From Roseateles subflavus (GTDB taxonomy: Bacteria > Pseudomonadota > Gammaproteobacteria > Burkholderiales > Burkholderiaceae_C), in NCBI RefSeq assembly GCF_030285365.1, contig NZ_JASVDS010000001.1:868001-932000 (forward strand): a stretch of DNA of 64,000 nucleotides, given 5' to 3'. Position 1 is the first letter of the stretch. The number at the start of each line of letters is the position of its first letter. This document shows, piece by piece, positions 1 to 64,000 of the stretch. The position numbers and the translations under genes are program-made. The notes under the pieces were generated by a model, which saw only the letters and a program-made list of their open reading frames with translations, did not search any database and was not told where the DNA came from.

Positions 1-487
1 GCACGGAGGTCGTGCCGGTGGTCGTGGCCACGGTCCGGTTGGCGAGCTGGTCGATGGCGTGGATGCCCGCGTTCGCCTTGACCGCGATGCGCACTTCCTC
101 GACGAAGGTCGTCACGGCGAAGGCCACGTCCTTCTGGCGGGTCAGGTTGTTGGTGGTGGAGCCGCACTCGAGGTCCACCGTGCCGTTCTGCACCAGGGGA
201 ATGCGGTTCTGCGAGGTCACCGGCTGGTACTTCACGTCCAGCTTGGCCAGGCCCAGCTGCTTCTGCAGGGCGCCGACGATGCGCTGGCAGATCTCGACGT
301 GGTAGCCCACGTACTTGCCGTCGCCCAGGGTGTAGGAGAGCGCGCCGCTGGACTCGCGCACGCCCAGCGTGACGCTGGCGCTGTCCTTGATCTTCTTGAG
401 CGTGTCCTCGGCGCGGGCCGGGGTGGCGGCCAGCGTGGCCAGTGCGGCCAGCGCGGCCAGGGTCGTGGTGCGGATGCGGGTCTTCAT
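1..487 (-). CDS. Amino-acid ABC transporter substrate-binding protein (partial, C-terminus beyond window)
   Basis: This is the N-terminal ~162 residues of a periplasmic solute-binding protein of the glutamate/aspartate (GltI, SBP_bac_3) family; the rest lies before base 1. A Sec signal peptide covers residues 1-26 and ends in an A-R-A cleavage site. It is followed by the family's first beta-alpha unit (VTLGVRESS) and the block PVTSQNRIPLVQNGTVDLECG that surrounds the ligand pocket. The start is the ATG at 487. The next gene upstream on the same strand is a close paralogue 38 bp away that shares the TSQNR and LVQNGTVDLECGST blocks, so this is a tandem duplication. No permease or ATPase gene is visible, but they could lie beyond the edge. 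The family is confident; the ligand (acidic amino acid) is inferred. Confidence 0.9.
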   Translation of the reverse strand, partial: MKTRIRTTTLAALAALATLAATPARAEDTLKKIKDSASVTLGVRESSGALSYTLGDGKYVGYHVEICQRIVGALQKQLGLAKLDVKYQPVTSQNRIPLVQNGTVDLECGSTTNNLTRQKDVAFAVTTFVEEVRIAVKANAGIHAIDQLANRTVATTTGTTSV

Positions 488-525
488 GGGGCGTCCTGTC
501 TCTTGGGATTTGGAAGGCGTGGGAT

Positions 526-1464
526 TCATTGCAGGGCGCGGTCCGAGGGCTGGCGGTAGAGCTGCAGCAGGGCCTCGGTGGGCGGCCAGTTGAGGTTCAG
601 TCCCTTGGGCGGGATGGGGCGCTGGAACCAGCGCTGGTAGATCTTGAGCGCCTCGCCGCTGTGCATGAGGCGGCTCAGCTCGCGGTCCACCAGCGCCTTG
701 AAGCCGGGGTCGTCGCGCCGCAGCATGCAGCCGTAGACCTCCGAGCTCATCGGCGTGCCCGTGAGGCGCCAGTCCTCGGGCTGTGCGGCCTTGGCGCGCT
801 CGCCCAGCAGCAGGGCATCGTCAAGCATCAGCGCGTCGACCTTGCCCGTCTCCAGGGACTGGAAGGCCTCGCCGTGGTCCCGCGCCGAGAGCAGCTGGAT
901 GCGGCCGCCGTGGGTCTCGTTCCAGGCGCGCAGCAGGCGCTCGGAGGTGGTGCCCGCCGTGACCACCGCGCGGCGGCCGGCGAGGTCGGCGAACTCCTGC
1001 AGCGGCGCGTCGCGGCGCACCAGCATGCGCGTGCTGACGATGAAGATCGAGACCGAGAAGGCGACGTGCTTCTGGCGCGCCAGTGTGTTGGACGTGGAGC
1101 CGCATTCCAGATCGACGGTGCCGTTCTGCACCAGGGACATGCGGTTCTGCGAGGTGACGGGCACCAGGCGCTGCGTGATCGCTGGCAGCTTCAGCTCCTG
1201 GCGGATGCCGTCGACCACCTTGAGCATCAGGTCCTGGGAGTAGCCCACGACCTGGCGGCGTGCGTCGTAGTAGGAGAAGGGCACCGAGGACTCGCGGTGG
1301 CCCAGGTTGATGGTGCCGGTGGCGGCGATGCGGCGCAGGGTCTCGCTCTGATCGAGCAGCGGGCTGGCCGCGCGCTCCGGGCTGCCGGCGGCCTGCGCCC
1401 TGCCGGGCTGGAGGGCCAGCAGCGGCAGCGCAAGGATCAGCAGGGAGACGAGGCGGCAAGGCAT
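526..1464 (-). CDS. Amino-acid ABC transporter substrate-binding protein (GltI-like)
   Basis: Complete 312-residue periplasmic binding protein of the SBP_bac_3 family. A signal peptide covers about residues 1-25. The mature part begins with a longer linker than its neighbour, then carries INLGHRESSVPFSYYD, the TSQNR block and LVQNGTVDLECGSTSNT, and a second lobe with GTTSERLL and a C-terminal WFQRPIPPKGLN segment typical of glutamate/aspartate binding proteins. It is a diverged tandem paralogue of the partial gene downstream (38 bp gap), so the two may form a bicistronic unit. Two palindromes that could be operators lie 137-182 bp upstream. The ligand specificity is inferred from the family only; it may be a signalling or orphan binding protein because no transporter genes are adjacent here. 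Confidence 0.9.
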   Translation of the reverse strand: MPCRLVSLLILALPLLALQPGRAQAAGSPERAASPLLDQSETLRRIAATGTINLGHRESSVPFSYYDARRQVVGYSQDLMLKVVDGIRQELKLPAITQRLVPVTSQNRMSLVQNGTVDLECGSTSNTLARQKHVAFSVSIFIVSTRMLVRRDAPLQEFADLAGRRAVVTAGTTSERLLRAWNETHGGRIQLLSARDHGEAFQSLETGKVDALMLDDALLLGERAKAAQPEDWRLTGTPMSSEVYGCMLRRDDPGFKALVDRELSRLMHSGEALKIYQRWFQRPIPPKGLNLNWPPTEALLQLYRQPSDRALQ

Positions 1465-1489
1465 GAGCGCCTGTCATGCAGGGGTCGTG

Positions 1490-1525
1490 CCATCTGGTGA
1501 AAACCCTGAGTCCATCGTCAGATGG
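1490..1525. repeat. Short inverted repeat upstream of the binding-protein gene
   Basis: CCATCTG at 1490-1496 is mirrored by CAGATGG at 1519-1525 with a 22-base spacer, just upstream of the start at 1464. It could be a regulator site or a leader hairpin; there is no direct evidence for either. Confidence 0.35.
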
Positions 1526-1600
1526 GCGTCGCGGGATGCGCCAAGTGCTTGATTTGTCGCGCAACACCGGGCGCGGCCGGCCAGGCGGGGCGGTCTTCCG

Positions 1601-1646
1601 GACGGATATCCGTCGGCCAGGCGGTGCGATGGACGGATTTCCGTCC
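1601..1646. promoter_or_regulatory. Paired palindromes, candidate operators
   Basis: A perfect 14-bp palindrome GACGGATATCCGTC (1601-1614) is followed by GGACGGATTTCCGTCC (1631-1646). The two share the half-site GACGGA/TCCGTC. Their centres are 31 bp apart, close to three helical turns, so two dimers would sit on the same DNA face. They lie between the stop of the gene at 1701 and the start of the binding-protein gene at 1464, and read toward the latter. The loops are too tight for a good terminator. Confidence 0.5.
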
Positions 1647-1660
1647 GGGGCGCCGCCGGG

Positions 1661-1676
1661 TGGGGTCAGGTCTTGC
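1661..1676 (+). repeat. Dispersed 16-bp repeat TGGGGTCAGGTCTTGC, copy 1
   Basis: This 16-base sequence is identical to intergenic sequences at 41392-41407 and, inverted, 49391-49406. Short GGGGTCAG elements at gene 3' ends resemble the REP-like repeats common in Burkholderiales. Confidence 0.6.
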
Positions 1677-1700
1677 GGAGCCTGGCCGCCACGCGCTCGC

Positions 1701-2111
1701 TCAGTCCTCGGGATCGCGGCTCAGGAAAGCGCCGGGATCCCGGCTCTGCGGCCTGGGCATCGCGGCGGCCCCCGTGTAGTGAATGACGCCCGTGCGCCGC
1801 CCGGTGTCTTCGTCCGTGGACGACGAGCCGTGGGTCGAGCCTTGGGTCGAGGCCGGCGGCGTCGGATGCCCCGGCGTCTGCCCGCCTGCCGACGGGTGGG
1901 TCATGCGCTGGATCGTCCCGCCGCCCACGGCGCTGCCTGCGCCGGACACATCGGCCAGGCGCTGGCGCTGGGCGACCATGCGTGCGGAGTCCATGACGCC
2001 GGAGCGCGGCATTGCCCCCGAGGCCGTGGCCGCCCGGCTGTGGGGGCTGGCATGGGCGGCGCCTCGGGCCTGCGGGCGGGCCGCGGCGTGCGTTGAGAGG
2101 GACGAGGCCAT
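1701..2111 (-). CDS. Small disordered hypothetical protein with a VAQRQRL...IQR segment
   Basis: A 136-residue protein rich in Ser, Ala, Gly, Pro and Thr, predicted to be disordered, with no membrane segment or signal peptide. The start is well supported: AAGGAA lies 6 bases upstream of the ATG at 2111. Residues ~41-70 read DSARMVAQRQRLADV then TIQRM. This resembles the VAQRxxL...VQR motif seen in proteins associated with extracellular contractile injection systems and the DUF4157 group. No such system or metallopeptidase is in the window, so that link is a lead, not an assignment. It is followed by a dispersed repeat and a palindrome pair, and preceded on the same strand by the PEP-CTERM gene. 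The function is unknown. Confidence 0.6.
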   Translation of the reverse strand: MASSLSTHAAARPQARGAAHASPHSRAATASGAMPRSGVMDSARMVAQRQRLADVSGAGSAVGGGTIQRMTHPSAGGQTPGHPTPPASTQGSTHGSSSTDEDTGRRTGVIHYTGAAAMPRPQSRDPGAFLSRDPED

Positions 2112-2201
2112 GGCGGTTCCTTTCGGGCTGGATGCACGAGATGGGGCGCCGGGCCCCGCGTGGCCCGCCCCCTCGAATCCGGGGGGGCAGGCCGCGATCG
2201 C

Positions 2202-2873
2202 TCAGGCGGCGGTCGAGGCGCGACGGCGGCGCGCCACACCCACGCCCACGGCGCCCAGGGCCAGCAGCGCCAGGGTCTGGGGCTCGTCCACCTGGGCCTT
2301 GCCGTCGAGGGCCAGGTCGTGGAAGAAGTACTGGCCCGTGCGGTCCTTGAAGCCGCCGGTGTAGATCATCTTCAGGTCGAAGACATCGCCGGCGTTCAGC
2401 CACTGGTCGATCTTCACGTCGAAGTCCAGATCGGCAAACTTCGGGCCGGAGTTGAAGGCCAGCAGCGGCTCGGTGAACTCGATGCCGTTGACGACCTTCA
2501 CCAGCTTCCAGTTGGCACCGCGGCAGGACGCCGGGGCGCCGTACTGGCAGTCATTGTTCTTGATGCTGAAGCGGAAGTCCGTCAGCTGCAGGCCCTGCGC
2601 GGCCTTCAGGCCCAGCGTGAAGACCGGGTTGGTGCGGTTGCCCTCGTAGTAGCCCTTGGACCACGGATTGTTCGGGATGAAGTCATAGGCCCAGGCCCAG
2701 GCCGGCAGATTGCCGCCGATCGTGGAGGACGCGATGCTGGCGTCCTGCTGGCAGGCCTTGTTCATCTGGCAGCCATTGTGGTGGTTGAAGCTCAGCAGCA
2801 CATCGGCGTGCGCGAGGCCGGGCAGGCTGGCGGCAAGGCTCAGCACGGCGGGGATCAGGAAGCGTGGCGTCAT
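2202..2873 (-). CDS. PEP-CTERM-type exported protein
   Basis: A 223-residue exported protein of unknown function. An N-terminal signal peptide (residues ~1-23, ending AHA) precedes a beta-rich body with four or more cysteines (NGCQMNKACQQD, NNDCQYG, ASCRG) that probably pair after export. The last ~25 residues are a sorting tail: the motif EPQTLAL, a hydrophobic stretch (ALLALGAVGVGVA) and a terminal Arg cluster RRRR. This is the tripartite PEP-CTERM anchor that is processed by exosortase/archaeosortase-type enzymes. EPQ replaces the usual PEP, a common variant. No exosortase is in the window, so it must be encoded elsewhere. The gene is divergent from the SARP regulator at 3043 with a 169-bp shared upstream region. 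Confidence 0.8.
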   Translation of the reverse strand: MTPRFLIPAVLSLAASLPGLAHADVLLSFNHHNGCQMNKACQQDASIASSTIGGNLPAWAWAYDFIPNNPWSKGYYEGNRTNPVFTLGLKAAQGLQLTDFRFSIKNNDCQYGAPASCRGANWKLVKVVNGIEFTEPLLAFNSGPKFADLDFDVKIDQWLNAGDVFDLKMIYTGGFKDRTGQYFFHDLALDGKAQVDEPQTLALLALGAVGVGVARRRRASTAA

Positions 2874-3025
2874 GGAGATTCCCTCGAGTGGTTGTGATGG
2901 ATGGCGCGCAGCGTATCGAGGGCCCGTAAGCCGGACGTGAGCGGGTCGGTATCAGCGCGGGCCCGCCCGATCGTGGGGGCGGCGCGCTGAGCGCACCGGC
3001 CGGGGCCCGCAGGCCCATCGGCGCT

Positions 3026-3042
3026 GATAGAGTGCCGCGCTG
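3026..3042 (+). promoter_or_regulatory. Candidate -10 element immediately before the SARP start
   Basis: A GATAGAGT stretch ends about 10 bases before the ATG at 3043 and no Shine-Dalgarno sequence is visible. This suggests a very short leader or a leaderless transcript. Confidence 0.3.
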
Positions 3043-6000
3043 ATGAACGCCGCCCCCGTGATGCTGACCCTGTACGGCCCCATGCGCCTGGACCTGCCGG
3101 AGGGAGCAGGCGCCCTGCGCTACGCCAAGGGGCGCGCCCTGCTGGCCTTCCTGGCGCTGCACCGGGACCAGTGGGTCGCTCGGCGCACGCTGGCGGCGAT
3201 GCTGTGGCCCGCGCTGGAGGAGTCCCGCGCGCTGACGAACCTGCGCCAGGTGCTGTCGCCGCTGCAGCGGGTGCTCGGGCAGGACGGCGGGGCGCTGGGC
3301 CTGCGGGCGGAGCGGGACCGGCTGATGCTGCAGGCGCACCCGGGCCTCGTCATCGATGCCTGCCTGCTGACAGCGCCGGTGCCGGACCTCACCGACGAGG
3401 CGGTCCGGCAGCAGCTCCTGGCCCGCCTGCCGCAGGCCGGCCAGCCCTTCCTGGCCGACCTGTGCCTGCCCGAATGCCCCGACTTCGAGACCTGGCGCGC
3501 CGAGGCCGCGGCGAGCCTGCGGGACCGCCACCGCGGCCTGCTGCGCCAGCTGCACGACGCGCAGCGCGCGGCCGGGCAGCTGGAGGCGGCCGTGGGGTCG
3601 GCACGGCAGGCCCTGGCGCTGGACCCGCTGGATGAGGCGAGCGCCGCCCGCCTCATCCAGCTGCTGCTGCAGCTGGGGGACCGCCGCGGCGCCGAGCAGG
3701 TGCTCGCGCAGACGGACCAGCTGCTGGTGCGCGAGCTGGGGCATCGCGCCAGCCCGGAGCTGCGCCGCCTTGTGGACACGGAGCGCCCCGCGCCCGCCGG
3801 GACGGCGCCGGCCTCCGCGGTGGCCAGCCGCTGGGAGCGCCGCCACCTCGCGCTGCTGTGGATCCATCCCCCGCCGGGGCCCGACACCGACGAAGCCTGG
3901 CACGCGCTGGCGGCGCAGCTGGACGCCGTCCGCGCGCAGATGCAGCGCTGGGGCGCCCGCTGCCTGAGCGGTGCGGATGCCGGCCTGCTGGCGGTCTTCG
4001 GGCTGCGGGCGGAGGGCGAGGCCCCCGAGTGGCGTGCGCTGCTGGCCGCGCAGGACCTGCTGGGCCACTGGCCGGCGGACCCGGGCGCGCCGGTCGCAGG
4101 GGTGCCGGGGCTGGCGCTGGACTGCGGGGCGGAGCGCCTGCGCTTCCAGGCGAGCCACTGGCAGCTGATGAGCCGCCAACCCGAGGTCCTGCGCACGCTG
4201 GCCGGGCGGGCAGGGCCTGGCGAGCTGCTGCTCGGCGCCGGCGCGGTGGAGCGCCTGGCGGACCGCGTGCGCTGCGACGCGTCGGCGATCGACGGCCATC
4301 CCGGCGCCCGGCGCTGGCTGGGGCTGCGCGGGCTGGACCCGGCCGCGCTGCCCTCGCGCACCTGCCTGGGCCGCGAGCTGCCGCTGCAGGACCTGCGCCT
4401 GCACTGGCTCGCCGCCTGCCGCGGGCAGCCGGCCTGGGTCATCCTGCGGGGCGAGGCGGGCATCGGCAAGACCACCCTGGCCGCGAGCTTTGCGCGCTCA
4501 CTGGAGGGCAGCTCGGCCCTGCGCCTGTCCTGGTCCTGTCGCCTCGAATGGCAGCACCAGCCGCTGGCGCCACTGCGCGAATGCCTGCAGCGCCTGCCGG
4601 CGACGGCGCAAGCCCTGCTGCCGGCCCGCCTGCAGCAGCTGCTGCAGGGTCAGGTCGTGCCCGGCCCGGCGCTGTTCGATGCCTGCTTCGCCTGGCTCGA
4701 CCGCCTCTCCGCCCGCCAGCCCGTGCTGCTGTGGGTCGACGACCTGCACTGGGCCGACCTGGCCACGCGCGAGCTGCTGGCCCGCTACGCCGCCTGGATG
4801 GACCGGCAGCGCCTGCTCATCCTCGTCAGCAGCCGGCCGGAGGTGGTGCTCGAGTCCGCGGGTGCCGATCCCGTGTGCATGGACGTCCAGCCCCTGACGG
4901 CACCGGCCGCGCAGCAGCTGCTGCAGGCGCTCGATGCGCAGGGGCGCCTCAGCAGCGCCCGGCGCGCGTCCATCCTGGAGGCGGCGGCCGGCATTCCGCT
5001 GCTGATCGAGGCGATGGTGCAGGGCGAGCTGGAAGGCCGGCCGTCCGCGGGGGGCGGCATCGTCGCCCTCATGCAGGCGGAGCTGGACCGTCTCGGCATC
5101 AACAAGCCGGTGCTGCAGGCCGCCGCCCTGATCGGCCCGCGCTTCGACGCGGCGCTGCTGGCGGAACTGCTGGCCGAGACCCTGCCCGCCGCGGCGGTGG
5201 CGCAGGCGCTGCAGCGGGCGGCGGAGTGCCGGCTGGTGGTGCAGGAGGACGAGTCCCGGGCCCTGGGGGACGGGGTCTACCGCTTCCGCCACGCCCTGCT
5301 GCACGAGGCGGCGGCCCAGGGCGCCCTGCCGGCCCAGACCCGGCCCTGGCACGCACGCCTGGCCGAGCTGCGCGCCCGGCGGGGCGATGCCCCGGGGCTG
5401 CTGGCCCGCCATCTGGCGGGAGCCGGGCACCTGCAGGCGGCCTGCCAGGCGTGGTGGGAGGCCGGGCAGCAGGCCCTGCTACAGGAGTTCGCCGCCGATG
5501 CGCAGGCCTCGCTGGAGGAGGCGTCGCGCCTCGCGGTGGCCGACCCGGGCGGCGATGCCCGCGCGCGCTGGCGCCTGGATCTGGACCGCGTCCGCGCCCT
5601 GCAGATGCATGAGGGCTACGGCTCCGCCGAGGCGCACCGCCTGTGCCGGCAGCTGCTGGCCGCGGCACCCGACGAGGACGCCGCCGAGTCCGCACCGGCG
5701 CGCCTGCGCTTCGTGGCCCTGAGCCGGCTCTACATGGGTGCCGGCTCCCAGGGCGAGAGCGGCGGCCTGCGCGTCGCGCGCCAGCTGGAGCAGGAGGCGC
5801 TGACCGATGCCGAGCGCCTCACCGCCTGCTTCGCGCTGGGCAATTCGCTCTTCTGGCGCGGCCGCTTCGAGGAGGCCCGCCACTGCCAGCTGCAGGGCCT
5901 GGCACTGCTGCCCGGCCTCGACGCCGAGGCGCGCCGCCAGCACCTGGGCGATGACGCCGGCGTGCTGCTGCTGGCCTTTCACTGCTGGACCCTGTGGTTC

Positions 6001-6618
6001 TGCGGCGATGGCGCCGGGGCCGACGCCGCCGTGGAGCAGGGCCTGGCGCTGGCCCGCCAGGAAGGTCGCAACCACGGGCTGTGCTTCATGCTGACCTTCG
6101 CGGCGGCCATGAACTGGACGCGCGGCCGGCCGCACCCGGTGCTGCGCCATGCCGGCGAGGCGCTGGCGCTGGCCACGCGCCTGGGCTACCCGCTGTGGCA
6201 GGGCATGAACGGGCTCTTCCTGGCCTGGGCCCGTGTGCGCACCGGCCATGCGGAGGTGGCCGCCCAGGTGCTCCAGGCCGCCGAGCAGGCCGACCGGGCC
6301 TACAAGGCCGGCCGCAGCACGGCCCGCTGGATCCTGGCCAGCACGCTGGAGCTGCTCAAGCAGCACGAGCTGGCGCTCAAGCTGCTCCACCAGGCCTTGC
6401 CCGATGCCCTCGAGGACGAGGACCACTACTGCCGCCCCGGCCTGCTGATGCTGCTGTCCGACTGCGAGCGCCGCGCGGGCGACTGGAGCCGGGCGCAGGC
6501 GCTGGCCTCGGAGGCCTGTGCGCTGGCGCGCGAGCAGGGCGCGGTGGGGTGGCTCACGCGGCATGCGCCGGCCCTGGCGCAGGAGCTGGCCCGCGAGCGG
6601 CGGGCGAGCCCGGCCTGA
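3043..6618 (+). CDS. Large SARP/BTAD-AAA transcriptional regulator with a degenerate cyclase-like domain
   Basis: A 1191-residue regulator. Residues ~5-100 form an OmpR-type winged helix and ~105-250 a bacterial transcriptional activation (BTAD) domain, as in SARP regulators. Residues ~265-440 follow the layout of a class III nucleotide cyclase (ERRHLALLW, then GADAGLLAVFG), but the metal-binding aspartates of active enzymes are absent, so this part is probably non-catalytic. An AAA/STAND ATPase follows with Walker A GEAGIGKTT (K476) and Walker B LLWVDDLHWAD near residue 565, then an all-helical TPR-like C-terminus. There is no LuxR-type C-terminal helix-turn-helix. It is divergent from the PEP-CTERM gene and may control it. 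The input signal is unknown. Confidence 0.85.
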   Translation: MNAAPVMLTLYGPMRLDLPEGAGALRYAKGRALLAFLALHRDQWVARRTLAAMLWPALEESRALTNLRQVLSPLQRVLGQDGGALGLRAERDRLMLQAHPGLVIDACLLTAPVPDLTDEAVRQQLLARLPQAGQPFLADLCLPECPDFETWRAEAAASLRDRHRGLLRQLHDAQRAAGQLEAAVGSARQALALDPLDEASAARLIQLLLQLGDRRGAEQVLAQTDQLLVRELGHRASPELRRLVDTERPAPAGTAPASAVASRWERRHLALLWIHPPPGPDTDEAWHALAAQLDAVRAQMQRWGARCLSGADAGLLAVFGLRAEGEAPEWRALLAAQDLLGHWPADPGAPVAGVPGLALDCGAERLRFQASHWQLMSRQPEVLRTLAGRAGPGELLLGAGAVERLADRVRCDASAIDGHPGARRWLGLRGLDPAALPSRTCLGRELPLQDLRLHWLAACRGQPAWVILRGEAGIGKTTLAASFARSLEGSSALRLSWSCRLEWQHQPLAPLRECLQRLPATAQALLPARLQQLLQGQVVPGPALFDACFAWLDRLSARQPVLLWVDDLHWADLATRELLARYAAWMDRQRLLILVSSRPEVVLESAGADPVCMDVQPLTAPAAQQLLQALDAQGRLSSARRASILEAAAGIPLLIEAMVQGELEGRPSAGGGIVALMQAELDRLGINKPVLQAAALIGPRFDAALLAELLAETLPAAAVAQALQRAAECRLVVQEDESRALGDGVYRFRHALLHEAAAQGALPAQTRPWHARLAELRARRGDAPGLLARHLAGAGHLQAACQAWWEAGQQALLQEFAADAQASLEEASRLAVADPGGDARARWRLDLDRVRALQMHEGYGSAEAHRLCRQLLAAAPDEDAAESAPARLRFVALSRLYMGAGSQGESGGLRVARQLEQEALTDAERLTACFALGNSLFWRGRFEEARHCQLQGLALLPGLDAEARRQHLGDDAGVLLLAFHCWTLWFCGDGAGADAAVEQGLALARQEGRNHGLCFMLTFAAAMNWTRGRPHPVLRHAGEALALATRLGYPLWQGMNGLFLAWARVRTGHAEVAAQVLQAAEQADRAYKAGRSTARWILASTLELLKQHELALKLLHQALPDALEDEDHYCRPGLLMLLSDCERRAGDWSRAQALASEACALAREQGAVGWLTRHAPALAQELARERRASPA

Positions 6619-6628
6619 AGGGCGGCGC

Positions 6629-7555
6629 TCAGGCGGGCGCGTCCTCCCACAGCACGGCCGCGATCTTCCAGCCCCGGGCCGTCTTCACGCAGGACAGCAG
6701 CTTGCGGCCGCGCCCCTCGAAGGCCTGGCCCTCGCGGAGGCCGGCCTTGGCGTAGTGCAGCCGGACCTGCGCCAGCCCGCCTTCCTGCTCGATGTGCAGG
6801 GCCTCGGCCTCTTCGTGGAACTCCCGCAGCGTGCCGTCGGCCAGCCACTGGGCGCGCGGCTCGATGAACTGGCGCGGGTCCATGCTCGTGAGGGTGTCGC
6901 CGCTGCGCAGCACGACGCGGGCGTCCGGTAGGAGCCAGTGCGGCAGCGCCGCGACGGTGGGGATGCGCCCGGCGCGGTTGTCGAAGGCGCCGAGGAAGCG
7001 CCGCACCAGGGCCTCGATCTGCTGCACGTCGGTGCCGGCCTCGCCCGGAGCCTTCCATTCGTAGACGCGGGAGAGCCCCTCGTGCGCCTCCGTCTGCTGC
7101 AGGCCCAGGTCCTGGAAGCCGATGTCCATCAGCACGCGGCCGGAGCTGTCGTTGTGCGGCGCGGTGGTGGCCAGCAGGTGGCGAAGGCCGAGTACCTCGT
7201 GGGCATAGCGCAGGGACGCGGCGGCGGCCTCGCGGGCGTAGCCCCGGCCCCAGTGGCGTTCGGCGAGGCCGTAGCCGAGGTCCGGCTCCGGCAGCCCGTC
7301 GCGATGGATCAGGCCGCACAGGCCGAGCGCTTCGCCGTCGGACTTGCGCTCCACGCACCAGAAGCCGTGCCCCTGCGTCCAGTAGCGGCTCAGCAGACGG
7401 TCCCGCATCCACTGGCGGGCCTGCTCGGGCGTGCTGACGCCCGGGTCGGCGATGTTGGCCTTCCACGAGGGCTCATTGATCAGGCCCAGGATGAAGGGCA
7501 CGTCGCGGTCGTCGAACCAGCGCAGGCGCAGGCGTTCGGTCTCCAGAATCTGCAT
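6629..7555 (-). CDS. GNAT N-acetyltransferase fused to an NTF2-like domain
   Basis: A 308-residue two-domain protein. Residues ~1-170 are a RimJ/RimL-type GNAT acetyltransferase ([14 protein letters not shown] start; acetyl-CoA loop around [12 protein letters not shown]; FxxxGFQDLG near the end of the domain). Residues ~180-308 are an NTF2/SnoaL-like (DUF4440-type) cone fold: a helix with [13 protein letters not shown], then strands to a terminal [10 protein letters not shown]. The ATG at 7555 is preferred over longer forms because GGAG lies 8 bases upstream and the family's N-terminus begins there. It is convergent with the SARP gene (10-bp gap) and divergent from pyrF. The substrate is unknown. 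The fusion may couple acetylation to binding of a small ligand, which is inference. Confidence 0.85.
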
Positions 7556-7660
7556 CGTCGGGGCTCCGGGGTGGGCAAGCGGGCGAGGGCGGCGGATGTC
7601 CGCCCAGAAGCGAGACAATACGGCACCTTCACCAGCCCAGCCCGCTCAGGGGTGCGATCC

Positions 7661-8500
7661 ATGACCTTCCTCCAGCAACTCCACGCCGCCGAACGCCTCA
7701 ACCAGTCGATGCTCTGCGTGGGGCTGGATCCGGAACCGGCCAAGTTCCCGGGCGCCTGGAAGGGCGACGCCGGTCGCATCTTCGACTTCTGCAGCGCCAT
7801 CGTCGACGCCACCAAGGACCTGGTGAGCGCCTTCAAGCCCCAGATCGCCTACTTCGCCGCCCACCGTGCCGAGGACCAGCTGGAGCGCCTGATGGCCCAC
7901 ATCAAGCGCGTGGCGCCGCAGGTGCCGGTGATCCTGGACGCCAAGCGCGGGGACATCGGCTCCACCGCCGAGCAGTACGCCCGCGAGGCCTTCGTGCGCT
8001 ACCAGGCGGATGCCGTGACGCTGTCGCCCTTCATGGGCTTCGACACGATCGAGCCCTTCCTGCGCTATGCCGACAAGGGCGTGATCGTGCTGTGCCGCAC
8101 CTCCAATCCCGGCGGCAGCGACTGGCAGAACCAGCGCCTGGCCGACATCCCCGGCCAGCCGCGCCTGTACGAGCACCTCGCCCACCTGGCGCAGACCGAG
8201 TGGAACAAGACCGGCCAGCTGGGCCTCGTGGTGGGCGCGACCTTCCCCGAGGAGATCGCCCGGGTGCGCGAGATCGCCCCGACGCTGCCGCTGCTGATTC
8301 CCGGCGTGGGCGCCCAGGGCGGCGACGCCGTGGCCACGGTGCGCGCGGGCTGGCGCGGCACGGCCGAGGGCAGCACGGCGCCGATCATCGTGAACTCCTC
8401 CCGCGCCGTGCTGTATGCCAGCAGCGGCGAGGACTTCGCCGCCGCCGCCCGCCGCGTGGCGCTGGCGACACGCGAGCAGCTCAACGCCGCCCGCGGCTGA
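7661..8500 (+). CDS. pyrF: Orotidine 5'-phosphate decarboxylase
   Basis: PyrF (279 residues) catalyses the last step of de novo UMP synthesis, decarboxylating OMP in the cytosol. The N-terminus carries [13 protein letters not shown], and the catalytic tetrad segment is [12 protein letters not shown] (Asp-Lys-Asp). The phosphate-binding C-terminal part is [10 protein letters not shown], matching the longer type II (class 2) bacterial form. The start is the ATG at 7661, where the conserved N-terminus begins; the open frame extends further upstream but only as the shadow of the divergent gene. A -10-like GACAAT lies about 45 bp upstream. This is a single gene, not in a pyrimidine operon. The assignment is secure. 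Confidence 0.97.
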
Positions 8501-8636
8501 GCCCGCCGCAGGCCTGCGCCTGCGCATTCCTTCTCGCTCCCCCGGCGCGCGTGAGGCACGGGCCGCATTTGCCGGCCCGATCCGCTGGTCAGCCGGCTCG
8601 CCGTGACCGAGACTCACCCCCTGGCGTGACCCCGCG

Positions 8637-11963
<3,327 letters not shown>

Positions 11964-12053
11964 GGGGCCGACCCGGGGCGCTGCCACAATCCCGGCGCGG
12001 CAGCCCCGGCCTTGCGGGGCGCCGGTGTCCCGCCTCCCCTGTGTGCCTACCTC

Positions 12054-12476
12054 ATGCTGAAGTCCCTGTTCCTCGGCCTCTGCGGCCTGTCGATGGCCGC
12101 GCCGTCCCTGGCCCACGCCTCCCCCGCCGCCTCCGCGCCAGCCGACGGCGCCAGCGCCGCCGCGCTCCCCTGGATCCACGTCGAGGCCCAGGCGCCGCTG
12201 CGCGTGCAGGTGCGCCTGCTGCCGATGGGGTTCAGCCAGGGACGCGACACGCCGGTCTACACCGGCTACCGGCCCCAGCTGCGCTTCCCCGACCATCCCG
12301 CGGGCACGACCTGCGCGCTGAGCATCCCGCCCGGCGTCGGCGGCGAGCTCAAGCCCGGCGAGACCGCCGAGGCCTCCGTCAGCTGCCTGGACGCCCTGAA
12401 GCTGCGCGACGACCGCCGGCAGTTCCAGATGTTCCAGGGCGGGCGCCTGGTGGGCGAGGGGCAGGTCTTGCCCTGA
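12054..12476 (+). CDS. Secreted small protein resembling EF-Tu domain III
   Basis: A 140-residue protein with a clear signal peptide (residues 1-21, ending LAHA) and an Ala/Ser-rich linker to ~residue 42. The remainder aligns by eye with the C-terminal beta-barrel (domain III) of elongation factor Tu. VQVRLLPM replaces AEVYVLSK, QGRDTPVYTGYRPQLRF replaces GGRHTPFFNGYRPQFYF, the IPPGVGGELKPGE turn matches LPEGVEMVMPGD, and GGRLVGEGQV matches GGRTVGAGVV. There is no GTPase domain, so it cannot act as a translation factor; a periplasmic binding or inhibitor role is possible but unproven. Two cysteines (TTCAL and SVSCLD) flank the turn and could form a disulfide. It ends 3 bp from the convergent gene at 12480. 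Confidence 0.75.
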   Translation: MLKSLFLGLCGLSMAAPSLAHASPAASAPADGASAAALPWIHVEAQAPLRVQVRLLPMGFSQGRDTPVYTGYRPQLRFPDHPAGTTCALSIPPGVGGELKPGETAEASVSCLDALKLRDDRRQFQMFQGGRLVGEGQVLP

Positions 12477-12479
12477 CCC

Positions 12480-14009
12480 TCAGCGCAGGCTCAGGCTCCC
12501 CGTCTTCCACCCGGCGTCCGCCCAGCGTTGGAAGGGGCCCAGCTGCTGGGCCTCGCCGCTGCGGCGCTGCACCGCGAGCGTCGGCAGGTCCACGACCTCG
12601 AAGCTGCGGGCGCTGTAGCGGCCCTCGGCGCGGGACTCGCGCACCATCAGCAGCTGCTGGCCGCCGGGCACCCAGCCGGCGAACTCGGCATAGCCCAGGC
12701 CCGGATTGGCGGCGGCCGGGGGCAGGACGTCCAGGCGCCAGCCCTGCGGCGTGGCGCGCAGCACCCACAGCTCGCGCCAGGACTCGGTCGGCTGCACTGC
12801 CAGCACGGCGGCGTTGCCCTCGCGGTTGACGCTGAAGGAGGCCGTCTGGATCAGGCCGTAGCTGCAGTGGCGCAGCAGGGCCTCCTTCGCCTTGGCGGAC
12901 TGCAGCAGCAGGCACTGGTCGCCGTCGGCCCCAGGCACCACGCGCAACTGCAACTCGTCGTTGCCCCGGCGCCAGCTCATCGGCGCGTTGCCGGCGGGCA
13001 GGGCCTGCCAGCGCACGGCGTTCACGCGCATGGCGGCGTCGTTGGCCAGCGGCTGGTCCTCATCGGCCAGTTCGGCGGCTTGCAGGCGCGCGAGGGCCTG
13101 CAGGGCGCGCGCACTCGCGGCCTGTGAGGGCGTGGCGGCCGCCGCATCGGGCTGGCGGGCCAGCGCGTAGGCGAGGCTGCTCCAGACGCCGGCCTGCCGC
13201 ATCGCCAGGCGGTTGCGCCAGATCGGCGCCAGGCCGGGGGCCTGCACGCGCCCCAGGATGTCGGCCCGCCACAGGTCCCGCTGCAGCTTCTGCGCAGGCG
13301 TGGCGGCGGGGTTCTGACAGTCGCCCCGCGTCAGGGCCAGGGCGGCGCGCACCTGCTGCTCGGGCGTGCTGGCGGGCAGGGCCAGCACGCGGCGGAAGAC
13401 CTCGCCCTCGTAGCAGATCTGCAGGCTGCCGGCCTCCCGCTCGAAGCTCTGGAACTTCAGGCCGTAGCGCGCCGCCACGTCCAGCTGCGCGGCGAGCTGC
13501 GTGTCCGTCGAGGTTTGCGGGGTGTCGAGCCGGGCGGCATTGCTGCGCGAGGCGCGGTCGGCCAGCCGTTCGGCCAGCGTGCCCAGCGCGTCGAGCGCCT
13601 CGACGCCACCGGGGCCCGCCATCTGCTCGGCGCGGGCCTGCTGCACATAGGCCGCGGCGAGGCCCAGGCCCAGGGACTCCGCCCCCGGCTGCAGGCGCAC
13701 CAGGCGCAGGGCGGCCAGCAGCGCGGCGGGCTCGGCGGCCGGGCCGTCCAGGGGCAAGACCTGACCCTTGCGGACGAAGCCACCGCGCTCGCGGCGGTAG
13801 TCGTAGACTTGGTAGTAGTCGAGCCGCTCGCCGCGGATCTCCACCGCCTCGCCGCGCCACAGGGCGGCCTGCGAGGGGGCGGCGTCGCGGGCGGCGGCGC
13901 GCAGGGCGGCCTGGTCCTGCAGCACCAGGGCCGTGGCGGCGTGGGCGTGCGGGGGCTGCAGCAGGGCGGCGGCGGCGGCCAGGGCGGCGGTGGTGAGCGT
14001 CGTTCGCAT
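12480..14009 (-). CDS. Secreted hypothetical protein with N-terminal SH3-like region
   Basis: A 509-residue exported protein with a signal peptide in residues ~1-24 (AHA cleavage). Residues ~25-85 (ALVLQDQAALRAAA, then LDYYQVYDYRRERGGFV) have the look of a bacterial SH3-like domain. The middle is helical and Ala-rich with a single CYEGEVFRR segment. The C-terminal third is beta-rich with repeated Trp-containing strands, perhaps part of a propeller-like fold. No catalytic motif was recognised. It lies 44 bp upstream of nothing else on its strand except the SPFH gene (15337-14054), so the two may be co-transcribed. The function is unknown. Confidence 0.8.
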   Translation of the reverse strand: MRTTLTTAALAAAAALLQPPHAHAATALVLQDQAALRAAARDAAPSQAALWRGEAVEIRGERLDYYQVYDYRRERGGFVRKGQVLPLDGPAAEPAALLAALRLVRLQPGAESLGLGLAAAYVQQARAEQMAGPGGVEALDALGTLAERLADRASRSNAARLDTPQTSTDTQLAAQLDVAARYGLKFQSFEREAGSLQICYEGEVFRRVLALPASTPEQQVRAALALTRGDCQNPAATPAQKLQRDLWRADILGRVQAPGLAPIWRNRLAMRQAGVWSSLAYALARQPDAAAATPSQAASARALQALARLQAAELADEDQPLANDAAMRVNAVRWQALPAGNAPMSWRRGNDELQLRVVPGADGDQCLLLQSAKAKEALLRHCSYGLIQTASFSVNREGNAAVLAVQPTESWRELWVLRATPQGWRLDVLPPAAANPGLGYAEFAGWVPGGQQLLMVRESRAEGRYSARSFEVVDLPTLAVQRRSGEAQQLGPFQRWADAGWKTGSLSLR

Positions 14010-14053
14010 GATCGATCGTTCCTGTGTGGGGGGTGTTCAGTCGCTGGGCCGGC

Positions 14054-15337
14054 TCATTCGCCGCCTTCGGTCTGAGCGTCCTCGCGCTTCACGCGGGCCC
14101 GCGTCTCGGCCTTGCCGCCGAGCAGGGTCTTGCCGATGAAGCCGCCATCGGCCGGGGGCGGGGCGATGATGACCTGCACCTTGTCCGAGAGCTTGTCGGC
14201 CATGGCCTTCTGGATCAGCAGCGGGTGCTGGCTCAGGAGCGCGCCCTCGGCGGACATCTGCTCCAGGCTCACCTTGCCCAGGCGGCCCTGGCGGTAGGCC
14301 TCGGCGTCGGCCAGCTTCTCGCGGGCCTTGGCTTCCCCTTCGGCCTCGATGCCGCGCGCCTGCGCCGAGCCCTCGGCCATGCGCACGCGGGCCACGCGCT
14401 CGGCCTCGGCCTCCAGCTGCCGCTGCTCGACCTGGCGCTGCTTGAAGGGCAGCACGTGCTTCATCGCCTCCTCCTGGGCCTTGGCGGCGATGACCTGCTC
14501 GCGGCCGGCGGCCTCGGCGGCGGTCTCGCGGCGGATCTTGTCGGCGGCGGCCTCCAGCTCGGTCTGCTTGACCTTCTTCTCCTGCTGCTCGAGCGTGTAG
14601 CGCATCTTCTCGGTGGCCAGGCCTTCGGCCAGCAGGTTCTCCAGGCCGGCACGGTATTCCTGCGGCAGGTCCACATTGCCGATCTGCACGCTGTGCAGCA
14701 CGATGCCGTCGGCGGCCAGCTTCTTGCGCAGCTCGGTTTCCAGAGCCTGCTGGATCTCGGCGCGCTGGCTGGAGAAGATCTCGCGCACCGTGTGGCTGGC
14801 GATCTGGCGGTAGATCACGCCCTGCAGCACGGGGTCGATCAGCTCGCGCTCGATGTGGTCGGGCAGGCTGCGGGCCAGCTGCGGCAGGCGGGTCTGGTCG
14901 ACGCCCCAGCGCAGGGTCAGCGCCATTCCGAGGGAGAGGCCTTCCACCGACTGCAGCGGTGCCGGGCCGTCGGCGCGGGCGAAGGCGGTGGGCTGGTAGC
15001 TGCGGTCCTGCTGGGGCAGGGTGCGGATCTCGTGGAGGCCGGGCAGGCGAAACAGGCTGCCGTCGCGGGCCTGGGTCACGCCGCCGGTGAGCGTGTTGGT
15101 GCGCAGCGCGACCTCGCCGCGAGGCACGGGATAGAAGGGCGGGTGCAGCGCCAGGGCCGTCACGGCGGCGATGCTCACGCCCAGGGCCAGCAGCAGCGGG
15201 GCATGGCGCAGCAGGCGGGCGCCCAGGGCGGGCTTCGCGCCTTCATGGGCGGCGGCGGCCTCGTAGTCCTCGACGAAACGGGTGTTCAGCGCGTCGTCGT
15301 CGGCGCGGTGGTCGGTGCCGGGGGTGTGCTCGTTCAT
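14054..15337 (-). CDS. SPFH/band-7 (prohibitin-like) membrane protein
   Basis: A 427-residue SPFH-domain protein. A cytoplasmic N-terminus of ~45 residues precedes one membrane segment (~residues 46-66). The SPFH domain follows (~70-235; YPVPRGEVALRTNTLTGGV to GNVDLPQEYRAGLENLLAEG), then a long charged coiled coil (~240-365) rich in Ala/Glu/Lys with the family's EAEGEA pattern. Such proteins oligomerise into rings or cages and organise membrane proteases or microdomains. AGGAG lies 8 bases before the ATG at 15337. No NfeD or protease partner is adjacent. It is followed by the secreted hypothetical gene on the same strand and is divergent from the response regulator at 15504. Confidence 0.88.
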   Translation of the reverse strand: MNEHTPGTDHRADDDALNTRFVEDYEAAAAHEGAKPALGARLLRHAPLLLALGVSIAAVTALALHPPFYPVPRGEVALRTNTLTGGVTQARDGSLFRLPGLHEIRTLPQQDRSYQPTAFARADGPAPLQSVEGLSLGMALTLRWGVDQTRLPQLARSLPDHIERELIDPVLQGVIYRQIASHTVREIFSSQRAEIQQALETELRKKLAADGIVLHSVQIGNVDLPQEYRAGLENLLAEGLATEKMRYTLEQQEKKVKQTELEAAADKIRRETAAEAAGREQVIAAKAQEEAMKHVLPFKQRQVEQRQLEAEAERVARVRMAEGSAQARGIEAEGEAKAREKLADAEAYRQGRLGKVSLEQMSAEGALLSQHPLLIQKAMADKLSDKVQVIIAPPPADGGFIGKTLLGGKAETRARVKREDAQTEGGE

Positions 15338-15490
15338 GGTGCAGCTCCTGGTGCGGATCAGGGTCGGGGCCCTGTGTGGATCGATGTCTGCAGTGTTCGG
15401 CGACGGGGGCGGAGGGCGCCAGGGCGGCGGCGGGGCAGTGTGCTCACGGCGCGGAAGAAAGCTTCACAGGGGGCGCCGCCGGGCCCTGCC

Positions 15491-15496
15491 GATAAT
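15491..15496 (+). promoter_or_regulatory. Candidate -10 box GATAAT
   Basis: GATAAT ends 7 bases before the response-regulator ATG at 15504. This would place transcription start at or next to the start codon (leaderless). No clear -35 is present at 17 bp. Confidence 0.4.
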
Positions 15497-15503
15497 CGGG
15501 CGC

Positions 15504-16199
15504 ATGAACAAAGTCGCCGTCATCGAGGACGACCGCCCGACCAGCGAGCAGCTGGCCGGCTGGATCCGCGCCGCCCGCCCCGAGCTGCAGGTGGACCAGT
15601 GGTTCGACCGCGACAGCGCCGAGGCCGCGCTGGCCCGCGAGTCCTACGCCATGGTGGTGCTGGACATCGAGCTGGGCCGCGAGCGCCATGCCGGCGTCGC
15701 CCTCATCAACGCGATCAACAAGCTGCACCAGGGCACGCCGGTGCTGGTGGTCTCGGCCATGCCGGCGGCCATCTACCGCGGCATCATGAAGGCGCTCGAT
15801 GCCTGGGACTACCTGCAGAAGACGAGCTTCGACGAGGCCGAGTTCACCGAGACCTTCCTCGACATCCTGCGCGCCGCCCGCGCCCGCGCGCCGAGCCCCG
15901 TGCCGGACACCGCCACGGCTCTGCAGCTGGACCCGCTGTGGCAGCGCAGCCCGCTCTGGAAGGGGCAGCGCATCAACCTGCCGCTCACCGCGCAGCGCAT
16001 CCTGGCCACGCTGCACCAGCGTGCGCCGGAGGTCGTGAGCTACGAGGATCTGTTCGATGTGGTGAAGAGCGGCCGCACGCGGGACAACGTCCGCAAGCAC
16101 GTCTCCACGCTGCGCGAGGCGCTGCGCGAGGTCGACCCGGCCTTCGACGCGATCGAGAACGTGCCCATGCGCGGCTTCCGCTGGGCGGGCCCGCGGTGA
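15504..16199 (+). CDS. OmpR-family response regulator
   Basis: A 231-residue two-component response regulator. The receiver (~1-120) has acidic residues IEDD (D9, D10), the phosphoacceptor D54 in VVLDIELG, a Ser in VVSAM and the conserved Lys in LQKTSF. The C-terminal winged helix (~150-230; LTAQRILATLHQRAPEVVS, RDNVRKHVSTLREALRE and a beta hairpin ending MRGFRWAG) is of the Trans_reg_C type. The ATG at 15504 begins the conserved receiver. The partner kinase starts 7 bp downstream. Target genes are unknown; the divergent SPFH gene is a candidate. Confidence 0.93.
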   Translation: MNKVAVIEDDRPTSEQLAGWIRAARPELQVDQWFDRDSAEAALARESYAMVVLDIELGRERHAGVALINAINKLHQGTPVLVVSAMPAAIYRGIMKALDAWDYLQKTSFDEAEFTETFLDILRAARARAPSPVPDTATALQLDPLWQRSPLWKGQRINLPLTAQRILATLHQRAPEVVSYEDLFDVVKSGRTRDNVRKHVSTLREALREVDPAFDAIENVPMRGFRWAGPR

Positions 16200-16206
16200 G
16201 CGGCCG

Positions 16207-18330
16207 ATGAAGCTCGGCCCGGTCGAACTCCCGGCCCTGCCCGTGCCGCGCCTGGGCCTCGCGGCCTTCCGCCGCCGCCTGGTGGTGCACCTGGCCTTCG
16301 CGCTGCTGGTGGCCGCCACGCTGGGCCTCGCGCTCACGGTGCTGCAGGACCAGAAGCAGCGCAGCTACCAGCGCTACGAGCAGGGCTTCCGGCAGTCGCT
16401 GGCCGAGATCACGCTGCAGCTGCGCCATCCGGCGGGCCAGCTGGCACTGCTCAACCCGGGCCTCGGGCCGGGCGACGGGCAAGGCCTGGCCCCCGTGCTG
16501 CTGCCCTTCTCGGCCATCGACTTCGACGACCAGTACAAGGCCCTGCGCGCGGTGGAAATGGCCGGCTGCGGCCTGCGCTGGCCCGGCGGCGCGAGCCTGT
16601 GCGCGGCGGTGGGCAGCAATGCCTACGCGGGCGGCTTCGTCTATCTCGTGGGCAGCCTGGATGCCGGGCCGCTGCAGTCCCGCCAGATCGGCCAGGGGGC
16701 GCTCGCCGGCGTGCACCGCCTGCGGGTGAGCCTGGACTACCGCGGCCAGCACACGGTCTGGACGGCGCCCTACGAGGCGGCGCGCGCCGACGAGGGCCCG
16801 GCCCAGCAGCGGGGCCGCCTCACCGGCTTCCTGGCCGACACCGACTCGCTCGAGCGCCAGGCCCGCCCGCAGCGGGAGTTCCGCGGCTGGCTGTGGCGCG
16901 AGGGGCCCTGCGCGAAGGAGGGCGACGCCGAGGGGCCCTGCGCGCGGCGCACGGTGTTCTCCGTCCGCCTGCCGGTGGAGGCCTTCAAGACGGCGCTGTT
17001 CGAGCGCGGCGCCCAGGCCTGGCCGCCCCATGACCTCGAGCAGCTGCGGCTGCGCGTGCAATTGCTCGGCCCGGCCGACGAGGCCGGCGCCACGCCGCGG
17101 CTCTTCGACAGCACCCGGGCCGGCGCCGCCGTGGCGCTGTCCCTCGACCGCCTGGGGGCGGGCCTGCAGGCCGGGGAGACGCTGCAGATCGAGCGCCTGG
17201 GCGAGCGCGCGCAGGTCATCGCCGAGCGGCGCGGGGCCGAGATCGGCGATGCGCCGCTGCCCTGGCTGAGCCGCCTCATCCGGCGCCTGCCCGTCGACGT
17301 GCCGGTGGGCGACGCGCGCCTGCGCCTGCAGGCCCAGGACGAGGTGATCACCGCCGCCGGGCGCTACCGCCTCACGCTGCAGGGCGACCTGCGCAGCCTC
17401 GACCGCCAGCTCGCCCGCGAGGCGCGCAGCCTGCTGTGGCTGGTGGCGGCCATGCTCGCGGCCATCGCCTTCGCGTGGCTGCTGGTGGAGCTGGGCCTGA
17501 TCCGGCGCATCACCGTGCTCACCCGGCGCGCGGCGGCGGTGTCCTACAACATGCAGGACCCGCGGGCGGAGCAGCGCATCGGCGAGCTGGACGTGGCGGA
17601 CCTCAAGGGGCGCGACGAGCTGGGCATCCTGGCCGGCACGCTGCAGGCGCTGCTGGAGCGCGTGAAGGACGGCCTGCGCCGCGAGCAGCTGCGGGCCGAG
17701 CGCGAGCGCGAGATGTGGCATGCGGTGGGGCACGAGATCATGTCGCCGCTGCAGTCCCTGATGGTGTTGCATGGCGGCGCGGACGACCCCAGCCACCGCT
17801 ACGTGCAGCGCATGCAGCAGGCCGTGCGGGTGCTCTACGGCACGGCGTCCCCCAGCGAGGCGCTGGAGGCCGCGGACCTGCAGCTGGAGACGCTGGACCT
17901 CGCGCAGTTCTGCCGCGAGGTGGTGGCCAACGCGCCGCATGCGGGCATCGACGGGGTCGTGCTGGCGGGCGAGGCCGAGGCACCGCTGCCGGTGCGCGGC
18001 GAGGCCTACGCGCTGGAGGACGTGGTGACGCACGTGCTGCGCAATGCCCAGCGCTACCGCGAGGCGGGCACGCCCATCACGCTCACGCTGGCGACCGAGG
18101 ACGGCTTCGCGCGGCTGGGCATCCACAACCGCGGGCCGGCCATCGCGCCGGACAGGCTCACGCGCATCTTCGAGTACGGCGTCTCCGACCTGCCGCCCGA
18201 TGCCGGTCCCGAACGCCGGGGCCAGGGCCTGTTCGTGGCCCGCAGCTACCTGGCCAAGATGGACGGCCAGATCGAGGCCCGCAACGAGGACGGCGGCGTG
18301 CGCTTCTGGCTGCGCCTGCGCCGGGCCTGA
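16207..18330 (+). CDS. Two-component sensor histidine kinase
   Basis: A 707-residue membrane kinase that pairs with the regulator 7 bp upstream. The first TM is at ~28-48, then a large periplasmic sensor (~50-410) with one internal repeat (GPCAKEGDAEGPCARR) and cysteines. A second TM lies at ~418-440, followed by a HAMP-like linker and a HisKA helix with the phosphoacceptor in AVGHEIMSPLQS. The ATP-binding domain has N box HVLRNAQRY and a G1 box HNRGPAI, in which the usual Asp is Asn and the second Gly is Ala, then a G2 region RRGQGLFVARSYL. Asn at G1 occurs in some kinase subfamilies, so it may still be active. The ligand is unknown. Confidence 0.9.
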   Translation: MKLGPVELPALPVPRLGLAAFRRRLVVHLAFALLVAATLGLALTVLQDQKQRSYQRYEQGFRQSLAEITLQLRHPAGQLALLNPGLGPGDGQGLAPVLLPFSAIDFDDQYKALRAVEMAGCGLRWPGGASLCAAVGSNAYAGGFVYLVGSLDAGPLQSRQIGQGALAGVHRLRVSLDYRGQHTVWTAPYEAARADEGPAQQRGRLTGFLADTDSLERQARPQREFRGWLWREGPCAKEGDAEGPCARRTVFSVRLPVEAFKTALFERGAQAWPPHDLEQLRLRVQLLGPADEAGATPRLFDSTRAGAAVALSLDRLGAGLQAGETLQIERLGERAQVIAERRGAEIGDAPLPWLSRLIRRLPVDVPVGDARLRLQAQDEVITAAGRYRLTLQGDLRSLDRQLAREARSLLWLVAAMLAAIAFAWLLVELGLIRRITVLTRRAAAVSYNMQDPRAEQRIGELDVADLKGRDELGILAGTLQALLERVKDGLRREQLRAEREREMWHAVGHEIMSPLQSLMVLHGGADDPSHRYVQRMQQAVRVLYGTASPSEALEAADLQLETLDLAQFCREVVANAPHAGIDGVVLAGEAEAPLPVRGEAYALEDVVTHVLRNAQRYREAGTPITLTLATEDGFARLGIHNRGPAIAPDRLTRIFEYGVSDLPPDAGPERRGQGLFVARSYLAKMDGQIEARNEDGGVRFWLRLRRA

Positions 18331-18400
18331 GGCAGGGTCTCAGGTCGCGCCTGTCATGGGGCGATTCATTCGGGGGACTTGCGGCCCAGGCCCCGCCGCG

Positions 18401-18406
18401 CACAAT
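18401..18406 (+). promoter_or_regulatory. Candidate -10 box CACAAT
   Basis: CACAAT ends 7 bases before the ATG at 18414 with no ribosome-binding sequence between. This is the same near-leaderless layout as the response-regulator, argS and thiL starts. Confidence 0.3.
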
Positions 18407-18413
18407 GCGGGGC

Positions 18414-19139
18414 ATGAGTGATACCGCCCCCCACCGTTCCCACGCCCTGGCCCTGCTGCCTGACAAGGGCGTGCCCAATCTGCTGTTCCTGCTCTTCCAC
18501 GGCGCCGGGGCGGACGCCACGCAGATGCGGCCGCTGGCCCACGCGCTGCGCGGCCAGTACCCGCAGGCGGCCGTGCTGGCCCTGACCGGTCCGCAGCCCT
18601 ATGACCTCGTGCCGGGCGGTGGCAGCGGGCTGCAGTGGTACTCGCTGGAAGGGGCCGATGACGAGAACCACGCCCGCCGCGTGGCCGAGGCCCTGCCGGA
18701 CTTCATCGCCCTGGTGCGGGCCTGGACCGAGCACTTCGAGCTGCCCTGGCAGCAGGTGGCGCTCGGCGGCTTCTCGCAAGGGGCCGTGATGGCGCTGGAG
18801 GCGGTGCAGGCCGAGCTGCAGCTGGCGGGCCGCGTGATGGCCTTCGGCGGCGCCTACGCCACGCTGCCCGAGCATGCGCCGCAGGAGGTCACCGTGCACC
18901 TGCTGCACGGCCAGCAGGACGGCGTGCTGCCCTACCAGGACCAGGTCCAGGCCGCCAAGCGCCTGGTGGCGCTCGGAGCCGACGTGACGGCTGACGTGCT
19001 GCCCGAGATCGGCCACGAGCTGCATCCCGAGCTCATTGAGCGAGCCCTGCAGCAGCTGCGCACCTTCGTGCCGGCGCGCATCTGGCGGGCCGCCCTGCAG
19101 GCCGCCGAGGAGCAGGGGCTCCAGGCGCCCCCGCAATGA
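18414..19139 (+). CDS. ypfH: Esterase/carboxylesterase, phospholipase-carboxylesterase family (YpfH-like)
   Basis: A 241-residue alpha/beta hydrolase closely resembling E. coli YpfH, a short-chain esterase. The features are LLFLLFHGAGADATQM (oxyanion loop), the nucleophile elbow GGFSQGAV (Ser), the acid in HGQQDGVLP (Asp) and the His in IGHELHPE. The short C-terminal helix (FVPARIWRAAL) is typical of the group. There is no signal peptide, so it is cytosolic. The open frame runs further upstream as a shadow of the kinase gene; homology and a -10-like box place the start at 18414. Its stop overlaps the start of the next gene by 4 bp (ATGA), so the two are translationally coupled. Confidence 0.92.
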   Translation: MSDTAPHRSHALALLPDKGVPNLLFLLFHGAGADATQMRPLAHALRGQYPQAAVLALTGPQPYDLVPGGGSGLQWYSLEGADDENHARRVAEALPDFIALVRAWTEHFELPWQQVALGGFSQGAVMALEAVQAELQLAGRVMAFGGAYATLPEHAPQEVTVHLLHGQQDGVLPYQDQVQAAKRLVALGADVTADVLPEIGHELHPELIERALQQLRTFVPARIWRAALQAAEEQGLQAPPQ

Positions 19140-19894
19140 GCGTCGCGCGGCGCCTGGTCCTGGCGGCCGCGCTGCTGGCCGGCGCGGGCCTGAGTGCCGC
19201 CCAGCCCGCGGCGTCCGCCGCCGCGAGCGGCGACGCGCTGCCGCCCGTCGACGTGCTCTTCCAGGACCGCCCGCCCTACTACGCCCCCCAGCCCGGCAAG
19301 CAGCCGCCGGAGGGGCTGGTGATCGAGCCGCTGCGGCGCGGGCTGGAGCACAGCCGGGTGCCGCACCGCTGGGTGCTGACGCCCGCCGTGCGCCAGTTGC
19401 TGATGGTGGAGAGCGGCCAGCATCTGGCCTGCGCCGTCGGCTGGTTCCGCAACCCGGCGCGTGAGGCCAAGGGCCAGTTCAGTGCGCCGCTCTACCGCGG
19501 TCAGCCCCTGGCCATGCTCGCTCGCCGCGATGCGCCCCTGCGCGAGGGCATGAGCCTGCGCGAGGCCATGGAATCCCCGGCCCGCCTGCTGGTGAAGCAG
19601 GGCTATTCCTATGGCCCGGAGCTCGACGCGCTGATCGCCATGCGCACCGGCGAGCTGGCCCGTGGCACCGGCGAGGTCACCCAGCTCCTGCGCATGCTGC
19701 AGGCCGGCCATGCCGACTGGATGCCGGCTTCCCCCGAGGAGGTGCAGGTCCAGCTGCAGCGGGACGGCCAGCGGGCACAGACCCTGCACCTGCTGCACTT
19801 CAGCGACGCCCCGCCGCCGCAGGCCCGGCACCTCTACTGCAACAAGGCCGTGCCGGCGGCCTGGCTCGAGCGGCTGAACGCGGCGCTGCGCTGA
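19136..19894 (+). CDS. Periplasmic substrate-binding-like protein
   Basis: A 252-residue exported protein with a signal peptide in residues ~1-27. The body has the layout of a SBP_bac_3-type binding fold: VDVLFQDRPPYY near the N-terminus (a typical ligand-site start), EGLVIEPLRRGLE, a central lobe with ACAVGWFRNPAREAKGQFSAPLYR, and a C-terminal YCNKAVPAAWLERLN. Proteins of this type often lack a transporter and act as sensors or orphan binders. The start codon overlaps the esterase stop (ATGA at 19136-19139). No permease is nearby. The ligand is unknown. Confidence 0.82.
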   Translation: MSVARRLVLAAALLAGAGLSAAQPAASAAASGDALPPVDVLFQDRPPYYAPQPGKQPPEGLVIEPLRRGLEHSRVPHRWVLTPAVRQLLMVESGQHLACAVGWFRNPAREAKGQFSAPLYRGQPLAMLARRDAPLREGMSLREAMESPARLLVKQGYSYGPELDALIAMRTGELARGTGEVTQLLRMLQAGHADWMPASPEEVQVQLQRDGQRAQTLHLLHFSDAPPPQARHLYCNKAVPAAWLERLNAALR

Positions 19895-19910
19895 GCGCGG
19901 CCGACCGGGC

Positions 19911-20789
19911 TCAGTGCGGGGCCTGCTGCTTGCGGCGCAGCTGCGCTTCCACGAGGGCCTGCACGCGCGGCGATGCGCTCATCGGAGGCTCCGAACCGAG
20001 CAAGCCCTGCAGCATCTGCCCGAAGCCCTGCTGGCGCTGCGGGTCCTTCGCGGCGGTCTGCCGCCAGGCTTCGCGGTAGAGGGCGGCGTCCTCCTCACCC
20101 AGGCCCCAGCGTGCGGGCGTCGCGGCCAAGGACATCAGGGCCAGCGCGTCGCCGGCCTCGGCATCGCGCTTCAGGGCCTCCACGATCACCGCGGGCACCG
20201 GCTCCTGCAGCGTCAGGTCGGCGGCATAGCTGGCGGCCGCGCCCAGGGCGCCGTTCTGCGCCGCCTTCAGGAGCAAGGGGCGCTTCAGCGCGCTGACGGC
20301 GGGGGTCACTGTCTGGCAGCGGCGCTGCTCCGTCTGCACCCAGTCGATGGTCTTGAGCCAGCCTGCCGCGCGTCGGGGGTCCTGGTCGGCGTCGCGGGCG
20401 GCGAACACGCCCTTCACGTGGCGATCGATGTCCCGGCAGCGCGAGATGTCCTGCGCGGCCTGGAACGCGTCGGTGGCGCTGCCTTGGTCCAGCGCGTGCT
20501 GGATCCGCGGGGCATAGCCCTCGGCGCCGATCTCGGGCGTCGAGGAGGCCGCTGGCGGTGCCATCGGTGTCGCGTCGCGGCGCTCGACCTGCGGGACAGG
20601 GGCAGGGGCTGGGACGGCAGGCGGCTTCGCGGGGGCTTCTGGCGCCTGAGGCATGGGCGCGATCGGGGCCGGTGTGCGGTCGAGAAGGCGCGGACCGGCG
20701 ATGCCGACGAGCAGCACCAGGCCCGCGATGCCCAGGACGCCGGTCAGGCGTCGCGAATGTCGGACAAGGGCGTGTCGAACGCGTTCCAT
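19911..20789 (-). CDS. Membrane-anchored hypothetical protein, first of a local family
   Basis: About 292 residues. A short basic N-terminus precedes one TM segment (~residues 17-35; GVLGIAGLVLLVGIAG), a Pro/Ala-rich linker (~36-85), then an all-helical periplasmic domain (~90-290) with Sel1/TPR-like spacing (DAFQAAQDISRC, RRCQTV, LLLKAAQNGALGAAASYA, DAEAGDALALMSLAA). It resembles the gene at 23829-24821 in layout (N-terminal anchor, linker, helical domain with the AAQxxxxRC pattern). A lux-box-like palindrome and a -10/-35 pair lie upstream. An ATG at 20843 with GGAGAG 11 bases upstream is an alternative start. The function is unknown. Confidence 0.75.
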   Translation of the reverse strand: MERVRHALVRHSRRLTGVLGIAGLVLLVGIAGPRLLDRTPAPIAPMPQAPEAPAKPPAVPAPAPVPQVERRDATPMAPPAASSTPEIGAEGYAPRIQHALDQGSATDAFQAAQDISRCRDIDRHVKGVFAARDADQDPRRAAGWLKTIDWVQTEQRRCQTVTPAVSALKRPLLLKAAQNGALGAAASYAADLTLQEPVPAVIVEALKRDAEAGDALALMSLAATPARWGLGEEDAALYREAWRQTAAKDPQRQQGFGQMLQGLLGSEPPMSASPRVQALVEAQLRRKQQAPH

Positions 20790-20886
20790 GAGCCGGCCTG
20801 GGTGGTGGACATTGCAGGGACCGACAGGGCCGAGCGCAGCCATGTCGCGGTGATCTCTCCATGGCGCTGGATCACGGAGGCCGCGG

Positions 20887-20916
20887 ATTCTAGGAGGGTG
20901 CTTCGCCTGCGTTCAG
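20887..20916 (-). promoter_or_regulatory. Predicted promoter of the gene at 20789
   Basis: On the minus strand, CTGAAC (20916-20911) and TAGAAT (20892-20887) form a -35/-10 pair with an 18-bp spacer. Transcription would start near 20880, about 90 bp before the chosen start codon. Confidence 0.5.
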
Positions 20917-20924
20917 CCGGTTGG

Positions 20925-20942
20925 CCTGGCACTTCTGACAGG
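20925..20942 (-). promoter_or_regulatory. Lux-box-like palindrome, copy 1
   Basis: Minus strand CCTGTCAGAAGTGCCAGG fits the LuxR-family box CTGNC-N6-GNCAG. Its promoter-proximal end is exactly 32 bp from the -10 hexamer TAGAAT. The same element with the same 32-bp spacing recurs at 27675-27692, and the flanking bases GCGCAC are also shared. Confidence 0.6.
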
Positions 20943-21005
20943 TCTTGTGCGCTGTGCGGCGCCGGCCGGGCCGCCCGGCCGGATGGCAGCCCGCCCCAGG
21001 CCCGC

Positions 21006-22721
21006 TCAGTCCAGCGTCACCTCGGTCCGCACCACGCCCGCGCGCTCCGTGCGGGCCGACAGCGAGAGCCGCGTGCCATGCGGCGCGCGGACGATCCATT
21101 CCGCGACGGCGCGGTCGCCGGTGATCTCGTCGGTCGGCAGGAAGCTCAGCTGCGTCGCCTGCGGGGCGTGGCCGGCCAGGTGCGGGCCTTCCATGCGCGA
21201 CTTGCCGGTGACGAGGCTGCCGCTGCCGTCGGCCGGCAGCTCGATCTCGAACATCACGCCGCGCACCACCTCGCGCTCCTTGGCGCGGGCGGTCACGGCG
21301 GCGCTCAGGTAGCCCGTGTTGGCGACGGCCAGGCGCACGCGCCAGGTGTCGGCGCCCAGGGCACGTACCTCGGCTCGCAACAGTTCCAGCCGCGGCAGCG
21401 ACAGGCCGATCTGCGTGAGCCACGCCGGGAAGCGCGCGGCCTCGCGCTCGCGCAGCGCGGGCGGCGGGTTGCGCCAGTAGTTCATCTTGTCCCAGCCGCC
21501 GATCTCTACGGCGCCCAGCTGCGGGTGCTGGAAGGGCGTCCAGTCGACATGGGCCTGGCCGCCGCAGTGCTCGTCGCTCCACTGGAGCAGCTTGAGGTCA
21601 TCCTCCACCGGGTGCTCGCGGAACCAGTCGATCCACTTGTAGCCGCTGATACCGGCCTCCTGGTTCGGGTTCCACAGCTCCACCACCCAGAAGAGCGCGC
21701 CGAGGTGCTCGTAGAGCCATTCCTGCGTGCCGCTGATGCTGTCCTTGGGGTGGTACTTGAAGTCGTGCCAGATGCTCACGGCCGGATAGCCGGTGTGCTT
21801 CTCGCCGAGCGCCGAGAACTGCTTGATGAGCCAGAGGTCCTCGGGCGCCATGTCGTCGTCGCTGCAGCTGCCCATGGGGCGCAGGATCACGCCGCTGTAG
21901 GTGTGGAAGCTGATGGCCGCGCCGATGTTGGGGTGCTTCACGATGAAGTCCACCATCGCCCGCACCTCGGGCTCGCTGGCCGGGTAGGGGCCGGCGCCGC
22001 CCTGCTCGTGCTCCTGCCGCCAGCCGCCGGGGAAGTTGCGGTTGAGGTCCAGCCCTTCGACGTCGCCGTTGACCTTGATCTGCAGGCCGTCGTAGTGCTG
22101 GATGAAGCCCTCGGGCATGAGGCGGTAGTACTCGCCGCCGAACTCGCCGGGCTCGCGCGCCACCATCAGGCGCGGGTCGTCGGGGTGCTTCTTGTAGCCG
22201 CCGTGCGGGTCGGGCACGCGCATGGTCAGGATGCGGCCGTCGCCGTCGACGTCCTCCATCGTGAGGCCATCCACCGGGTCCTCGTCATGCGGGTAGCGGC
22301 GCGTGGAGGAGCGGATGTGGCGCGGCCGGTCCGCCAGCGCCAGCTCGGCACCGTCGGGGTTCAGGCGGGGCACGAGGTAGACCACGCGGCTGTCCAGCAG
22401 CGCGCTCACGCGCCGTCCCTCCTCGCTGTCCTGGCCGTGCTGGCTCAGCAGCTGATGCAGGTAGTAGACGCAGGTCGTCGAGGCCGTCAGCTCCGCGGCG
22501 TGGATGTTGCCGTCCAGCCAGAGCGCGGGCTTGTCGGTGTCGGGGCCCGTGGCCGCGTTCGTGACGGCCAGCAGCCAGATCTCGCGGCCCTCGTGGCTCT
22601 GCCCGATCGAGCGCATCGAGACGAGCTGCGGGCGCGCCGCGGCATAGGCCTGCAGCAGTTCGGTGAGGGGCTGGTAGCGGAGGAACTGACTGAAGTCCGG
22701 GATCGGGAGGGCGGCGGCCAT
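21006..22721 (-). CDS. M14-family zinc metallocarboxypeptidase
   Basis: A protein of about 571 residues without an evident signal peptide. The peptidase_M14 zinc ligands are His74 and Glu77 in GNIHAAEL, and a third His in AAISFHTYSG. The catalytic Glu is probably in FWVVELWNP. The N-terminal SMRSIGQSHEGREIWLLAV strand is typical of M14. A C-terminal ~130-residue beta domain (from LELLRAEVRALGADTWRV) probably assists substrate recognition. It should release C-terminal amino acids or cleave modified peptides; the substrate is unknown. ATG 22721 is preferred because the fold starts there; ATG 22751 is also in frame. It sits between members of an unrelated paralogue group on the same strand. Confidence 0.9.
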   Translation of the reverse strand: MAAALPIPDFSQFLRYQPLTELLQAYAAARPQLVSMRSIGQSHEGREIWLLAVTNAATGPDTDKPALWLDGNIHAAELTASTTCVYYLHQLLSQHGQDSEEGRRVSALLDSRVVYLVPRLNPDGAELALADRPRHIRSSTRRYPHDEDPVDGLTMEDVDGDGRILTMRVPDPHGGYKKHPDDPRLMVAREPGEFGGEYYRLMPEGFIQHYDGLQIKVNGDVEGLDLNRNFPGGWRQEHEQGGAGPYPASEPEVRAMVDFIVKHPNIGAAISFHTYSGVILRPMGSCSDDDMAPEDLWLIKQFSALGEKHTGYPAVSIWHDFKYHPKDSISGTQEWLYEHLGALFWVVELWNPNQEAGISGYKWIDWFREHPVEDDLKLLQWSDEHCGGQAHVDWTPFQHPQLGAVEIGGWDKMNYWRNPPPALREREAARFPAWLTQIGLSLPRLELLRAEVRALGADTWRVRLAVANTGYLSAAVTARAKEREVVRGVMFEIELPADGSGSLVTGKSRMEGPHLAGHAPQATQLSFLPTDEITGDRAVAEWIVRAPHGTRLSLSARTERAGVVRTEVTLD

Positions 22722-22835
22722 GGCATGCGTCTTGTGGAGGCAGGGCGTCATGCTACGGGGCCGCCGGGGCCCGAGGGGTGGGGGCGAACCCGGGCGAGCA
22801 CTCGGGAAGTTGGGGCGGTGGAGCGTCGCCGCCCG

Positions 22836-23783
22836 CTAGGGACGCGAGTCCCAGGGCGCGAGGAAGGGCTCCACCCACCCGGCCTGCATCGCCGCGAAAA
22901 GGCGGGGCGCCAGCGCGCGGGCCCGGGCCAGGGTCTCGGGCGAGGGGCGGGTGTCCGCGCCCAGCGCGTGCAGGGCGATCTCCTGCTCGGTGCAGTAACC
23001 GTCCTGGAGGCACTGGGCGGCCTGGTCCAGCGCGACCGCCAGCCGCCCCTCGGGGCGCGGGTCCATCCCCATGGCGAAGTGCACGGCCAGCGCAAAGGTC
23101 TCCGGCGAGGTGCCGCCCCAGGGCAGACCGTCGAAGAAGGCGATGGGCGTGCTTCTCGCCCCCGTCAGGATCGTCATGCCGGCGCCATGAAAGTCCTGTG
23201 CGCTCAGGTACATCTGCAGTTCCGCCGCGAAGCCGGACGGGCTGGCCTTGGGCACGAAGCGGATCTCGTGGCGGTTCATGACCTGTGGGTCGCGCACCAG
23301 GGCGCTGCACTGCCGCTGGACTGTTTCCAGCGCGTTCTGTCGCTGTTGGCTCACCTCAGGCGTTTCATCGGGCAACGGGCGCAGCGGGCCGGTCAGCGCG
23401 GTCAGCGCGGCCATCGTGTCCTCGGCAGGGCCGCTCAGCTCCCGGTAGAGCACGCCGTAGCCGGCCATGCAGAGGGTTCGCAGCCGCCGGGCGGTGGCCA
23501 GCGCCTGCGGGGTCTGCCGGGTGAGGCCGTCGAGGACGAGGGTGTAGGCGGTGGGCAGGCTGTGCCCGGAGGCGGCTGCGCTGGCGCGCGAGGGGGGGTC
23601 CTGCCGACGGGGTGCCGTCGAGGACTGCGGCCGATCGGCGGTCCGCGCCGGCGAAGCGGGAGGGGCCTTGTGTGACGCTTGCGCCACCGGCGGCACATCC
23701 GGCGCCCAGGCCCTCCAGCAGCCCAGGATCAGCAGCAGTGCCAGTAGCGCGGCGGTCGTGAGCAGGGGATGAAGACGTCGCAT
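22836..23783 (-). CDS. Membrane-anchored hypothetical protein, paralogue family A member 1
   Basis: A 315-residue protein with one N-terminal TM (~residues 7-24, with a Cys that could be a lipobox, LILGC) and a Pro/Ser/Ala-rich linker to ~75. The conserved domain (~80-315) is shared with the genes at 24818-25756 and 25909-26841: a C-x-x-x-YG region, LQ...QDFHGAG, a TPIAFFDGLPWGG block, a MDPRP block, a CLxxGxC pair and a C-terminal helix LAPRLFAAMQAGWVEPFL. No known fold or catalytic motif was recognised. The last ~110 bp are almost identical to the corresponding part of the gene at 24818. It follows the gene at 23829 after 45 bp, probably in one operon. The function is unknown. Confidence 0.75.
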   Translation of the reverse strand: MRRLHPLLTTAALLALLLILGCWRAWAPDVPPVAQASHKAPPASPARTADRPQSSTAPRRQDPPSRASAAASGHSLPTAYTLVLDGLTRQTPQALATARRLRTLCMAGYGVLYRELSGPAEDTMAALTALTGPLRPLPDETPEVSQQRQNALETVQRQCSALVRDPQVMNRHEIRFVPKASPSGFAAELQMYLSAQDFHGAGMTILTGARSTPIAFFDGLPWGGTSPETFALAVHFAMGMDPRPEGRLAVALDQAAQCLQDGYCTEQEIALHALGADTRPSPETLARARALAPRLFAAMQAGWVEPFLAPWDSRP

Positions 23784-23828
23784 GTCAGCAGGCTCCGAGG
23801 TGCCGACGGATGAAGCGCGCGGGCAGGC

Positions 23829-24821
23829 TCATTTCAGCTCACCCAGCAACTGCGCGACGGCTCGCTCAATCTGCGCCCAGCGGGTGCGGGAGACCCAGAA
23901 GAAGCTGGGACTGCCATTGGGATCCACCGGGCTTCGGTTGAAGACCTTCTTCTCGGGAAAGTCTCGCCAATCATCGACGCACAGGTCGAGTGCATGGCAA
24001 GCGTAGTCCAGCTGCGCCTCCTCCACGCAGGTGCCCAGGCGGCGACAGGACCAGATCGCGACGATCCTGGATACCGCGAACTGGTCCCGCAGATGGCTCA
24101 CGCCGGCGAGGTCGAGATGCTCGTCCAGACCCAGCCGGTCGGCGGGCTCGGGGGTCAGGGGCGGCAGGAGGCCGCGCGCCTCCAGGAAATCGGCGGTGAT
24201 GTAGCCCGGCAGCACCTGCGCAGCGAAGTCCGCGGAGCCCGTCGAACGCACATAGTCGACCAGTCCGGCCACGTCATTGCGCTGCTGGGCCTCGTAGGCC
24301 ATTCGTGGGGGCGAGTCAGGACGCCAGGTTTGGGCGACATAGGCGAGTTGCCCGCGATCGCCTCGCTGCCCGCAGAGTGCTTCGAGCTGGCGGATCGATT
24401 GCTTCATCTGCTCGGAGGCTGTCGGGGCGACGTGAGCCACCATGGCCTGTGTCACCCCTTGGTCGAGGCAGCGGCGCAGCTGCACCTGGGCGGCGAAGAA
24501 GTCCTCAGGCGCCCGCGTGAGGGCGGCACGGTGGATCAGCAGCGATGGCGGCACATCCCGAAGGCGCCTCATGGTCTCGCTCCACCGGGCCCAGGAGGCC
24601 GAGGTGCCCACTGGACCTGGCGAGGCGGCGGAGGCTGCCGGCAGCGCGGCCCTCCATGGGACCGGCGAGAGGGTGGGGGCTGCCGTCGCTGCAGCAGGCG
24701 TCGACGAACCCGCGGACGCCGGGGCCTGGGTCATCCACACGTGCAGCCCCAGGCCGACGCCGAGCAGCGCGAGGCCTGCCAGCAGGGCCCGTCGCCACCA
24801 TCGGATAGCTCGCGTTGTCAT
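23829..24821 (-). CDS. Membrane-anchored hypothetical protein (helical, same local group)
   Basis: A 330-residue protein. An N-terminal TM (~residues 12-31) is followed by an Ala/Ser/Pro linker and a helical periplasmic domain containing several Cys (RRCLDQ, EALCGQR, WSCRRLGTC, DYACHALDLC). The C-terminus reads SFFWVSRTRWAQIERAVAQLL. The ATG at 24821 overlaps the stop of the upstream gene by 4 bp (ATGA), indicating translational coupling. A decayed copy of its last ~25 codons lies at 25829-25905, so this gene type was once duplicated here. The order anchor-linker-helical domain is like the gene at 19911. The function is unknown. Confidence 0.75.
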   Translation of the reverse strand: MTTRAIRWWRRALLAGLALLGVGLGLHVWMTQAPASAGSSTPAAATAAPTLSPVPWRAALPAASAASPGPVGTSASWARWSETMRRLRDVPPSLLIHRAALTRAPEDFFAAQVQLRRCLDQGVTQAMVAHVAPTASEQMKQSIRQLEALCGQRGDRGQLAYVAQTWRPDSPPRMAYEAQQRNDVAGLVDYVRSTGSADFAAQVLPGYITADFLEARGLLPPLTPEPADRLGLDEHLDLAGVSHLRDQFAVSRIVAIWSCRRLGTCVEEAQLDYACHALDLCVDDWRDFPEKKVFNRSPVDPNGSPSFFWVSRTRWAQIERAVAQLLGELK

Positions 24822-25756
24822 GGCTTCGGCGCACTCGGGGGGAGGAAGGGATCCACACGCCCGGCCTGCATCGCCGCGAAGAGGCGGGGTGCCAGGGCGC
24901 GGGCCCGGGCCAGGGTCTCGGGCGAGGGGCGGGTGTCGTCGCCCAGCGCATGCAGGGTGACCTCGTCTGCCGTGCAGCGGCCGTGCCGGAGGCAATGGAT
25001 GGCGACGTCCAGCTGTGCCGCCATCCGGCCGACGGGCTGGGGGTCCATCCACGTCGCGAGGTGGACGGCCAGCACGAACGCCTCCGGGCCGACGCCACCC
25101 CAGGGCGCGCCGTCGAAGTAGGCGATCGGCGTCGCTCGTCCGCTGATCAGCGTCGTGCCGATCTCCAGGTAGCTCCGGGCCGCAAGCTGCGCTTGCAGGT
25201 CCTTCACGAAATGGGGGGGCTGGGAGCGGAGAGGGAGTCGCACCTCGTCGCGGTTCATGGCATCCGCGTCCTGCATCACGGGATCGCAGTGCCGGTGCAG
25301 AAGCTCCAGCGCCTGCTGCCGCTGCGCGCTGATCTGCGGCGTCTCGCCGGGCAATGCAGGCAGTGGGCCCCGCACGCCTGCCGCGGTGCTGCGCCAGTCC
25401 CCGGGCGGCGTGAGCAGGAGGCCATAGCTTCCCACGCAAAGACTGCCCAGCATCCGGGCCTTGGCGAGCGCCTGGGGCGTCTGCTTCGCGACCCCGGCAA
25501 GGACGATCGCGTAGGCGGACGTTTCCGGGGGCGCATCGACGGGCGCCGGCAGTGGCAGCGGGGCAGAGGTGCCGGCCGCCCGTGCCGCGGCGGGTCGAGG
25601 ATTCGCCGCACGAGGCGGCGGTACCGTCACTTCGCCGCCTGCCGGCCAGGGTTCGATCCGAGGTGCCTGGCGCCACCAGAGCCCAAAGGCCAGCAGGCCC
25701 AGGAGCGCACCGAGGGCCGTGACTTTCAATGCAGAGGCTGGACGGAGGCGGGGCAT
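24818..25756 (-). CDS. Membrane-anchored hypothetical protein, paralogue family A member 2
   Basis: A 312-residue paralogue of the 22836-23783 product. The TM lies at ~residues 10-28 and the Pro/Ala linker runs to ~75. The family domain has LGSLCVGSYGLL, LHRHCDPVMQDADAMNRDE, GRATPIAYFDGAPWGG, TWMDPQP and CLRHGRC, and ends with LAPRLFAAMQAGRVDPFLPP. Paired cysteines suggest a periplasmic, disulfide-bonded domain. Its 3' end shares a long near-identical stretch with 22836-23783, indicating recent duplication or gene conversion. It is translationally coupled to the downstream gene (24821). The function is unknown. Confidence 0.75.
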   Translation of the reverse strand: MPRLRPASALKVTALGALLGLLAFGLWWRQAPRIEPWPAGGEVTVPPPRAANPRPAAARAAGTSAPLPLPAPVDAPPETSAYAIVLAGVAKQTPQALAKARMLGSLCVGSYGLLLTPPGDWRSTAAGVRGPLPALPGETPQISAQRQQALELLHRHCDPVMQDADAMNRDEVRLPLRSQPPHFVKDLQAQLAARSYLEIGTTLISGRATPIAYFDGAPWGGVGPEAFVLAVHLATWMDPQPVGRMAAQLDVAIHCLRHGRCTADEVTLHALGDDTRPSPETLARARALAPRLFAAMQAGRVDPFLPPSAPKP

Positions 25757-25828
25757 CAGCGGAGGGATCGGCGGCGTGGGTGGCAGGGTGTTCTCGTCCC
25801 TGCACCCTGGATCGCTTCATTCTGGGTT

Positions 25829-25905
25829 GCCAGCGACTGGTCGACGGCTCGCCCGATCTGCGTTCATCGGGTACGGGAGACCCAGCAGAAGCCGGGGCTG
25901 CCGCT
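25829..25905 (-). pseudogene. Remnant of the 3' end of a 23829-type gene
   Basis: About 75 bp match 23842-23915 at roughly 80% identity by eye. The minus-strand frame reads WVSRTR, stop, TQIGRAVDQSL against WVSRTRWAQIERAVAQLL in the intact gene; the Trp codon TGG has become TGA (25864-25866). The 5' part of the gene is gone. This shows an ancestral repeat of the gene pair in this locus. Confidence 0.65.
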
Positions 25906-25908
25906 GAG

Positions 25909-26841
25909 TCAGGGGGCAGGCGCAGCAGGGGAAAGGAACGCTTCCACACGCCCCTCCTTCATGGCCGAAAAGATGCGAGGGGCCAGGGCGTGAGCCTGTG
26001 CACGGATGGCTGGTGTATTGGGGTCTCGGAACAGCGGCATGGCCTCCAGGTCAAAGTCGCACATGCCCGATTCCAGGCAATTGCCTGCCATGCTCAGTTG
26101 AATCGAGGTCTGAGTACTGGGCCTGGGATCCAGCGCCATCGCGTAGTAGAGAGCACGCGCATAGCCCTCCGGGCTTGCGCCTCCCCACGGGAGCCCTTCG
26201 AAGTAGGCCACCGCCGACTTGCGGCCCATGAGCACCTGGAAAACCGCGCCGTGGAAATCCTGGGCCTGGAGCTGGATGCGCAAGGCTTCCTTGAATTCCA
26301 GGTGCCAAGCCGCGTCGAGTTCGCTGACCGCAGGGTGGTTCAGCGCTTGCTCATCATGAGCCACCGAACTGCAGTGCGCGAGTATCAGTTCACGGGCACG
26401 CTGGCGTTGCTCATGCTGGACGCCTGCTTCCTCTGGAAGCCGCGGCAAGGCGGTGCGACTGTCCAAGGCCGTCCGAAGGTCGATCTCACTTTGATGCTTC
26501 CGGTGGGCGTCAAACAGCGCTACCACGGCACCTCTACATGCTCTGACGAGCCCTCGCGCTTGGGCCCGGACGACCGGATTGCGGTCCGCCTGTGATTGGA
26601 TGATGAGGGCATACGTCGAGAGCGGAGCGCTGGGAGCCTCGTGAGGCATCACAGCGCGACTGGCGCTGAGCCCGCTGGACAGGCGCGACGGCACGGAGGC
26701 GAGGGCCGCCGGAGACGGCTCTTTCGCTTCTGGGCTTGGGGTGGCGCCTTCGGGTGCAGCCCGCAGCCAGACCACCCCGAGCGCCAGCAACGCCATGAAA
26801 AGCGATGCCAGGCAGACTTGCATTGAACGACGAGCAAACAT
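25909..26841 (-). CDS. Membrane-anchored hypothetical protein, paralogue family A member 3
   Basis: About 310 residues; the most diverged member of family A and visibly lower in GC than its neighbours. An N-terminal anchor (~residues 8-24; CLASLFMALLALGVVWL) and linker precede the shared domain: RACRGAVVALF, HCSSVAHDEQALNHP, LQAQDFHGAVFQVLMGRKSAVAYFEGLPWGG, YAMALDPRP, the CLESGMC pair and LAPRIFSAMKEGRVEAFLSP. ATG 26841 gives the N-terminus most like the paralogues; ATG 26859 and GTG 26886 are in frame. It starts 35 bp after the stop of the gene at 26877, so it is probably co-transcribed with it. The function is unknown. Confidence 0.72.
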   Translation of the reverse strand: MFARRSMQVCLASLFMALLALGVVWLRAAPEGATPSPEAKEPSPAALASVPSRLSSGLSASRAVMPHEAPSAPLSTYALIIQSQADRNPVVRAQARGLVRACRGAVVALFDAHRKHQSEIDLRTALDSRTALPRLPEEAGVQHEQRQRARELILAHCSSVAHDEQALNHPAVSELDAAWHLEFKEALRIQLQAQDFHGAVFQVLMGRKSAVAYFEGLPWGGASPEGYARALYYAMALDPRPSTQTSIQLSMAGNCLESGMCDFDLEAMPLFRDPNTPAIRAQAHALAPRIFSAMKEGRVEAFLSPAAPAP

Positions 26842-26876
26842 GTGGAGGTGTGGAGGCATAGGGCACAGGGGCTGCG

Positions 26877-27579
26877 TCAACGGCACTTGCTACTGGCATC
26901 TCCCACGGGTACGGAGCCCACAAACGACACATTCCCGATGCCATATGCGTAGGTGATCAGGGTGACTTTGTATCGGACGACAACGCCATTGGCTTGGCGA
27001 GTATCGAACTGGTCACCGACAACTGTCTGGATGCCACTGTTCAAGAAGAATGACTTGGCGATGCCTGCTACCGCAGCTTCGCTGTCCAGGCTGCTGTAGG
27101 GTGGCACTAGGTTCCGACCCAGCGGAACGCACTGCTCCAAGTGCTTTGGGTTCCGAATCAGGCCCCAAAGAGCGGTCTTCACCGACCCGCTCGAGCTCTC
27201 ATAGATGGTCTTAAGGTCCGCCATGTACTCGCGGCAGGCAGAGCCAATGCAGACGGCGTTCTGCGATGCAGAGCGGCCAAACACCTCGACCCGCTCCAGT
27301 TCCACGACGGTGTCGAGCACCAACTCCCAGCCCCCCATGCTGTTGTAGTAGTCACTGGGTTCCCCGTTGCAGGGCAGGTCTGTACTGGTACAGATGGGGT
27401 TGTATCGCAAGGCTGTCCTGCCGCCTGTCGGCCGGCTCGACTTGTCGTTGGCAGCAGGCTTGAAGAATCGCTGCGTTGTATATGGCAAATCGGGGAAGAC
27501 GCTCGCGGGCTGCACGTCAGCGGCGTACGTGCTAGCGCTCTGGAGGCTGAGGATTAAGGCAAGGCAAGGCAATCTTCAT
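26877..27579 (-). CDS. Secreted hypothetical protein, natural ATG displaced by a pentanucleotide tract
   Basis: A ~230-residue exported protein, low in GC for this window, with several Cys pairs (NPICTSTDLPCNG, CIGSACRE) and no recognised fold. In the present sequence the long frame begins at a TTG (27572). An ATG at 27579 (and 27588) lies just upstream in another frame, separated by three tandem copies of AAGGC (27556-27570). With four copies, ATG 27579 would read straight into the frame and give a normal signal peptide (MKIALPCLALILSLQ). As drawn, the ATG frame hits a stop after about 15 codons. It is either phase-variable, frameshifted, or expressed weakly from TTG. The predicted promoter with a lux-box-like site is upstream. 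The function is unknown. Confidence 0.6.
27556..27570. repeat. Pentanucleotide repeat (AAGGC)x3
   Basis: Three perfect copies of AAGGC (TGCCT-type on the coding strand) lie within the first codons of the secreted-protein gene. A change of one unit moves the ATG at 27579 into or out of frame. Confidence 0.7.
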
Positions 27580-27636
27580 GGCGATCATGGTCTGTCGATG
27601 AGACCCCGCAGCCCGCCGGCCGTGGGGAGGGTCGCC

Positions 27637-27642
27637 ATCCTA
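27637..27642 (-). promoter_or_regulatory. Predicted -10 box TAGGAT of the gene at 27579
   Basis: Minus-strand TAGGAT lies 32 bp downstream of the palindrome at 27675-27692, mirroring the promoter at 20887. Transcription would start near 27630, about 40-50 bp before the candidate ATGs. Confidence 0.45.
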
Positions 27643-27674
27643 ATGATCAAAAGGGATGTCCGATTCCCAGGCCC

Positions 27675-27692
27675 CCTGTCATCTCTGACAGG
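27675..27692 (-). promoter_or_regulatory. Lux-box-like palindrome, copy 2
   Basis: Minus strand CCTGTCAGAGATGACAGG is a perfect 7+7 palindrome with a 4-base centre and fits CTGNC-N6-GNCAG. The copy at 20925-20942 shares ACCTGTCAGA and the preceding GCGCAC, and has the same 32-bp distance to its -10 box. Confidence 0.6.
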
Positions 27693-27737
27693 TTTCGTGC
27701 GCACTGCGATCCACCCGTGCCGCGCCCGCCCTCGCCC

Positions 27738-28499
27738 TCACTGCCCCTTGAACAAGCCCTGGAACTGCCGTGACACCGGCAGCTTCTCGTCCCGCCCCTT
27801 GAGCGTGAGCTGCATGGTGTTCTCGTCCAGGCGCACGGCGCTGGCGATGCAGCGGCTGTTGACGAGCACGGAGCGGTGGACCTGCCAGAAGAGCTCGGCG
27901 TCGAGCGAGGCGAGCAGCTCCTTGAGCGGCGTGCGGATCAGGGCCTCGCCGCCGTCGTAGACGACGCGGGTGTAGCGGTTGTCGCTCTCGAAATAGATCA
28001 CGTCCTGCGGGTCGATCATCTTCACCTCGCGGCCGAGCGAGGCCTGGATGAGGCGCGGCTTGGGCGGGGTGGCGGCCAGGGGCAGCAGCTGCTTGAGCAA
28101 GGCCTGGAGGTCCGGCGCGGGCTGCTGCTGGCGGGCCTTGAGGCGCTCGATGGCCTGGACGAGGCGGGCGTCCTCGACGGGCTTCATGACGTAGTCGACC
28201 GCGCCGGCATCGAAGGCGGCGAGGGCATGGTCACCGTAGGCCGTCACGAAGACGACGTGCGGCGGGCGGGCGGTGGCGCCCATGCGGCGCGCGACCTCGA
28301 TGCCGGTGAGGCCGGGCATGTTGATGTCGAGGAAGCAGACCTGCGGCTCGTGCGCGAGGAAGTCGTCCCAGGCATCGACGCCATGGCGGCTGGCGGCCAC
28401 GATGTCGAGCTCGGGCCAGAGGCGCTGCAGGGCGGCGCGCAGCTGCTCGCGCGGGCCTTCCTCGTCGTCGGCGATGAGGGTGCGGATGGTCGTGTTCAT
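27738..28499 (-). CDS. LytTR-family response regulator
   Basis: A 253-residue response regulator of the LytR/AlgR type. The receiver (~1-125) has IADDEE, the phosphoacceptor in CFLDINMPGLTG, VTAYGDHAL and the Lys in YVMKPVED. The C-terminal LytTR DNA-binding domain (~150-253) carries MIDPQDVIYFESDNRYTRV, LKELLASLD and FWQVHRSVLVN. AGGAGAG lies about 6 bases upstream of ATG 28499. It is the last gene of a three-gene operon with two LytS-type kinases (30843 to 28529), all on the minus strand. Targets are unknown. Confidence 0.95.
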   Translation of the reverse strand: MNTTIRTLIADDEEGPREQLRAALQRLWPELDIVAASRHGVDAWDDFLAHEPQVCFLDINMPGLTGIEVARRMGATARPPHVVFVTAYGDHALAAFDAGAVDYVMKPVEDARLVQAIERLKARQQQPAPDLQALLKQLLPLAATPPKPRLIQASLGREVKMIDPQDVIYFESDNRYTRVVYDGGEALIRTPLKELLASLDAELFWQVHRSVLVNSRCIASAVRLDENTMQLTLKGRDEKLPVSRQFQGLFKGQ

Positions 28500-28528
28500 G
28501 GGGCCTCTCTCCTGGCGTTCGTCATTGT

Positions 28529-29692
28529 TCAGGCCGGCTGGATGCGCACTTCGGCGGCGCATCCGCCCGGCTCCAAGGGGCGCAGCTGCAGGCTCGCGCG
28601 CTCGCCGAAGGCCTGGCGCAGGCGCAGCAGCGTGTTGCGCAGGCCAAGGCCGCCCTGGCGCGTGGCGCCGGGTGTGGGCTGGTCGAAGTCAAGACCTGGC
28701 ACCGGGCCGTCGCCGTCGTCCAGCACCTGCAGGCACAGGCCGCCCTGTGCGTCCTGGCGGGCCCGGATGCAGATCTCGCCGCCATCGATCCGGGGCTGCA
28801 CGCCATGCTCGACGGCGTTCTCCACCAGCGTCAGGAGCACGCCCGGCGGCAGCAGGGCCTGGGCGGCATCGGGCGCGATGTCCAGGCGGAAGCGCAGGCG
28901 CTCGCCGAGGCGGGCCTGCATCACCTCCAGGTAGCGCCGCGCGGCCTCGGCTTCCTCGGCGACGCTGAGCAGGTCGCGCTCGAAGAGCGGCAGCGTGGCG
29001 CGCAGATAGCCCGTGAGCGAGCCCAGCAGCGGGGCCGCGCGGTCGTCCTTGTGCTGCACCCAGTGCTGCAGCGCCGCGAGCGAGTTGAAGAGGAAGTGCG
29101 GCTGGATCTGCGCGGTGGCCAGGCGGCGGGCGAGCTCCAGGGCCTCGGCCTGCCGGTCCTGCTCGCGCAGCCATTGATCGCAGTATTCGTTGCGCCAGCA
29201 GGCCATGATCCACAGGGCCAGGGCGCCCAGCATCATGCCCAGCATCAGCGTGGTGAGCATGAACCGGGCCGGCTCCCTGGCGGTGCCGGCATGCAGCTGC
29301 CAGACGTGCATGCCCTCGGCCGAGGCGCCCCACACGGCGGCGTAGAGGCCGAACAGGAGGTACAGGCGCGTCATCGTCGGGCGCCGCCAGAGGCTGCGCA
29401 GCATCAGCAGCTGCAGGATGCCGATGGCCTGGCTGACCAGGAACACGACCAGCAGCTCCGCCGCGCTCGTGACGCTGAAGAACTGCCGCATCGCGATCAC
29501 GCAGAAGGCGCCCGACGCGAGGATGTTCAGCCAGACGGCCGCCGTGATGCTCGCGGACATGGGCGGCAGGGCATCCAGCCGCGTCCACTGGGCGGGCGTG
29601 AAGCGGTGCCGCGGGCCGAGCAAGAGCGCGACGCGCCAGTCCACCTCGCGCCAGAACTGGCGCAGGCGCGCCCCAAGCCCGCGCAGGCTCAT
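28529..29692 (-). CDS. LytS-type sensor histidine kinase (second of two)
   Basis: A 387-residue kinase. Four or so TM helices occupy ~residues 40-175. The His_kinase domain has the phosphoacceptor in TAQIQPHFLFNSLAAL, and the ATPase part has VLLTLVENAVEHGVQP and a G box LQVLDDGDGP and GGLGLRNTLLRLR. The ATG at 29692 overlaps the stop of the upstream kinase gene by 4 bp (ATGA). The regulator follows 29 bp downstream. It probably phosphorylates the LytTR regulator; whether as homodimer or heterodimer with the adjacent kinase is not known. Confidence 0.92.
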   Translation of the reverse strand: MSLRGLGARLRQFWREVDWRVALLLGPRHRFTPAQWTRLDALPPMSASITAAVWLNILASGAFCVIAMRQFFSVTSAAELLVVFLVSQAIGILQLLMLRSLWRRPTMTRLYLLFGLYAAVWGASAEGMHVWQLHAGTAREPARFMLTTLMLGMMLGALALWIMACWRNEYCDQWLREQDRQAEALELARRLATAQIQPHFLFNSLAALQHWVQHKDDRAAPLLGSLTGYLRATLPLFERDLLSVAEEAEAARRYLEVMQARLGERLRFRLDIAPDAAQALLPPGVLLTLVENAVEHGVQPRIDGGEICIRARQDAQGGLCLQVLDDGDGPVPGLDFDQPTPGATRQGGLGLRNTLLRLRQAFGERASLQLRPLEPGGCAAEVRIQPA

Positions 29693-30843
29693 TGCGCACG
29701 CTCCAGCTGGAGGCACACGCGGGTGCCGGGGCCGTCCGCGCGCGGGGTGAGGTCCAGCGAGGCGCGGCTGCCGAAGACGCCCTGCAGACGCGCCCGGCTG
29801 TTGGAGAGGCCGAGGCCCTCCTGCCAGCCTTCGGTGAGCCCGACGCCGCTGTCCTCGATCAGCAGCTGCCAGCCGCCCGCCGGGCGTGCCGTCAGGCGCA
29901 GGTGCAGCTCGGCGCCATCGAGCGTCGGTGCGATGCCGTGCTCCAGGGCGTTCTCGACGAGGCTCAGCACGATGCCCGGCGGCAGGCTCGCCGCCGCGGC
30001 GCAGGCCGGGTCGATGTCCAGGGCGTAGCGCAGGCGTTCGCCCCAGCGGGCCTGCATCACGCCCAGGTAGGACTGCACCAGCTGCAGCTCGTCGGCCAGG
30101 CGCACCTCGGGCTGCAGCATCAGCTCGGCCGAGCCGCGCAGGAAGGTGCTCAGCTGGCGCAGCAGCGGGCTGGCGCGGGCATCGCCGGTGTCCACCCAGT
30201 GCTGCACGGCGGCGAGCGTGTTGAAGATGAAATGGGGCTGGATCTGGGCCTGCAGCAGCCGCAGCCGGGCCTCGCTGGCCTCGCGCCGGGCCTGCTCCTG
30301 CTCCGCGCGGCTCTGGGCCAGGGCCAGGTCACGCGCCATGTGCTCGCGCCGCTGGCTGGCGGTGAGGATCAGCACCAGCAGGATCGTGAAGACCAGGATC
30401 AGCGGCATCGGCATGCCGACCTTGGCGGCGTTCACGAGACCGTCCATCTGCTGCGACCAGGGCAGGGTCTTGTCGACGGGGACCTTGCGCAGGCCGGTCG
30501 TCATCCCCACGAGCGCGGCGCCAAAGCCGCAGATGGCGCTGAGCGCCACAGCGGGCCGCCCGGAGAACCACAGGGGCCGCAGCCAGGCCAGGCCCAGCAG
30601 CCCCAGGAAGCCGCAACCGAAGGCGAAGGCGGCGAGCGCGGCCTCCCACAGCGCGCCCCGGGACTGGATCACGCCGGCGAACAGGCCCATGCCGCCGCAG
30701 GCGCCGCCGAAGACGGCGCCGAGGAACTGGGAGTTGCGCCAGATGCCGTTCTCGTTGCGCGCGATGCGCCCGAGCGCCTGCGTCGCATCACGGCGCAGGG
30801 CGGCATGCCAGGACAGGGTCAGGTCAGGGGCGTTCGGCGTCAT
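29689..30843 (-). CDS. LytS-type sensor histidine kinase (first of two)
   Basis: A 384-residue kinase. N-terminal membrane region with about four TM helices (~45-185; the last at VGMPMPLILVFTILLVLILTA). A short coiled coil leads to the His_kinase motif LQAQIQPHFIFNTLAAVQHWV and an ATPase domain with VLSLVENALEHGIAP, LLIEDSGVGL and EGLGLSNSRARL. It is the first gene of the kinase-kinase-regulator operon and is translationally coupled to the second kinase. The two kinases share the H-box region closely but have different membrane domains, which suggests two inputs to one regulator. Confidence 0.92.
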   Translation of the reverse strand: MTPNAPDLTLSWHAALRRDATQALGRIARNENGIWRNSQFLGAVFGGACGGMGLFAGVIQSRGALWEAALAAFAFGCGFLGLLGLAWLRPLWFSGRPAVALSAICGFGAALVGMTTGLRKVPVDKTLPWSQQMDGLVNAAKVGMPMPLILVFTILLVLILTASQRREHMARDLALAQSRAEQEQARREASEARLRLLQAQIQPHFIFNTLAAVQHWVDTGDARASPLLRQLSTFLRGSAELMLQPEVRLADELQLVQSYLGVMQARWGERLRYALDIDPACAAAASLPPGIVLSLVENALEHGIAPTLDGAELHLRLTARPAGGWQLLIEDSGVGLTEGWQEGLGLSNSRARLQGVFGSRASLDLTPRADGPGTRVCLQLERAQ

Positions 30844-30962
30844 GGCAGCAGTATCTCCGGCGCCGTCCGCTCATGGACCCGCGATGCGGCGAATGGCAGC
30901 CGGCACGGGCGGATGGGCCCGAGGGGCGATTGCGTGGCGATTGCGTGGCGGCTGGGCCCGGC

Positions 30963-31718
30963 TCAGGCAGCCAGTGCGCCACCCACGAAGACCTTCAGCT
31001 CCCCGGGCTGGAAAGCCACCCAGGGCTCGTCACGCGTGAGCGGCTCGGTGGCAATGATGGCGGCGCGGTCCAGCGGCGAGGTGTGCTGCGAGAGGTCCAG
31101 GCTCAGGTCCTCGTCCTGCAGGTGCACGCGACCGAAGGGGTGCTGGCGCAGCAGGTAGTGCAGCTTCGTGGAGCCATGCGCCCACAGCGCCTGTCCGTTG
31201 GACAGCAGCATGTTGAACGTGCCGTAGGCGTTCAGGCGGGGCATCAGCTCGGCCAGCGTGAGGCTCAGCTCCTCGATGCTGGGCACGGTGCAGTGCGCCT
31301 TGGCCAGCTCCTGCATGAGCCAGCAGAAGGCGCGCTCGCTGTCGGTGTCGCCCACCGGCCGGAAGGCGGCGTGCAGGGGCGGGTGGAAGTCCTTGAGGTT
31401 GCCGTTGTGCGCGAAGACCCAGTAGCGGCCCCACAGCTCGCGCACGAAGGGGTGGGTGTTCTCCAGCATGACCTGACCCTGCGTGGCCTTGCGGATGTGG
31501 GCGATGACGTTGTCGCTCTGGATCGGGTAGTGCCGGATGAAGCCGGCCAGCGGCGAGACCCGCGCGCTGTGGTGGTCCACGAAATGGCGCAGGCCGCGGC
31601 CCTCGAAGAAGGCGATGCCGAAGCCGTCCTTGTGCTCCTCGGCGCGGGTGGCCAGGCCGGTGAAGCTGAACATCACGTCGGTCGGCACATTGCAGTTCAT
31701 GCCCAACAGCTGGCACAT
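30963..31718 (-). CDS. Class II glutamine amidotransferase (YafJ-like)
   Basis: A 251-residue Ntn-type amidotransferase. Cys2 (MCQLLGMN) becomes the N-terminal nucleophile after Met removal. Other marks are EEHKDGFGIAFFE, HIRKATQG, the oxyanion/Asn segment VFAHNGNL and GDTDSERAF. It matches the length and motifs of the YafJ/EgtC-like group, which has no synthetase domain; a role in removing or transferring ammonia or a gamma-glutamyl group is likely, but the substrate is unknown. The upstream gene (31732-32985, same strand) ends 13 bp before it, so the two are probably co-transcribed. Confidence 0.92.
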   Translation of the reverse strand: MCQLLGMNCNVPTDVMFSFTGLATRAEEHKDGFGIAFFEGRGLRHFVDHHSARVSPLAGFIRHYPIQSDNVIAHIRKATQGQVMLENTHPFVRELWGRYWVFAHNGNLKDFHPPLHAAFRPVGDTDSERAFCWLMQELAKAHCTVPSIEELSLTLAELMPRLNAYGTFNMLLSNGQALWAHGSTKLHYLLRQHPFGRVHLQDEDLSLDLSQHTSPLDRAAIIATEPLTRDEPWVAFQPGELKVFVGGALAA

Positions 31719-31731
31719 GGCGGTTCCTTGC

Positions 31732-32985
31732 TCATTCGAAGAAGAGGCGGCCGATGCCCTTGAGGCTCAGCAGATTGCCCGGGTTGCTGGTCTCGTTCAG
31801 CACGCCGCCCATGCGCTGCAGCAGGCGCGGGCTGCGGCTGGCGCGCCAGATCAGGAGGTCGGCGATCCACGGGGCGGCGTTGATCCGGTTGGCGCGCTCG
31901 TAGAGTTGGAAGCGGGGCTGCAAGGCGTGCAGGGCGGCTTCGTAGTGCCCGCGCGCGGCGCTGTCGTCGCTGCCGTGGGCGAGCAGGGCCTCGGCGGCGA
32001 GGAGGCCGGTCTCCATGGCCTTGCCGATGCCCTCGCCGGTGAAGGAGTAGGTGCTGCCCGCCGCCTCGCCGGTGACGAGCAGCCCGGGCCGCGTCCAGCG
32101 GGCGCCCTTGAGCGTGCAGCGCAGCGGGGCGCCCTTGAGATCGCCCACCAGGCGGCCCTGGCGCATGAGTTCCGCGGCCGGCGCGTAGTGCTGGCAGAAG
32201 GCGTCGAAGATGGCGCGCAGGTTGACGTCCTTCTTGCGGCCCTTGCCGGCGAGGTCGCGGTGGCTGTCCGTGACGCCGACGCCGATGTTGAAGTGCCCGC
32301 CGGGCGCCGGGAAGATCCAGCCATAGCCGGGCTGGACGGAGCGGTCCCAGACCACCTCCATGGCCTGGATGCGCCCGACCATCGCCGGCGCCTGCACATA
32401 GCCGCGCAGCGCGACGCCGCTGGGGGTGTGGCGCTCGCACACGCCGGCCGCGGCCAGCGCCTTGGGCACCGCGCCGGTGGCCAGGATGACCCAGCGGGCG
32501 CGGACCTCACGTTCGGTGTCGCCCTGGCGCAGCACGGCGCCGCAGACGCGGCCGTCGGCGTCCTGCAGCGGCCGCTCGAAGCGGGCCTGCTCGAAGCGCG
32601 CGCCGGCGGCGATCGCGTGGCGGGCCAGCAGTTCGTCGAGCACCTGGCGTGGCAGCACGGCCAGACTGCCGGGCACGTCGATGCGTCCGCCGCGCGGGCC
32701 GATGCAGCCCACATGGTTCACGCGCTCGGCGCGGGCCATCACGGCCTCCAGCACGCCGAGGCGCTGCAGGGCGTGGTGGGCATCGGGGATCAGGCCGTCA
32801 CCGCAGGTCTTGTCCCGGCCGAGGGGGTGCTGGTCCACGAGCAGCACCTGGCGGCCGGCCTGGGCCAGCCAGCGGGCGCAGGCGCTGCCGGCAGGGCCGG
32901 CGCCGATGATGAGGGTGTCGCAGGTGTCCGGCAGTGCCGGCGCGGGAGGGGCCGCCAGGGGTTCGGCGGCAGGGAAGTCAGTCAT
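31732..32985 (-). CDS. FAD-dependent oxidoreductase, geranylgeranyl-reductase family
   Basis: A 417-residue flavoprotein. The dinucleotide-binding fold starts at TLIIGAGPAGSACARWL (~residues 24-40), followed by LLVDQHPLGRDKTCGDGLIP, the GRxKxCGDG signature of the geranylgeranyl reductase/plant-type reductase family. A second FAD contact is WVILATGAVPKAL, and LLVTGEAAGSTYSFTGEGIG is the third. The family reduces isoprenoid chains or related double bonds or acts on hydroxylated aromatic precursors; the substrate here cannot be told. It is upstream of the YafJ-like gene in the same direction. Confidence 0.9.
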   Translation of the reverse strand: MTDFPAAEPLAAPPAPALPDTCDTLIIGAGPAGSACARWLAQAGRQVLLVDQHPLGRDKTCGDGLIPDAHHALQRLGVLEAVMARAERVNHVGCIGPRGGRIDVPGSLAVLPRQVLDELLARHAIAAGARFEQARFERPLQDADGRVCGAVLRQGDTEREVRARWVILATGAVPKALAAAGVCERHTPSGVALRGYVQAPAMVGRIQAMEVVWDRSVQPGYGWIFPAPGGHFNIGVGVTDSHRDLAGKGRKKDVNLRAIFDAFCQHYAPAAELMRQGRLVGDLKGAPLRCTLKGARWTRPGLLVTGEAAGSTYSFTGEGIGKAMETGLLAAEALLAHGSDDSAARGHYEAALHALQPRFQLYERANRINAAPWIADLLIWRASRSPRLLQRMGGVLNETSNPGNLLSLKGIGRLFFE

Positions 32986-33063
32986 GGCGTCGAGGGGATG
33001 AGCGTCGATTCTAGGAAGTCCGGTGCGACGCTGGCCATCAGGCTTCTACTGTTTTCGCCTATG

Positions 33064-33096
33064 AAAAAACCCCGGCCTCTCGCGAGAGCCGGGGTT
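33064..33096 (-). terminator. Rho-independent terminator of the TonB receptor gene
   Basis: A GC-rich stem (AACCCCGGCTCTC pairing with GAGAGGCCGGGGTT, one bulge) is followed on the minus strand by a run of six T. It lies 53 bp after the receptor stop. Confidence 0.9.
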
Positions 33097-33148
33097 GTGC
33101 CTTTCACCGTGAACCCGGCCGCGAAGGCCGGGTCAGGCGAGGAAGGAA

Positions 33149-36028
33149 TTACATCGAGTAGCGCACGCCGACGTAGTAGCGACGGCCGATCGGGTCGTAC
33201 ACGCTGGCGTTGGTCTGGGTACCGGTGGTGTTGCCAGGCAGGCCCGAGACGATCGGGGGCGCCTTGGTGTCGGCCACGTTGTCGATACCGAAGTAGAACT
33301 GAGCCTTGCCCATCTTGTAGGAAGCCTGCAGATCGATGTAGACCTTGCTGCCGATCTTGAAGGTGTCCTTCGTGAAGCCGGTGTACTTGCCGGTGGTGTC
33401 CGTCAGGTACTTCTTCGAGAACTGGTCGTCGAGGTACGACTCACCGATGTAGGTGGTCGTGGTGCTCACGTTCCAGTTGCCGAGGTCATAGCCCAGGCCC
33501 AGGGTCCACTTGTTCTTCGGGTTGCCGACTTCACCCAGCGAGCTGTCCTCGGTGGAGGTGTCGGTGGCCTTCGTCCAGGCTTCCAGCAGGTGCGTCCAGG
33601 ACAGGCGGGCGTTCACGCGGCCGGGGCCGACCTTCTCGCTGTAGCTGCTGGTCAGGTCCAGACCACGGATCTGCTGGCCGCCGCTGTTCACCGGCACTTG
33701 GTCGATGAAGGTCAGGGCGCCGGCGCTGCCGCCGCTGGTGGCCACGGCACGACGGGTGATGAACTTGCAGAATGCAGTGTCGCCACCGTTGTAGCACTGG
33801 TCCAGCGCGTAGTCGCGACCCGGGTTGTTGATGGCCTTCTCGATCTTGATGTCGAAGTAGTCCGCCGTGAAGCTGAAGTTCTTCAGCAGGGGGATGTTCT
33901 TCGGGGTGATCACGAGGCCCAGGGTGGTGGACTTGCCGCGTTCAGCGTCCAGGGCGGAGTTGCCGCTGTCGAAGCCGCTCACGCCTTGCTGGTCAGGCTG
34001 GGTCAGCGTGAACACGCCGCCGTTGGCCTTCATGTTGTCGATCACGCCAGGCGCAGCCTTGCAGCGATCGGCCAGCACGCCGGTGTCGGTGAGCTTCACG
34101 CCCTGGCAGGGATCGCTGACGCTCGGGAAGGTCTGCGAACGGCCTTGGTACAGCTCGTTGATGTTGGGAGCGCGGGTCGACAGGGCTTGCGTGAAGCGCA
34201 CGCGCACGGTCGAGTTGGCGGCCCAGTCCAGGCCGGCGTTCCAGCTGCGGGTGTTGCCCACGGTGCTGTAGTCACCCACGCGGTACGCGACGGTGGCGTC
34301 CAGCGACTTGACCATGGCCAGGTTCTTCAGCAGCGGCAGGCGGGTTTCGATGAAACCTTCCTTGACGTTGTAGTTGCCCGACGTGTTGGGCAGCTGGTTG
34401 CCGCCGTTCAGGCCGGCTTGCGTCAGCGCGTCGTACTGGGTGCTGGAGCCTTCCTCACGCCATTCGGCGCCGGCAGCCACGCCCACCGGACCTGCGGGCA
34501 GGTCGAAGGGCTCGCCGCTCACCGAGGCGCCGGCCATCTTCTGCGTGACCTTGGTGGTCAGCGACTGAGGAGCCTGGATGTACTTGATGGCGGCGTCGCT
34601 CATCGTGCCGATGCCCCACACGTTGGCGGGCACGCAGCCCTGGGCGCGAGCGTTCGCGTCCAGGCACATGGCGCCGCCCTTGCCGTCGGGGATCACTTCC
34701 AGCGCGTTGCGGAAGTTCAGGACGTTGACCTGGCCGGAGCCGGTCTGGGCTTCCTTGGTGAAGCCGTAGCCTGCGTAGGCCTCATAGCTCCAGACCTTGG
34801 TCAGGTCGCCCTTCACGCCACCCAGCACGCGCATGGTGTCGCGCTCGACATCCTGGTGACGCGGGCCGAAGTCGCTCATGCGCTTCGTGAAGAAGTAGGT
34901 GTCGCTGGTGACGTTGGCCGGCACCAGGGGGTTGCGCACCATCTTGCCGTTCACGTTGAACGACACGGGCACTTCACCGCCGGAATCCGGGTAGATGTTG
35001 CTGGTGTCGAGCGGGAACGGCTCGATGTTGGTCGAGGACTTGGTCGAAGCGTAGGTGGCTTCGAAGAAGGCGGTGTGGCCGTCAGCGATCTGGTGCTCGC
35101 CCTTGCTGGCCAGCAGCAGGCGGTCCACCGGCACGGCGATGCGGCGGAAGGCGCTGCGGTTGAAACCGGTGGCGCCGACGCCGTCACCGTTCGGGCCGTT
35201 CTGCGACCAGGCGATCTGCTTGCCGTTGGCGTCGTAGGTGAAGTCCTCGTCACCGGCGAAGAAGTGGCCGGCCGGGGCATAGCCCGAGAAGCCGAGGTAG
35301 GTGCGGTACAGGTCTTCGGCCTTGTTGGAACGGCCACCGGCGACCAGCGAGTTGTTGTCCACGCCGCTGCCGTCGCGGCTGGCCGAGCGGACCTCACCCT
35401 GGCGGGTGAAGCCGATGTGGGCCATCAGGCTGTCCTTGTCGGTGCTCGTGCCCCAGGTCGCGCTGAACTTCTTCTTCTTGTCGTCGCTCTTGGAGCTCTG
35501 ACCGGCTTGCGCGTCGAGCGTCAGGCCGTTGAAGTTGCGCTTCAGGATGATGTTGACCACGCCGGCCACGGCGTCGGAGCCGTAGGTCGAGGAGGCACCG
35601 CCGGTCAGCAGTTCCACGCGCTCGATGAAGTCGGTCGGGATGGTGTTCAGGTCAACGGCGGTGTCGCCGGGGACGCCCGACACATAACGGCGGCCATTCA
35701 CCAGCACCAGGGTCCGGTTGGAGCCCAGGTTGCGCAGGTCGATGGTGGCCACGCCGCCGCCGGAGGTCAGGAAGTTGGAGTTGGTGCGGCTCAGCGAGGG
35801 GGTGCCGATGGCCGGGTTCTTCGTCAGCAGGTCCTGGATGTTGGCCACGCCGGAGGCTGCGATGTCCTTGGCGGTCATCACCTGGATGGGCGCGGGCGAC
35901 TCTGCGTTCGGCGACAGGATGCGGCTGCCGGTGACTTCAACGCGTTCCAGTTGTTGCTGGGCGCTGGCGGGCAGGGCGATTGCGGCGATGGTGGCCGCAA
36001 CGGCGAAGCTAATTTGGGTGAGTTTCAA
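33149..36028 (-). CDS. TonB-dependent outer-membrane receptor
   Basis: A 959-residue receptor. A signal peptide (residues ~1-24, ending ASA) precedes the plug domain (ERVEVTGSRI, PIQVMTAKDI, NRTLVLVNGRRYV, ERVELLTGGASSTYGSDAVAGVVNIIL) and a ~750-residue beta-barrel ending in RRYYVGVRYSM. The start is probably TTG 36028: GGAGGA is 7 bases upstream, whereas upstream ATG codons lack such a site. It is the large-loop type common in Burkholderiales and Caulobacter that imports carbohydrates, peptides or siderophores; nothing shows which. It has its own terminator and a long structured leader region. It is energised by TonB-ExbBD, which is encoded elsewhere. Confidence 0.93.
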   Translation of the reverse strand: MKLTQISFAVAATIAAIALPASAQQQLERVEVTGSRILSPNAESPAPIQVMTAKDIAASGVANIQDLLTKNPAIGTPSLSRTNSNFLTSGGGVATIDLRNLGSNRTLVLVNGRRYVSGVPGDTAVDLNTIPTDFIERVELLTGGASSTYGSDAVAGVVNIILKRNFNGLTLDAQAGQSSKSDDKKKKFSATWGTSTDKDSLMAHIGFTRQGEVRSASRDGSGVDNNSLVAGGRSNKAEDLYRTYLGFSGYAPAGHFFAGDEDFTYDANGKQIAWSQNGPNGDGVGATGFNRSAFRRIAVPVDRLLLASKGEHQIADGHTAFFEATYASTKSSTNIEPFPLDTSNIYPDSGGEVPVSFNVNGKMVRNPLVPANVTSDTYFFTKRMSDFGPRHQDVERDTMRVLGGVKGDLTKVWSYEAYAGYGFTKEAQTGSGQVNVLNFRNALEVIPDGKGGAMCLDANARAQGCVPANVWGIGTMSDAAIKYIQAPQSLTTKVTQKMAGASVSGEPFDLPAGPVGVAAGAEWREEGSSTQYDALTQAGLNGGNQLPNTSGNYNVKEGFIETRLPLLKNLAMVKSLDATVAYRVGDYSTVGNTRSWNAGLDWAANSTVRVRFTQALSTRAPNINELYQGRSQTFPSVSDPCQGVKLTDTGVLADRCKAAPGVIDNMKANGGVFTLTQPDQQGVSGFDSGNSALDAERGKSTTLGLVITPKNIPLLKNFSFTADYFDIKIEKAINNPGRDYALDQCYNGGDTAFCKFITRRAVATSGGSAGALTFIDQVPVNSGGQQIRGLDLTSSYSEKVGPGRVNARLSWTHLLEAWTKATDTSTEDSSLGEVGNPKNKWTLGLGYDLGNWNVSTTTTYIGESYLDDQFSKKYLTDTTGKYTGFTKDTFKIGSKVYIDLQASYKMGKAQFYFGIDNVADTKAPPIVSGLPGNTTGTQTNASVYDPIGRRYYVGVRYSM

Positions 36029-36035
36029 AGCAGAT

Positions 36036-36041
36036 TCCTCC
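36036..36041 (-). promoter_or_regulatory. Shine-Dalgarno GGAGGA that selects the TTG start
   Basis: GGAGGA on the minus strand is followed after 7 bases by TTG at 36028. This site decides the receptor's start codon. Confidence 0.8.
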
Positions 36042-36081
36042 GGGGATGAATTCGGCGTCATCGGCCTGCGGCAGGCGCGCA

Positions 36082-36140
36082 GGCTCAAAGACAATGCCCT
36101 CGCCCACCCGGGTGTGGCGGGCGAGGGCGCAGTTTGAGCC
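36082..36140. repeat. Nested inverted repeat in the receptor leader
   Basis: Outer arms GGCTCAAA (36082-36089) and TTTGAGCC (36133-36140) enclose inner arms GCCCTCGCCC (36096-36105) and GGGCGAGGGC (36119-36128), with small internal loops. It could be the terminator of malate synthase, a leader attenuator of the receptor, or a protein-binding cruciform. A T-run is lacking. Confidence 0.65.
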
Positions 36141-36286
36141 GCATGGGGACGCTTGCTGATCGGGATAACCCTAGCGGTCCGGCGCGCCGTTGGTGCGTCG
36201 CAACATCATGTAAAGATCCTGTGCTCCCAGCGAAATAAGCATGTCTGGCGTGCGCTGGGCGATCGGATCGGCAGGGGCTCAGCGGC

Positions 36287-38479
36287 TCAGCATTTGCCAG
36301 CCTTGACCTTCAGGCGCCAGGCATGCAGCAGGGGCTCGGTGTAGCCGCTGGGCTGCTCCTTGCCCTTGAAGACCAGGTCCAGCGCGGCCTGGAAGGCGGC
36401 GCCCTGCGGATTCGCGGCGAGGGACCGGTAGGCCGGGTCGCCCGCGTTCTGCTGGTCCACGACGGCGGCCATGCGGCTGAAGGTCTCGCGCACCTGGGCC
36501 TCGGTCACCACGCCGTGGTGCAGCCAATTGGCGATGTGCTGGCTGGAAATGCGCAGCGTGGCGCGGTCTTCCATGAGGCCGACGTTGTGGATGTCGGGCA
36601 CCTTGGAGCAGCCCACGCCCTGGTCGACCCAGCGCACCACATAGCCCAGAATGCCCTGGACGTTGTTGTCCAGCTCCTGCTGGCGCTCGGCGGCGCTCCA
36701 GTTCGGGTTCGCGGCCACGGGGATGGTCAGCAGCTTCTCCAGGATGCCGGCGCGCTCGGCAGCTTCGTCGGTCCGCTCGAGCTCCTGCTGCACGGCGGCC
36801 ACGCTGACCTGGTGGTAGTGCAGCGCATGCAGGGTGGCGGCCGTCGGGCTCGGCACCCAGGCGGTGTTGGCGCCGGCCTTGGGATGGGCGATCTTCTGCT
36901 CCAGCATGGCGGCCATGAGGTCGGGCATGGCCCACATGCCCTTGCCGATCTGGGCACGGCCGCGCAGGCCGCAGGCCAGGCCGACCAGCACATTGCTGCG
37001 CTCGTAGGCCTGGATCCAGGCGCTCGTCTTCATGTCGCCCTTGCGCAGCATCGGGCCGGCCAGCATGGCGGTGTGCATCTCGTCGCCCGTGCGGTCCAGG
37101 AAGCCGGTATTGATGAAGGCGACGCGGCTGGCGGCCGCGGCGATGCAGGCCTTGAGGTTGACCGAGGTGCGGCGCTCCTCGTCCATGATGCCCAGCTTCA
37201 CCGTGCTGTCGGGCAGGCCCAGCAGCTGCTCCACGCGGCCGAAGAGCTCGTTGGCGAAGCCCACCTCGGCCGGGCCGTGCATCTTGGGCTTGACGATGTA
37301 GATGGAGCCGCGGCGGGAGTTGCGCAGGCCGCTGCCGGAGAGCTGCTTCAGGTCGTGCAGGGCGATGGCCGTGGTGATGACCGCGTCCATGATGCCCTCG
37401 GGTATCTCCTTGCCGCCGTCCCACAGGATGGCCGGATTGGTCATCAGGTGGCCGACATTGCGCACGAACATCAGCGAGCGGCCGTGCAGCACCACCTCCC
37501 CGCCGGTGGGGCCGGTGTAGCGGCGGTCGGCGTTCAGGCGACGCACGAAGGTCTTGCCGCCCTTGGCGACTTCCTCGGTCAGCGTGCCGCGCTGGATGCC
37601 CAGCCAGTTGCGGTAGGCCAGCAGCTTGTCCTCGGCGTCCACGGCCGCGACGGAGTCCTCCAGGTCGAGGATGGTGGACAGCGCGGCTTCCATCACCACG
37701 TCGGCGATGCCGGCGGCATCGGTCTTGCCGATGGCGGTGCTGCGGTCGATCTGGATGTCCAGGTGCAGGCCGTGGTGGGCCAGCAGCACGCTGCTCGGGG
37801 CCGCGGCGTCGCCCTGGTAGCCGGCGAACTGGCCAGGATCCTGCAGGCCCGTGGTGGCGCCGCCGGTCAGGCTCACGACCAGACGGCCGTTCTCGACGCG
37901 GTAGCCGGTGGCATCGCGGTGGGAGGCGCCGGCCAGCGGGGCGGCCTGGTCCAGCACCTGGCGGGCGAAGGCGATGACCTTGGCGCCGCGCACCGGGTTG
38001 TAGGCGCCGGCGCGCTCGGCGCCGTCGGTCTCGGGGATGGCGTCCGTGCCATACAGCGCGTCATAGAGCGAGCCCCAGCGCGCATTGGCCGCGTTCAGGG
38101 CGTAGCGGGCATTGAGGATGGGCACCACCAGCTGCGGGCCGGCCTGGGTGGCCAGCTCGGCATCGACGTTGGCCGTCGTGGCCTGCACCTGCTCGGGCAC
38201 CGGCACGAGGTAGCCCAGCGCCTTCAGGAAGGCCTGGTAGGCGGGCATGTCGGTGATGGGGCCGGGATGGGCGCTGTGCCACTGGTCCATGGCGGCCTGG
38301 ATGCGGTCCCGCTCGGCCAGCAGGGCGGCGTTCTTCGGGGCCAGCTCATGGACGAGGGCGTCGAAGCCCGCCCAGAAGGCGTCGCGGTCCACGCCGGTGC
38401 CGGGCAGGACCTCCTGGTCGATGAAGGCAGCCAGGCGGCTGTCGACCTGCAGGCGGTGGAGGGAAGTGCGTGCGTTCAT
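36287..38479 (-). CDS. glcB: Malate synthase G
   Basis: GlcB (730 residues, usual length for isoform G) condenses glyoxylate and acetyl-CoA to malate in the glyoxylate and glycolate routes. It has the G-specific N-terminal clasp ([16 protein letters not shown]), the core TIM-barrel segments [65 protein letters not shown] and [13 protein letters not shown], and the C-terminal segment [21 protein letters not shown] carrying the catalytic Asp. The start is ATG 38479. It is followed by the structured leader of the TonB receptor; the haloacid-dehalogenase gene upstream on the same strand is 30 bp away and may share its transcript. Confidence 0.97.
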
Positions 38480-38509
38480 GGCAAACCTCGTGAAGGCAAA
38501 GGGAAAGAA

Positions 38510-39199
38510 TCAGGAAGCGGTGTCGGGGAAGAGGGCCAGCACCCCGCGCAGGGAGCTGGCCTCGTGGTGCGGTGGCGGGCCCAGCTGCTCGCGCGGCTGG
38601 CCCTGGCGGTTCACCCACAGCGTGGTGAAGCCGTACCAGGTTGCGCCCAGGGCGTCCCAGGCATTGCTGGAGACGAAGAGGATCTCGCGCGGCGGCAGGC
38701 CCAGGGCCGCGGGGCCGAGGGCGTAGGCGGCGGGGTCGGTCTTGTAGCGGCGGGTCTCGTGCACGCTCAGCACCGGGTCCAGCCAGGGCGCGAGCCCGGC
38801 GCTTTGCACGGCGATCTGCAGCATGCCCGGATCCCCGTTGCTGAGGATGCCGGCGCGCACGCCCCGCGCCTTCAGCTGCTGCAGGACCTCGCGGTTCTCG
38901 GGAAAGGCGCTGAGGTGGCGGTATTCATTCATCAGCCGTTCCTCGCCGCCCGCGCCGGGGGTGAGCTTCAGGCTCAGGCAGGCATGGCGCAGCGCGGCGC
39001 GGGTGAGGTCCCAGAAGGGCTGGTACTGGCCGCTCATGGAGCACAGGCGGCTGTACTCGATCTGCTTGTCCCGCCAGCGCTGCGAGAGCAGGGCCCCCTG
39101 GCCGGGGAAGAGCTGCTCGGCCATCAGCGCGACGCTGTGCACGTCGAAGAGCGTGCCATAGGCGTCGAAGAGGACGGCGCGGACGGTGGATGCAGCCAT
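38510..39199 (-). CDS. Haloacid dehalogenase, type II
   Basis: A 229-residue HAD-superfamily hydrolase. Asp12 in VLFDAYGTLFDV is the nucleophile, SNGDPGML is motif II, the Lys of RYKTDP is motif III and FVSSNAWDALGATWYGF is the motif IV region; FDAYGTLFDV and SSNAWD are characteristic of (S)-2-haloacid dehalogenases. Activity on 2-haloalkanoic acids is possible; the natural substrate is uncertain. It lies 30 bp upstream of malate synthase G, which fits a role in supplying glycolate/glyoxylate from haloacetates, though this is inference. It is divergent from a LysR gene that may control it. Confidence 0.9.
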   Translation of the reverse strand: MAASTVRAVLFDAYGTLFDVHSVALMAEQLFPGQGALLSQRWRDKQIEYSRLCSMSGQYQPFWDLTRAALRHACLSLKLTPGAGGEERLMNEYRHLSAFPENREVLQQLKARGVRAGILSNGDPGMLQIAVQSAGLAPWLDPVLSVHETRRYKTDPAAYALGPAALGLPPREILFVSSNAWDALGATWYGFTTLWVNRQGQPREQLGPPPHHEASSLRGVLALFPDTAS

Positions 39200-39417
39200 G
39201 GTCCCAATTTAGGGCCAAACGGGCGTGCGATTGCTGCGTTGCACACACCAAGATTCGTGATGAAAACGCAAAGATCAACGCCAGGATGCCGCCGATTCCA
39301 CCTAAAGAAAACACATTTCACGGGATGAAAACGGGATTGCAACCCTGCGTAGGTGTAAATCCAACATTTGGGCGCTGATTGCTTCGATGTGTCGAGCATG
39401 GGCGCAGAATGCGGCGC

Positions 39418-40341
39418 ATGGACCGGCTCAAACAGATCGAATCCTTCGTCGCCGTGGCCACCAAGGGCAGCCTGACCGCCGCGGCGCAGGCCGAGGGCGT
39501 GGCGCCGGCGGTCATGGGGCGGCGCATCGACGCGCTGGAGGAGCGCCTGGGCGTGAAGCTGCTGCTGCGCACGACGCGCCGGCTGTCGCTCACGCACGAG
39601 GGCACCGCCTTCCTGGAGGACTGCCAGCGCCTGCTGGTGGACTTCGCCAATGCCGAGGCGAGCGTCAGTGCGGGCGGCGTGAAGGCCAGCGGCCACCTGC
39701 GCATCACGGCGCCGGCCGGCTTCGGGCGGCGCCATGTCGCGCCTCTGGTGCCGGACTTCCTGGCGCAGCACCCGGATGTCTCGCTCTCGCTGAACCTCTC
39801 CGACCGGGTGGTCGACATCGTCCACGAAGGCTTCGACTGCGCCGTTCGCGTGGGTGACCTGGCCGACTCCAGCCTCGTCAGCATGCGCCTGGCGGACAAC
39901 CGCCGCCTGTGCGTCGGCGCGCCGTCCTATCTGAGGCGCGCGGGCCTGCCGCAGCACCCGGACGAGCTCGCCCGCCACGCCTGCCTGGTGCTGAGCTCGG
40001 ACGCCAGCCAGTCGCGCGGCTGGGCCTTCACGGTGGACGGGCAGCTGCAGCACATCCGCCCCGTCGGGCGCCTGGACTGCAGCGATGGCCAGGTGCTGCA
40101 CGACTGGTGCATCGCCGGCCTGGGCCTGGCGTGGCGCAGCACGTGGGAGGTCGAGGCGGACGTCGCGGCGGGGCGCCTGCAGTCGGTGCTCGACGACTTC
40201 GCGGCGCCGCCCAACGGCATCTACGCGCTGATTCCCCAGCGCAAGCACCTGCCGCTGCGGGTGCGGCTGTGGATCGACTTCCTCAAACACCACTACGGCA
40301 GCGCGGAGTACTGGCAGCGCCCCGCGCGCGTCGAGGCTTGA
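39418..40341 (+). CDS. LysR-family transcriptional regulator
   Basis: A 307-residue LysR regulator. The N-terminal helix-turn-helix (~1-60; DRLKQIESFVAVATKGSLTAAA, GRRIDALEERLGVKLLLRTTRR) is followed by the two-lobe effector domain (SGHLRITAPAGFGRRHVAPLVPDFL, VDIVHEGFDCAVRVG). It starts at ATG 39418 and is divergent from the haloacid dehalogenase (218-bp shared region of lower GC), the usual arrangement of LysR regulators and their targets. The inducer is unknown. Confidence 0.94.
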   Translation: MDRLKQIESFVAVATKGSLTAAAQAEGVAPAVMGRRIDALEERLGVKLLLRTTRRLSLTHEGTAFLEDCQRLLVDFANAEASVSAGGVKASGHLRITAPAGFGRRHVAPLVPDFLAQHPDVSLSLNLSDRVVDIVHEGFDCAVRVGDLADSSLVSMRLADNRRLCVGAPSYLRRAGLPQHPDELARHACLVLSSDASQSRGWAFTVDGQLQHIRPVGRLDCSDGQVLHDWCIAGLGLAWRSTWEVEADVAAGRLQSVLDDFAAPPNGIYALIPQRKHLPLRVRLWIDFLKHHYGSAEYWQRPARVEA

Positions 40342-40397
40342 GGCACACTCGCGCCTGCGTTCGTGCAGGCGTTCCTGCCGCTTGAGGGAGTGTGTCG

Positions 40398-40853
40398 ATG
40401 ATGCTCGAGACCGGCCTGGCCATCTTTCACTGGCTTGCCATCCTGACCCTGGTGGTCTTCATCAGCAGCGAGGCCGCGCTGTGCCGCGTCGAATGGCTCA
40501 ATGCCGCCGTCGTGAAGCGCCTGCAGCGCGTGGACCTGATCTACGGCATCGCCGCGGTGGCGCTGCTGGCCTCCGGGCTGCTGCGCGCCTTCCTGGGCAT
40601 GAAGGGCTCGGCCTGGTACTGGGGCCAGCCGCTGCTGCATGCCAAGCTGACGCTGTTCGTCGTCGTCGGGCTCCTCTCCATCAAGCCGACGCTGACCTTC
40701 CGGCGCTGGGGCCGCGCGCTGGACGCCACGGGCCGCCTGCCCGAGGCCGCCGAGATCGCCGCCACGCGCCGGCTCGTCATGATCCAGGCGCATCTGATCC
40801 TCGTCTTCCCCATCCTCGGGGCGATGCTGGCGCGCGGGGTGCTGACGCGTTGA
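40398..40853 (+). CDS. DUF2214-family membrane protein
   Basis: A 151-residue protein with four TM helices (~residues 4-24, 48-68, 78-97 and 127-147) and conserved short loops (FISSEAALCRVEW, RVDLIYGIAAVALLASG, KGSAWYWGQPLLHAKLTLF). It matches the DUF2214 family. A GAGGGAG site lies 7 bases before ATG 40398, which is preferred over GTG 40392. Function in the family is unknown. It ends before a hairpin that terminates the convergent PsiF-like gene. Confidence 0.87.
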   Translation: MMLETGLAIFHWLAILTLVVFISSEAALCRVEWLNAAVVKRLQRVDLIYGIAAVALLASGLLRAFLGMKGSAWYWGQPLLHAKLTLFVVVGLLSIKPTLTFRRWGRALDATGRLPEAAEIAATRRLVMIQAHLILVFPILGAMLARGVLTR

Positions 40854-40896
40854 TGCGCTGATGCGTTGATGCGGCACGCATCGGCGACCGCCCATG

Positions 40897-40922
40897 AAAA
40901 AGGCCCGCATGCAGCGGGCCTT
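40897..40922 (-). terminator. Terminator of the PsiF-like gene (possibly bidirectional)
   Basis: AAGGCCCGC (40900-40908) pairs with GCGGGCCTT (40914-40922). On the minus strand the stem is followed by TTTTT, placing it 25-50 bp after the PsiF-like stop; it could also stop the DUF2214 transcript from the other side. Confidence 0.85.
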
Positions 40923-40946
40923 GTCACGTCGGGGCGTGGCGCGGGA

Positions 40947-41327
40947 TCAGCCCTTGGCGGCGTCGGCCGTGCACTTCTTGACGAAGCTGGTCTTGGCGGC
41001 GCCCGCCAGCTTCTTCTCGGCCGCCTGGGCCGCGCAGGCCGCGGCCGGGTCGGGCTTGGCCTCTGCAGCGGCACCGCCCGCGGCATCGGCATTGCACTTC
41101 TTCAGGAAGCTGGTCTTGGCCGCGCCGGCCAGCTTCTTCTCGGTGGCCTTGGCGTCGCAGCCGTTCGCGGCGCCGGCGTCGGCATTGCACTTCTTGAGGA
41201 AGCTGGTCTTGGCGGCGCCGGCCAGCTTCTTCTCGGCGGCGGTGTCGTCACAGGTGGCGGCGTGGGCGCCGAGATGGGCGGCGCCCAGGAGGAAGCTCAG
41301 GGCCAGGAGGGAGAGGGACTTCTTCAT
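40947..41327 (-). CDS. Secreted protein with three PsiF-type repeats
   Basis: A 126-residue exported protein. A signal peptide (residues 1-23) is followed by three near-identical units, each about 26 residues: a Cys, then AEKKLAGAAKTSFLKKC and a short tail. The third is separated by an Ala/Pro-rich spacer. The Cys-LxGxxxTxFxKxC spacing agrees with the PsiF repeat family, of which E. coli PsiF is phosphate-starvation induced and has two. Each unit can form one disulfide. It is lysine-rich and probably periplasmic. Function in the family is unknown. Confidence 0.85.
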   Translation of the reverse strand: MKKSLSLLALSFLLGAAHLGAHAATCDDTAAEKKLAGAAKTSFLKKCNADAGAANGCDAKATEKKLAGAAKTSFLKKCNADAAGGAAAEAKPDPAAACAAQAAEKKLAGAAKTSFVKKCTADAAKG

Positions 41328-41391
41328 GATCGGACTGCCTTGCATGTTGAAAAGGGAACCACAGGGGACTGCGAGGGAGGGTGGGTCACGT

Positions 41392-41407
41392 TGGGGTCAG
41401 GTCTTGC
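41392..41407 (+). repeat. Dispersed 16-bp repeat TGGGGTCAGGTCTTGC, copy 2
   Basis: Identical to copies at 1661-1676 and (inverted) 49391-49406. It lies between the PsiF-like gene start and the kinase stop. Confidence 0.6.
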
Positions 41408-41458
41408 CCTGCGTGCTTACGAGACTCAATGCTTGAGGCCGTCTTGCGGTTGACCGCC

Positions 41459-42859
41459 TCAGAGAATGCGCCGGGGATGGGCCATGGCCTCGTGCGCGGC
41501 ATGCAGCCGCCGCACCAGGACCTGGATGAAGGCACGGTCGAAGCGGTGCTGGCATTCGGGGCTCAGCAGCGCCAGCGACTCGGGCGTGAAGGAGATCGTC
41601 GTGCAGACCTGCGTCACGCGGATGTCGGTGCTGTGGCGGCGCAGCTCGGGATTGGGCGCCAGGTAGGCCATCTCGCCCACGGACGTGCCGGTTCCGAGCG
41701 TCGCCACCTGCTGGCCGTCGCGGAAGACCTCCACCTCGCCGGCCGCGATGATGTGGAAGCTGTTGCCCTCCTGGCCCTTCTTGTAGAGCGCATGCCCTTC
41801 GGGGTAGCGCCGCCACTTGGCGCGGTGCACCACCTCCCAGAGCTCGACGTCGCCGAAGCCGCCGAAGAACTCCAGGCCGCGGGCGAGGTTGAAGCGCTCG
41901 GAATCCTTCACTTCGTAGAGCCGGGCCAGCGGAACGAGCTGCTTCGCGACGAGCTCCGAGAGCGCGGTGGCGAAGCTGTCCCAGTCGGGGTAGCGCTCGG
42001 CCGGATGCTTGGCAAGCGCGCGCTGCACCACGGCGTCGAGCTCGGGCGTGACGCCGCCGCGCAGGTCCGCCAGGGACTGCGGCGCCTGGTGGTAGATCTG
42101 GTGCATCAGCGCCATCTGGTTGGGCGCGTCGAAGGGCGGCCGGCCGGCCACCAGGTGGTAGAGCACGGCACCGAGCGAGTAGATGTCCGCCTGGCAGCCG
42201 ACGTCGCCGCCCTCGATCTGTTCCGGCGGCATGTAGGCCAGCGAGCCCACGCGGTGGACCTGCGTCTGGTCGGCATTGAGGTTCAGGGCGCTGCCGAAGT
42301 CGCTGACCTTGACATCCGTCACCTGCCCCTGGGCGTCCAGCACGGCCAGCAGATTGGCGGGCTTGACGTCGCGGTGGATGACGCCCTGGCGGAAGACGTA
42401 GCCCAGGGCCATCGCGCACTTGAAGCCCAGCTCCACGATCTGGTCCAGCGGCAGCAGGCGGTCGCTGCGGCAAAAGCTCTTGAGCGTGACGCCGGGGACG
42501 TACTCCATCACGAGGAAGGGGGCGTCGGCATCGGGCACGGCGTCCAGGATCTGCACCACGTTGGGGTGCTGCAAGCGCCCGGCCAGCGCGGCCTCGGCGG
42601 CGAAGAAGCGCGAGCTGATGTGGCCCTCGGCCGAGTCCCGCTGCTGGCTGGCCCAGGCGCGCTGGCGCTTGATGGCCACCTCCTGCTCGTGGAACTCGTC
42701 CAGCGCCAGGAAGACGTCGCTTGTGGCGCCTTCCCCCAGCTGGCGCAGCACACGGTACTTGCCGATGTAGGCCGGGAGGTCCCGCGTGGACAGGGTGCCC
42801 AGCGCGTCCGCCCCCGCAGAGGGCAGCGAGCTGGCAAGGGGGAGGGAGTCGAAGCTCAT
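41459..42859 (-). CDS. Serine/threonine protein kinase with C-terminal cyclic-nucleotide-binding domain
   Basis: A 466-residue Hanks-type kinase. The kinase domain (~35-305) has the glycine loop LGEGATSDVFLALD, VAIKRQRA (Lys), the catalytic loop VIHRDVKPANLL, VSDFGSALN and the activation end YMPPEQIEGG. The C-terminal half has a cNMP-binding fold (~340-440; GQEGNSFHIIAAGEVEVFRDGQQVATLGTGTSVGEMAYL with RRHST). The start at ATG 42859 is chosen because the upstream part of the frame overlaps the argS promoter region. No transmembrane segment. It is divergent from argS with a 151-bp gap. Regulation by cAMP or c-di-GMP is possible. Confidence 0.92.
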   Translation of the reverse strand: MSFDSLPLASSLPSAGADALGTLSTRDLPAYIGKYRVLRQLGEGATSDVFLALDEFHEQEVAIKRQRAWASQQRDSAEGHISSRFFAAEAALAGRLQHPNVVQILDAVPDADAPFLVMEYVPGVTLKSFCRSDRLLPLDQIVELGFKCAMALGYVFRQGVIHRDVKPANLLAVLDAQGQVTDVKVSDFGSALNLNADQTQVHRVGSLAYMPPEQIEGGDVGCQADIYSLGAVLYHLVAGRPPFDAPNQMALMHQIYHQAPQSLADLRGGVTPELDAVVQRALAKHPAERYPDWDSFATALSELVAKQLVPLARLYEVKDSERFNLARGLEFFGGFGDVELWEVVHRAKWRRYPEGHALYKKGQEGNSFHIIAAGEVEVFRDGQQVATLGTGTSVGEMAYLAPNPELRRHSTDIRVTQVCTTISFTPESLALLSPECQHRFDRAFIQVLVRRLHAAHEAMAHPRRIL

Positions 42860-42997
42860 GTCGGCTCGTATCCTGCCCCAGGCCCCCAGGCGAGGCAAGA
42901 CCGTGAACAGCCGGTAACAGCAGCTGGCAACAGGTGTTCCGTGATGACACAGGGGCGGGAGAAGGCCGGCGACCGGCCTCGGGGCCGGGGGGTTTCG

Positions 42998-43003
42998 TAG
43001 AAT
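42998..43003 (+). promoter_or_regulatory. Candidate -10 box TAGAAT of argS
   Basis: TAGAAT ends 7 bases before the argS ATG (43011), so the transcript would be leaderless or nearly so; no Shine-Dalgarno sequence is present between. Confidence 0.45.
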
Positions 43004-43010
43004 CGCGCCC

Positions 43011-44735
43011 ATGATCCAAGCCAAGCAGGAACTGCTCGCCGCCCTGGGCGAGGCCATCCACTCCATCAGCCCCGAGGCCACGCTGGCCCCGGCCTTCGAA
43101 TCGCCCAAGCAGGCGAGCCACGGCGACTACGCCTGCACGGCCGCCATGCAGCTGGCCCGACCGCTCAAGAAGAACCCCCGCGAGCTGGCCCAGGCGCTGA
43201 TCGAGGCGCTGCAGGCCAAGCCGGCTTTCCAGCGATGGGTCGAGGGCATGGAGATTGCCGGCCCCGGCTTCATCAACATCCGCCTCAAGGATGCCGCCAA
43301 GCAGGCGGTCGTCACCGAGGTGCTGGGCGCCGGCAGCCATTTCGGCGACCTTCCGGCCACCAGCAAGCACGTGATGATCGAGTTCGTCTCGGCCAACCCG
43401 ACCGGCCCGCTGCACGTGGGCCATGCCCGCCAGGCTGCGCTGGGTGATGCGATCTGCTCGCTGCTCAAGACCCAGGGCCACGATGTGACCCGGGAGTTCT
43501 ACTACAACGACGCGGGCGTGCAGATCGCCACGCTGGCCCACTCCACGCAGTTGCGGCTCAAGGGCTTCAAGCCCGGCGACGCCTGCTGGCCCACCGATCC
43601 CGACCATCCCGACAGCAAGAAGTTCTACAACGGCGACTACATCCAGGACATCGCCGACGCCTTCCTGCGCAAGGAAACGGTCAAAGCCGATGATCGTGAG
43701 TTCACCGCTTCGGGCGATGTCGAGGACCTCGACGGCATTCGCCAGTTCGCCGTGGCCTATCTGCGTCACGAGCAGGATCTGGACCTGCAGGCCTTCGGCC
43801 TCAAGTTCGACAACTACTTCCTCGAGTCCAGCGTCTACGCCAACGGCCAGCTCGAAGCCGCGGTGCAGCGCATGATCGACAGCGGCAAGACCTACGAGAA
43901 GGACGGCGCCCTGTGGTTCCGCTCGACGGACTATGGCGACGACCAGGACCGGGTGATGCGCAAGCGCGAGGGCGGCTTCACCTATTTCGTGCCGGACGTG
44001 GCCTACCACGTCAACAAGTTCGGGCGCGGCTACACCCAGTGCATCAACATCCAGGGCACCGACCACCACGGCACCATCGCCCGCGTGCGCGGCGGTCTGC
44101 AGGCGCAGAACCTGGGCATTCCGCAGGGCTTCCCGGACTACATCCTGCACAAGATGGTCACGGTCATGAGGAACGGCGAGGAGGTCAAGATCTCCAAGCG
44201 CGCCGGCTCCTACGTGACGCTGCGCGACCTGATCGACTGGACCAGCCGCGACGCCGTGCGCTTCTTCCTGATCAGCCGCAAGGCCGACACCGAGTTCACC
44301 TTCGACGTCGACCTGGCGCTCAAGCAGAACGACGAGAACCCGGTCTTCTACGTGCAGTACGCCCATGCGCGCATCTGCTCGGTGATCCGCAAGTGGGCGG
44401 AACAGGGCGGCGATGAAGCCGGTCTGGCCGGTGCCGACCTGAGCCTGCTGACGGCCCCCACCGAGGCCGCCCTGATGCTCAAGCTGGCGGACTTCCCGCG
44501 CATGCTCACGAGCGCCGCGCAAGACCTGGCCCCGCACGACGTGGCCTTCTACCTGCGCGACCTCGCCGGGGCCTATCACAGCTACTACGCCGCCGAGCGG
44601 GTGCTGGACCAGGCGCCCGAGCTGACGCGCGCCCGCGTGGCCCTGCTGGCCGCCACCCGCCAGGTCATCCGCAATGCGCTGGCCGTGCTGGGCGTCAGCG
44701 CTCCCGACGTCATGGCGCGCGAGGCGCTGGCCTGA
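43011..44735 (+). CDS. argS: Arginyl-tRNA synthetase
   Basis: ArgS (574 residues) attaches arginine to tRNA-Arg, a class I synthetase. The N-terminal additional domain recognises the tRNA; the signature [18 protein letters not shown] (HIGH type) is at ~130-147; the KMSK loop is replaced by the family's degenerate VKISKRAGS. The C-terminal helical anticodon-binding domain ends in [27 protein letters not shown]. The start is the ATG at 43011, with a -10 box at the start codon. It is followed 83 bp later by the SPOR protein and dsbA, the conserved order in this group. The assignment is secure. Confidence 0.98.
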
Positions 44736-44760
44736 CGGCTTTCCGAACCGGTCGGCGAGC

Positions 44761-44766
44761 CTAGAA
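44761..44766 (+). promoter_or_regulatory. Candidate -10 box TAGAAT before the SPOR gene
   Basis: TAGAAT lies ~50 bp upstream of the ATG at 44819, just after the argS stop, and could give the SPOR-dsbA genes their own promoter. Confidence 0.4.
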
Positions 44767-44818
44767 TCCGCCGCGTTGAAGGGTCGGCCCCCGGTGGGGC
44801 CGCGAGCATGGAGATGGC

Positions 44819-45502
44819 ATGAGCAAGGCTGAAGCTGGCAAGCAGCGCGGTGGTTTTGTCCTGGGGATGATCGTGGGCCTGCTGCTGGGCCTGGCGGTCG
44901 CGCTGGGCGTGGCGCTCTACATCACCAAGGTGCCCATCCCCTTCGTGAACAAGGTGCCGCAGCGCACGGCCGAGCAGGACGCCGAGGAAGCTGCCCGCAA
45001 CAAGAACTGGGACCCGAACGCCCCGCTGGCCGGCAAGGCCGCACGCAGCGCCAGCGGCGTGCTGAGCCCGGCCTCGGCGCCGCAGGAGGCCGCGAAGCCG
45101 GCCGAGAAGCCGGCGGACAAGGTCGCCGACAAGGCCCCGGAGAAGGCCCCCGAGAAGGCGGCCGACAAGCCGGCCGAGAAGGCCGCGGACAAGTCCGTCG
45201 ACAAGGTCATGGAGAAGGTGGCCGAGAAGACGGCCGAGAAGGCTGCCGAGAAGCCCGGCGACGGCGCCAACCTGTTCTTCGTGCAGGTCGGTGCCTTCCT
45301 GAAGGCCGAGGACGCCGAGACCCAGCGCGCCAAGCTGGCGATGCTGGGCTTCACCTCCAAGGTCTACGAGAAAGAACAGTCGGGCCGCACCGTCTACCGG
45401 GTGCGCATCGGCCCGATGGACAGCCGCGCCGAGGCCGAAGCCCAGCGCGGCAAGGTCGAGTCGGCAGGGCTGGAGGCCAATCTGGCCCTGGTCCAGCGCT
45501 GA
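44819..45502 (+). CDS. SPOR-domain protein (FtsN-like)
   Basis: A 227-residue inner-membrane protein. A short cytoplasmic part, one TM (~residues 13-36; LGMIVGLLLGLAVALGVALY), a low-complexity linker (~80-145) of Ala/Lys/Glu/Asp/Pro with repeated EKAA/DK units, and a C-terminal SPOR domain (~148-225; FFVQVGAFLKAEDAETQRAKL, RVRIGPMDSRAEAEAQR) that binds denuded septal peptidoglycan. The layout is that of FtsN/DedD-type division proteins. Its place between argS and dsbA is conserved in Burkholderiales. A role in septal peptidoglycan synthesis is inferred. Confidence 0.92.
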   Translation: MSKAEAGKQRGGFVLGMIVGLLLGLAVALGVALYITKVPIPFVNKVPQRTAEQDAEEAARNKNWDPNAPLAGKAARSASGVLSPASAPQEAAKPAEKPADKVADKAPEKAPEKAADKPAEKAADKSVDKVMEKVAEKTAEKAAEKPGDGANLFFVQVGAFLKAEDAETQRAKLAMLGFTSKVYEKEQSGRTVYRVRIGPMDSRAEAEAQRGKVESAGLEANLALVQR

Positions 45503-45552
45503 ATCCCGCCCCTGACGTCCGCCCCTGACGCCCCCGTTTCCAGGAGACTGCC

Positions 45553-46230
45553 ATGAGCATCAACCGTCGTGATTTCACTGCCGCCGCCGCCGCCAGCGCC
45601 GGCCTCGCCGCGCTGAGCCTGCCTCCGCTGGCCCATGCCCAGGGCGGACCGGTGGAAGGCCGCCACTACCAGAAGCTTCAGCAGCCGCTGTCCACCACCC
45701 CCGGCAAGGTCGAGGTGGTGGAGTTCTTCTGGTACGGCTGCCCGCACTGCTACGTGTTCGAACCGGCGCTGTCCGCCTTCACGCAGCAGCTGCCGGCCGA
45801 CGTGGTCTTCCGCAAGTCCCATGTGCTGTTCCGCCCGAACATGCTTGTGCACCAGCGCACCTTCTTCGCGCTGGAGGTGATGGGAAAGGAAGCCGAGGTC
45901 CGGGCGAAGATCTTCGACGCCATCCATCGCCAGGGCCAGCGCCTGGACGTGCTGGACGCCATGGCCGCCTTCCTGGCCAAGCAGGGCGTCGATGCGGCCA
46001 AGTTCAAGGACACCTTCGGGTCGATGGGGATCAGCACCAAGTGCGGCCAGGCCGACCGGCTGGCCGAGGCCTTCCGCATCGACGGCGTGCCCTCGATCGG
46101 CATCGCCGGCCGCTACCTGACCTCGCCGGCCATGGCCGCCGGCGGCGCTCGCATCGACGAAGAGCAGAGCGGCCTGCGCGCCCTCGCCGTGATGGAGATC
46201 CTCATCAAGCGGGCACGCCAGGGCGCCTGA
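45553..46230 (+). CDS. dsbA: Periplasmic thiol:disulfide oxidoreductase DsbA
   Basis: A 225-residue DsbA-type oxidoreductase. The thioredoxin-fold active site is FFWYGCPHCYVFEP (CPHC); the cis-Pro loop is IDGVPSIGI. The helical insertion (IHRQGQRLDVLDAMAAFLAKQG) is typical. The N-terminus carries a twin Arg (NRRDFT) before a hydrophobic stretch ending AHAQ, which resembles a Tat signal rather than a plain Sec signal. It oxidises cysteine pairs in exported proteins, including probably LptD at 51565. It is 50 bp downstream of the SPOR gene. Confidence 0.95.
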   Translation: MSINRRDFTAAAAASAGLAALSLPPLAHAQGGPVEGRHYQKLQQPLSTTPGKVEVVEFFWYGCPHCYVFEPALSAFTQQLPADVVFRKSHVLFRPNMLVHQRTFFALEVMGKEAEVRAKIFDAIHRQGQRLDVLDAMAAFLAKQGVDAAKFKDTFGSMGISTKCGQADRLAEAFRIDGVPSIGIAGRYLTSPAMAAGGARIDEEQSGLRALAVMEILIKRARQGA

Positions 46231-46259
46231 TCCCGGCACCGGCCGGCCGCCGGCCGCTT

Positions 46260-46291
46260 GGGGTCAGACACGCGAACGGGTGTCAGGCCCC
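46260..46291. repeat. REP-like imperfect hairpin GGGGTCAGACAC...GTGTCAGGCCCC
   Basis: Arms of 12 bases (10 pair) lie 30 bp after the dsbA stop. They begin with the same GGGGTCAG core as the dispersed 16-bp repeats. It may act as terminator or as a REP-type element. Confidence 0.5.
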
Positions 46292-46438
46292 TGGCCGCGG
46301 GGGCGACGGGAGCCCCCGGGGCGGGGCGTCCTCGTGGCAGAATGGTCTGCAAGAACCGTGCCTTGTATGCGATGTGGGCGGCCCCCCCGGGTGCCGTCCC
46401 GCCGGGCCGGGCCTCCTGAACTTTTGTCCGAGCGCTGT

Positions 46439-47074
46439 ATGACTGCCACCGGCCTGCGAGCCCCTGCCCTGCTGTGCCTGCCCCTCGTGGCAGGCCTGAT
46501 CGGCATCGTCCCCGCGCACGCGGCCCGGGACGACGCCAACAAGCCCCTGAACGTCAGCGCCGACAGGAACGGCCGGGTGGACGTGGTCCGCCAGCGCAGC
46601 GAGCTCAACGGCAACGTCATCCTCAGCCGCGGCAGCATGCAGCTCAAGGCGGAGCGCATGGACATCCAGCAAGGCGCCGACGGCTTTGTGCTGGCCTATG
46701 CCCAGGGCGAGACCGGCAAGCCGGTCAACTTCCGCCAGGACCGCGACGTGCCGGGTGAATCCATCCAGGGCTATGCCGACCAGCTCGAGTACGACGGCCG
46801 CGCGGACACCATCCGCTTCATCGGCAATGCCGTGGTGCGCCGCATGCGGGGCACCGTGGTGGTCGACGAGGTGAGCGGTGCGGTGATCGTCTATGACAAC
46901 CGCACCGAGGTCTTTGGCGTCGAGGGCGGCCAGGGCGCCCTGCAGCCCAACGGCCGGGTCCGCCTCGTGATGAGCCCGCGCGGCAGCGCCTCGGCGCCCG
47001 TGCCGGCGGCATCCGCCCCGACGCTGCAGCTGCAGCCGAGCCCGGCCCTGCAACCCCCCCGCAAGACGCCATGA
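46439..47074 (+). CDS. lptA: Lipopolysaccharide transport periplasmic protein LptA
   Basis: LptA (211 residues) forms the periplasmic bridge that carries lipopolysaccharide from the inner-membrane LptB2FGC complex to LptD. A signal peptide covers ~1-29 (AHA). The OstA-like beta-jellyroll (~38-170) has [37 protein letters not shown] and [18 protein letters not shown]. The C-terminal Ala/Pro tail is disordered. The start is the ATG at 46439, since earlier in-frame codons lack a signal peptide. Its stop overlaps the lptB start (ATGA). No lptC or kdsC precedes it; a 208-bp gap separates it from dsbA. Confidence 0.93.
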
Positions 47075-47844
47075 ACCAGCGCCCCGCCCTGGAAGCCGGG
47101 CCGCCCAGCCGCCTGGAGGCCGAAGGCCTGCAGAAGAGCTACGGCGTGCGCAAGGTGGTGAAGGACGTGCACCTGGCCGTGAACAGCGGCGAGGTCGTGG
47201 GCCTGCTGGGCCCCAACGGCGCGGGCAAGACCACCAGCTTCTACATGATCGTGGGCCTCGTGCGTGCGGATGCCGGCGAGATCCGCATCGACGGCCAGCC
47301 CGTGCAGCGCCTGCCCATCCACCAGCGCTCGCGCCTGGGCCTGAGCTACCTGCCGCAGGAGGCCTCCATCTTCCGCAAGCTCAGCGTCGAGGAAAACATC
47401 CGCGCCGTGCTGGAGCTGCAGCAGGACGAGCAGGGCAAGCCCTGGCCCGTGGCGCGCGTGAACGAGCTGCTGGAGAGCCTGCTCGCCGACCTCAGCATCG
47501 AGAAGCTGCGCGACAGCCCGGCTCCGGCCCTTTCGGGCGGCGAGCGCCGCCGCGTCGAGATCGCCCGCGCCCTGGCCACGCAGCCGCGCTTCATCCTGCT
47601 GGACGAGCCGTTCGCGGGCGTGGATCCGATCGCGGTGCTGGAGATCCAGCGCATCATCGGCTTCCTCAAGGCGCGCGGCATTGGCGTGCTGATCACCGAC
47701 CACAACGTGCGTGAGACGCTGGGCATCTGTGATCGCGCCTACATCATCAGCGAGGGCCGCGTGCTGGCCGAGGGGCAGCCGGACGAGATCGTCCAGAACC
47801 CCGAAGTCCGCAAGGTCTATCTGGGCGAACACTTCCGCATGTAA
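47071..47844 (+). CDS. lptB: LPS export ABC transporter ATP-binding protein
   Basis: LptB (257 residues) powers LPS extraction from the inner membrane with LptFG. Walker [12 protein letters not shown]-loop [13 protein letters not shown], signature [14 protein letters not shown], Walker [14 protein letters not shown] and H-loop ITDHNVRE are intact. The C-terminal helix ends [12 protein letters not shown]. It is translationally coupled to lptA (4-bp overlap) and 12 bp upstream of rpoN, the usual order. LptF, LptG and LptC are not in the window. Confidence 0.98.
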
Positions 47845-47856
47845 GGGCGTCTCCCG

Positions 47857-49377
47857 ATGAAGCCCTCGTTGCAGGTCCGCCTCTCGCAGCATCTCTCGCT
47901 GACGCCCCAGCTGCAGCAGAGCATCCGGCTGCTGCAGCTGTCGACGCTGGAGCTGAACCAGGAAGTCGAGCAGATGCTGGCGCAGAACCCGCTGCTCGAG
48001 ACCGAGGAGGACTTCGAGACCCGCCAGGAGCCCCCGCGCGCCGAGCTGCAGGTGCCGGCCGGCAGTGGGAGGGACGAGGGGGGCGACGATGCCGGAGCTG
48101 TCGGCAGCGACGCCGGCGAGGCCCAGGCCGAGATGCGCGCCGAGGACTTCGGCACCACCGAGCGCGAGGACTGGGAGAACGGCACCGAGGGCGACGACTT
48201 CGACGGCATCCGCGAGATGCCCGGCAGCAGCAGTGGCAGCGGCAGCGACGACGGCGACGACCGCGCCGACACCGACGCCGGCAGCGTCAGCCTGCAGGAG
48301 CACCTGCAGGCGCAGATGGCCGGCATGAGCCTCAGCGAGCTCGACCGGGCCGCGCTGCTGGTGCTGATCGAGTCCCTGAACGACGACGGCTATCTCGAGG
48401 ACCCGCTGGACGAGATCGCCGCCAGCCTGAACCCGGACGCCGATCCCGAGGTGCAGGAGGAGCTGCTGGACCGCCTGCGCTGTGCGCTCAAGTGGCTGCA
48501 GAGCCTGGAGCCGGCCGGCGTGGGCGCGAGAGACCTGGCGGAGTGCCTCGTGCTTCAGCTGCGGGCCATGCCGCGCAGCCAGGTGCAGGCCGTCGCCATC
48601 CTGATCTGCAAGCAGCACCTGGAGCTGCTCGCGCGGCGCGACCTGCGCCGCCTGGGCGCCCTCACCGGCGCCGACGAGCCCCTGCTGCGCGAGGCGCAGG
48701 CCCTGATCTCCCGCCTCGAGCCCAAGCCGGGCCGCCCCTTCGTGCGCAACGTGGCGCAGGCGGTGATCCCCGATGTCATCGTGCAGAAGTCCGGCCGCGG
48801 CTTCCGGGTGATGATCAATCCCGAGGTGGCGCCGAAGCTGCGCATCAACGAGCTTTACGCCCAGGCCCTGCGTCAGACGCGCGGCGGCGTGACCAACTCG
48901 CCGCTGGGCGGGCAGCTGCAGGAGGCGCGCTGGTTCATCAAGAACATCCAGCAGCGCTTCGACACCATCCTGCGGGTGTCCGAGGCCATCGTCGAGCGCC
49001 AGAAGGGCTTCTTCACCCACGGCGAGCTGGCCATGAAGCCGCTCGTGCTGCGTGAGATCGCCGACGAGCTCAGCCTGCACGAGTCCACCATCTCCCGCGT
49101 GACCACGGCCAAGTACATGGCCACGCCCTGGGGCACCTTCGAGCTCAAGTACTTCTTCGGCTCGGGCCTCGCCACGGAGACCGGCGGCAATGCCTCCAGC
49201 ACCGCGGTGCGGGCACTGATCAAGCAGTTCGTGGCGGCGGAGGACGCGAAGAAGCCGCTGTCCGACAGCGCCCTGGCCAGCATGCTGGAGGAGCAGGGCA
49301 TCCAGGTGGCGCGTCGCACCGTGGCCAAGTACCGCGAGGCGCTGAAGATCGCGCCGGCGAACCTGCGCAAGGCCTGA
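47857..49377 (+). CDS. rpoN: RNA polymerase sigma-54 factor
   Basis: RpoN (506 residues). Region I (residues 1-50; LTPQLQQSIRLLQLSTLELNQEV) binds activators and polymerase. An acidic, Ser/Gly/Asp-rich region II (~55-145) is longer than in E. coli. The core-binding domain follows (~150-310). The C-terminal part has the helix-turn-helix and the RpoN box ARRTVAKYRE (near residue 485). It follows lptB by 12 bp. The usual Burkholderiales followers hpf, ptsN and hprK are absent; a LysR gene comes next. Confidence 0.98.
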   Translation: MKPSLQVRLSQHLSLTPQLQQSIRLLQLSTLELNQEVEQMLAQNPLLETEEDFETRQEPPRAELQVPAGSGRDEGGDDAGAVGSDAGEAQAEMRAEDFGTTEREDWENGTEGDDFDGIREMPGSSSGSGSDDGDDRADTDAGSVSLQEHLQAQMAGMSLSELDRAALLVLIESLNDDGYLEDPLDEIAASLNPDADPEVQEELLDRLRCALKWLQSLEPAGVGARDLAECLVLQLRAMPRSQVQAVAILICKQHLELLARRDLRRLGALTGADEPLLREAQALISRLEPKPGRPFVRNVAQAVIPDVIVQKSGRGFRVMINPEVAPKLRINELYAQALRQTRGGVTNSPLGGQLQEARWFIKNIQQRFDTILRVSEAIVERQKGFFTHGELAMKPLVLREIADELSLHESTISRVTTAKYMATPWGTFELKYFFGSGLATETGGNASSTAVRALIKQFVAAEDAKKPLSDSALASMLEEQGIQVARRTVAKYREALKIAPANLRKA

Positions 49378-49390
49378 GACGCCCTGTCGC

Positions 49391-49406
49391 GCAAGACCTG
49401 ACCCCA
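49391..49406 (-). repeat. Dispersed 16-bp repeat, copy 3 (inverted)
   Basis: Reverse complement is TGGGGTCAGGTCTTGC, identical to copies at 1661 and 41392. It sits 14 bp after the rpoN stop. Confidence 0.6.
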
Positions 49407-49428
49407 GCCGCACGGAGATCCGCTCCCC

Positions 49429-50379
49429 ATGGACCAGCTCAAGGCGATGCGCGTGTTTGCCCGGGTGATCGACGAGGGCAGCTTTGCCGGCGCGGCGCGG
49501 GCGCTGGACCTCGCGCCGGCCGTGGTGACGCGCCTCGTGGCCGAGCTGGAGGAGCACCTCGGGGCGCGCCTGCTGAACCGCACCACGCGCCGCCTGGCGC
49601 TCACCGAGGTGGGCGAGGCCTACCTGGAGCGCTGCCGCCGCGTGCTGATGGAGCTGGAGGATGCCCAGGCGCTGGTGCAGTCGGCCACGCACGAGGCGCG
49701 CGGCCACGTGCGCGTGCTGGTGCCGCCGGCCATTGCCGTGCACCAGCTGGCCAAGCACCTGGCGCGCTTTCACCAGCAGTATCCGCACGTGACGATCGAG
49801 CTGCATTCGCCGGGGCCGGTGACGCAGATCGACGAAGCCTTCGACATCAGCATCCTCAGCACCAAGGAGCCGCTGCAGGGCGACTTCGTGGCGCGGCGCC
49901 TGGCACGCACGGAGGTGATCCTGTGCGCGGCGCCGGAGTTCCTGCAGCGGCGCGGCCGGCCCCAGCATCCGCAGGAGCTGCCGCAGTTCGATGTGCTGGT
50001 ACCGCCGATGGCGATCCAGCAGCGCGGCATCGTCTTCATGCGCCGCGGGCAGGACGGCGCGCCGGACGAACGCATCGAGGGCGAGTGCCGGCGCGGCGTG
50101 CTGACCACCGGCCACAACGACACCAACTACGCCGCGGCGCTGCACGGCCTGGGCATCGCGGCGCTGCCGTCCTTCATGATCGAGGATGCCCTGATGGAGC
50201 ACGCCCTGGAGCGCGTGCTGCCGCAGTGGCGCCTGCAGAGCTACGACATCTGGGCGGCGATGCCCTCGCGCAAGTTCGTGCCGGCCCGCACGCGGGTGTT
50301 CCTGGACTTTCTCGTGAGCATCTTCGGCGGCCAGGACCACGACCCGTGGCTGGAGGCCGCGGGCTGCGCGACCCGCTGA
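49429..50379 (+). CDS. LysR-family transcriptional regulator
   Basis: A 316-residue LysR regulator of the CrgA/DsdC-like group. Winged helix-turn-helix at ~1-60 (DQLKAMRVFARVIDEGSFAGAAR, VTRLVAELEEHLGARLLNRTTRR). The effector domain has RGHVRVLVPPAIAVHQLAKHL and QIDEAFDISILSTKEPL. It stands between rpoN and the convergent amgK gene, with no obvious divergent target, so what it controls is unknown. Confidence 0.93.
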   Translation: MDQLKAMRVFARVIDEGSFAGAARALDLAPAVVTRLVAELEEHLGARLLNRTTRRLALTEVGEAYLERCRRVLMELEDAQALVQSATHEARGHVRVLVPPAIAVHQLAKHLARFHQQYPHVTIELHSPGPVTQIDEAFDISILSTKEPLQGDFVARRLARTEVILCAAPEFLQRRGRPQHPQELPQFDVLVPPMAIQQRGIVFMRRGQDGAPDERIEGECRRGVLTTGHNDTNYAAALHGLGIAALPSFMIEDALMEHALERVLPQWRLQSYDIWAAMPSRKFVPARTRVFLDFLVSIFGGQDHDPWLEAAGCATR

Positions 50380-50415
50380 ACGAGGGGCGGATCGCGGCGC
50401 CCGCGAGCGGCCGGG

Positions 50416-51456
50416 TCAGCGCAGGCTGAAGCCGTCCTGCACCAGGCTGCCGCGCAGATCCTGCAGCAGGTGCGTCAGCGGCGAGAGCTCGATGTAGCGC
50501 GTGCTGACCTTGATGGCGTAGGCGAAGAGGCGCGGCAGGTCCTCGGCATAGTGCGGCTTGCCGTCGCGGTGCTTGAGGCGGCAGAAGATGCCGAGGATCT
50601 TGAGGTGGCGCTGCAGGCCGCACCACTCGATGCGGCGCCAGACCTCGCCGAAGTCGTCGCCGATGGGGACGCCGGCGCGGCGGGCCTGCTCCCAGTAGCG
50701 GATGGCCCAGTCCAGCTCGCGCTCCTCGTCCCAGGAGATGAAGGCGTCGCGCAGCAGCGAGGCGATGTCGTAGCAGACCGGACCGCGCACGGTGTCCTGG
50801 AAGTCCAGGATGCCGGGCAGGGGCTCGCAGACCATCAGGTTGCGCACCATGTAGTCGCGGTGCATGGCCACGAAGGGCTGGTCGAGCATGTTGCGCACGA
50901 GGGCCTTGCAGCTCATCTCCCACCAGGTCTGCTGCTGTTCGGTCCACTCGCGGCCGTGTTCCTTGTGCACGCACCAGTCGACGAAGATCTGCAGCTCGCG
51001 GCGCACGAAAGCCTCGTCATAGACCGGCAGGCTGCTGGCGTCGGCCCGCGCCTGCCACTGCACCAGCGCCCCGATGGCGGCACGCATCAGGCGGTCGGCC
51101 TCCTTGGGCTCGGCGGCGAGCAGGGCCTGCAGATAGGGCGTGTCACCCAGGTCCTCCAGGAGCATGAAGCCCAGCTCGGTCGAGCTGGCGAGGACGTCCG
51201 GCGCATGCAGGCCGGCATCGCGCAGCTGGGCGCCCACCTGCAGGAAGGGGCGCAGGTCGTTGCTGGCGGGCGGGGCGTCCATCAGCACCAGGCTGCGGTC
51301 GTCCGCGCCGTCCAGGCGCAGGTAGCGGCGCGTGCTGGCGTCCTGGCTGGCCGGGCGCAGGGTGTCGGGGCGCAGGCCGAGCGCCGGGTCGAGGCCTCGC
51401 AGCCAGTGGAGCAGCGCATCGGCGCGGGCGGGGTCGGACCAGGAGACGGCGGACAT
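50416..51456 (-). CDS. amgK: N-acetylmuramate/N-acetylglucosamine 1-kinase (AmgK-like)
   Basis: A 346-residue aminoglycoside-phosphotransferase-fold kinase. The catalytic loop is AMHRDYMVRNLM, and the metal-binding Asp is in GILDFQDTVRGP. Length and neighbourhood (divergent from lptD) match AmgK of Pseudomonas and other non-enteric bacteria, which phosphorylates recycled MurNAc at C1. The partner uridylyltransferase MurU normally lies beside it but is not visible here; it may be elsewhere. The start is the ATG at 51456. The convergent LysR gene ends 36 bp away. Confidence 0.88.
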   Translation of the reverse strand: MSAVSWSDPARADALLHWLRGLDPALGLRPDTLRPASQDASTRRYLRLDGADDRSLVLMDAPPASNDLRPFLQVGAQLRDAGLHAPDVLASSTELGFMLLEDLGDTPYLQALLAAEPKEADRLMRAAIGALVQWQARADASSLPVYDEAFVRRELQIFVDWCVHKEHGREWTEQQQTWWEMSCKALVRNMLDQPFVAMHRDYMVRNLMVCEPLPGILDFQDTVRGPVCYDIASLLRDAFISWDEERELDWAIRYWEQARRAGVPIGDDFGEVWRRIEWCGLQRHLKILGIFCRLKHRDGKPHYAEDLPRLFAYAIKVSTRYIELSPLTHLLQDLRGSLVQDGFSLR

Positions 51457-51564
51457 GGGCGGCAGCAGGATCGTGGGTTGCTCGGGTCACCCGCGCGAAT
51501 CCGGGGGGTGAGAGGAGAGCCGGGCGATCCCTGTCCGAGGGCAGGGGGGCGTGGCAGCCGGCTC

Positions 51565-54069
51565 ATGGATAATGAATTCTACAAACCGCCGTCATGGCGA
51601 GCGCCGGCCTGCCTCGCGGGCTGCCACTCCACCCCGAACGATGCCGTCGCTGTGCTGCGCCCCGCCTCCGTCCTGACCCCCCCGCTGCCCTCCCTGCGCT
51701 CCCTGCTCGTGCTGACGCCGCTCGCGGCCGCCGCCTTGAGCGTGGGTGCCCAGACGATTCCGCCGTCGTCGATCGATCCCGAGGCCATCCCGCCGCGTCT
51801 GCGGCCGGCCCGCAGCCTGGATCCGGCGCGTCATGGCAGCGAGCAGAAGCCGGCGCTGGTGCTGGAGGCCGATTCCCTCAAGAGCGAGGTGGATGCCCAG
51901 ACCGTGGCCCAGGGCCTGGTGCGGCTGCGCTACGGCGACCTGCTGCTGCGTGCCGACCAGCTCAGCTACGACCACGTGAAGGACCTGGCCCGGGCCGAGG
52001 GCTCGGTCGAGGTCAGCCGCAATGGCACCGTGGTGCGCGGCCCCAGCCTGCAGCTCTACCTTGAGAAGTTCGAGGGCGAGTTCCTGGCGCCCCAGTACAG
52101 CTTTGCGCTGACCGGCGGCAGCGGCCGCGCCCAGCGTCTGCGCTTCCTGGATGCCTCCCGTGTGCAGGCGGACGAAGCGACGTACTCCAGCTGCCCCGTC
52201 GAGGAGGGCAGCGGCCGGCCGGCCTGGCAGCTGACCACGAAGCAGCTGCGCATGAACTTCGACGCCAACGAGGGCGTGGCCGAGGACGCCGTGCTGCGTT
52301 TCTACGGCGTGCCCATCCTCGCGGCACCCGCGCTGAGCTTCCCGCTGGGCGAGGGCCGCAAGTCGGGCTGGCTGCCGCCCAACATGGGCCTGGACAACCG
52401 CAGCGGCTTCGAGCTGGGCCTGCCGTACTACTGGAACATCGCGCCGCAGCGCGACGCCACGATCACCCCCTTCTTCATGACGCGCCGCGGCACGGGCGTG
52501 GACAGCGAGTTCCGCTACCTCGAGCCCGGGCACAGCGGCCAGCTCAACCTCGCCCTGCTGCCGAAGGACCGTCTCATCGACCGCTCGCGCTGGGACCTGC
52601 GCCTGAGCCATGACGGCGAGCTCGTGGACGACTGGCGCTACCGCTGGCGGCTCGAGCGGGTGTCCGACGACGAGTACTGGAAGGACATGCCGCGCCGCCT
52701 GCAGAACGTGCCGCAGCGCCTGTTGCCGGCCGACTTCAGCCTGAGCCGCCTGCGCAGCTACGGCTGGGGCGAGATGCAGTCCTACGCCCGCGTGCAGCGC
52801 TGGCAGGCCCTGCAGGGCCTGGACGAGGCCTCGCAGTTCGAGACGCCCTACCAGCGCTCGCCGCAGGTCGGTCTGCGCCTGAACACCCAGGCGGATGACG
52901 TCGTGCTGGCCGGCTTCCGGCCCTGGGGCCGTCGCGCACGCCTGGAGGGCGGGCTGGAGCTCGAGTACAACCGCTTCGATCTCGCCACCGCCGCGCTGCC
53001 GCAGGGCCAGAACACCGGCGAGCGCATGCACCTGCTGGGCCACATGAGCCTGCCGATGGGCAGCGCCGCCTGGTGGCTGGTGCCCAAGCTCTCGATCAAT
53101 GCCGCGCGCTATCGCCTGGACCAGCCGGTGGCGGACGGCCGCACGAGCCTGGGTCGCAGCATCCCGACCTTCAGCCTCGACCACGGCTGGGTCTTCGAGC
53201 GCAACACGACGCTGTTCGACCGCGCCATGCAGCAGAGCCTCGAGCCCCGCCTGCTCTATGTCCGCACGCCGTACCGCCAGCAGGACCTCTTCCCGCGCTT
53301 CGACAGCGCCGCCAAGGACTTCAACGCCGATTCCATCTACGCCGAGAACCAGTTCTCCGGCGTGGACCGCGTCTCCGATGCCCATTCGCTGACGGCCGGC
53401 GTGACCTCGCGCTGGCTCGATGCGGCGCAGGGCGAGGAGATGCTGCGCCTGGGCCTGGTGCAGCGCTTCCTCTTCCAGGATCAGCGGGTGACGCCGGACG
53501 ACAAGCCGGTGTCGCAGCGGGTCTCCGACGTGCTGCTCTTCGGAGCGGCACACCTGGATCGCCGTTGGTGGATGGACGGCGCCCTGCAGTACAGCCCCGA
53601 GACCGGCCGCACGATGCGATCGGTGCTGCGCGCCCGCTACGCGCCCGGTCCCTTCCGCACCGTCAGCGTGGCCTACCGCCTGGCACGCGAGCAGAGCGAG
53701 CAGGTCGAGCTGGCCTGGCAGTGGCCGCTGTTCGGCGCGGCCGAGCGCCCGCAGCGCCGCAGCAGCACGGCCAGCTGCGGGGGCGCCTGGTACAGCGCCG
53801 GTCGCGTCCAGTACAGCATGCGCGACCGCCGCCTCACGGATTCGGTGGTGGGCTTCGAGTACGACGCGGGCTGCTGGGTGCTGCGCTTCGGTGCCGAGCG
53901 GCTCTCCGCCGGCCGCGCCGAAACCAACACGCGGCTGCTGCTGCAGATCGAGCTGGTGGGCCTCTCCCAGCTGGGTTCCAATGCGCTCAAGGTCTTGAAG
54001 GACAATATCCCCGGTTACCGTCAGCTGAGCTCAGACCGCTCGGCCAGCTCTCATGGCATCTATGACTGA
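51565..54069 (+). CDS. lptD: LPS-assembly outer-membrane protein LptD
   Basis: LptD (834 residues from ATG 51565) inserts LPS into the outer leaflet with LptE. An N-terminal signal region precedes the LptA-like jellyroll (~75-225; KSEVDAQTVAQGLVRLRYGDLLLRADQLSYD) and the 26-strand barrel (~225-830) with the conserved PALSFPLGEGRKSGWLPP segment. Four cysteines or more (SSCPV; TASCGGAW; AGCWVL) can make the disulfides required for function, formed by DsbA. The start is uncertain: GTG 51652 gives a more typical signal peptide, and a GATAAT at 51567 may be a promoter element. The stop overlaps surA, its periplasmic chaperone. Confidence 0.95.
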   Translation: MDNEFYKPPSWRAPACLAGCHSTPNDAVAVLRPASVLTPPLPSLRSLLVLTPLAAAALSVGAQTIPPSSIDPEAIPPRLRPARSLDPARHGSEQKPALVLEADSLKSEVDAQTVAQGLVRLRYGDLLLRADQLSYDHVKDLARAEGSVEVSRNGTVVRGPSLQLYLEKFEGEFLAPQYSFALTGGSGRAQRLRFLDASRVQADEATYSSCPVEEGSGRPAWQLTTKQLRMNFDANEGVAEDAVLRFYGVPILAAPALSFPLGEGRKSGWLPPNMGLDNRSGFELGLPYYWNIAPQRDATITPFFMTRRGTGVDSEFRYLEPGHSGQLNLALLPKDRLIDRSRWDLRLSHDGELVDDWRYRWRLERVSDDEYWKDMPRRLQNVPQRLLPADFSLSRLRSYGWGEMQSYARVQRWQALQGLDEASQFETPYQRSPQVGLRLNTQADDVVLAGFRPWGRRARLEGGLELEYNRFDLATAALPQGQNTGERMHLLGHMSLPMGSAAWWLVPKLSINAARYRLDQPVADGRTSLGRSIPTFSLDHGWVFERNTTLFDRAMQQSLEPRLLYVRTPYRQQDLFPRFDSAAKDFNADSIYAENQFSGVDRVSDAHSLTAGVTSRWLDAAQGEEMLRLGLVQRFLFQDQRVTPDDKPVSQRVSDVLLFGAAHLDRRWWMDGALQYSPETGRTMRSVLRARYAPGPFRTVSVAYRLAREQSEQVELAWQWPLFGAAERPQRRSSTASCGGAWYSAGRVQYSMRDRRLTDSVVGFEYDAGCWVLRFGAERLSAGRAETNTRLLLQIELVGLSQLGSNALKVLKDNIPGYRQLSSDRSASSHGIYD

Positions 54070-55378
54070 TCTGTCCCTACGCATTCTTCTCCTCGCCGGC
54101 CTCTGTGCTGGCGTGCTGCCCCTGGCCTCGGCCCAGACCGGTGCCAGCCGCATCAAGCCCGGGGACCATATCGCGGTCGTGGTGAACCAGGACGTGGTGG
54201 CGGCCAGTGAAATCACCTTGCGGGCCGAGCGCGCACGCGAGGAAGCCCGCCGCCGCGGCGAGGCCAATCCCGACATGGAAGCGCTGCGCAAGCAGGCCAT
54301 GGAGTCCCTGATCGAGGAGCGCGCCATGGTGACGCTGGCCCGCGAGACGGGGTCGCGCATCGACGAGCCGGAGCTGGACCGCGTGGTCGCCAACGTGGCG
54401 GCCCAGAACAAGCTGACCATGCCGGAGCTCCGCGAGCGGCTCAAGGCAGACGGCATGGACTTCCGCACCTTCCGCGAGAACCTGCGCGACCAGATGCTCA
54501 TCGAGCGCGTGCGTGAGCGCGAGGTGCAGAAGCGCATCAGCATCACCGACGGCGACATCGACCGCTACCTGGAGGAGCGCCAGGCCAAGGCGGACAGCAA
54601 CCCGCAGCTGAACGTCGCGCAGGTGCTGGTGCCGATCCCGGAGAAGAGCACGGAAGCGCAGATCGCCGAGCGCAAGGCCCGCGCGGAAACGGCGCTGGCC
54701 CGCGTGAAGGCGGGCGAGGACTTCGCCAAGGTGGCCCGCGAGTTCTCCGAGGATGCCAACCGCGAACGCGGCGGCGAAGTGGGCCTGCGCCAGGCCGACC
54801 GTCTGCCGGACGTGTTCGTGGACGCCGTGCGCGAGCTCAAGCCCGGCCAGGTGAACCCGCGCCTGATCCGCTCGGACGTGGGCTTCCACATCATCAAGCT
54901 GCTGGCCCGCGAGGCCGCGGCGAATCCCAACATCATCACCGAGACGCACTCCCGCCATGTGCTCCTGCGCCCGTCGCAGCAGCTGACGGCCGAGGTGGCT
55001 GCCCGCCGCCTGCAGGAGTTCAAGCGTGCCATCGAGTCCCGGCAGGTCACCTTCGAGCAGGTCGCCCGCGAGAACTCGGAGGACGGCAGCGCCTCCAACG
55101 GCGGCGATCTCGGCTGGGCCGGCCCGGGCAACTTCGTGCCCGAGTTCGAGGAGGCCATGAACGCCCTGCCGCTGAATGGCATCTCCGGCCCGGTGGCCTC
55201 GCGCTTCGGCATGCACATGATCCAGGTGCTGGAGCGCCGGCAGGTCGAGCTGCAGCCCAAGCAGCTGCGCGAGCAGGCGCGTGCCGCGCTGCGTGAGCGC
55301 CGCTACGAGGATGCCTACAAGGACTGGGTGAAGGAGTTGCGCGCCAACGCCTTCATCGAGATGCGCGAGTGGCAGTGA
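54053..55378 (+). CDS. surA: Periplasmic chaperone/peptidyl-prolyl isomerase SurA
   Basis: SurA (441 residues) escorts outer-membrane proteins, including LptD. A signal peptide (~1-28) precedes the N-terminal chaperone core ([19 protein letters not shown] to the [13 protein letters not shown] helix). Two parvulin domains follow: ~185-285 ([36 protein letters not shown]) and ~295-395 ([42 protein letters not shown]), then a short C-terminal helix. The first codons overlap the lptD stop (54067-54069); ATG 54062 is an alternative start. It is followed directly by rsmA (13 bp), without the pdxA gene that usually intervenes. Confidence 0.96.
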
Positions 55379-55391
55379 GCGAAGGCGCCTG

Positions 55392-56153
55392 ATGCAGCAC
55401 GTCGCCCGCAAGCGCTTCGGTCAGCACTTCCTGACCGATCGCGTGATGATCGAGTCCATCATCGACGCCATCGCGCCGGAGGCCGGTGATGCCATGGTGG
55501 AGATCGGCCCCGGCCTGGGGGCCATGACGCTGCCGCTGGTGGCGCGCATCCAGCCGCTGACCGTGATCGAACTGGACCGTGACCTCGCGGCCCGCCTGCG
55601 CAAGCGGGGGGACCTCGAGGTGATCGAGTCTGACGTCCTGAAGGTCGATTTCGCGGCCATCGCGGCGGCGAAGGGCCAGAAGCTGCGTGTCGTCGGCAAC
55701 CTGCCCTACAACATCTCCACGCCCATCCTCTTCCATCTGCTGGGCTTCGTGGACCATGTCGTGGACCACCACTTCATGCTGCAGAAGGAAGTCGTGGACC
55801 GCATGGCGGCGGCGCCGGGCAACAAGGACTACGGCCGACTTTCCGTGATGCTGCAGTGGCGCTACCAGATCGAGTCGGTGCTCGATGTGCCGCCGGAGTG
55901 CTTCGACCCGCCCCCGCGGGTGGATTCCGCCATCGTGCGCATGATCCCGCTGGCCGAGCCGCCGGCGCTCGATGCCGGCCTGCTCGAGCAGATGGTCGCT
56001 GCCGCCTTCTCCCAGCGTCGCAAGCTCCTGCGTCACAGCCTGGGCGTCTGGCTGGCCCAGCGCGGTTTCCAGGGGCATTTCGACCTGCAGCGGCGCGCCG
56101 AGGAAGTGCCGGTCCACGAATACGTGGCCCTGGCGCAGCAGCTCCAGAAATGA
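55392..56153 (+). CDS. rsmA: 16S rRNA (adenine1518-N6/adenine1519-N6)-dimethyltransferase
   Basis: RsmA/KsgA (253 residues) dimethylates two adenines in the 3' helix of 16S rRNA, late in 30S assembly. The N-terminus has [14 protein letters not shown] motif I is [11 protein letters not shown]; the acidic strand end is VIELDRDLA; and the catalytic motif IV is NLPYNIST. The C-terminal helical domain has [15 protein letters not shown]. It is last in the lptD-surA-rsmA cluster and is followed by a strong terminator 3 bp after the stop. Confidence 0.98.
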
Positions 56154-56155
56154 CC

Positions 56156-56179
56156 AAGCCCGCCATGAGCGGGCTTTTT
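56156..56179 (+). terminator. Rho-independent terminator after rsmA
   Basis: AAGCCCGC (56156-56163) pairs with GCGGGCTT (56169-56176) around a 5-base loop and is followed by TTT. It ends the lptD-surA-rsmA transcript. Confidence 0.92.
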
Positions 56180-56326
56180 CTTGACCCTGTCGTCACGACG
56201 GGGCAGGCGGGGTGCAGTCGTTCCGTTCAGTTGTGTCCACCGGCTGTCAGCGACCCGGAGCGGAAATGGAATAGGGCTAGCAGGCTCCTAGAGAGCGGAC
56301 GCATCAAGGTGATGCAGTACGACTGG

Positions 56327-56635
56327 TCAGGCCGCTTGCGCATAGACAAGTCTCCCGTCCCGATAGATCTTTGCCTCGTGGTGCGGGAAGACATGGTGAC
56401 CGCAATGTTCCGTAAACACGGCAATTGCGCGTTTGGCTTCGTTGACGATGTGAAACGCACGATTGAACTGCACGGCCGAACCATCCATCAGTTCGATTCG
56501 CAGCAGTCCCTCAGGGAAATCAAACCACGGTCTGACCTTCTCCAGCACCTGATCAGTGAGCCGGCCGAAGTGCTCGCCAAGCTCGGGAGCCCACTCTGCT
56601 TCGATCTGCAAGGCTAGCTGGGGAATTGGGTACAT
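56327..56635 (-). CDS. Small hypothetical protein (accessory, lower GC)
   Basis: A 102-residue soluble protein, alpha/beta by appearance, with a compact C-terminal part (VQFNRAFHIVNEAKRAIAVFTEHCGHHVFPHHEAKIYRDG) rich in His. No signal peptide or TM. GC content is visibly lower than that of flanking genes, so it was probably acquired. An AAGG lies upstream of the ATG at 56635. It stands alone between the rsmA terminator and a repeat-rich gap next to the RNase/barstar pair. The function is unknown. Confidence 0.6.
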   Translation of the reverse strand: MYPIPQLALQIEAEWAPELGEHFGRLTDQVLEKVRPWFDFPEGLLRIELMDGSAVQFNRAFHIVNEAKRAIAVFTEHCGHHVFPHHEAKIYRDGRLVYAQAA

Positions 56636-57122
56636 GCGGACATGCCTTTTTGTTTGCGGGTCGCCCAGCCTAACTGAATCCGGTCGTTCGTAGATGACCG
56701 CTCCTGGCCGAGAGCAGCCCCACGACCCGGGCCTGACGACCGGCGGCAGCCGCTGCTGAGCGGTCCCTCATGCCGCCGTCTGTGGGGCCGAGCGGGGTGC
56801 TCCGTGTCCCCCGCATGGACACCACCCCAGAAACAAAGAAGCCCACCGGTGCAACCCGGTGGGCTTCGCCCCTAGCGAATACCGCTGATCCGGCTTGGCC
56901 GGGCAGTCGGTATTGCCCCCTCGAGGGGGCGGCCGTCAGGCCGTAGGGGGTGGTCTCATGCCGCGCTGAGCCACATGGCCGTATCGAACGCGCTGCTCAT
57001 CATTGGCATGTTCATGCCGAAATTGGCATTCGCAGCAGCCTTGCTGCTCTTCGTTGCAGGTTTCTCAGCAACCGGGGCCACCTCAGTAGCCCGCTCCCAT
57101 GACCCGTTTTCTTGGGAGCGGG
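56636..57122. other. Repeat-rich intergenic gap
   Basis: About 490 bp without a convincing gene. It holds a terminator-like hairpin (56838-56867), a palindrome GCCCCCTCGAGGGGGC (56915-56930), paired AATACCG/CGGTATT arms (56878-56914) and the left part of a 16-bp inverted repeat (57084-57128). A 62-codon minus-strand frame (57144-56956) is possible but unsupported. Sequence of this sort is often dispersed in Burkholderiales genomes. Confidence 0.5.
56838..56867 (-). terminator. Terminator-like hairpin
   Basis: GAAGCCCACCGG and CCGGTGGGCTTC form a perfect 12-bp stem with a 6-base loop. On the minus strand the stem is followed by TTTGTTTCT, as in a rho-independent terminator, probably for transcripts from the barstar side. 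Confidence 0.75.
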
Positions 57123-57128
57123 CTACTG
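57084..57128 (-). terminator. Perfect 16-bp inverted repeat at the barstar 3' end
   Basis: CAGTAGCCCGCTCCCA (57084-57099) and TGGGAGCGGGCTACTG (57113-57128) are exact complements around a 13-base loop. The barstar stop codon lies inside the right arm. There is no clear T-run on the minus strand, so it may be a terminator or an mRNA-stability element. Confidence 0.65.
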
Positions 57129-57518
57129 AAAAGAATAGAAACACCGGAAGGGTATCTTGCGGTCGCTCCAGTAATCGGCGGCGTCGCGGAAGACATCCAG
57201 CAGCTGCTCGCGCGATTCACGGTCGAAGCGCAGGTTGTCCGGCAACTGCTCCAGCACCACGACGAAGCCCGGCTGCGCGCCCGACTTGTGGACCAGGTCG
57301 GTCATGCAGTCGTACAGCGCGTCGAGGTTCTTGCCGAAGTGGGCGGGGAAGAGGAAAGACTGTGCAATCCCTTCCAACACCTCCTGCTTGGACTCCGCCT
57401 CGGTCAGGTTGGCATAGAGGAAATGCTGGCCGGCCGCCTGGGCCGCCTGCATCAAGTCCTCTACGCGGTAGGCCCGTATGGCCTGCACGATATTGGGACG
57501 GACGGTCTGCAAAAGCAT
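57123..57518 (-). CDS. Barstar-family RNase inhibitor
   Basis: A 131-residue protein of the barstar family, which plugs the active site of barnase-type RNases and protects the producer. The core is seen in ANLTEAESKQEVLEGIAQSFLFPAHFGKNLDALYDCMTDL (the FPxxFGxNxDALxD signature) and ends in IPFRCFYSFQ. AGGAGG lies 9 bases before ATG 57518. It follows the secreted RNase by 46 bp on the same strand, as expected for a toxin with its inhibitor. There is no signal peptide, so it acts in the cytosol against RNase that fails to be exported. Confidence 0.92.
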   Translation of the reverse strand: MLLQTVRPNIVQAIRAYRVEDLMQAAQAAGQHFLYANLTEAESKQEVLEGIAQSFLFPAHFGKNLDALYDCMTDLVHKSGAQPGFVVVLEQLPDNLRFDRESREQLLDVFRDAADYWSDRKIPFRCFYSFQ

Positions 57519-57564
57519 GGTCACGTTCCTCCTAGAATGGTCACAGAACTGGGTGCGCCGCTGC

Positions 57565-58020
57565 TCATTTCACGATCTTGCGAAAGCTCGCGTAATGATC
57601 CTCGGTGTAATAGCAAACCTCGGGATTGCTGGGGGGCTGGCCGCCGCACACGATCCGCCGGGCGCCGCGGTTGCGAGCCCCCGGCGTCTTGACGGTGTAT
57701 TCGTGGTAGAAGCCGCGAGCCTTCTTCGGCAGCTGCCTCTCGCGATTGCCGAACACCACCCCGTCTTTCTCGTAGGGGAAGGGTCCCCCGGAAAGAATCA
57801 GCTGATGGGTCTGCTGGGCTTCGCGCGGCAAGGCCGACAAGGCCACCGTGCTGCTGGCTGCGTCGGTCGAGGTGGCGCCTTCATTGGCGTTTCCCTTGGC
57901 GTGCGCTGTGGGCGCCGTCGCAAGGACAGCCACTGTGGCGACGGCACTGACGGCCGCTGCCAGGGCTCTGCCCCACGGACGCCATGCGGGCCCAGCCCCT
58001 GACCGATCGAGCAAAAACAC
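57565..58020 (-). CDS. Secreted guanyl-specific ribonuclease (barnase/RNase Sa-like)
   Basis: About 151 residues. A hydrophobic export segment (~residues 20-38; LAAAVSAVATVAVLATAPTA) leads to a mature N1/T1-type RNase: GGPFPYEKDGVVFGNRERQLP, YHEYTV (catalytic Glu), GARNRGARRIV (Arg) and YYTEDHYASF (catalytic His). This is the same order as RNase Sa. GTG 58020 has AGGG 8 bases upstream and is preferred; the open frame reaches GTG 58128. It is followed by barstar. It cleaves RNA after guanine; the target (nutrient RNA, competitors) is unknown. Confidence 0.93.
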   Translation of the reverse strand: MFLLDRSGAGPAWRPWGRALAAAVSAVATVAVLATAPTAHAKGNANEGATSTDAASSTVALSALPREAQQTHQLILSGGPFPYEKDGVVFGNRERQLPKKARGFYHEYTVKTPGARNRGARRIVCGGQPPSNPEVCYYTEDHYASFRKIVK

Positions 58021-58349
58021 GGGTTTACCCTGAATCCTGAAGGCAAGATGGTACCGAAGCCCCCCGGAAATCTCAAGCCGAGGGTTTTGCCGATGCCTAG
58101 AAATGCGGCAATGTGAGTGTGCGCCCACAATGCTTATGGAGGGCTTAAATGCACACTTCCTGCTCGGGATTCTCGCTCAGTGAGCCGTCACAAACTTTTG
58201 TTAAGAGTCGTCACCCCAGGGACTGGATTGCACAAAAAAGGTGCAAATGAGGCCGCCGGACAGCGCTGGACTCCTGCGTTGCCGCCTGCCGAAGGCGCTG
58301 CGCGGGCCGGCCCCGGTCCTCCCGGACCGAGGCGCGGCGGGCCGGGCCA
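58021..58349. other. Gap between the RNase and malic enzyme
   Basis: 329 bp with no gene. It contains the likely RNase promoter, an inverted repeat TTGCAC...GTGCAA (58228-58246) around a 7-base AAAAAAG spacer, and a hairpin CGGTCC-TCCC-GGACCG (58315-58330) near the malic-enzyme stop that might help termination. The middle part is lower in GC than the flanks. Confidence 0.5.
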
Positions 58350-60647
<2,298 letters not shown>

Positions 60648-60910
60648 GGACAGATCTCGTCGTTCTGGGCCGGAGCCGACGCCTGGCACGGGGCCGGACG
60701 CCTGCCCGGACAAGCCGGGGTGGGCGGCGATTGTAGGAGCCGGGTCCTGACGCGAGCTGACGCCATCATGCCGAATCTGCATGTGATCCAGCCCGTGCCT
60801 GGGAGGCGGCCGCGGGTCTCAAGCCCTAGTGTGAACCCGAATGCGCCGGCCGGGGTACGCGAAACTGCGCATCTGATTTGCGCTGCCTGCAGCAATACTG
60901 GGCGGACCCC

Positions 60911-63016
60911 ATGAGTGATTCCCGCCCTGACAGCGCGAGCCCGGACCCGCTTCCCGCCTCGCGCCCCGACACCGCACCGGCGGCCGCCGCCCTGCCGTCC
61001 CGCCGCGGGCGCCGCTGGCTGCTGTGGGCCGCCCTCGTGTCGCTGCTGCTGGTGGCGCAGAGCCTGCTGCTGGCCCTGACGCTCAGCTACGAGACCCAGC
61101 GGGCGCAGGACCAGGTCGATGCCCTGGCGCTGGAGCTCGTGGGCCGGCTGCAGCAGCTCGGCGCGCGCCAGATGCAGGACGTGCAGGCGCTCATGTGGGA
61201 GGACGTCGCGATGAACTGGCAGGCCGAGGCCGCCCGGCTGCTGCGTACCTCGCGCCCGCTGCTGCGGCTGGAGTGGCGCGACGCCCGGCGGCAGGTGCAG
61301 CGGGCGGTCGATTCACCCTTCGGCGGTCCGATCTTCGCGCGGCTGGGCCGTGCCGAGCTGCAGCTGGAGTCCGAGCTGGCCTGTACCGCGGCCGTGCGCC
61401 AGGGCTCGCCGCAGTTCTCCCGCAGCTACTTCGTGCCCCTGGGCGGCGGGGACGGCCTCGAGGTGATCGACCTGTGCCTGCCGCGCCTGCAGGCCGGCCG
61501 CACGGAGGGCTACCTCGTCGCCACGATCGGCCTGCGGCCCTGGCTGGACGAGGCCTCGACGCCCGAGCAGGCGCGGCGGCACGAGTTCAGCTTCGTCGAG
61601 GGCGACGGCACGCGGCTGGCCCGCGCCGGCCTCGTGCGGGGCGCTGGCCATTACCGCGCCGAGCGCGTGCTGGACCTGCCCGGGGTGACGCTGCAGCTGC
61701 GGGTGGACAGCGCGTCGGGCAGCCCGAAGCTGATCCCCAACCTGATGACCTCGCTGGTGCTGGGCCTCTCGCTCGCGCTGTTCGCGGTGGTGGTGCTGCT
61801 GGCGCGCGATGTGCGACGGCGCGCTTTCGCCGAGCGCGCGCTGGCCGAGGCCCTGGCGCTGCGCAAGGCGATGGAGAACTCGCTGATCACCGGCCTGCGC
61901 GCCCGGGACATGGACGGCCGCGTGAGCTACGTGAACCCGGCCTTCTGCCAGATGGTCGGCTTCAGCGCCGAGGAGATCCTGGCCACCGGCGGTGAGCGCG
62001 AGCAGAGCGCGCCGCCCTACTGGCCGCCCGAGTTCATCGAGGAATACCGGCGCCGCCATCGCGAGCGCAGCGCCCGCTGGCAGGCGGACGAGCCCGCCGC
62101 AGGCGGCCAGGATCCGCGCCAGGGCTTCGAGACGGTCTTCATGCGGCGCACCGGCGAGCGTTTCCCGGTGATGATCTTCGAGGCGCCGCTGCTGGACGCC
62201 CAGGGCCAGCAGACGGGCTGGATGAGCGCGGCGCTGGACATCAGCGAGCAGCGCCGCATCGAGGAGCTGTCGCGCCAGCAGCAGGAGCGTCTGCAGGCCA
62301 CGGCACGCCTGGCGACGGTGGGCGAGATGGCCTCGCTGCTGAGCCATGAGCTGAACCAGCCGCTGTCGGCCATCGCCAGCTACGCGACGGCCTCGCTCAA
62401 CCTGCTGCGCCTCGAGGCCCAGGACCCGCAGACGCCCGACATGGTGCGCCAGGCCGTCACCCGCATCGCCGAGCAGGCCGAGCGGGCCGGCCGCGTGATC
62501 AAGAGCGTGCATGACTTCGTGCGGCGCCGCGAGCAGGCGCGCGAGCGCATCGCCGTGCCGCGGCTCTTCGAGGCGGTGCTGCCGCTGATCCGCCTGCAGG
62601 CACGCAAGAGCGGCACCCGCATCGACGTGGTCGTGCCGGACGGCCTGCCGGACCTGCGCTGCGACCGCACGATGGTCGAGCAGGTGCTGCTGAACCTGAG
62701 CCGCAACGGCATCCAGGCGATGGAGGCGCAGACGGCGCTGGGCGAACGGGTGCTGACGCTGGGCGCCAGCGTGCAGGGGCGCTGGGTCATGATCACCGTG
62801 CAGGACCGCGGGCCGGGCATTCCCGAGGGCGTCGCGCGCCAGCTCTTCACGCCCTTCTTCACGACGCGCAGCGAGGGCATGGGCCTTGGCCTCAGCCTGT
62901 GCCGCACCGTGATCGAGCAGCACGGCGGCGCGATGGACTTCGAGAACCTGGGCGAGGAGGGCGCGCGGCGCGGCTGCGTGTTCCGCTTCACCCTGCCGGC
63001 GGATCACGCGGCTTGA
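60911..63016 (+). CDS. Sensor histidine kinase (DctS-like) with PAS domain
   Basis: A 701-residue kinase. TM1 at ~47-67, a periplasmic sensor (~70-285; resembles double-Cache sensors of C4-dicarboxylate kinases), TM2 at ~290-310, a PAS domain (~325-450; NSLITGLRARDMDGRVSYVNPAFCQMVGF, with GERFPVMIFEAPL) and a kinase core with the H box SLLSHELNQPLSAI, the N box VLLNLSRNGIQAM, G1 VQDRGPGIP and G2 EGMGLGLSLCRTVIEQHGG. This design and its pairing with the LuxR-type regulator 50 bp downstream are those of DctS/DctR. Divergence from malic enzyme supports a C4-dicarboxylate ligand, but that is inference. Confidence 0.9.
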   Translation: MSDSRPDSASPDPLPASRPDTAPAAAALPSRRGRRWLLWAALVSLLLVAQSLLLALTLSYETQRAQDQVDALALELVGRLQQLGARQMQDVQALMWEDVAMNWQAEAARLLRTSRPLLRLEWRDARRQVQRAVDSPFGGPIFARLGRAELQLESELACTAAVRQGSPQFSRSYFVPLGGGDGLEVIDLCLPRLQAGRTEGYLVATIGLRPWLDEASTPEQARRHEFSFVEGDGTRLARAGLVRGAGHYRAERVLDLPGVTLQLRVDSASGSPKLIPNLMTSLVLGLSLALFAVVVLLARDVRRRAFAERALAEALALRKAMENSLITGLRARDMDGRVSYVNPAFCQMVGFSAEEILATGGEREQSAPPYWPPEFIEEYRRRHRERSARWQADEPAAGGQDPRQGFETVFMRRTGERFPVMIFEAPLLDAQGQQTGWMSAALDISEQRRIEELSRQQQERLQATARLATVGEMASLLSHELNQPLSAIASYATASLNLLRLEAQDPQTPDMVRQAVTRIAEQAERAGRVIKSVHDFVRRREQARERIAVPRLFEAVLPLIRLQARKSGTRIDVVVPDGLPDLRCDRTMVEQVLLNLSRNGIQAMEAQTALGERVLTLGASVQGRWVMITVQDRGPGIPEGVARQLFTPFFTTRSEGMGLGLSLCRTVIEQHGGAMDFENLGEEGARRGCVFRFTLPADHAA

Positions 63017-63066
63017 CGGCCGGGCGACGGTCTACCATCCACGGTGCCGAACACAGGAGCCTGCCC

Positions 63067-63699
63067 ATGTCCGCCAGCCTGCCCATGGTCTACATCGTCG
63101 ATGACGAGGAGGTCGTGCGCGACGCCCTGGGCTGGCTGCTGCGCTCGCGACGCCAGCTCTTCGAAGGCTTCCCCAGCGCCGAGGCCTTCCTCGAGTTCCT
63201 GGACGCCCTGCCCGAAGGCGGCGCGCAGTGGCCGAACTGCCCGAGCTGCGTGCTGCTGGACGTCCGCATGCCCGGCCTGAGCGGCCTGGCGCTGTTCGAG
63301 CTTCTGATCGAGCGGGGCCTGCTGGAACGCCTGCCCGTCATCTTCCTGACCGGCCATGGCGATGTGCCGAGCGCCGTGGACGCGCTCAAGCGCGGGGCCT
63401 ACGACTTCGTCGAGAAGCCCTTCTCCGACAACGCCCTCGTGGACCGCGTGCTGCAGGCGCTGGCGCAGAGCGGCGAGGCCATCGCCCGGCGGACGCAGGA
63501 GCGCCAGCTCCAGCAGCGCGTGCAGGAGCTGACGGACCGCGAGCGCGAGGTGATGCAGCTCATCGTGCAGGGCTTGCCCAACAAGCTCATCGCGGACCAG
63601 CTCCACATCAGCGTGCGCACGGTGGAGGTGCACCGGGCGCGGGTCTTCGACAAGATGGAAGTGAAGTCCGCGGTCGAGCTGTCGAACCTTCTGCGCTGA
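63067..63699 (+). CDS. LuxR-type response regulator (DctR/FixJ family)
   Basis: A 210-residue response regulator. The receiver (~1-125) has YIVDDEEVVRDAL, the phosphoacceptor in CVLLDVRMPGLSG, VIFLTGHGDVPSAVDALKRGAYDFVEKPF (Lys). The C-terminal LuxR helix-turn-helix (~150-205) carries LTDREREVMQLIVQGLPNKLIADQLHISVRTVEVHRARVFDKM. It acts with the kinase 50 bp upstream. Malic enzyme or transport genes beyond the window are possible targets. Confidence 0.93.
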   Translation: MSASLPMVYIVDDEEVVRDALGWLLRSRRQLFEGFPSAEAFLEFLDALPEGGAQWPNCPSCVLLDVRMPGLSGLALFELLIERGLLERLPVIFLTGHGDVPSAVDALKRGAYDFVEKPFSDNALVDRVLQALAQSGEAIARRTQERQLQQRVQELTDREREVMQLIVQGLPNKLIADQLHISVRTVEVHRARVFDKMEVKSAVELSNLLR

Positions 63700-63717
63700 G
63701 GCAGGCGCCGGCCCGGC

Positions 63718-63723
63718 GACAAT
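63718..63723 (+). promoter_or_regulatory. Candidate -10 box GACAAT of thiL
   Basis: GACAAT ends 6 bases before the thiL ATG (63730), implying a leaderless or very short-leader message. Confidence 0.4.
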
Positions 63724-63729
63724 CGCGGC

Positions 63730-64000
63730 ATGAGTGCAAGCCTGGGTGAATTCGAGCTGATCCGCCGCTTCTTCGACCGCCAGGGCCCGGCCGCGCCGGG
63801 CGTGGCGACGGGCATCGGCGATGACTGCGCCGTGCTGTCGCCGACGCCGGGCTCGCAGTGGCTGGTGTCGACGGACATGCTGGTCGAGGGCCGGCACTTC
63901 CTGTCGACGGTCGAACCCGAGCGTCTCGGGCACAAGGCCCTGGCCGTCAATCTCAGCGACCTGGCCGCCTGCGGCGCGACGCCGCGTGCCTTCTTCCTGG
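63730..64000 (+). CDS. thiL: Thiamine-monophosphate kinase (partial, continues beyond window)
   Basis: The first 90 residues of ThiL, which phosphorylates thiamine phosphate to thiamine diphosphate. The N-terminus has GEFELIRRFFDR, the glycine/Asp segment TGIGDDCAVL, VSTDMLVEGRHF and GHKALAVNLSDLAACGATPRAFFL, all of which are ATP/Mg contacts in the family. The rest lies after base 64000. It is 30 bp after the response regulator and has a -10-like box at its start codon, so it may be transcribed on its own. Confidence 0.95.
   Translation, partial: MSASLGEFELIRRFFDRQGPAAPGVATGIGDDCAVLSPTPGSQWLVSTDMLVEGRHFLSTVEPERLGHKALAVNLSDLAACGATPRAFFL

Follow-up and report, generated by a model that had tools for sequence, protein, structure and literature searches.

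Two lux-box-like palindromes placed 32 bp ahead of −10-like hexamers in Roseateles subflavus are predicted operators of a LuxR-family regulator

The lux box of V. fischeri, CCTGTAGGATCGTACAGG, represents the classical arrangement of such operators, which lie near −42.5, about 21-22 bp ahead of the −10 hexamer. The AHL pocket of the receptors is marked, in TraR numbering, by residues W57, Y61, D70, P71, W85 and G113. Double-glycine peptides with C39-peptidase ABC exporters include microcins, bacteriocins and peptide pheromones. Alpha-hydroxyketone quorum sensing is that of CqsA, LqsA and JqsA (PMC3566124). The OryR/PipR group of LuxR solos consists of LuxR proteins without a partner synthase (PMC4981722, PMC10134790), among which PipR is described (PMC4981722) as responsive to a tripeptide and not to AHLs.

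We analyzed a window, by which we mean the whole stretch of 64,000 nucleotides from R. subflavus, containing two palindromes that share with the lux box and LuxR-TraR operators the 18-bp form CCTGT-N8-ACAGG and a linkage, in relatives, to LuxR-HTH genes. They differ in their core, TCA-N4-TGA, and in a predicted center near −53 rather than −42.5; moreover, no luxI lies beside them, and the luxI1 promoter of the same genome has another box. Judging from sequence, we give a probability of about 0.62 to the whole explanation that these are LuxR-family operators with exported or membrane-protein targets, and that a LuxR solo at C1:496.95k (solo36) is the likeliest activator. The elements are as follows.

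20887..20892, minus strand: TAGAAT, putative −10 hexamer, 32 bp past box 1
20925..20942, minus strand: box 1, CCTGTCAGAAGTGCCAGG, 13/14 palindrome bases, single mismatch
20943..20952, minus strand: gcgcacaaga, flank on the box 1 side, matching the box 2 flank at 8/10 bases and the sister species at 7/10
27637..27642, minus strand: TAGGAT, putative −10 hexamer, 32 bp past box 2
27675..27692, minus strand: box 2, CCTGTCAGAGATGACAGG, perfect 7+7 palindrome, 14/14
27693..27702, minus strand: gcgcacgaaa, flank on the box 2 side

The original prediction had located both palindromes and both TAGRAT hexamers at these minus-strand positions, with a 32-bp gap each, and all were recovered, as was the conserved GCGCAC, present 10 to 5 bp ahead of either box within the ten-base flanks. 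Each box is a dyad in the range of about 18-20 bp whose outer bases read CTG...CAG. Their fit to the LuxR-family pattern CTGNC-N6-GNCAG held for both sites, but the pentamer pattern by itself is unremarkable, with 4 occurrences in the window. Outside the box and the ten preceding bases the two regions are unrelated in sequence, with 5/32 identical positions in the spacers and 10/32 in the 32 nt past the hexamers by pairwise comparison. Box 1 lies 63 bp past the stop codon of an M14 peptidase gene and box 2 lies 45 bp past that of a LytTR-type response-regulator gene.

Scanning the whole genome (5.05 Mb) for CTGNC-N6-GNCAG followed by 28-38 bp and TAGRAT returned exactly two matches, the window pair, and none with a reversed control. 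Within the window TAGRAT has a frequency of 5.5e-5 per base and strand, and the chance of finding it in the 11-position range for one box is p about 6e-4, a post hoc value because hexamer and range had been picked with the original prediction. The claim that the equal spacing is not due to chance was upheld by the two genome matches against none in the control; as its explanation we favor common origin plus selection, which on sequence grounds appears to account for it better than two independent gains. A matrix of 11 LuxR-associated boxes placed boxes 1 and 2 at the two top ranks in the window, the score of box 2 being reached by 0 and that of box 1 by 13 of 1.12 million background positions, in a test that is partly circular because the training boxes had been chosen for resembling the same consensus and for occupying a conserved position. 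Allowing up to 2 mismatches, the palindrome occurs at 23 places in the genome (control, 3). A crude frame caller flagged 14 of the 21 near-matches outside the window as in-frame, including candidates L018, L021 and L027, and most of the 23 lack a convincing target. Relatives contributed 79 M14-peptidase loci (1.12 Mb), none of which has a site with 12 or more of the 14 fixed bases. We rejected a repeat element, as the genome has one exact and one 13/14 site, the next being 12/14, and the flanks differ.

The genes of the two putative units and their neighbors are listed below.

19911..20789, minus strand: box-1 gene, 292 aa, N-terminal hydrophobic segment and Pro/Ala-rich linker
21006..22751, minus strand: M14 zinc carboxypeptidase gene, between both units
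22836..23783, minus strand: p1, paralog of p3 and p4
23829..24821, minus strand: p2, layout like p1, p3 and p4, not grouped with them as a paralog
24818..25756, minus strand: p3, paralog of p1 (53%) and p4 (36%)
25909..26886, minus strand: p4, 325 aa, N-terminal hydrophobic helix and Pro-rich linker, 10-bp overlap with the end of s
26877..27572, minus strand: s, 231 aa, secretion-signal-like N-terminus, TTG start
27738..28562, minus strand: LytTR-type response regulator gene, upstream of box 2, named from its own sequence

The gene starting at 20789 was correctly named as led by box 1, but the start proposed for the other unit was not: the ATG at 27579 stops after 15 codons, and the 231-aa frame opens at the TTG at 27572. 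No Pfam or NCBIfam family was assigned to the box-1 product, which has matches at E<=0.001 in 11/150 family genomes (own included), several being weak or partial; its placement in the p family was unsupported (hhalign probability 0.2; p profile, 4.6 bits). The s gene was found in 1/150 family genomes and, by profile, in 5/399 (own included), beyond which a further interrupted copy was seen by eye in the sister species G028. Predicted structure models reached a mean pLDDT of 37 for s and 46 for p. In G028 and G154 the M14 gene comes directly after the LytTR-type gene, and genes behind M14 are 68-72% identical to p2. Both sister species keep the LytTR-type gene and have no box-2 block at the corresponding place.

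G028 carries CCTGTTAGAAGTGACAGG, 32 bp and TAGCGT ahead of its s-like gene, past the same M14 peptidase gene and 42 bp from its stop. Across these three copies the boxes are identical at 15-16/18 positions and the spacers at 5-8/32, with the spacing unchanged; spacers that diverge while boxes and spacing are kept are the expected mark of selection. Only 14 nt separate TAGCGT from the first ATG, so this hexamer may not be a −10 element, and the s-like frame is interrupted. G356, from another genus, has an s homolog with a p-type gene behind it and, 268 bp ahead of the s ATG, an exact palindrome. Neither box nor s gene was found in G154, though it keeps the same LuxR solo, and no box was found in the loci read around s in G233, G257 and G021, three of the six genomes with s relatives.

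We extended the analysis to 399 family genomes, in which exact CCTGTCA-N4-TGACAGG has 77 sites in 39 genomes, compared with 3 for the reversed control. At 22 of the 74 palindrome loci read, the site lies just upstream of an alpha-hydroxyketone autoinducer-synthase gene, with a LuxR-HTH gene in view at 21 of the 22. Synthase identity comes from one representative scanned with NF005526 (560 bits; cut-off, 428); the 21 other synthases near palindromes are 60-79% identical to the query sequence. A LuxR-type HTH match occurs in 26/74 palindrome loci and 0/80 control loci; one orthologous locus accounts for most of the 26. The palindrome also stands by LuxR-HTH regulator genes where no synthase is in view (L150, L153) and beside canonical AHL-type LuxR genes (L123, L157); in the R. 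subflavus genome itself a box stands ahead of the LuxR solo38. Promoters of quorum-sensing and luxR genes carry the motif. This enrichment, the position at synthase genes and the LuxR-HTH linkage support CCTGTCA-N4-TGACAGG as a predicted LuxR-family operator in this bacterial family. The sister-species copy with the same spacing adds to the agreement with the original prediction on this point; the two window boxes very probably bind a LuxR-family regulator, and both window units probably belong to one regulon.

A consensus scan found no sigma-70 pair of −35 plus −10 in either box region, so the TAGRAT hexamers are only putative −10 elements. The distance of 32 bp at both window boxes departs from the classical 21-22 bp, which is approached at other sites: in the same genome a box is followed after 21 bp by TAGGCT upstream of a thermolysin-type protease gene, and another, 55 bp ahead of the solo38 ATG, is followed by CACAAT at 22 bp; at L123 the palindrome precedes TACAGT by 22 bp and the luxR frame by 94 bp. 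Among the synthase promoters (n=22), TTCAAT stands 30 bp from the palindrome in 18 and 29 bp in 2. On the remaining 104 palindrome sides TANNNT is most frequent at spacings of 22 bp (7 cases) and 30 bp (6 cases), with a mean of 0.84 per spacing, in counts that include some sites from related species. For the window we infer that the box center lies about 53 bp ahead of the start, one helical turn off the classical lux-box position.

The genome has 2 luxI and 6 luxR genes, as an AHL regulon would need, all outside the window; the statement that the window holds no AHL-type LuxR or LuxI was right. AHL quorum control, proposed as a possibility, was not established, given a different box at luxI1, the lack of an alpha-hydroxyketone synthase ortholog and a favored regulator with a changed AHL pocket. 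By eye, the luxI1 promoter carries the lux-box-like site CTAACAGTTCTGTTAG, unlike the window boxes, and none is clear at luxI2; LuxR1 is an unlikely regulator because of the different box at luxI1. With regard to the alpha-hydroxyketone systems, the synthase genes of this family have the same palindrome ahead of them, with TTCAAT at 29-30 bp in 20/22, whereas the R. subflavus genome has no synthase ortholog (best match, 27% identity) and the LuxR of that locus matches by its HTH part only. An alpha-hydroxyketone regulon in this genome was rejected accordingly.

On sequence evidence, solo36 is most likely the best candidate activator of both units. It has box-like sites on both sides, and at the six AHL-pocket positions it carries F, A, D, P, W and G, thus lacking the full AHL-receptor set; the change at Y61 is alignment-dependent, as a Tyr stands one residue further on. 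It probably responds to a non-AHL ligand. Like the OryR/PipR group, solo36 is a LuxR protein without a partner synthase, but it has its own peptide precursor gene alongside, encoding a predicted exported double-glycine peptide of SPKGTW repeats. A repeat-peptide gene lies directly downstream of the solo in 5/5 orthologs examined, with repeats such as APKNTW and TPRGGW. The GG leader is shared with the double-glycine/C39 class, and in G356 and G257 the LuxR solo has HlyD and C39-peptidase ABC exporter genes next to it; the short Trp-ended repeats of the mature part and the LuxR-type regulator set it apart. Within 13 kb around solo36 no exporter gene was seen, and no proline iminopeptidase or peptide importer was recognized by eye. 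A simple screen gave no convincing double-glycine peptide gene near the exact palindromes of relatives, and none was seen at L088, whose LuxR is a more distant solo36 relative. In the open-licence literature the repeat strings had no match, and nothing on this system appeared among the matches listed for LuxR boxes and solos, for peptides or for the genera Roseateles and Pelomonas. It is a speculative and rather doubtful extension that a peptide-pheromone circuit acts through the boxes, in which the solo would sense Trp-ended peptides from the neighboring precursor and switch on the peptide gene together with exported-protein modules like those of the window.

Other readings account for parts of these observations. 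Assignment of the boxes to the AHL system LuxR2/LuxI2 (C12:1.074 Mb), as a canonical AHL-dependent regulon, is unlikely, and its odds are not exclusive because the LuxR-operator part is common to the preferred explanation. LuxR2 keeps 6/6 AHL-pocket residues, its recognition helix SEHTVNFHLKNAMRKF resembles the one in the synthase-linked LuxR (SERTVNYHLANAMAKL), and the canonical AHL-type genes adjoining the palindrome at L123 and L157 make it a candidate regulator as well. However, the luxR2-luxI2 promoter has no good box (best 10/14, inside the end of the upstream frame), and G356, with palindromes and an s-p pair, has a single PF03472 LuxR, which falls in the clade of the C1:496.95k solo and is no relative of LuxR2. 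Many families recognize short palindromes of such length, and another dimeric regulator preferring TGTCA-N4-TGACA (FNR/CRP, TetR, GntR or MarR type) could thus be at work; we regard this as quite improbable in view of the LuxR-HTH linkage (26/74 versus 0/80), albeit mostly one orthologous locus, and the sites fit neither the CRP consensus TGTGA-N6-TCACA nor that of FNR, TTGAT-N4-ATCAA.

The boxes might instead be the leftover likeness of a duplicated promoter without present function. The units are indeed accessory, given the rarity of s and the box-2 block missing from both sister species, but the constant spacing in three copies, with boxes far better kept than spacers, makes this very unlikely. 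Least probable is that they are hairpins serving the upstream genes as terminators or RNA elements, a reading prompted by their placement 45-63 bp past stop codons, similar to that in G028, and by a 7-bp stem with a 4-nt loop. An intrinsic terminator was rejected because the stem-loop has no T-run and no terminator-like site was found in either box region, and at the synthase loci the palindrome lies upstream of genes, with a nearly fixed gap to a −10-like hexamer.

Under the preferred explanation, a dimer of a LuxR-family (GerE-HTH) activator, most likely the LuxR solo at C1:496.95k, would bind CCTGTCA-N4-TGACAGG and recruit RNA polymerase to promoters that lack a good −35 element. Both promoters would derive from one ancestor; drift would have worn away the spacer sequence, and box, flanking bases and 32-bp spacing would have been retained by selection. 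Box 2 would turn on the accessory s and then p4 to p1, encoding exported or membrane-anchored proteins, and box 1 just one membrane-anchored protein. In this scheme, binding, activation, start sites, export and regulator identity are all predictions.

Collectively, the analysis describes a predicted LuxR-type operator that recurs through a bacterial family, links it with LuxR solos and with alpha-hydroxyketone synthase genes, and proposes a candidate regulator together with its putative target genes. The two window promoters, each with box, spacing and candidate activator defined, are ready to serve as reporters. A further outcome is a possible peptide signal for a LuxR solo, a kind of protein for which few ligands have been identified; if the pheromone circuit were true, Gram-negative bacteria would have a new signaling class, in which a receptor of the LuxR family answers to a self-encoded peptide.

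Two palindromes on the minus strand of the window each lead a gene unit, and re-reading of the sequence confirmed both boxes, both TAGRAT hexamers (presumed -10 elements) and both 32-bp gaps, as described in the original prediction. The window spans G000:C1:868001-932000 in a genome of 5.05 Mb.

Window 20942-20925, minus strand: box 1, resembling CCTGTCA-N4-TGACAGG
Window 19911-20789, minus strand: box-1 gene, encoding a 292-aa protein
Window 27692-27675, minus strand: box 2, of the same form, leading s, p4, p3, p2 and p1

A scan of the complete genome for this motif and spacing returned the window's two places only, and none for the reversed control. CCTGTCA-N4-TGACAGG with at most two mismatches occurred at 23 places versus 3 for the control; many of these near-matches probably arose by chance, because 14 of the 21 outside the window were flagged by a crude gene caller as lying inside a reading frame. 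Across 1.12 Mb from relatives, covering 79 M14-peptidase loci, no site matched at least 12 of the 14 fixed palindrome bases, and scans of window 20700-21100 and 27500-27800 revealed neither a consensus sigma-70 promoter pair nor a terminator.

The M14 peptidase encoded between the two units is 93% identical to a Pelomonas sp. BJYL3 protein, the next matches (75-79%) being from Pelomonas, Methylibium, Roseateles, Paucibacter and Rhizobacter, which places the genome in the Roseateles/Pelomonas group. In the sister species G154 and G028 alike, the LytTR-type gene is followed directly by the M14 gene, and the box-2 block is therefore extra in R. subflavus. Conservation of the box at the orthologous locus held for G028, where CCTGTTAGAAGTGACAGG occupies the box-1 position, 42 bp downstream of the M14 stop codon, and is followed by 32 bp, TAGCGT, an s-like gene with an interrupted frame and a p2-like gene; only 14 nt separate TAGCGT from the first ATG, which calls for caution in reading this hexamer. 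It failed for G154, which retains the p2-like gene and has neither a box (best 10/14) nor an s gene. Compared pairwise, the three boxes share 15-16 of 18 bases and 7-8 of the ten preceding bases, versus 5-8 of the 32 spacer bases, about chance level. Retention of box and distance over an erased spacer, in the window and G028, is the mark expected of selection on the promoter.

Among 399 family genomes, the exact palindrome occurred at 77 sites in 39 genomes versus 3 for the reversed control (totals summed by hand from the search table), and 74 of the 77 loci were read, leaving out the R. subflavus site and two further places. LuxR-HTH matches were present in 26 of the 74 versus 0 of 80 M14 control loci, most of the 26 being one orthologous locus and hence not independent. 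At 22 loci, the palindrome lies just upstream of an alpha-hydroxyketone-type quorum-sensing autoinducer synthase gene, so named by NCBIfam (560 bits versus a cut-off of 428, one representative scanned); 21 of these loci also show genes for a response regulator, histidine kinase and LuxR-HTH protein, and the remaining one, L141, stops at a contig edge. Two loci (L150 and L153) have the palindrome beside such regulator genes with no synthase in view, and 23 of the 74 (L087-L160) carry the LuxR type of the synthase loci. Elsewhere, an AHL-type luxR frame starts 94 bp after the palindrome (L123), a luxR-luxI pair adjoins it (L157), or a luxR lies about 640 bp away (L088). Among the closest published systems is JqsA, whose locus comprises jqsA with jqsS and jqsR (PMC3566124); in that paper's main text, "LuxR", "promoter" and "palindrom" do not occur. 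On these sequence comparisons, the palindromes are likely LuxR-family operators, and both units likely belong to one regulon, as originally proposed.

TTCAAT follows the palindrome at 30 bp in 18 of the 22 synthase promoters and at 29 bp in 2; one further promoter has it at 42 bp and one lacks it. The synthase loci of this family combine a conserved LuxR-HTH gene with a palindrome that in 20 of 22 is 29-30 bp from TTCAAT. At the other 52 loci (104 sides, some pairs coming from sister species), TANNNT is most frequent at 22 bp (7) and 30 bp (6); it occurs 4 times at 24 bp and 3 times at each of 27, 29 and 55 bp, against a mean of 0.84 per spacing. The 46 sides of the R. subflavus genome gave TANNNT at 21 bp (2), 22 bp (1), 24 bp (1), 27 bp (1), 32 bp (2, the window boxes) and 35 bp (2). 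The window spacing is near, not equal to, the 30-bp class. Assuming a transcription start 6-7 nt downstream of the hexamer, the centre of the box would lie near -53, one helical turn off the classical LuxR-box position of -42.5.

The 231-aa product of s begins with a secretion-signal-like segment. Across a short GCCTT tandem tract at window 27557-27579, the ATG at 27579 and the s frame are out of register; a TTG start, phase variation, decay or sequencing error are possible. Relatives of s precede a p-type gene in the family genomes G356, G233 and G257, and no p-type gene was seen behind the one in G021. A profile of the three p proteins from those genomes weakly matched p3 (17.4 bits), p4 (13.8) and p1 (12.0), as well as a G028 gene (9.3), and did not match p2, with E-values referring to ten sequences. 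Proteins p1, p3 and p4 are mutually 36-53% identical; profile and alignment comparison did not support membership of p2 or the box-1 protein. None of the six proteins matched a Pfam family, the scan of p2 lacking 34 N-terminal residues, and the four proteins compared with NCBIfam (s, p4, p1 and the box-1 protein) gave no family there either; structure models of s and p were of low quality and unusable. Another possible target behind a near-match is a BTAD regulator gene, and further features are as follows.

G000:C18:157436-159490 (L021:1437-3491): thermolysin-type protease gene, possible target, box 12/14, TAGGCT at 21 bp
G000:C1:496.95k: solo36, a LuxR without partner LuxI, clade relatives in G028, G154, G356 and G257
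G000:C1, about 497.77 kb (L284:2772, L036:2280): SPKGTW-repeat peptide gene, directly behind solo36

Six LuxR proteins of family PF03472 and two LuxI are encoded in the genome, none of them within the window, as the original prediction had noted. Its reading of the boxes as LuxR-family sites is likely right; control by AHL was not borne out, the luxI1 promoter having by eye a different box, CTAACAGTTCTGTTAG. All six AHL-pocket positions are kept in LuxR1, LuxR2 and solo34. The pocket positions W57 and Y61 are changed in solo36, solo37, solo38 and their closer relatives, and D70 as well in the G356 LuxR; the L088 protein, a more distant relative, keeps Y61. For solo36 the change to F at W57 is clear, but its Y61 column is followed one residue on by a Tyr, making that change alignment-dependent, as are those of solo37 and solo38, where a Trp lies near a gap. 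The latter two, close together at G000:C1:826000-834000 (L027), have unusual recognition helices with changed residues, and at a guess they may be non-DNA-binding modulators; a near-match, one of the 23, is found 55 bp upstream of the solo38 ATG and 22 bp before CACAAT. Between luxI1 and luxR1 lies a gene of 133 aa (G000:C1, about 693.6-694.0 kb; L039:2367-2768) that could, at a guess from its position, encode an RsaM-type regulator. At about 62.9-63.7 kb of the window (L168:994-1794) lies a response regulator that by eye looks FixJ-like and carries a LuxR-type HTH; it is not an AHL-type LuxR.

The best candidate regulator of the boxes is solo36, a tentative choice with a probability of perhaps 0.4. 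Upstream of its orthologs, GCTGTAAACCTTGTCAGG (11/14) occurs in G356 and G257 and GCTGTAAACCCTAGC (9/14 or fewer) in the own genus; just after the stop lie AGTGTCAGAGTTGACAGT in G356 and TCTGTAAGAGTTGACAGT in G257 (both 11/14), GGTGTAATGTGTGACAGT in R. subflavus and GATGTAATGTGTGACAGT in G028 and G154 (both 10/14). The single PF03472 LuxR of G356 is of the solo36 clade, and that genome has two exact palindromes, one 268 bp before its s homolog. Relatives of s are present without any PF03472 LuxR in G233 and G021 and alongside two such LuxR in G257, and in none of these three genomes does a box lie near s. A matrix built from 11 LuxR-associated boxes, window boxes excluded, gave the window boxes the two highest scores in the window (18.7 and 12.4), and among 1.12 million background positions 0 reached box 2 and 13 reached box 1, a supportive rather than independent result since training boxes were picked by likeness and conserved position. 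Also among the closest published relatives is PipR, a LuxR homolog reported to answer to a tripeptide (PMC4981722).

A repeat-peptide gene stands behind all five solo36 orthologs (R. subflavus and four relatives), and none was found at L088. In R. subflavus, this 66-codon gene starts 70 bp behind the box after solo36 and encodes four SPKGTW units preceded by a leader with a terminal GG; the counterparts have four DPSPKGTW (G028, G154), two TPRGGW (G356) or two APKNTW (G257). The R. subflavus peptide matched no NCBIfam family, the repeat strings were absent from the open-access literature searched, and no HlyD/C39 exporter gene was recognised within 13 kb around this copy. HlyD and C39-peptidase ABC exporter genes come next in G356 and G257. 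Double-glycine leader genes of this sort typically make exported peptides, and the solo36-linked peptide may be a signal or a toxin, or serve another role.
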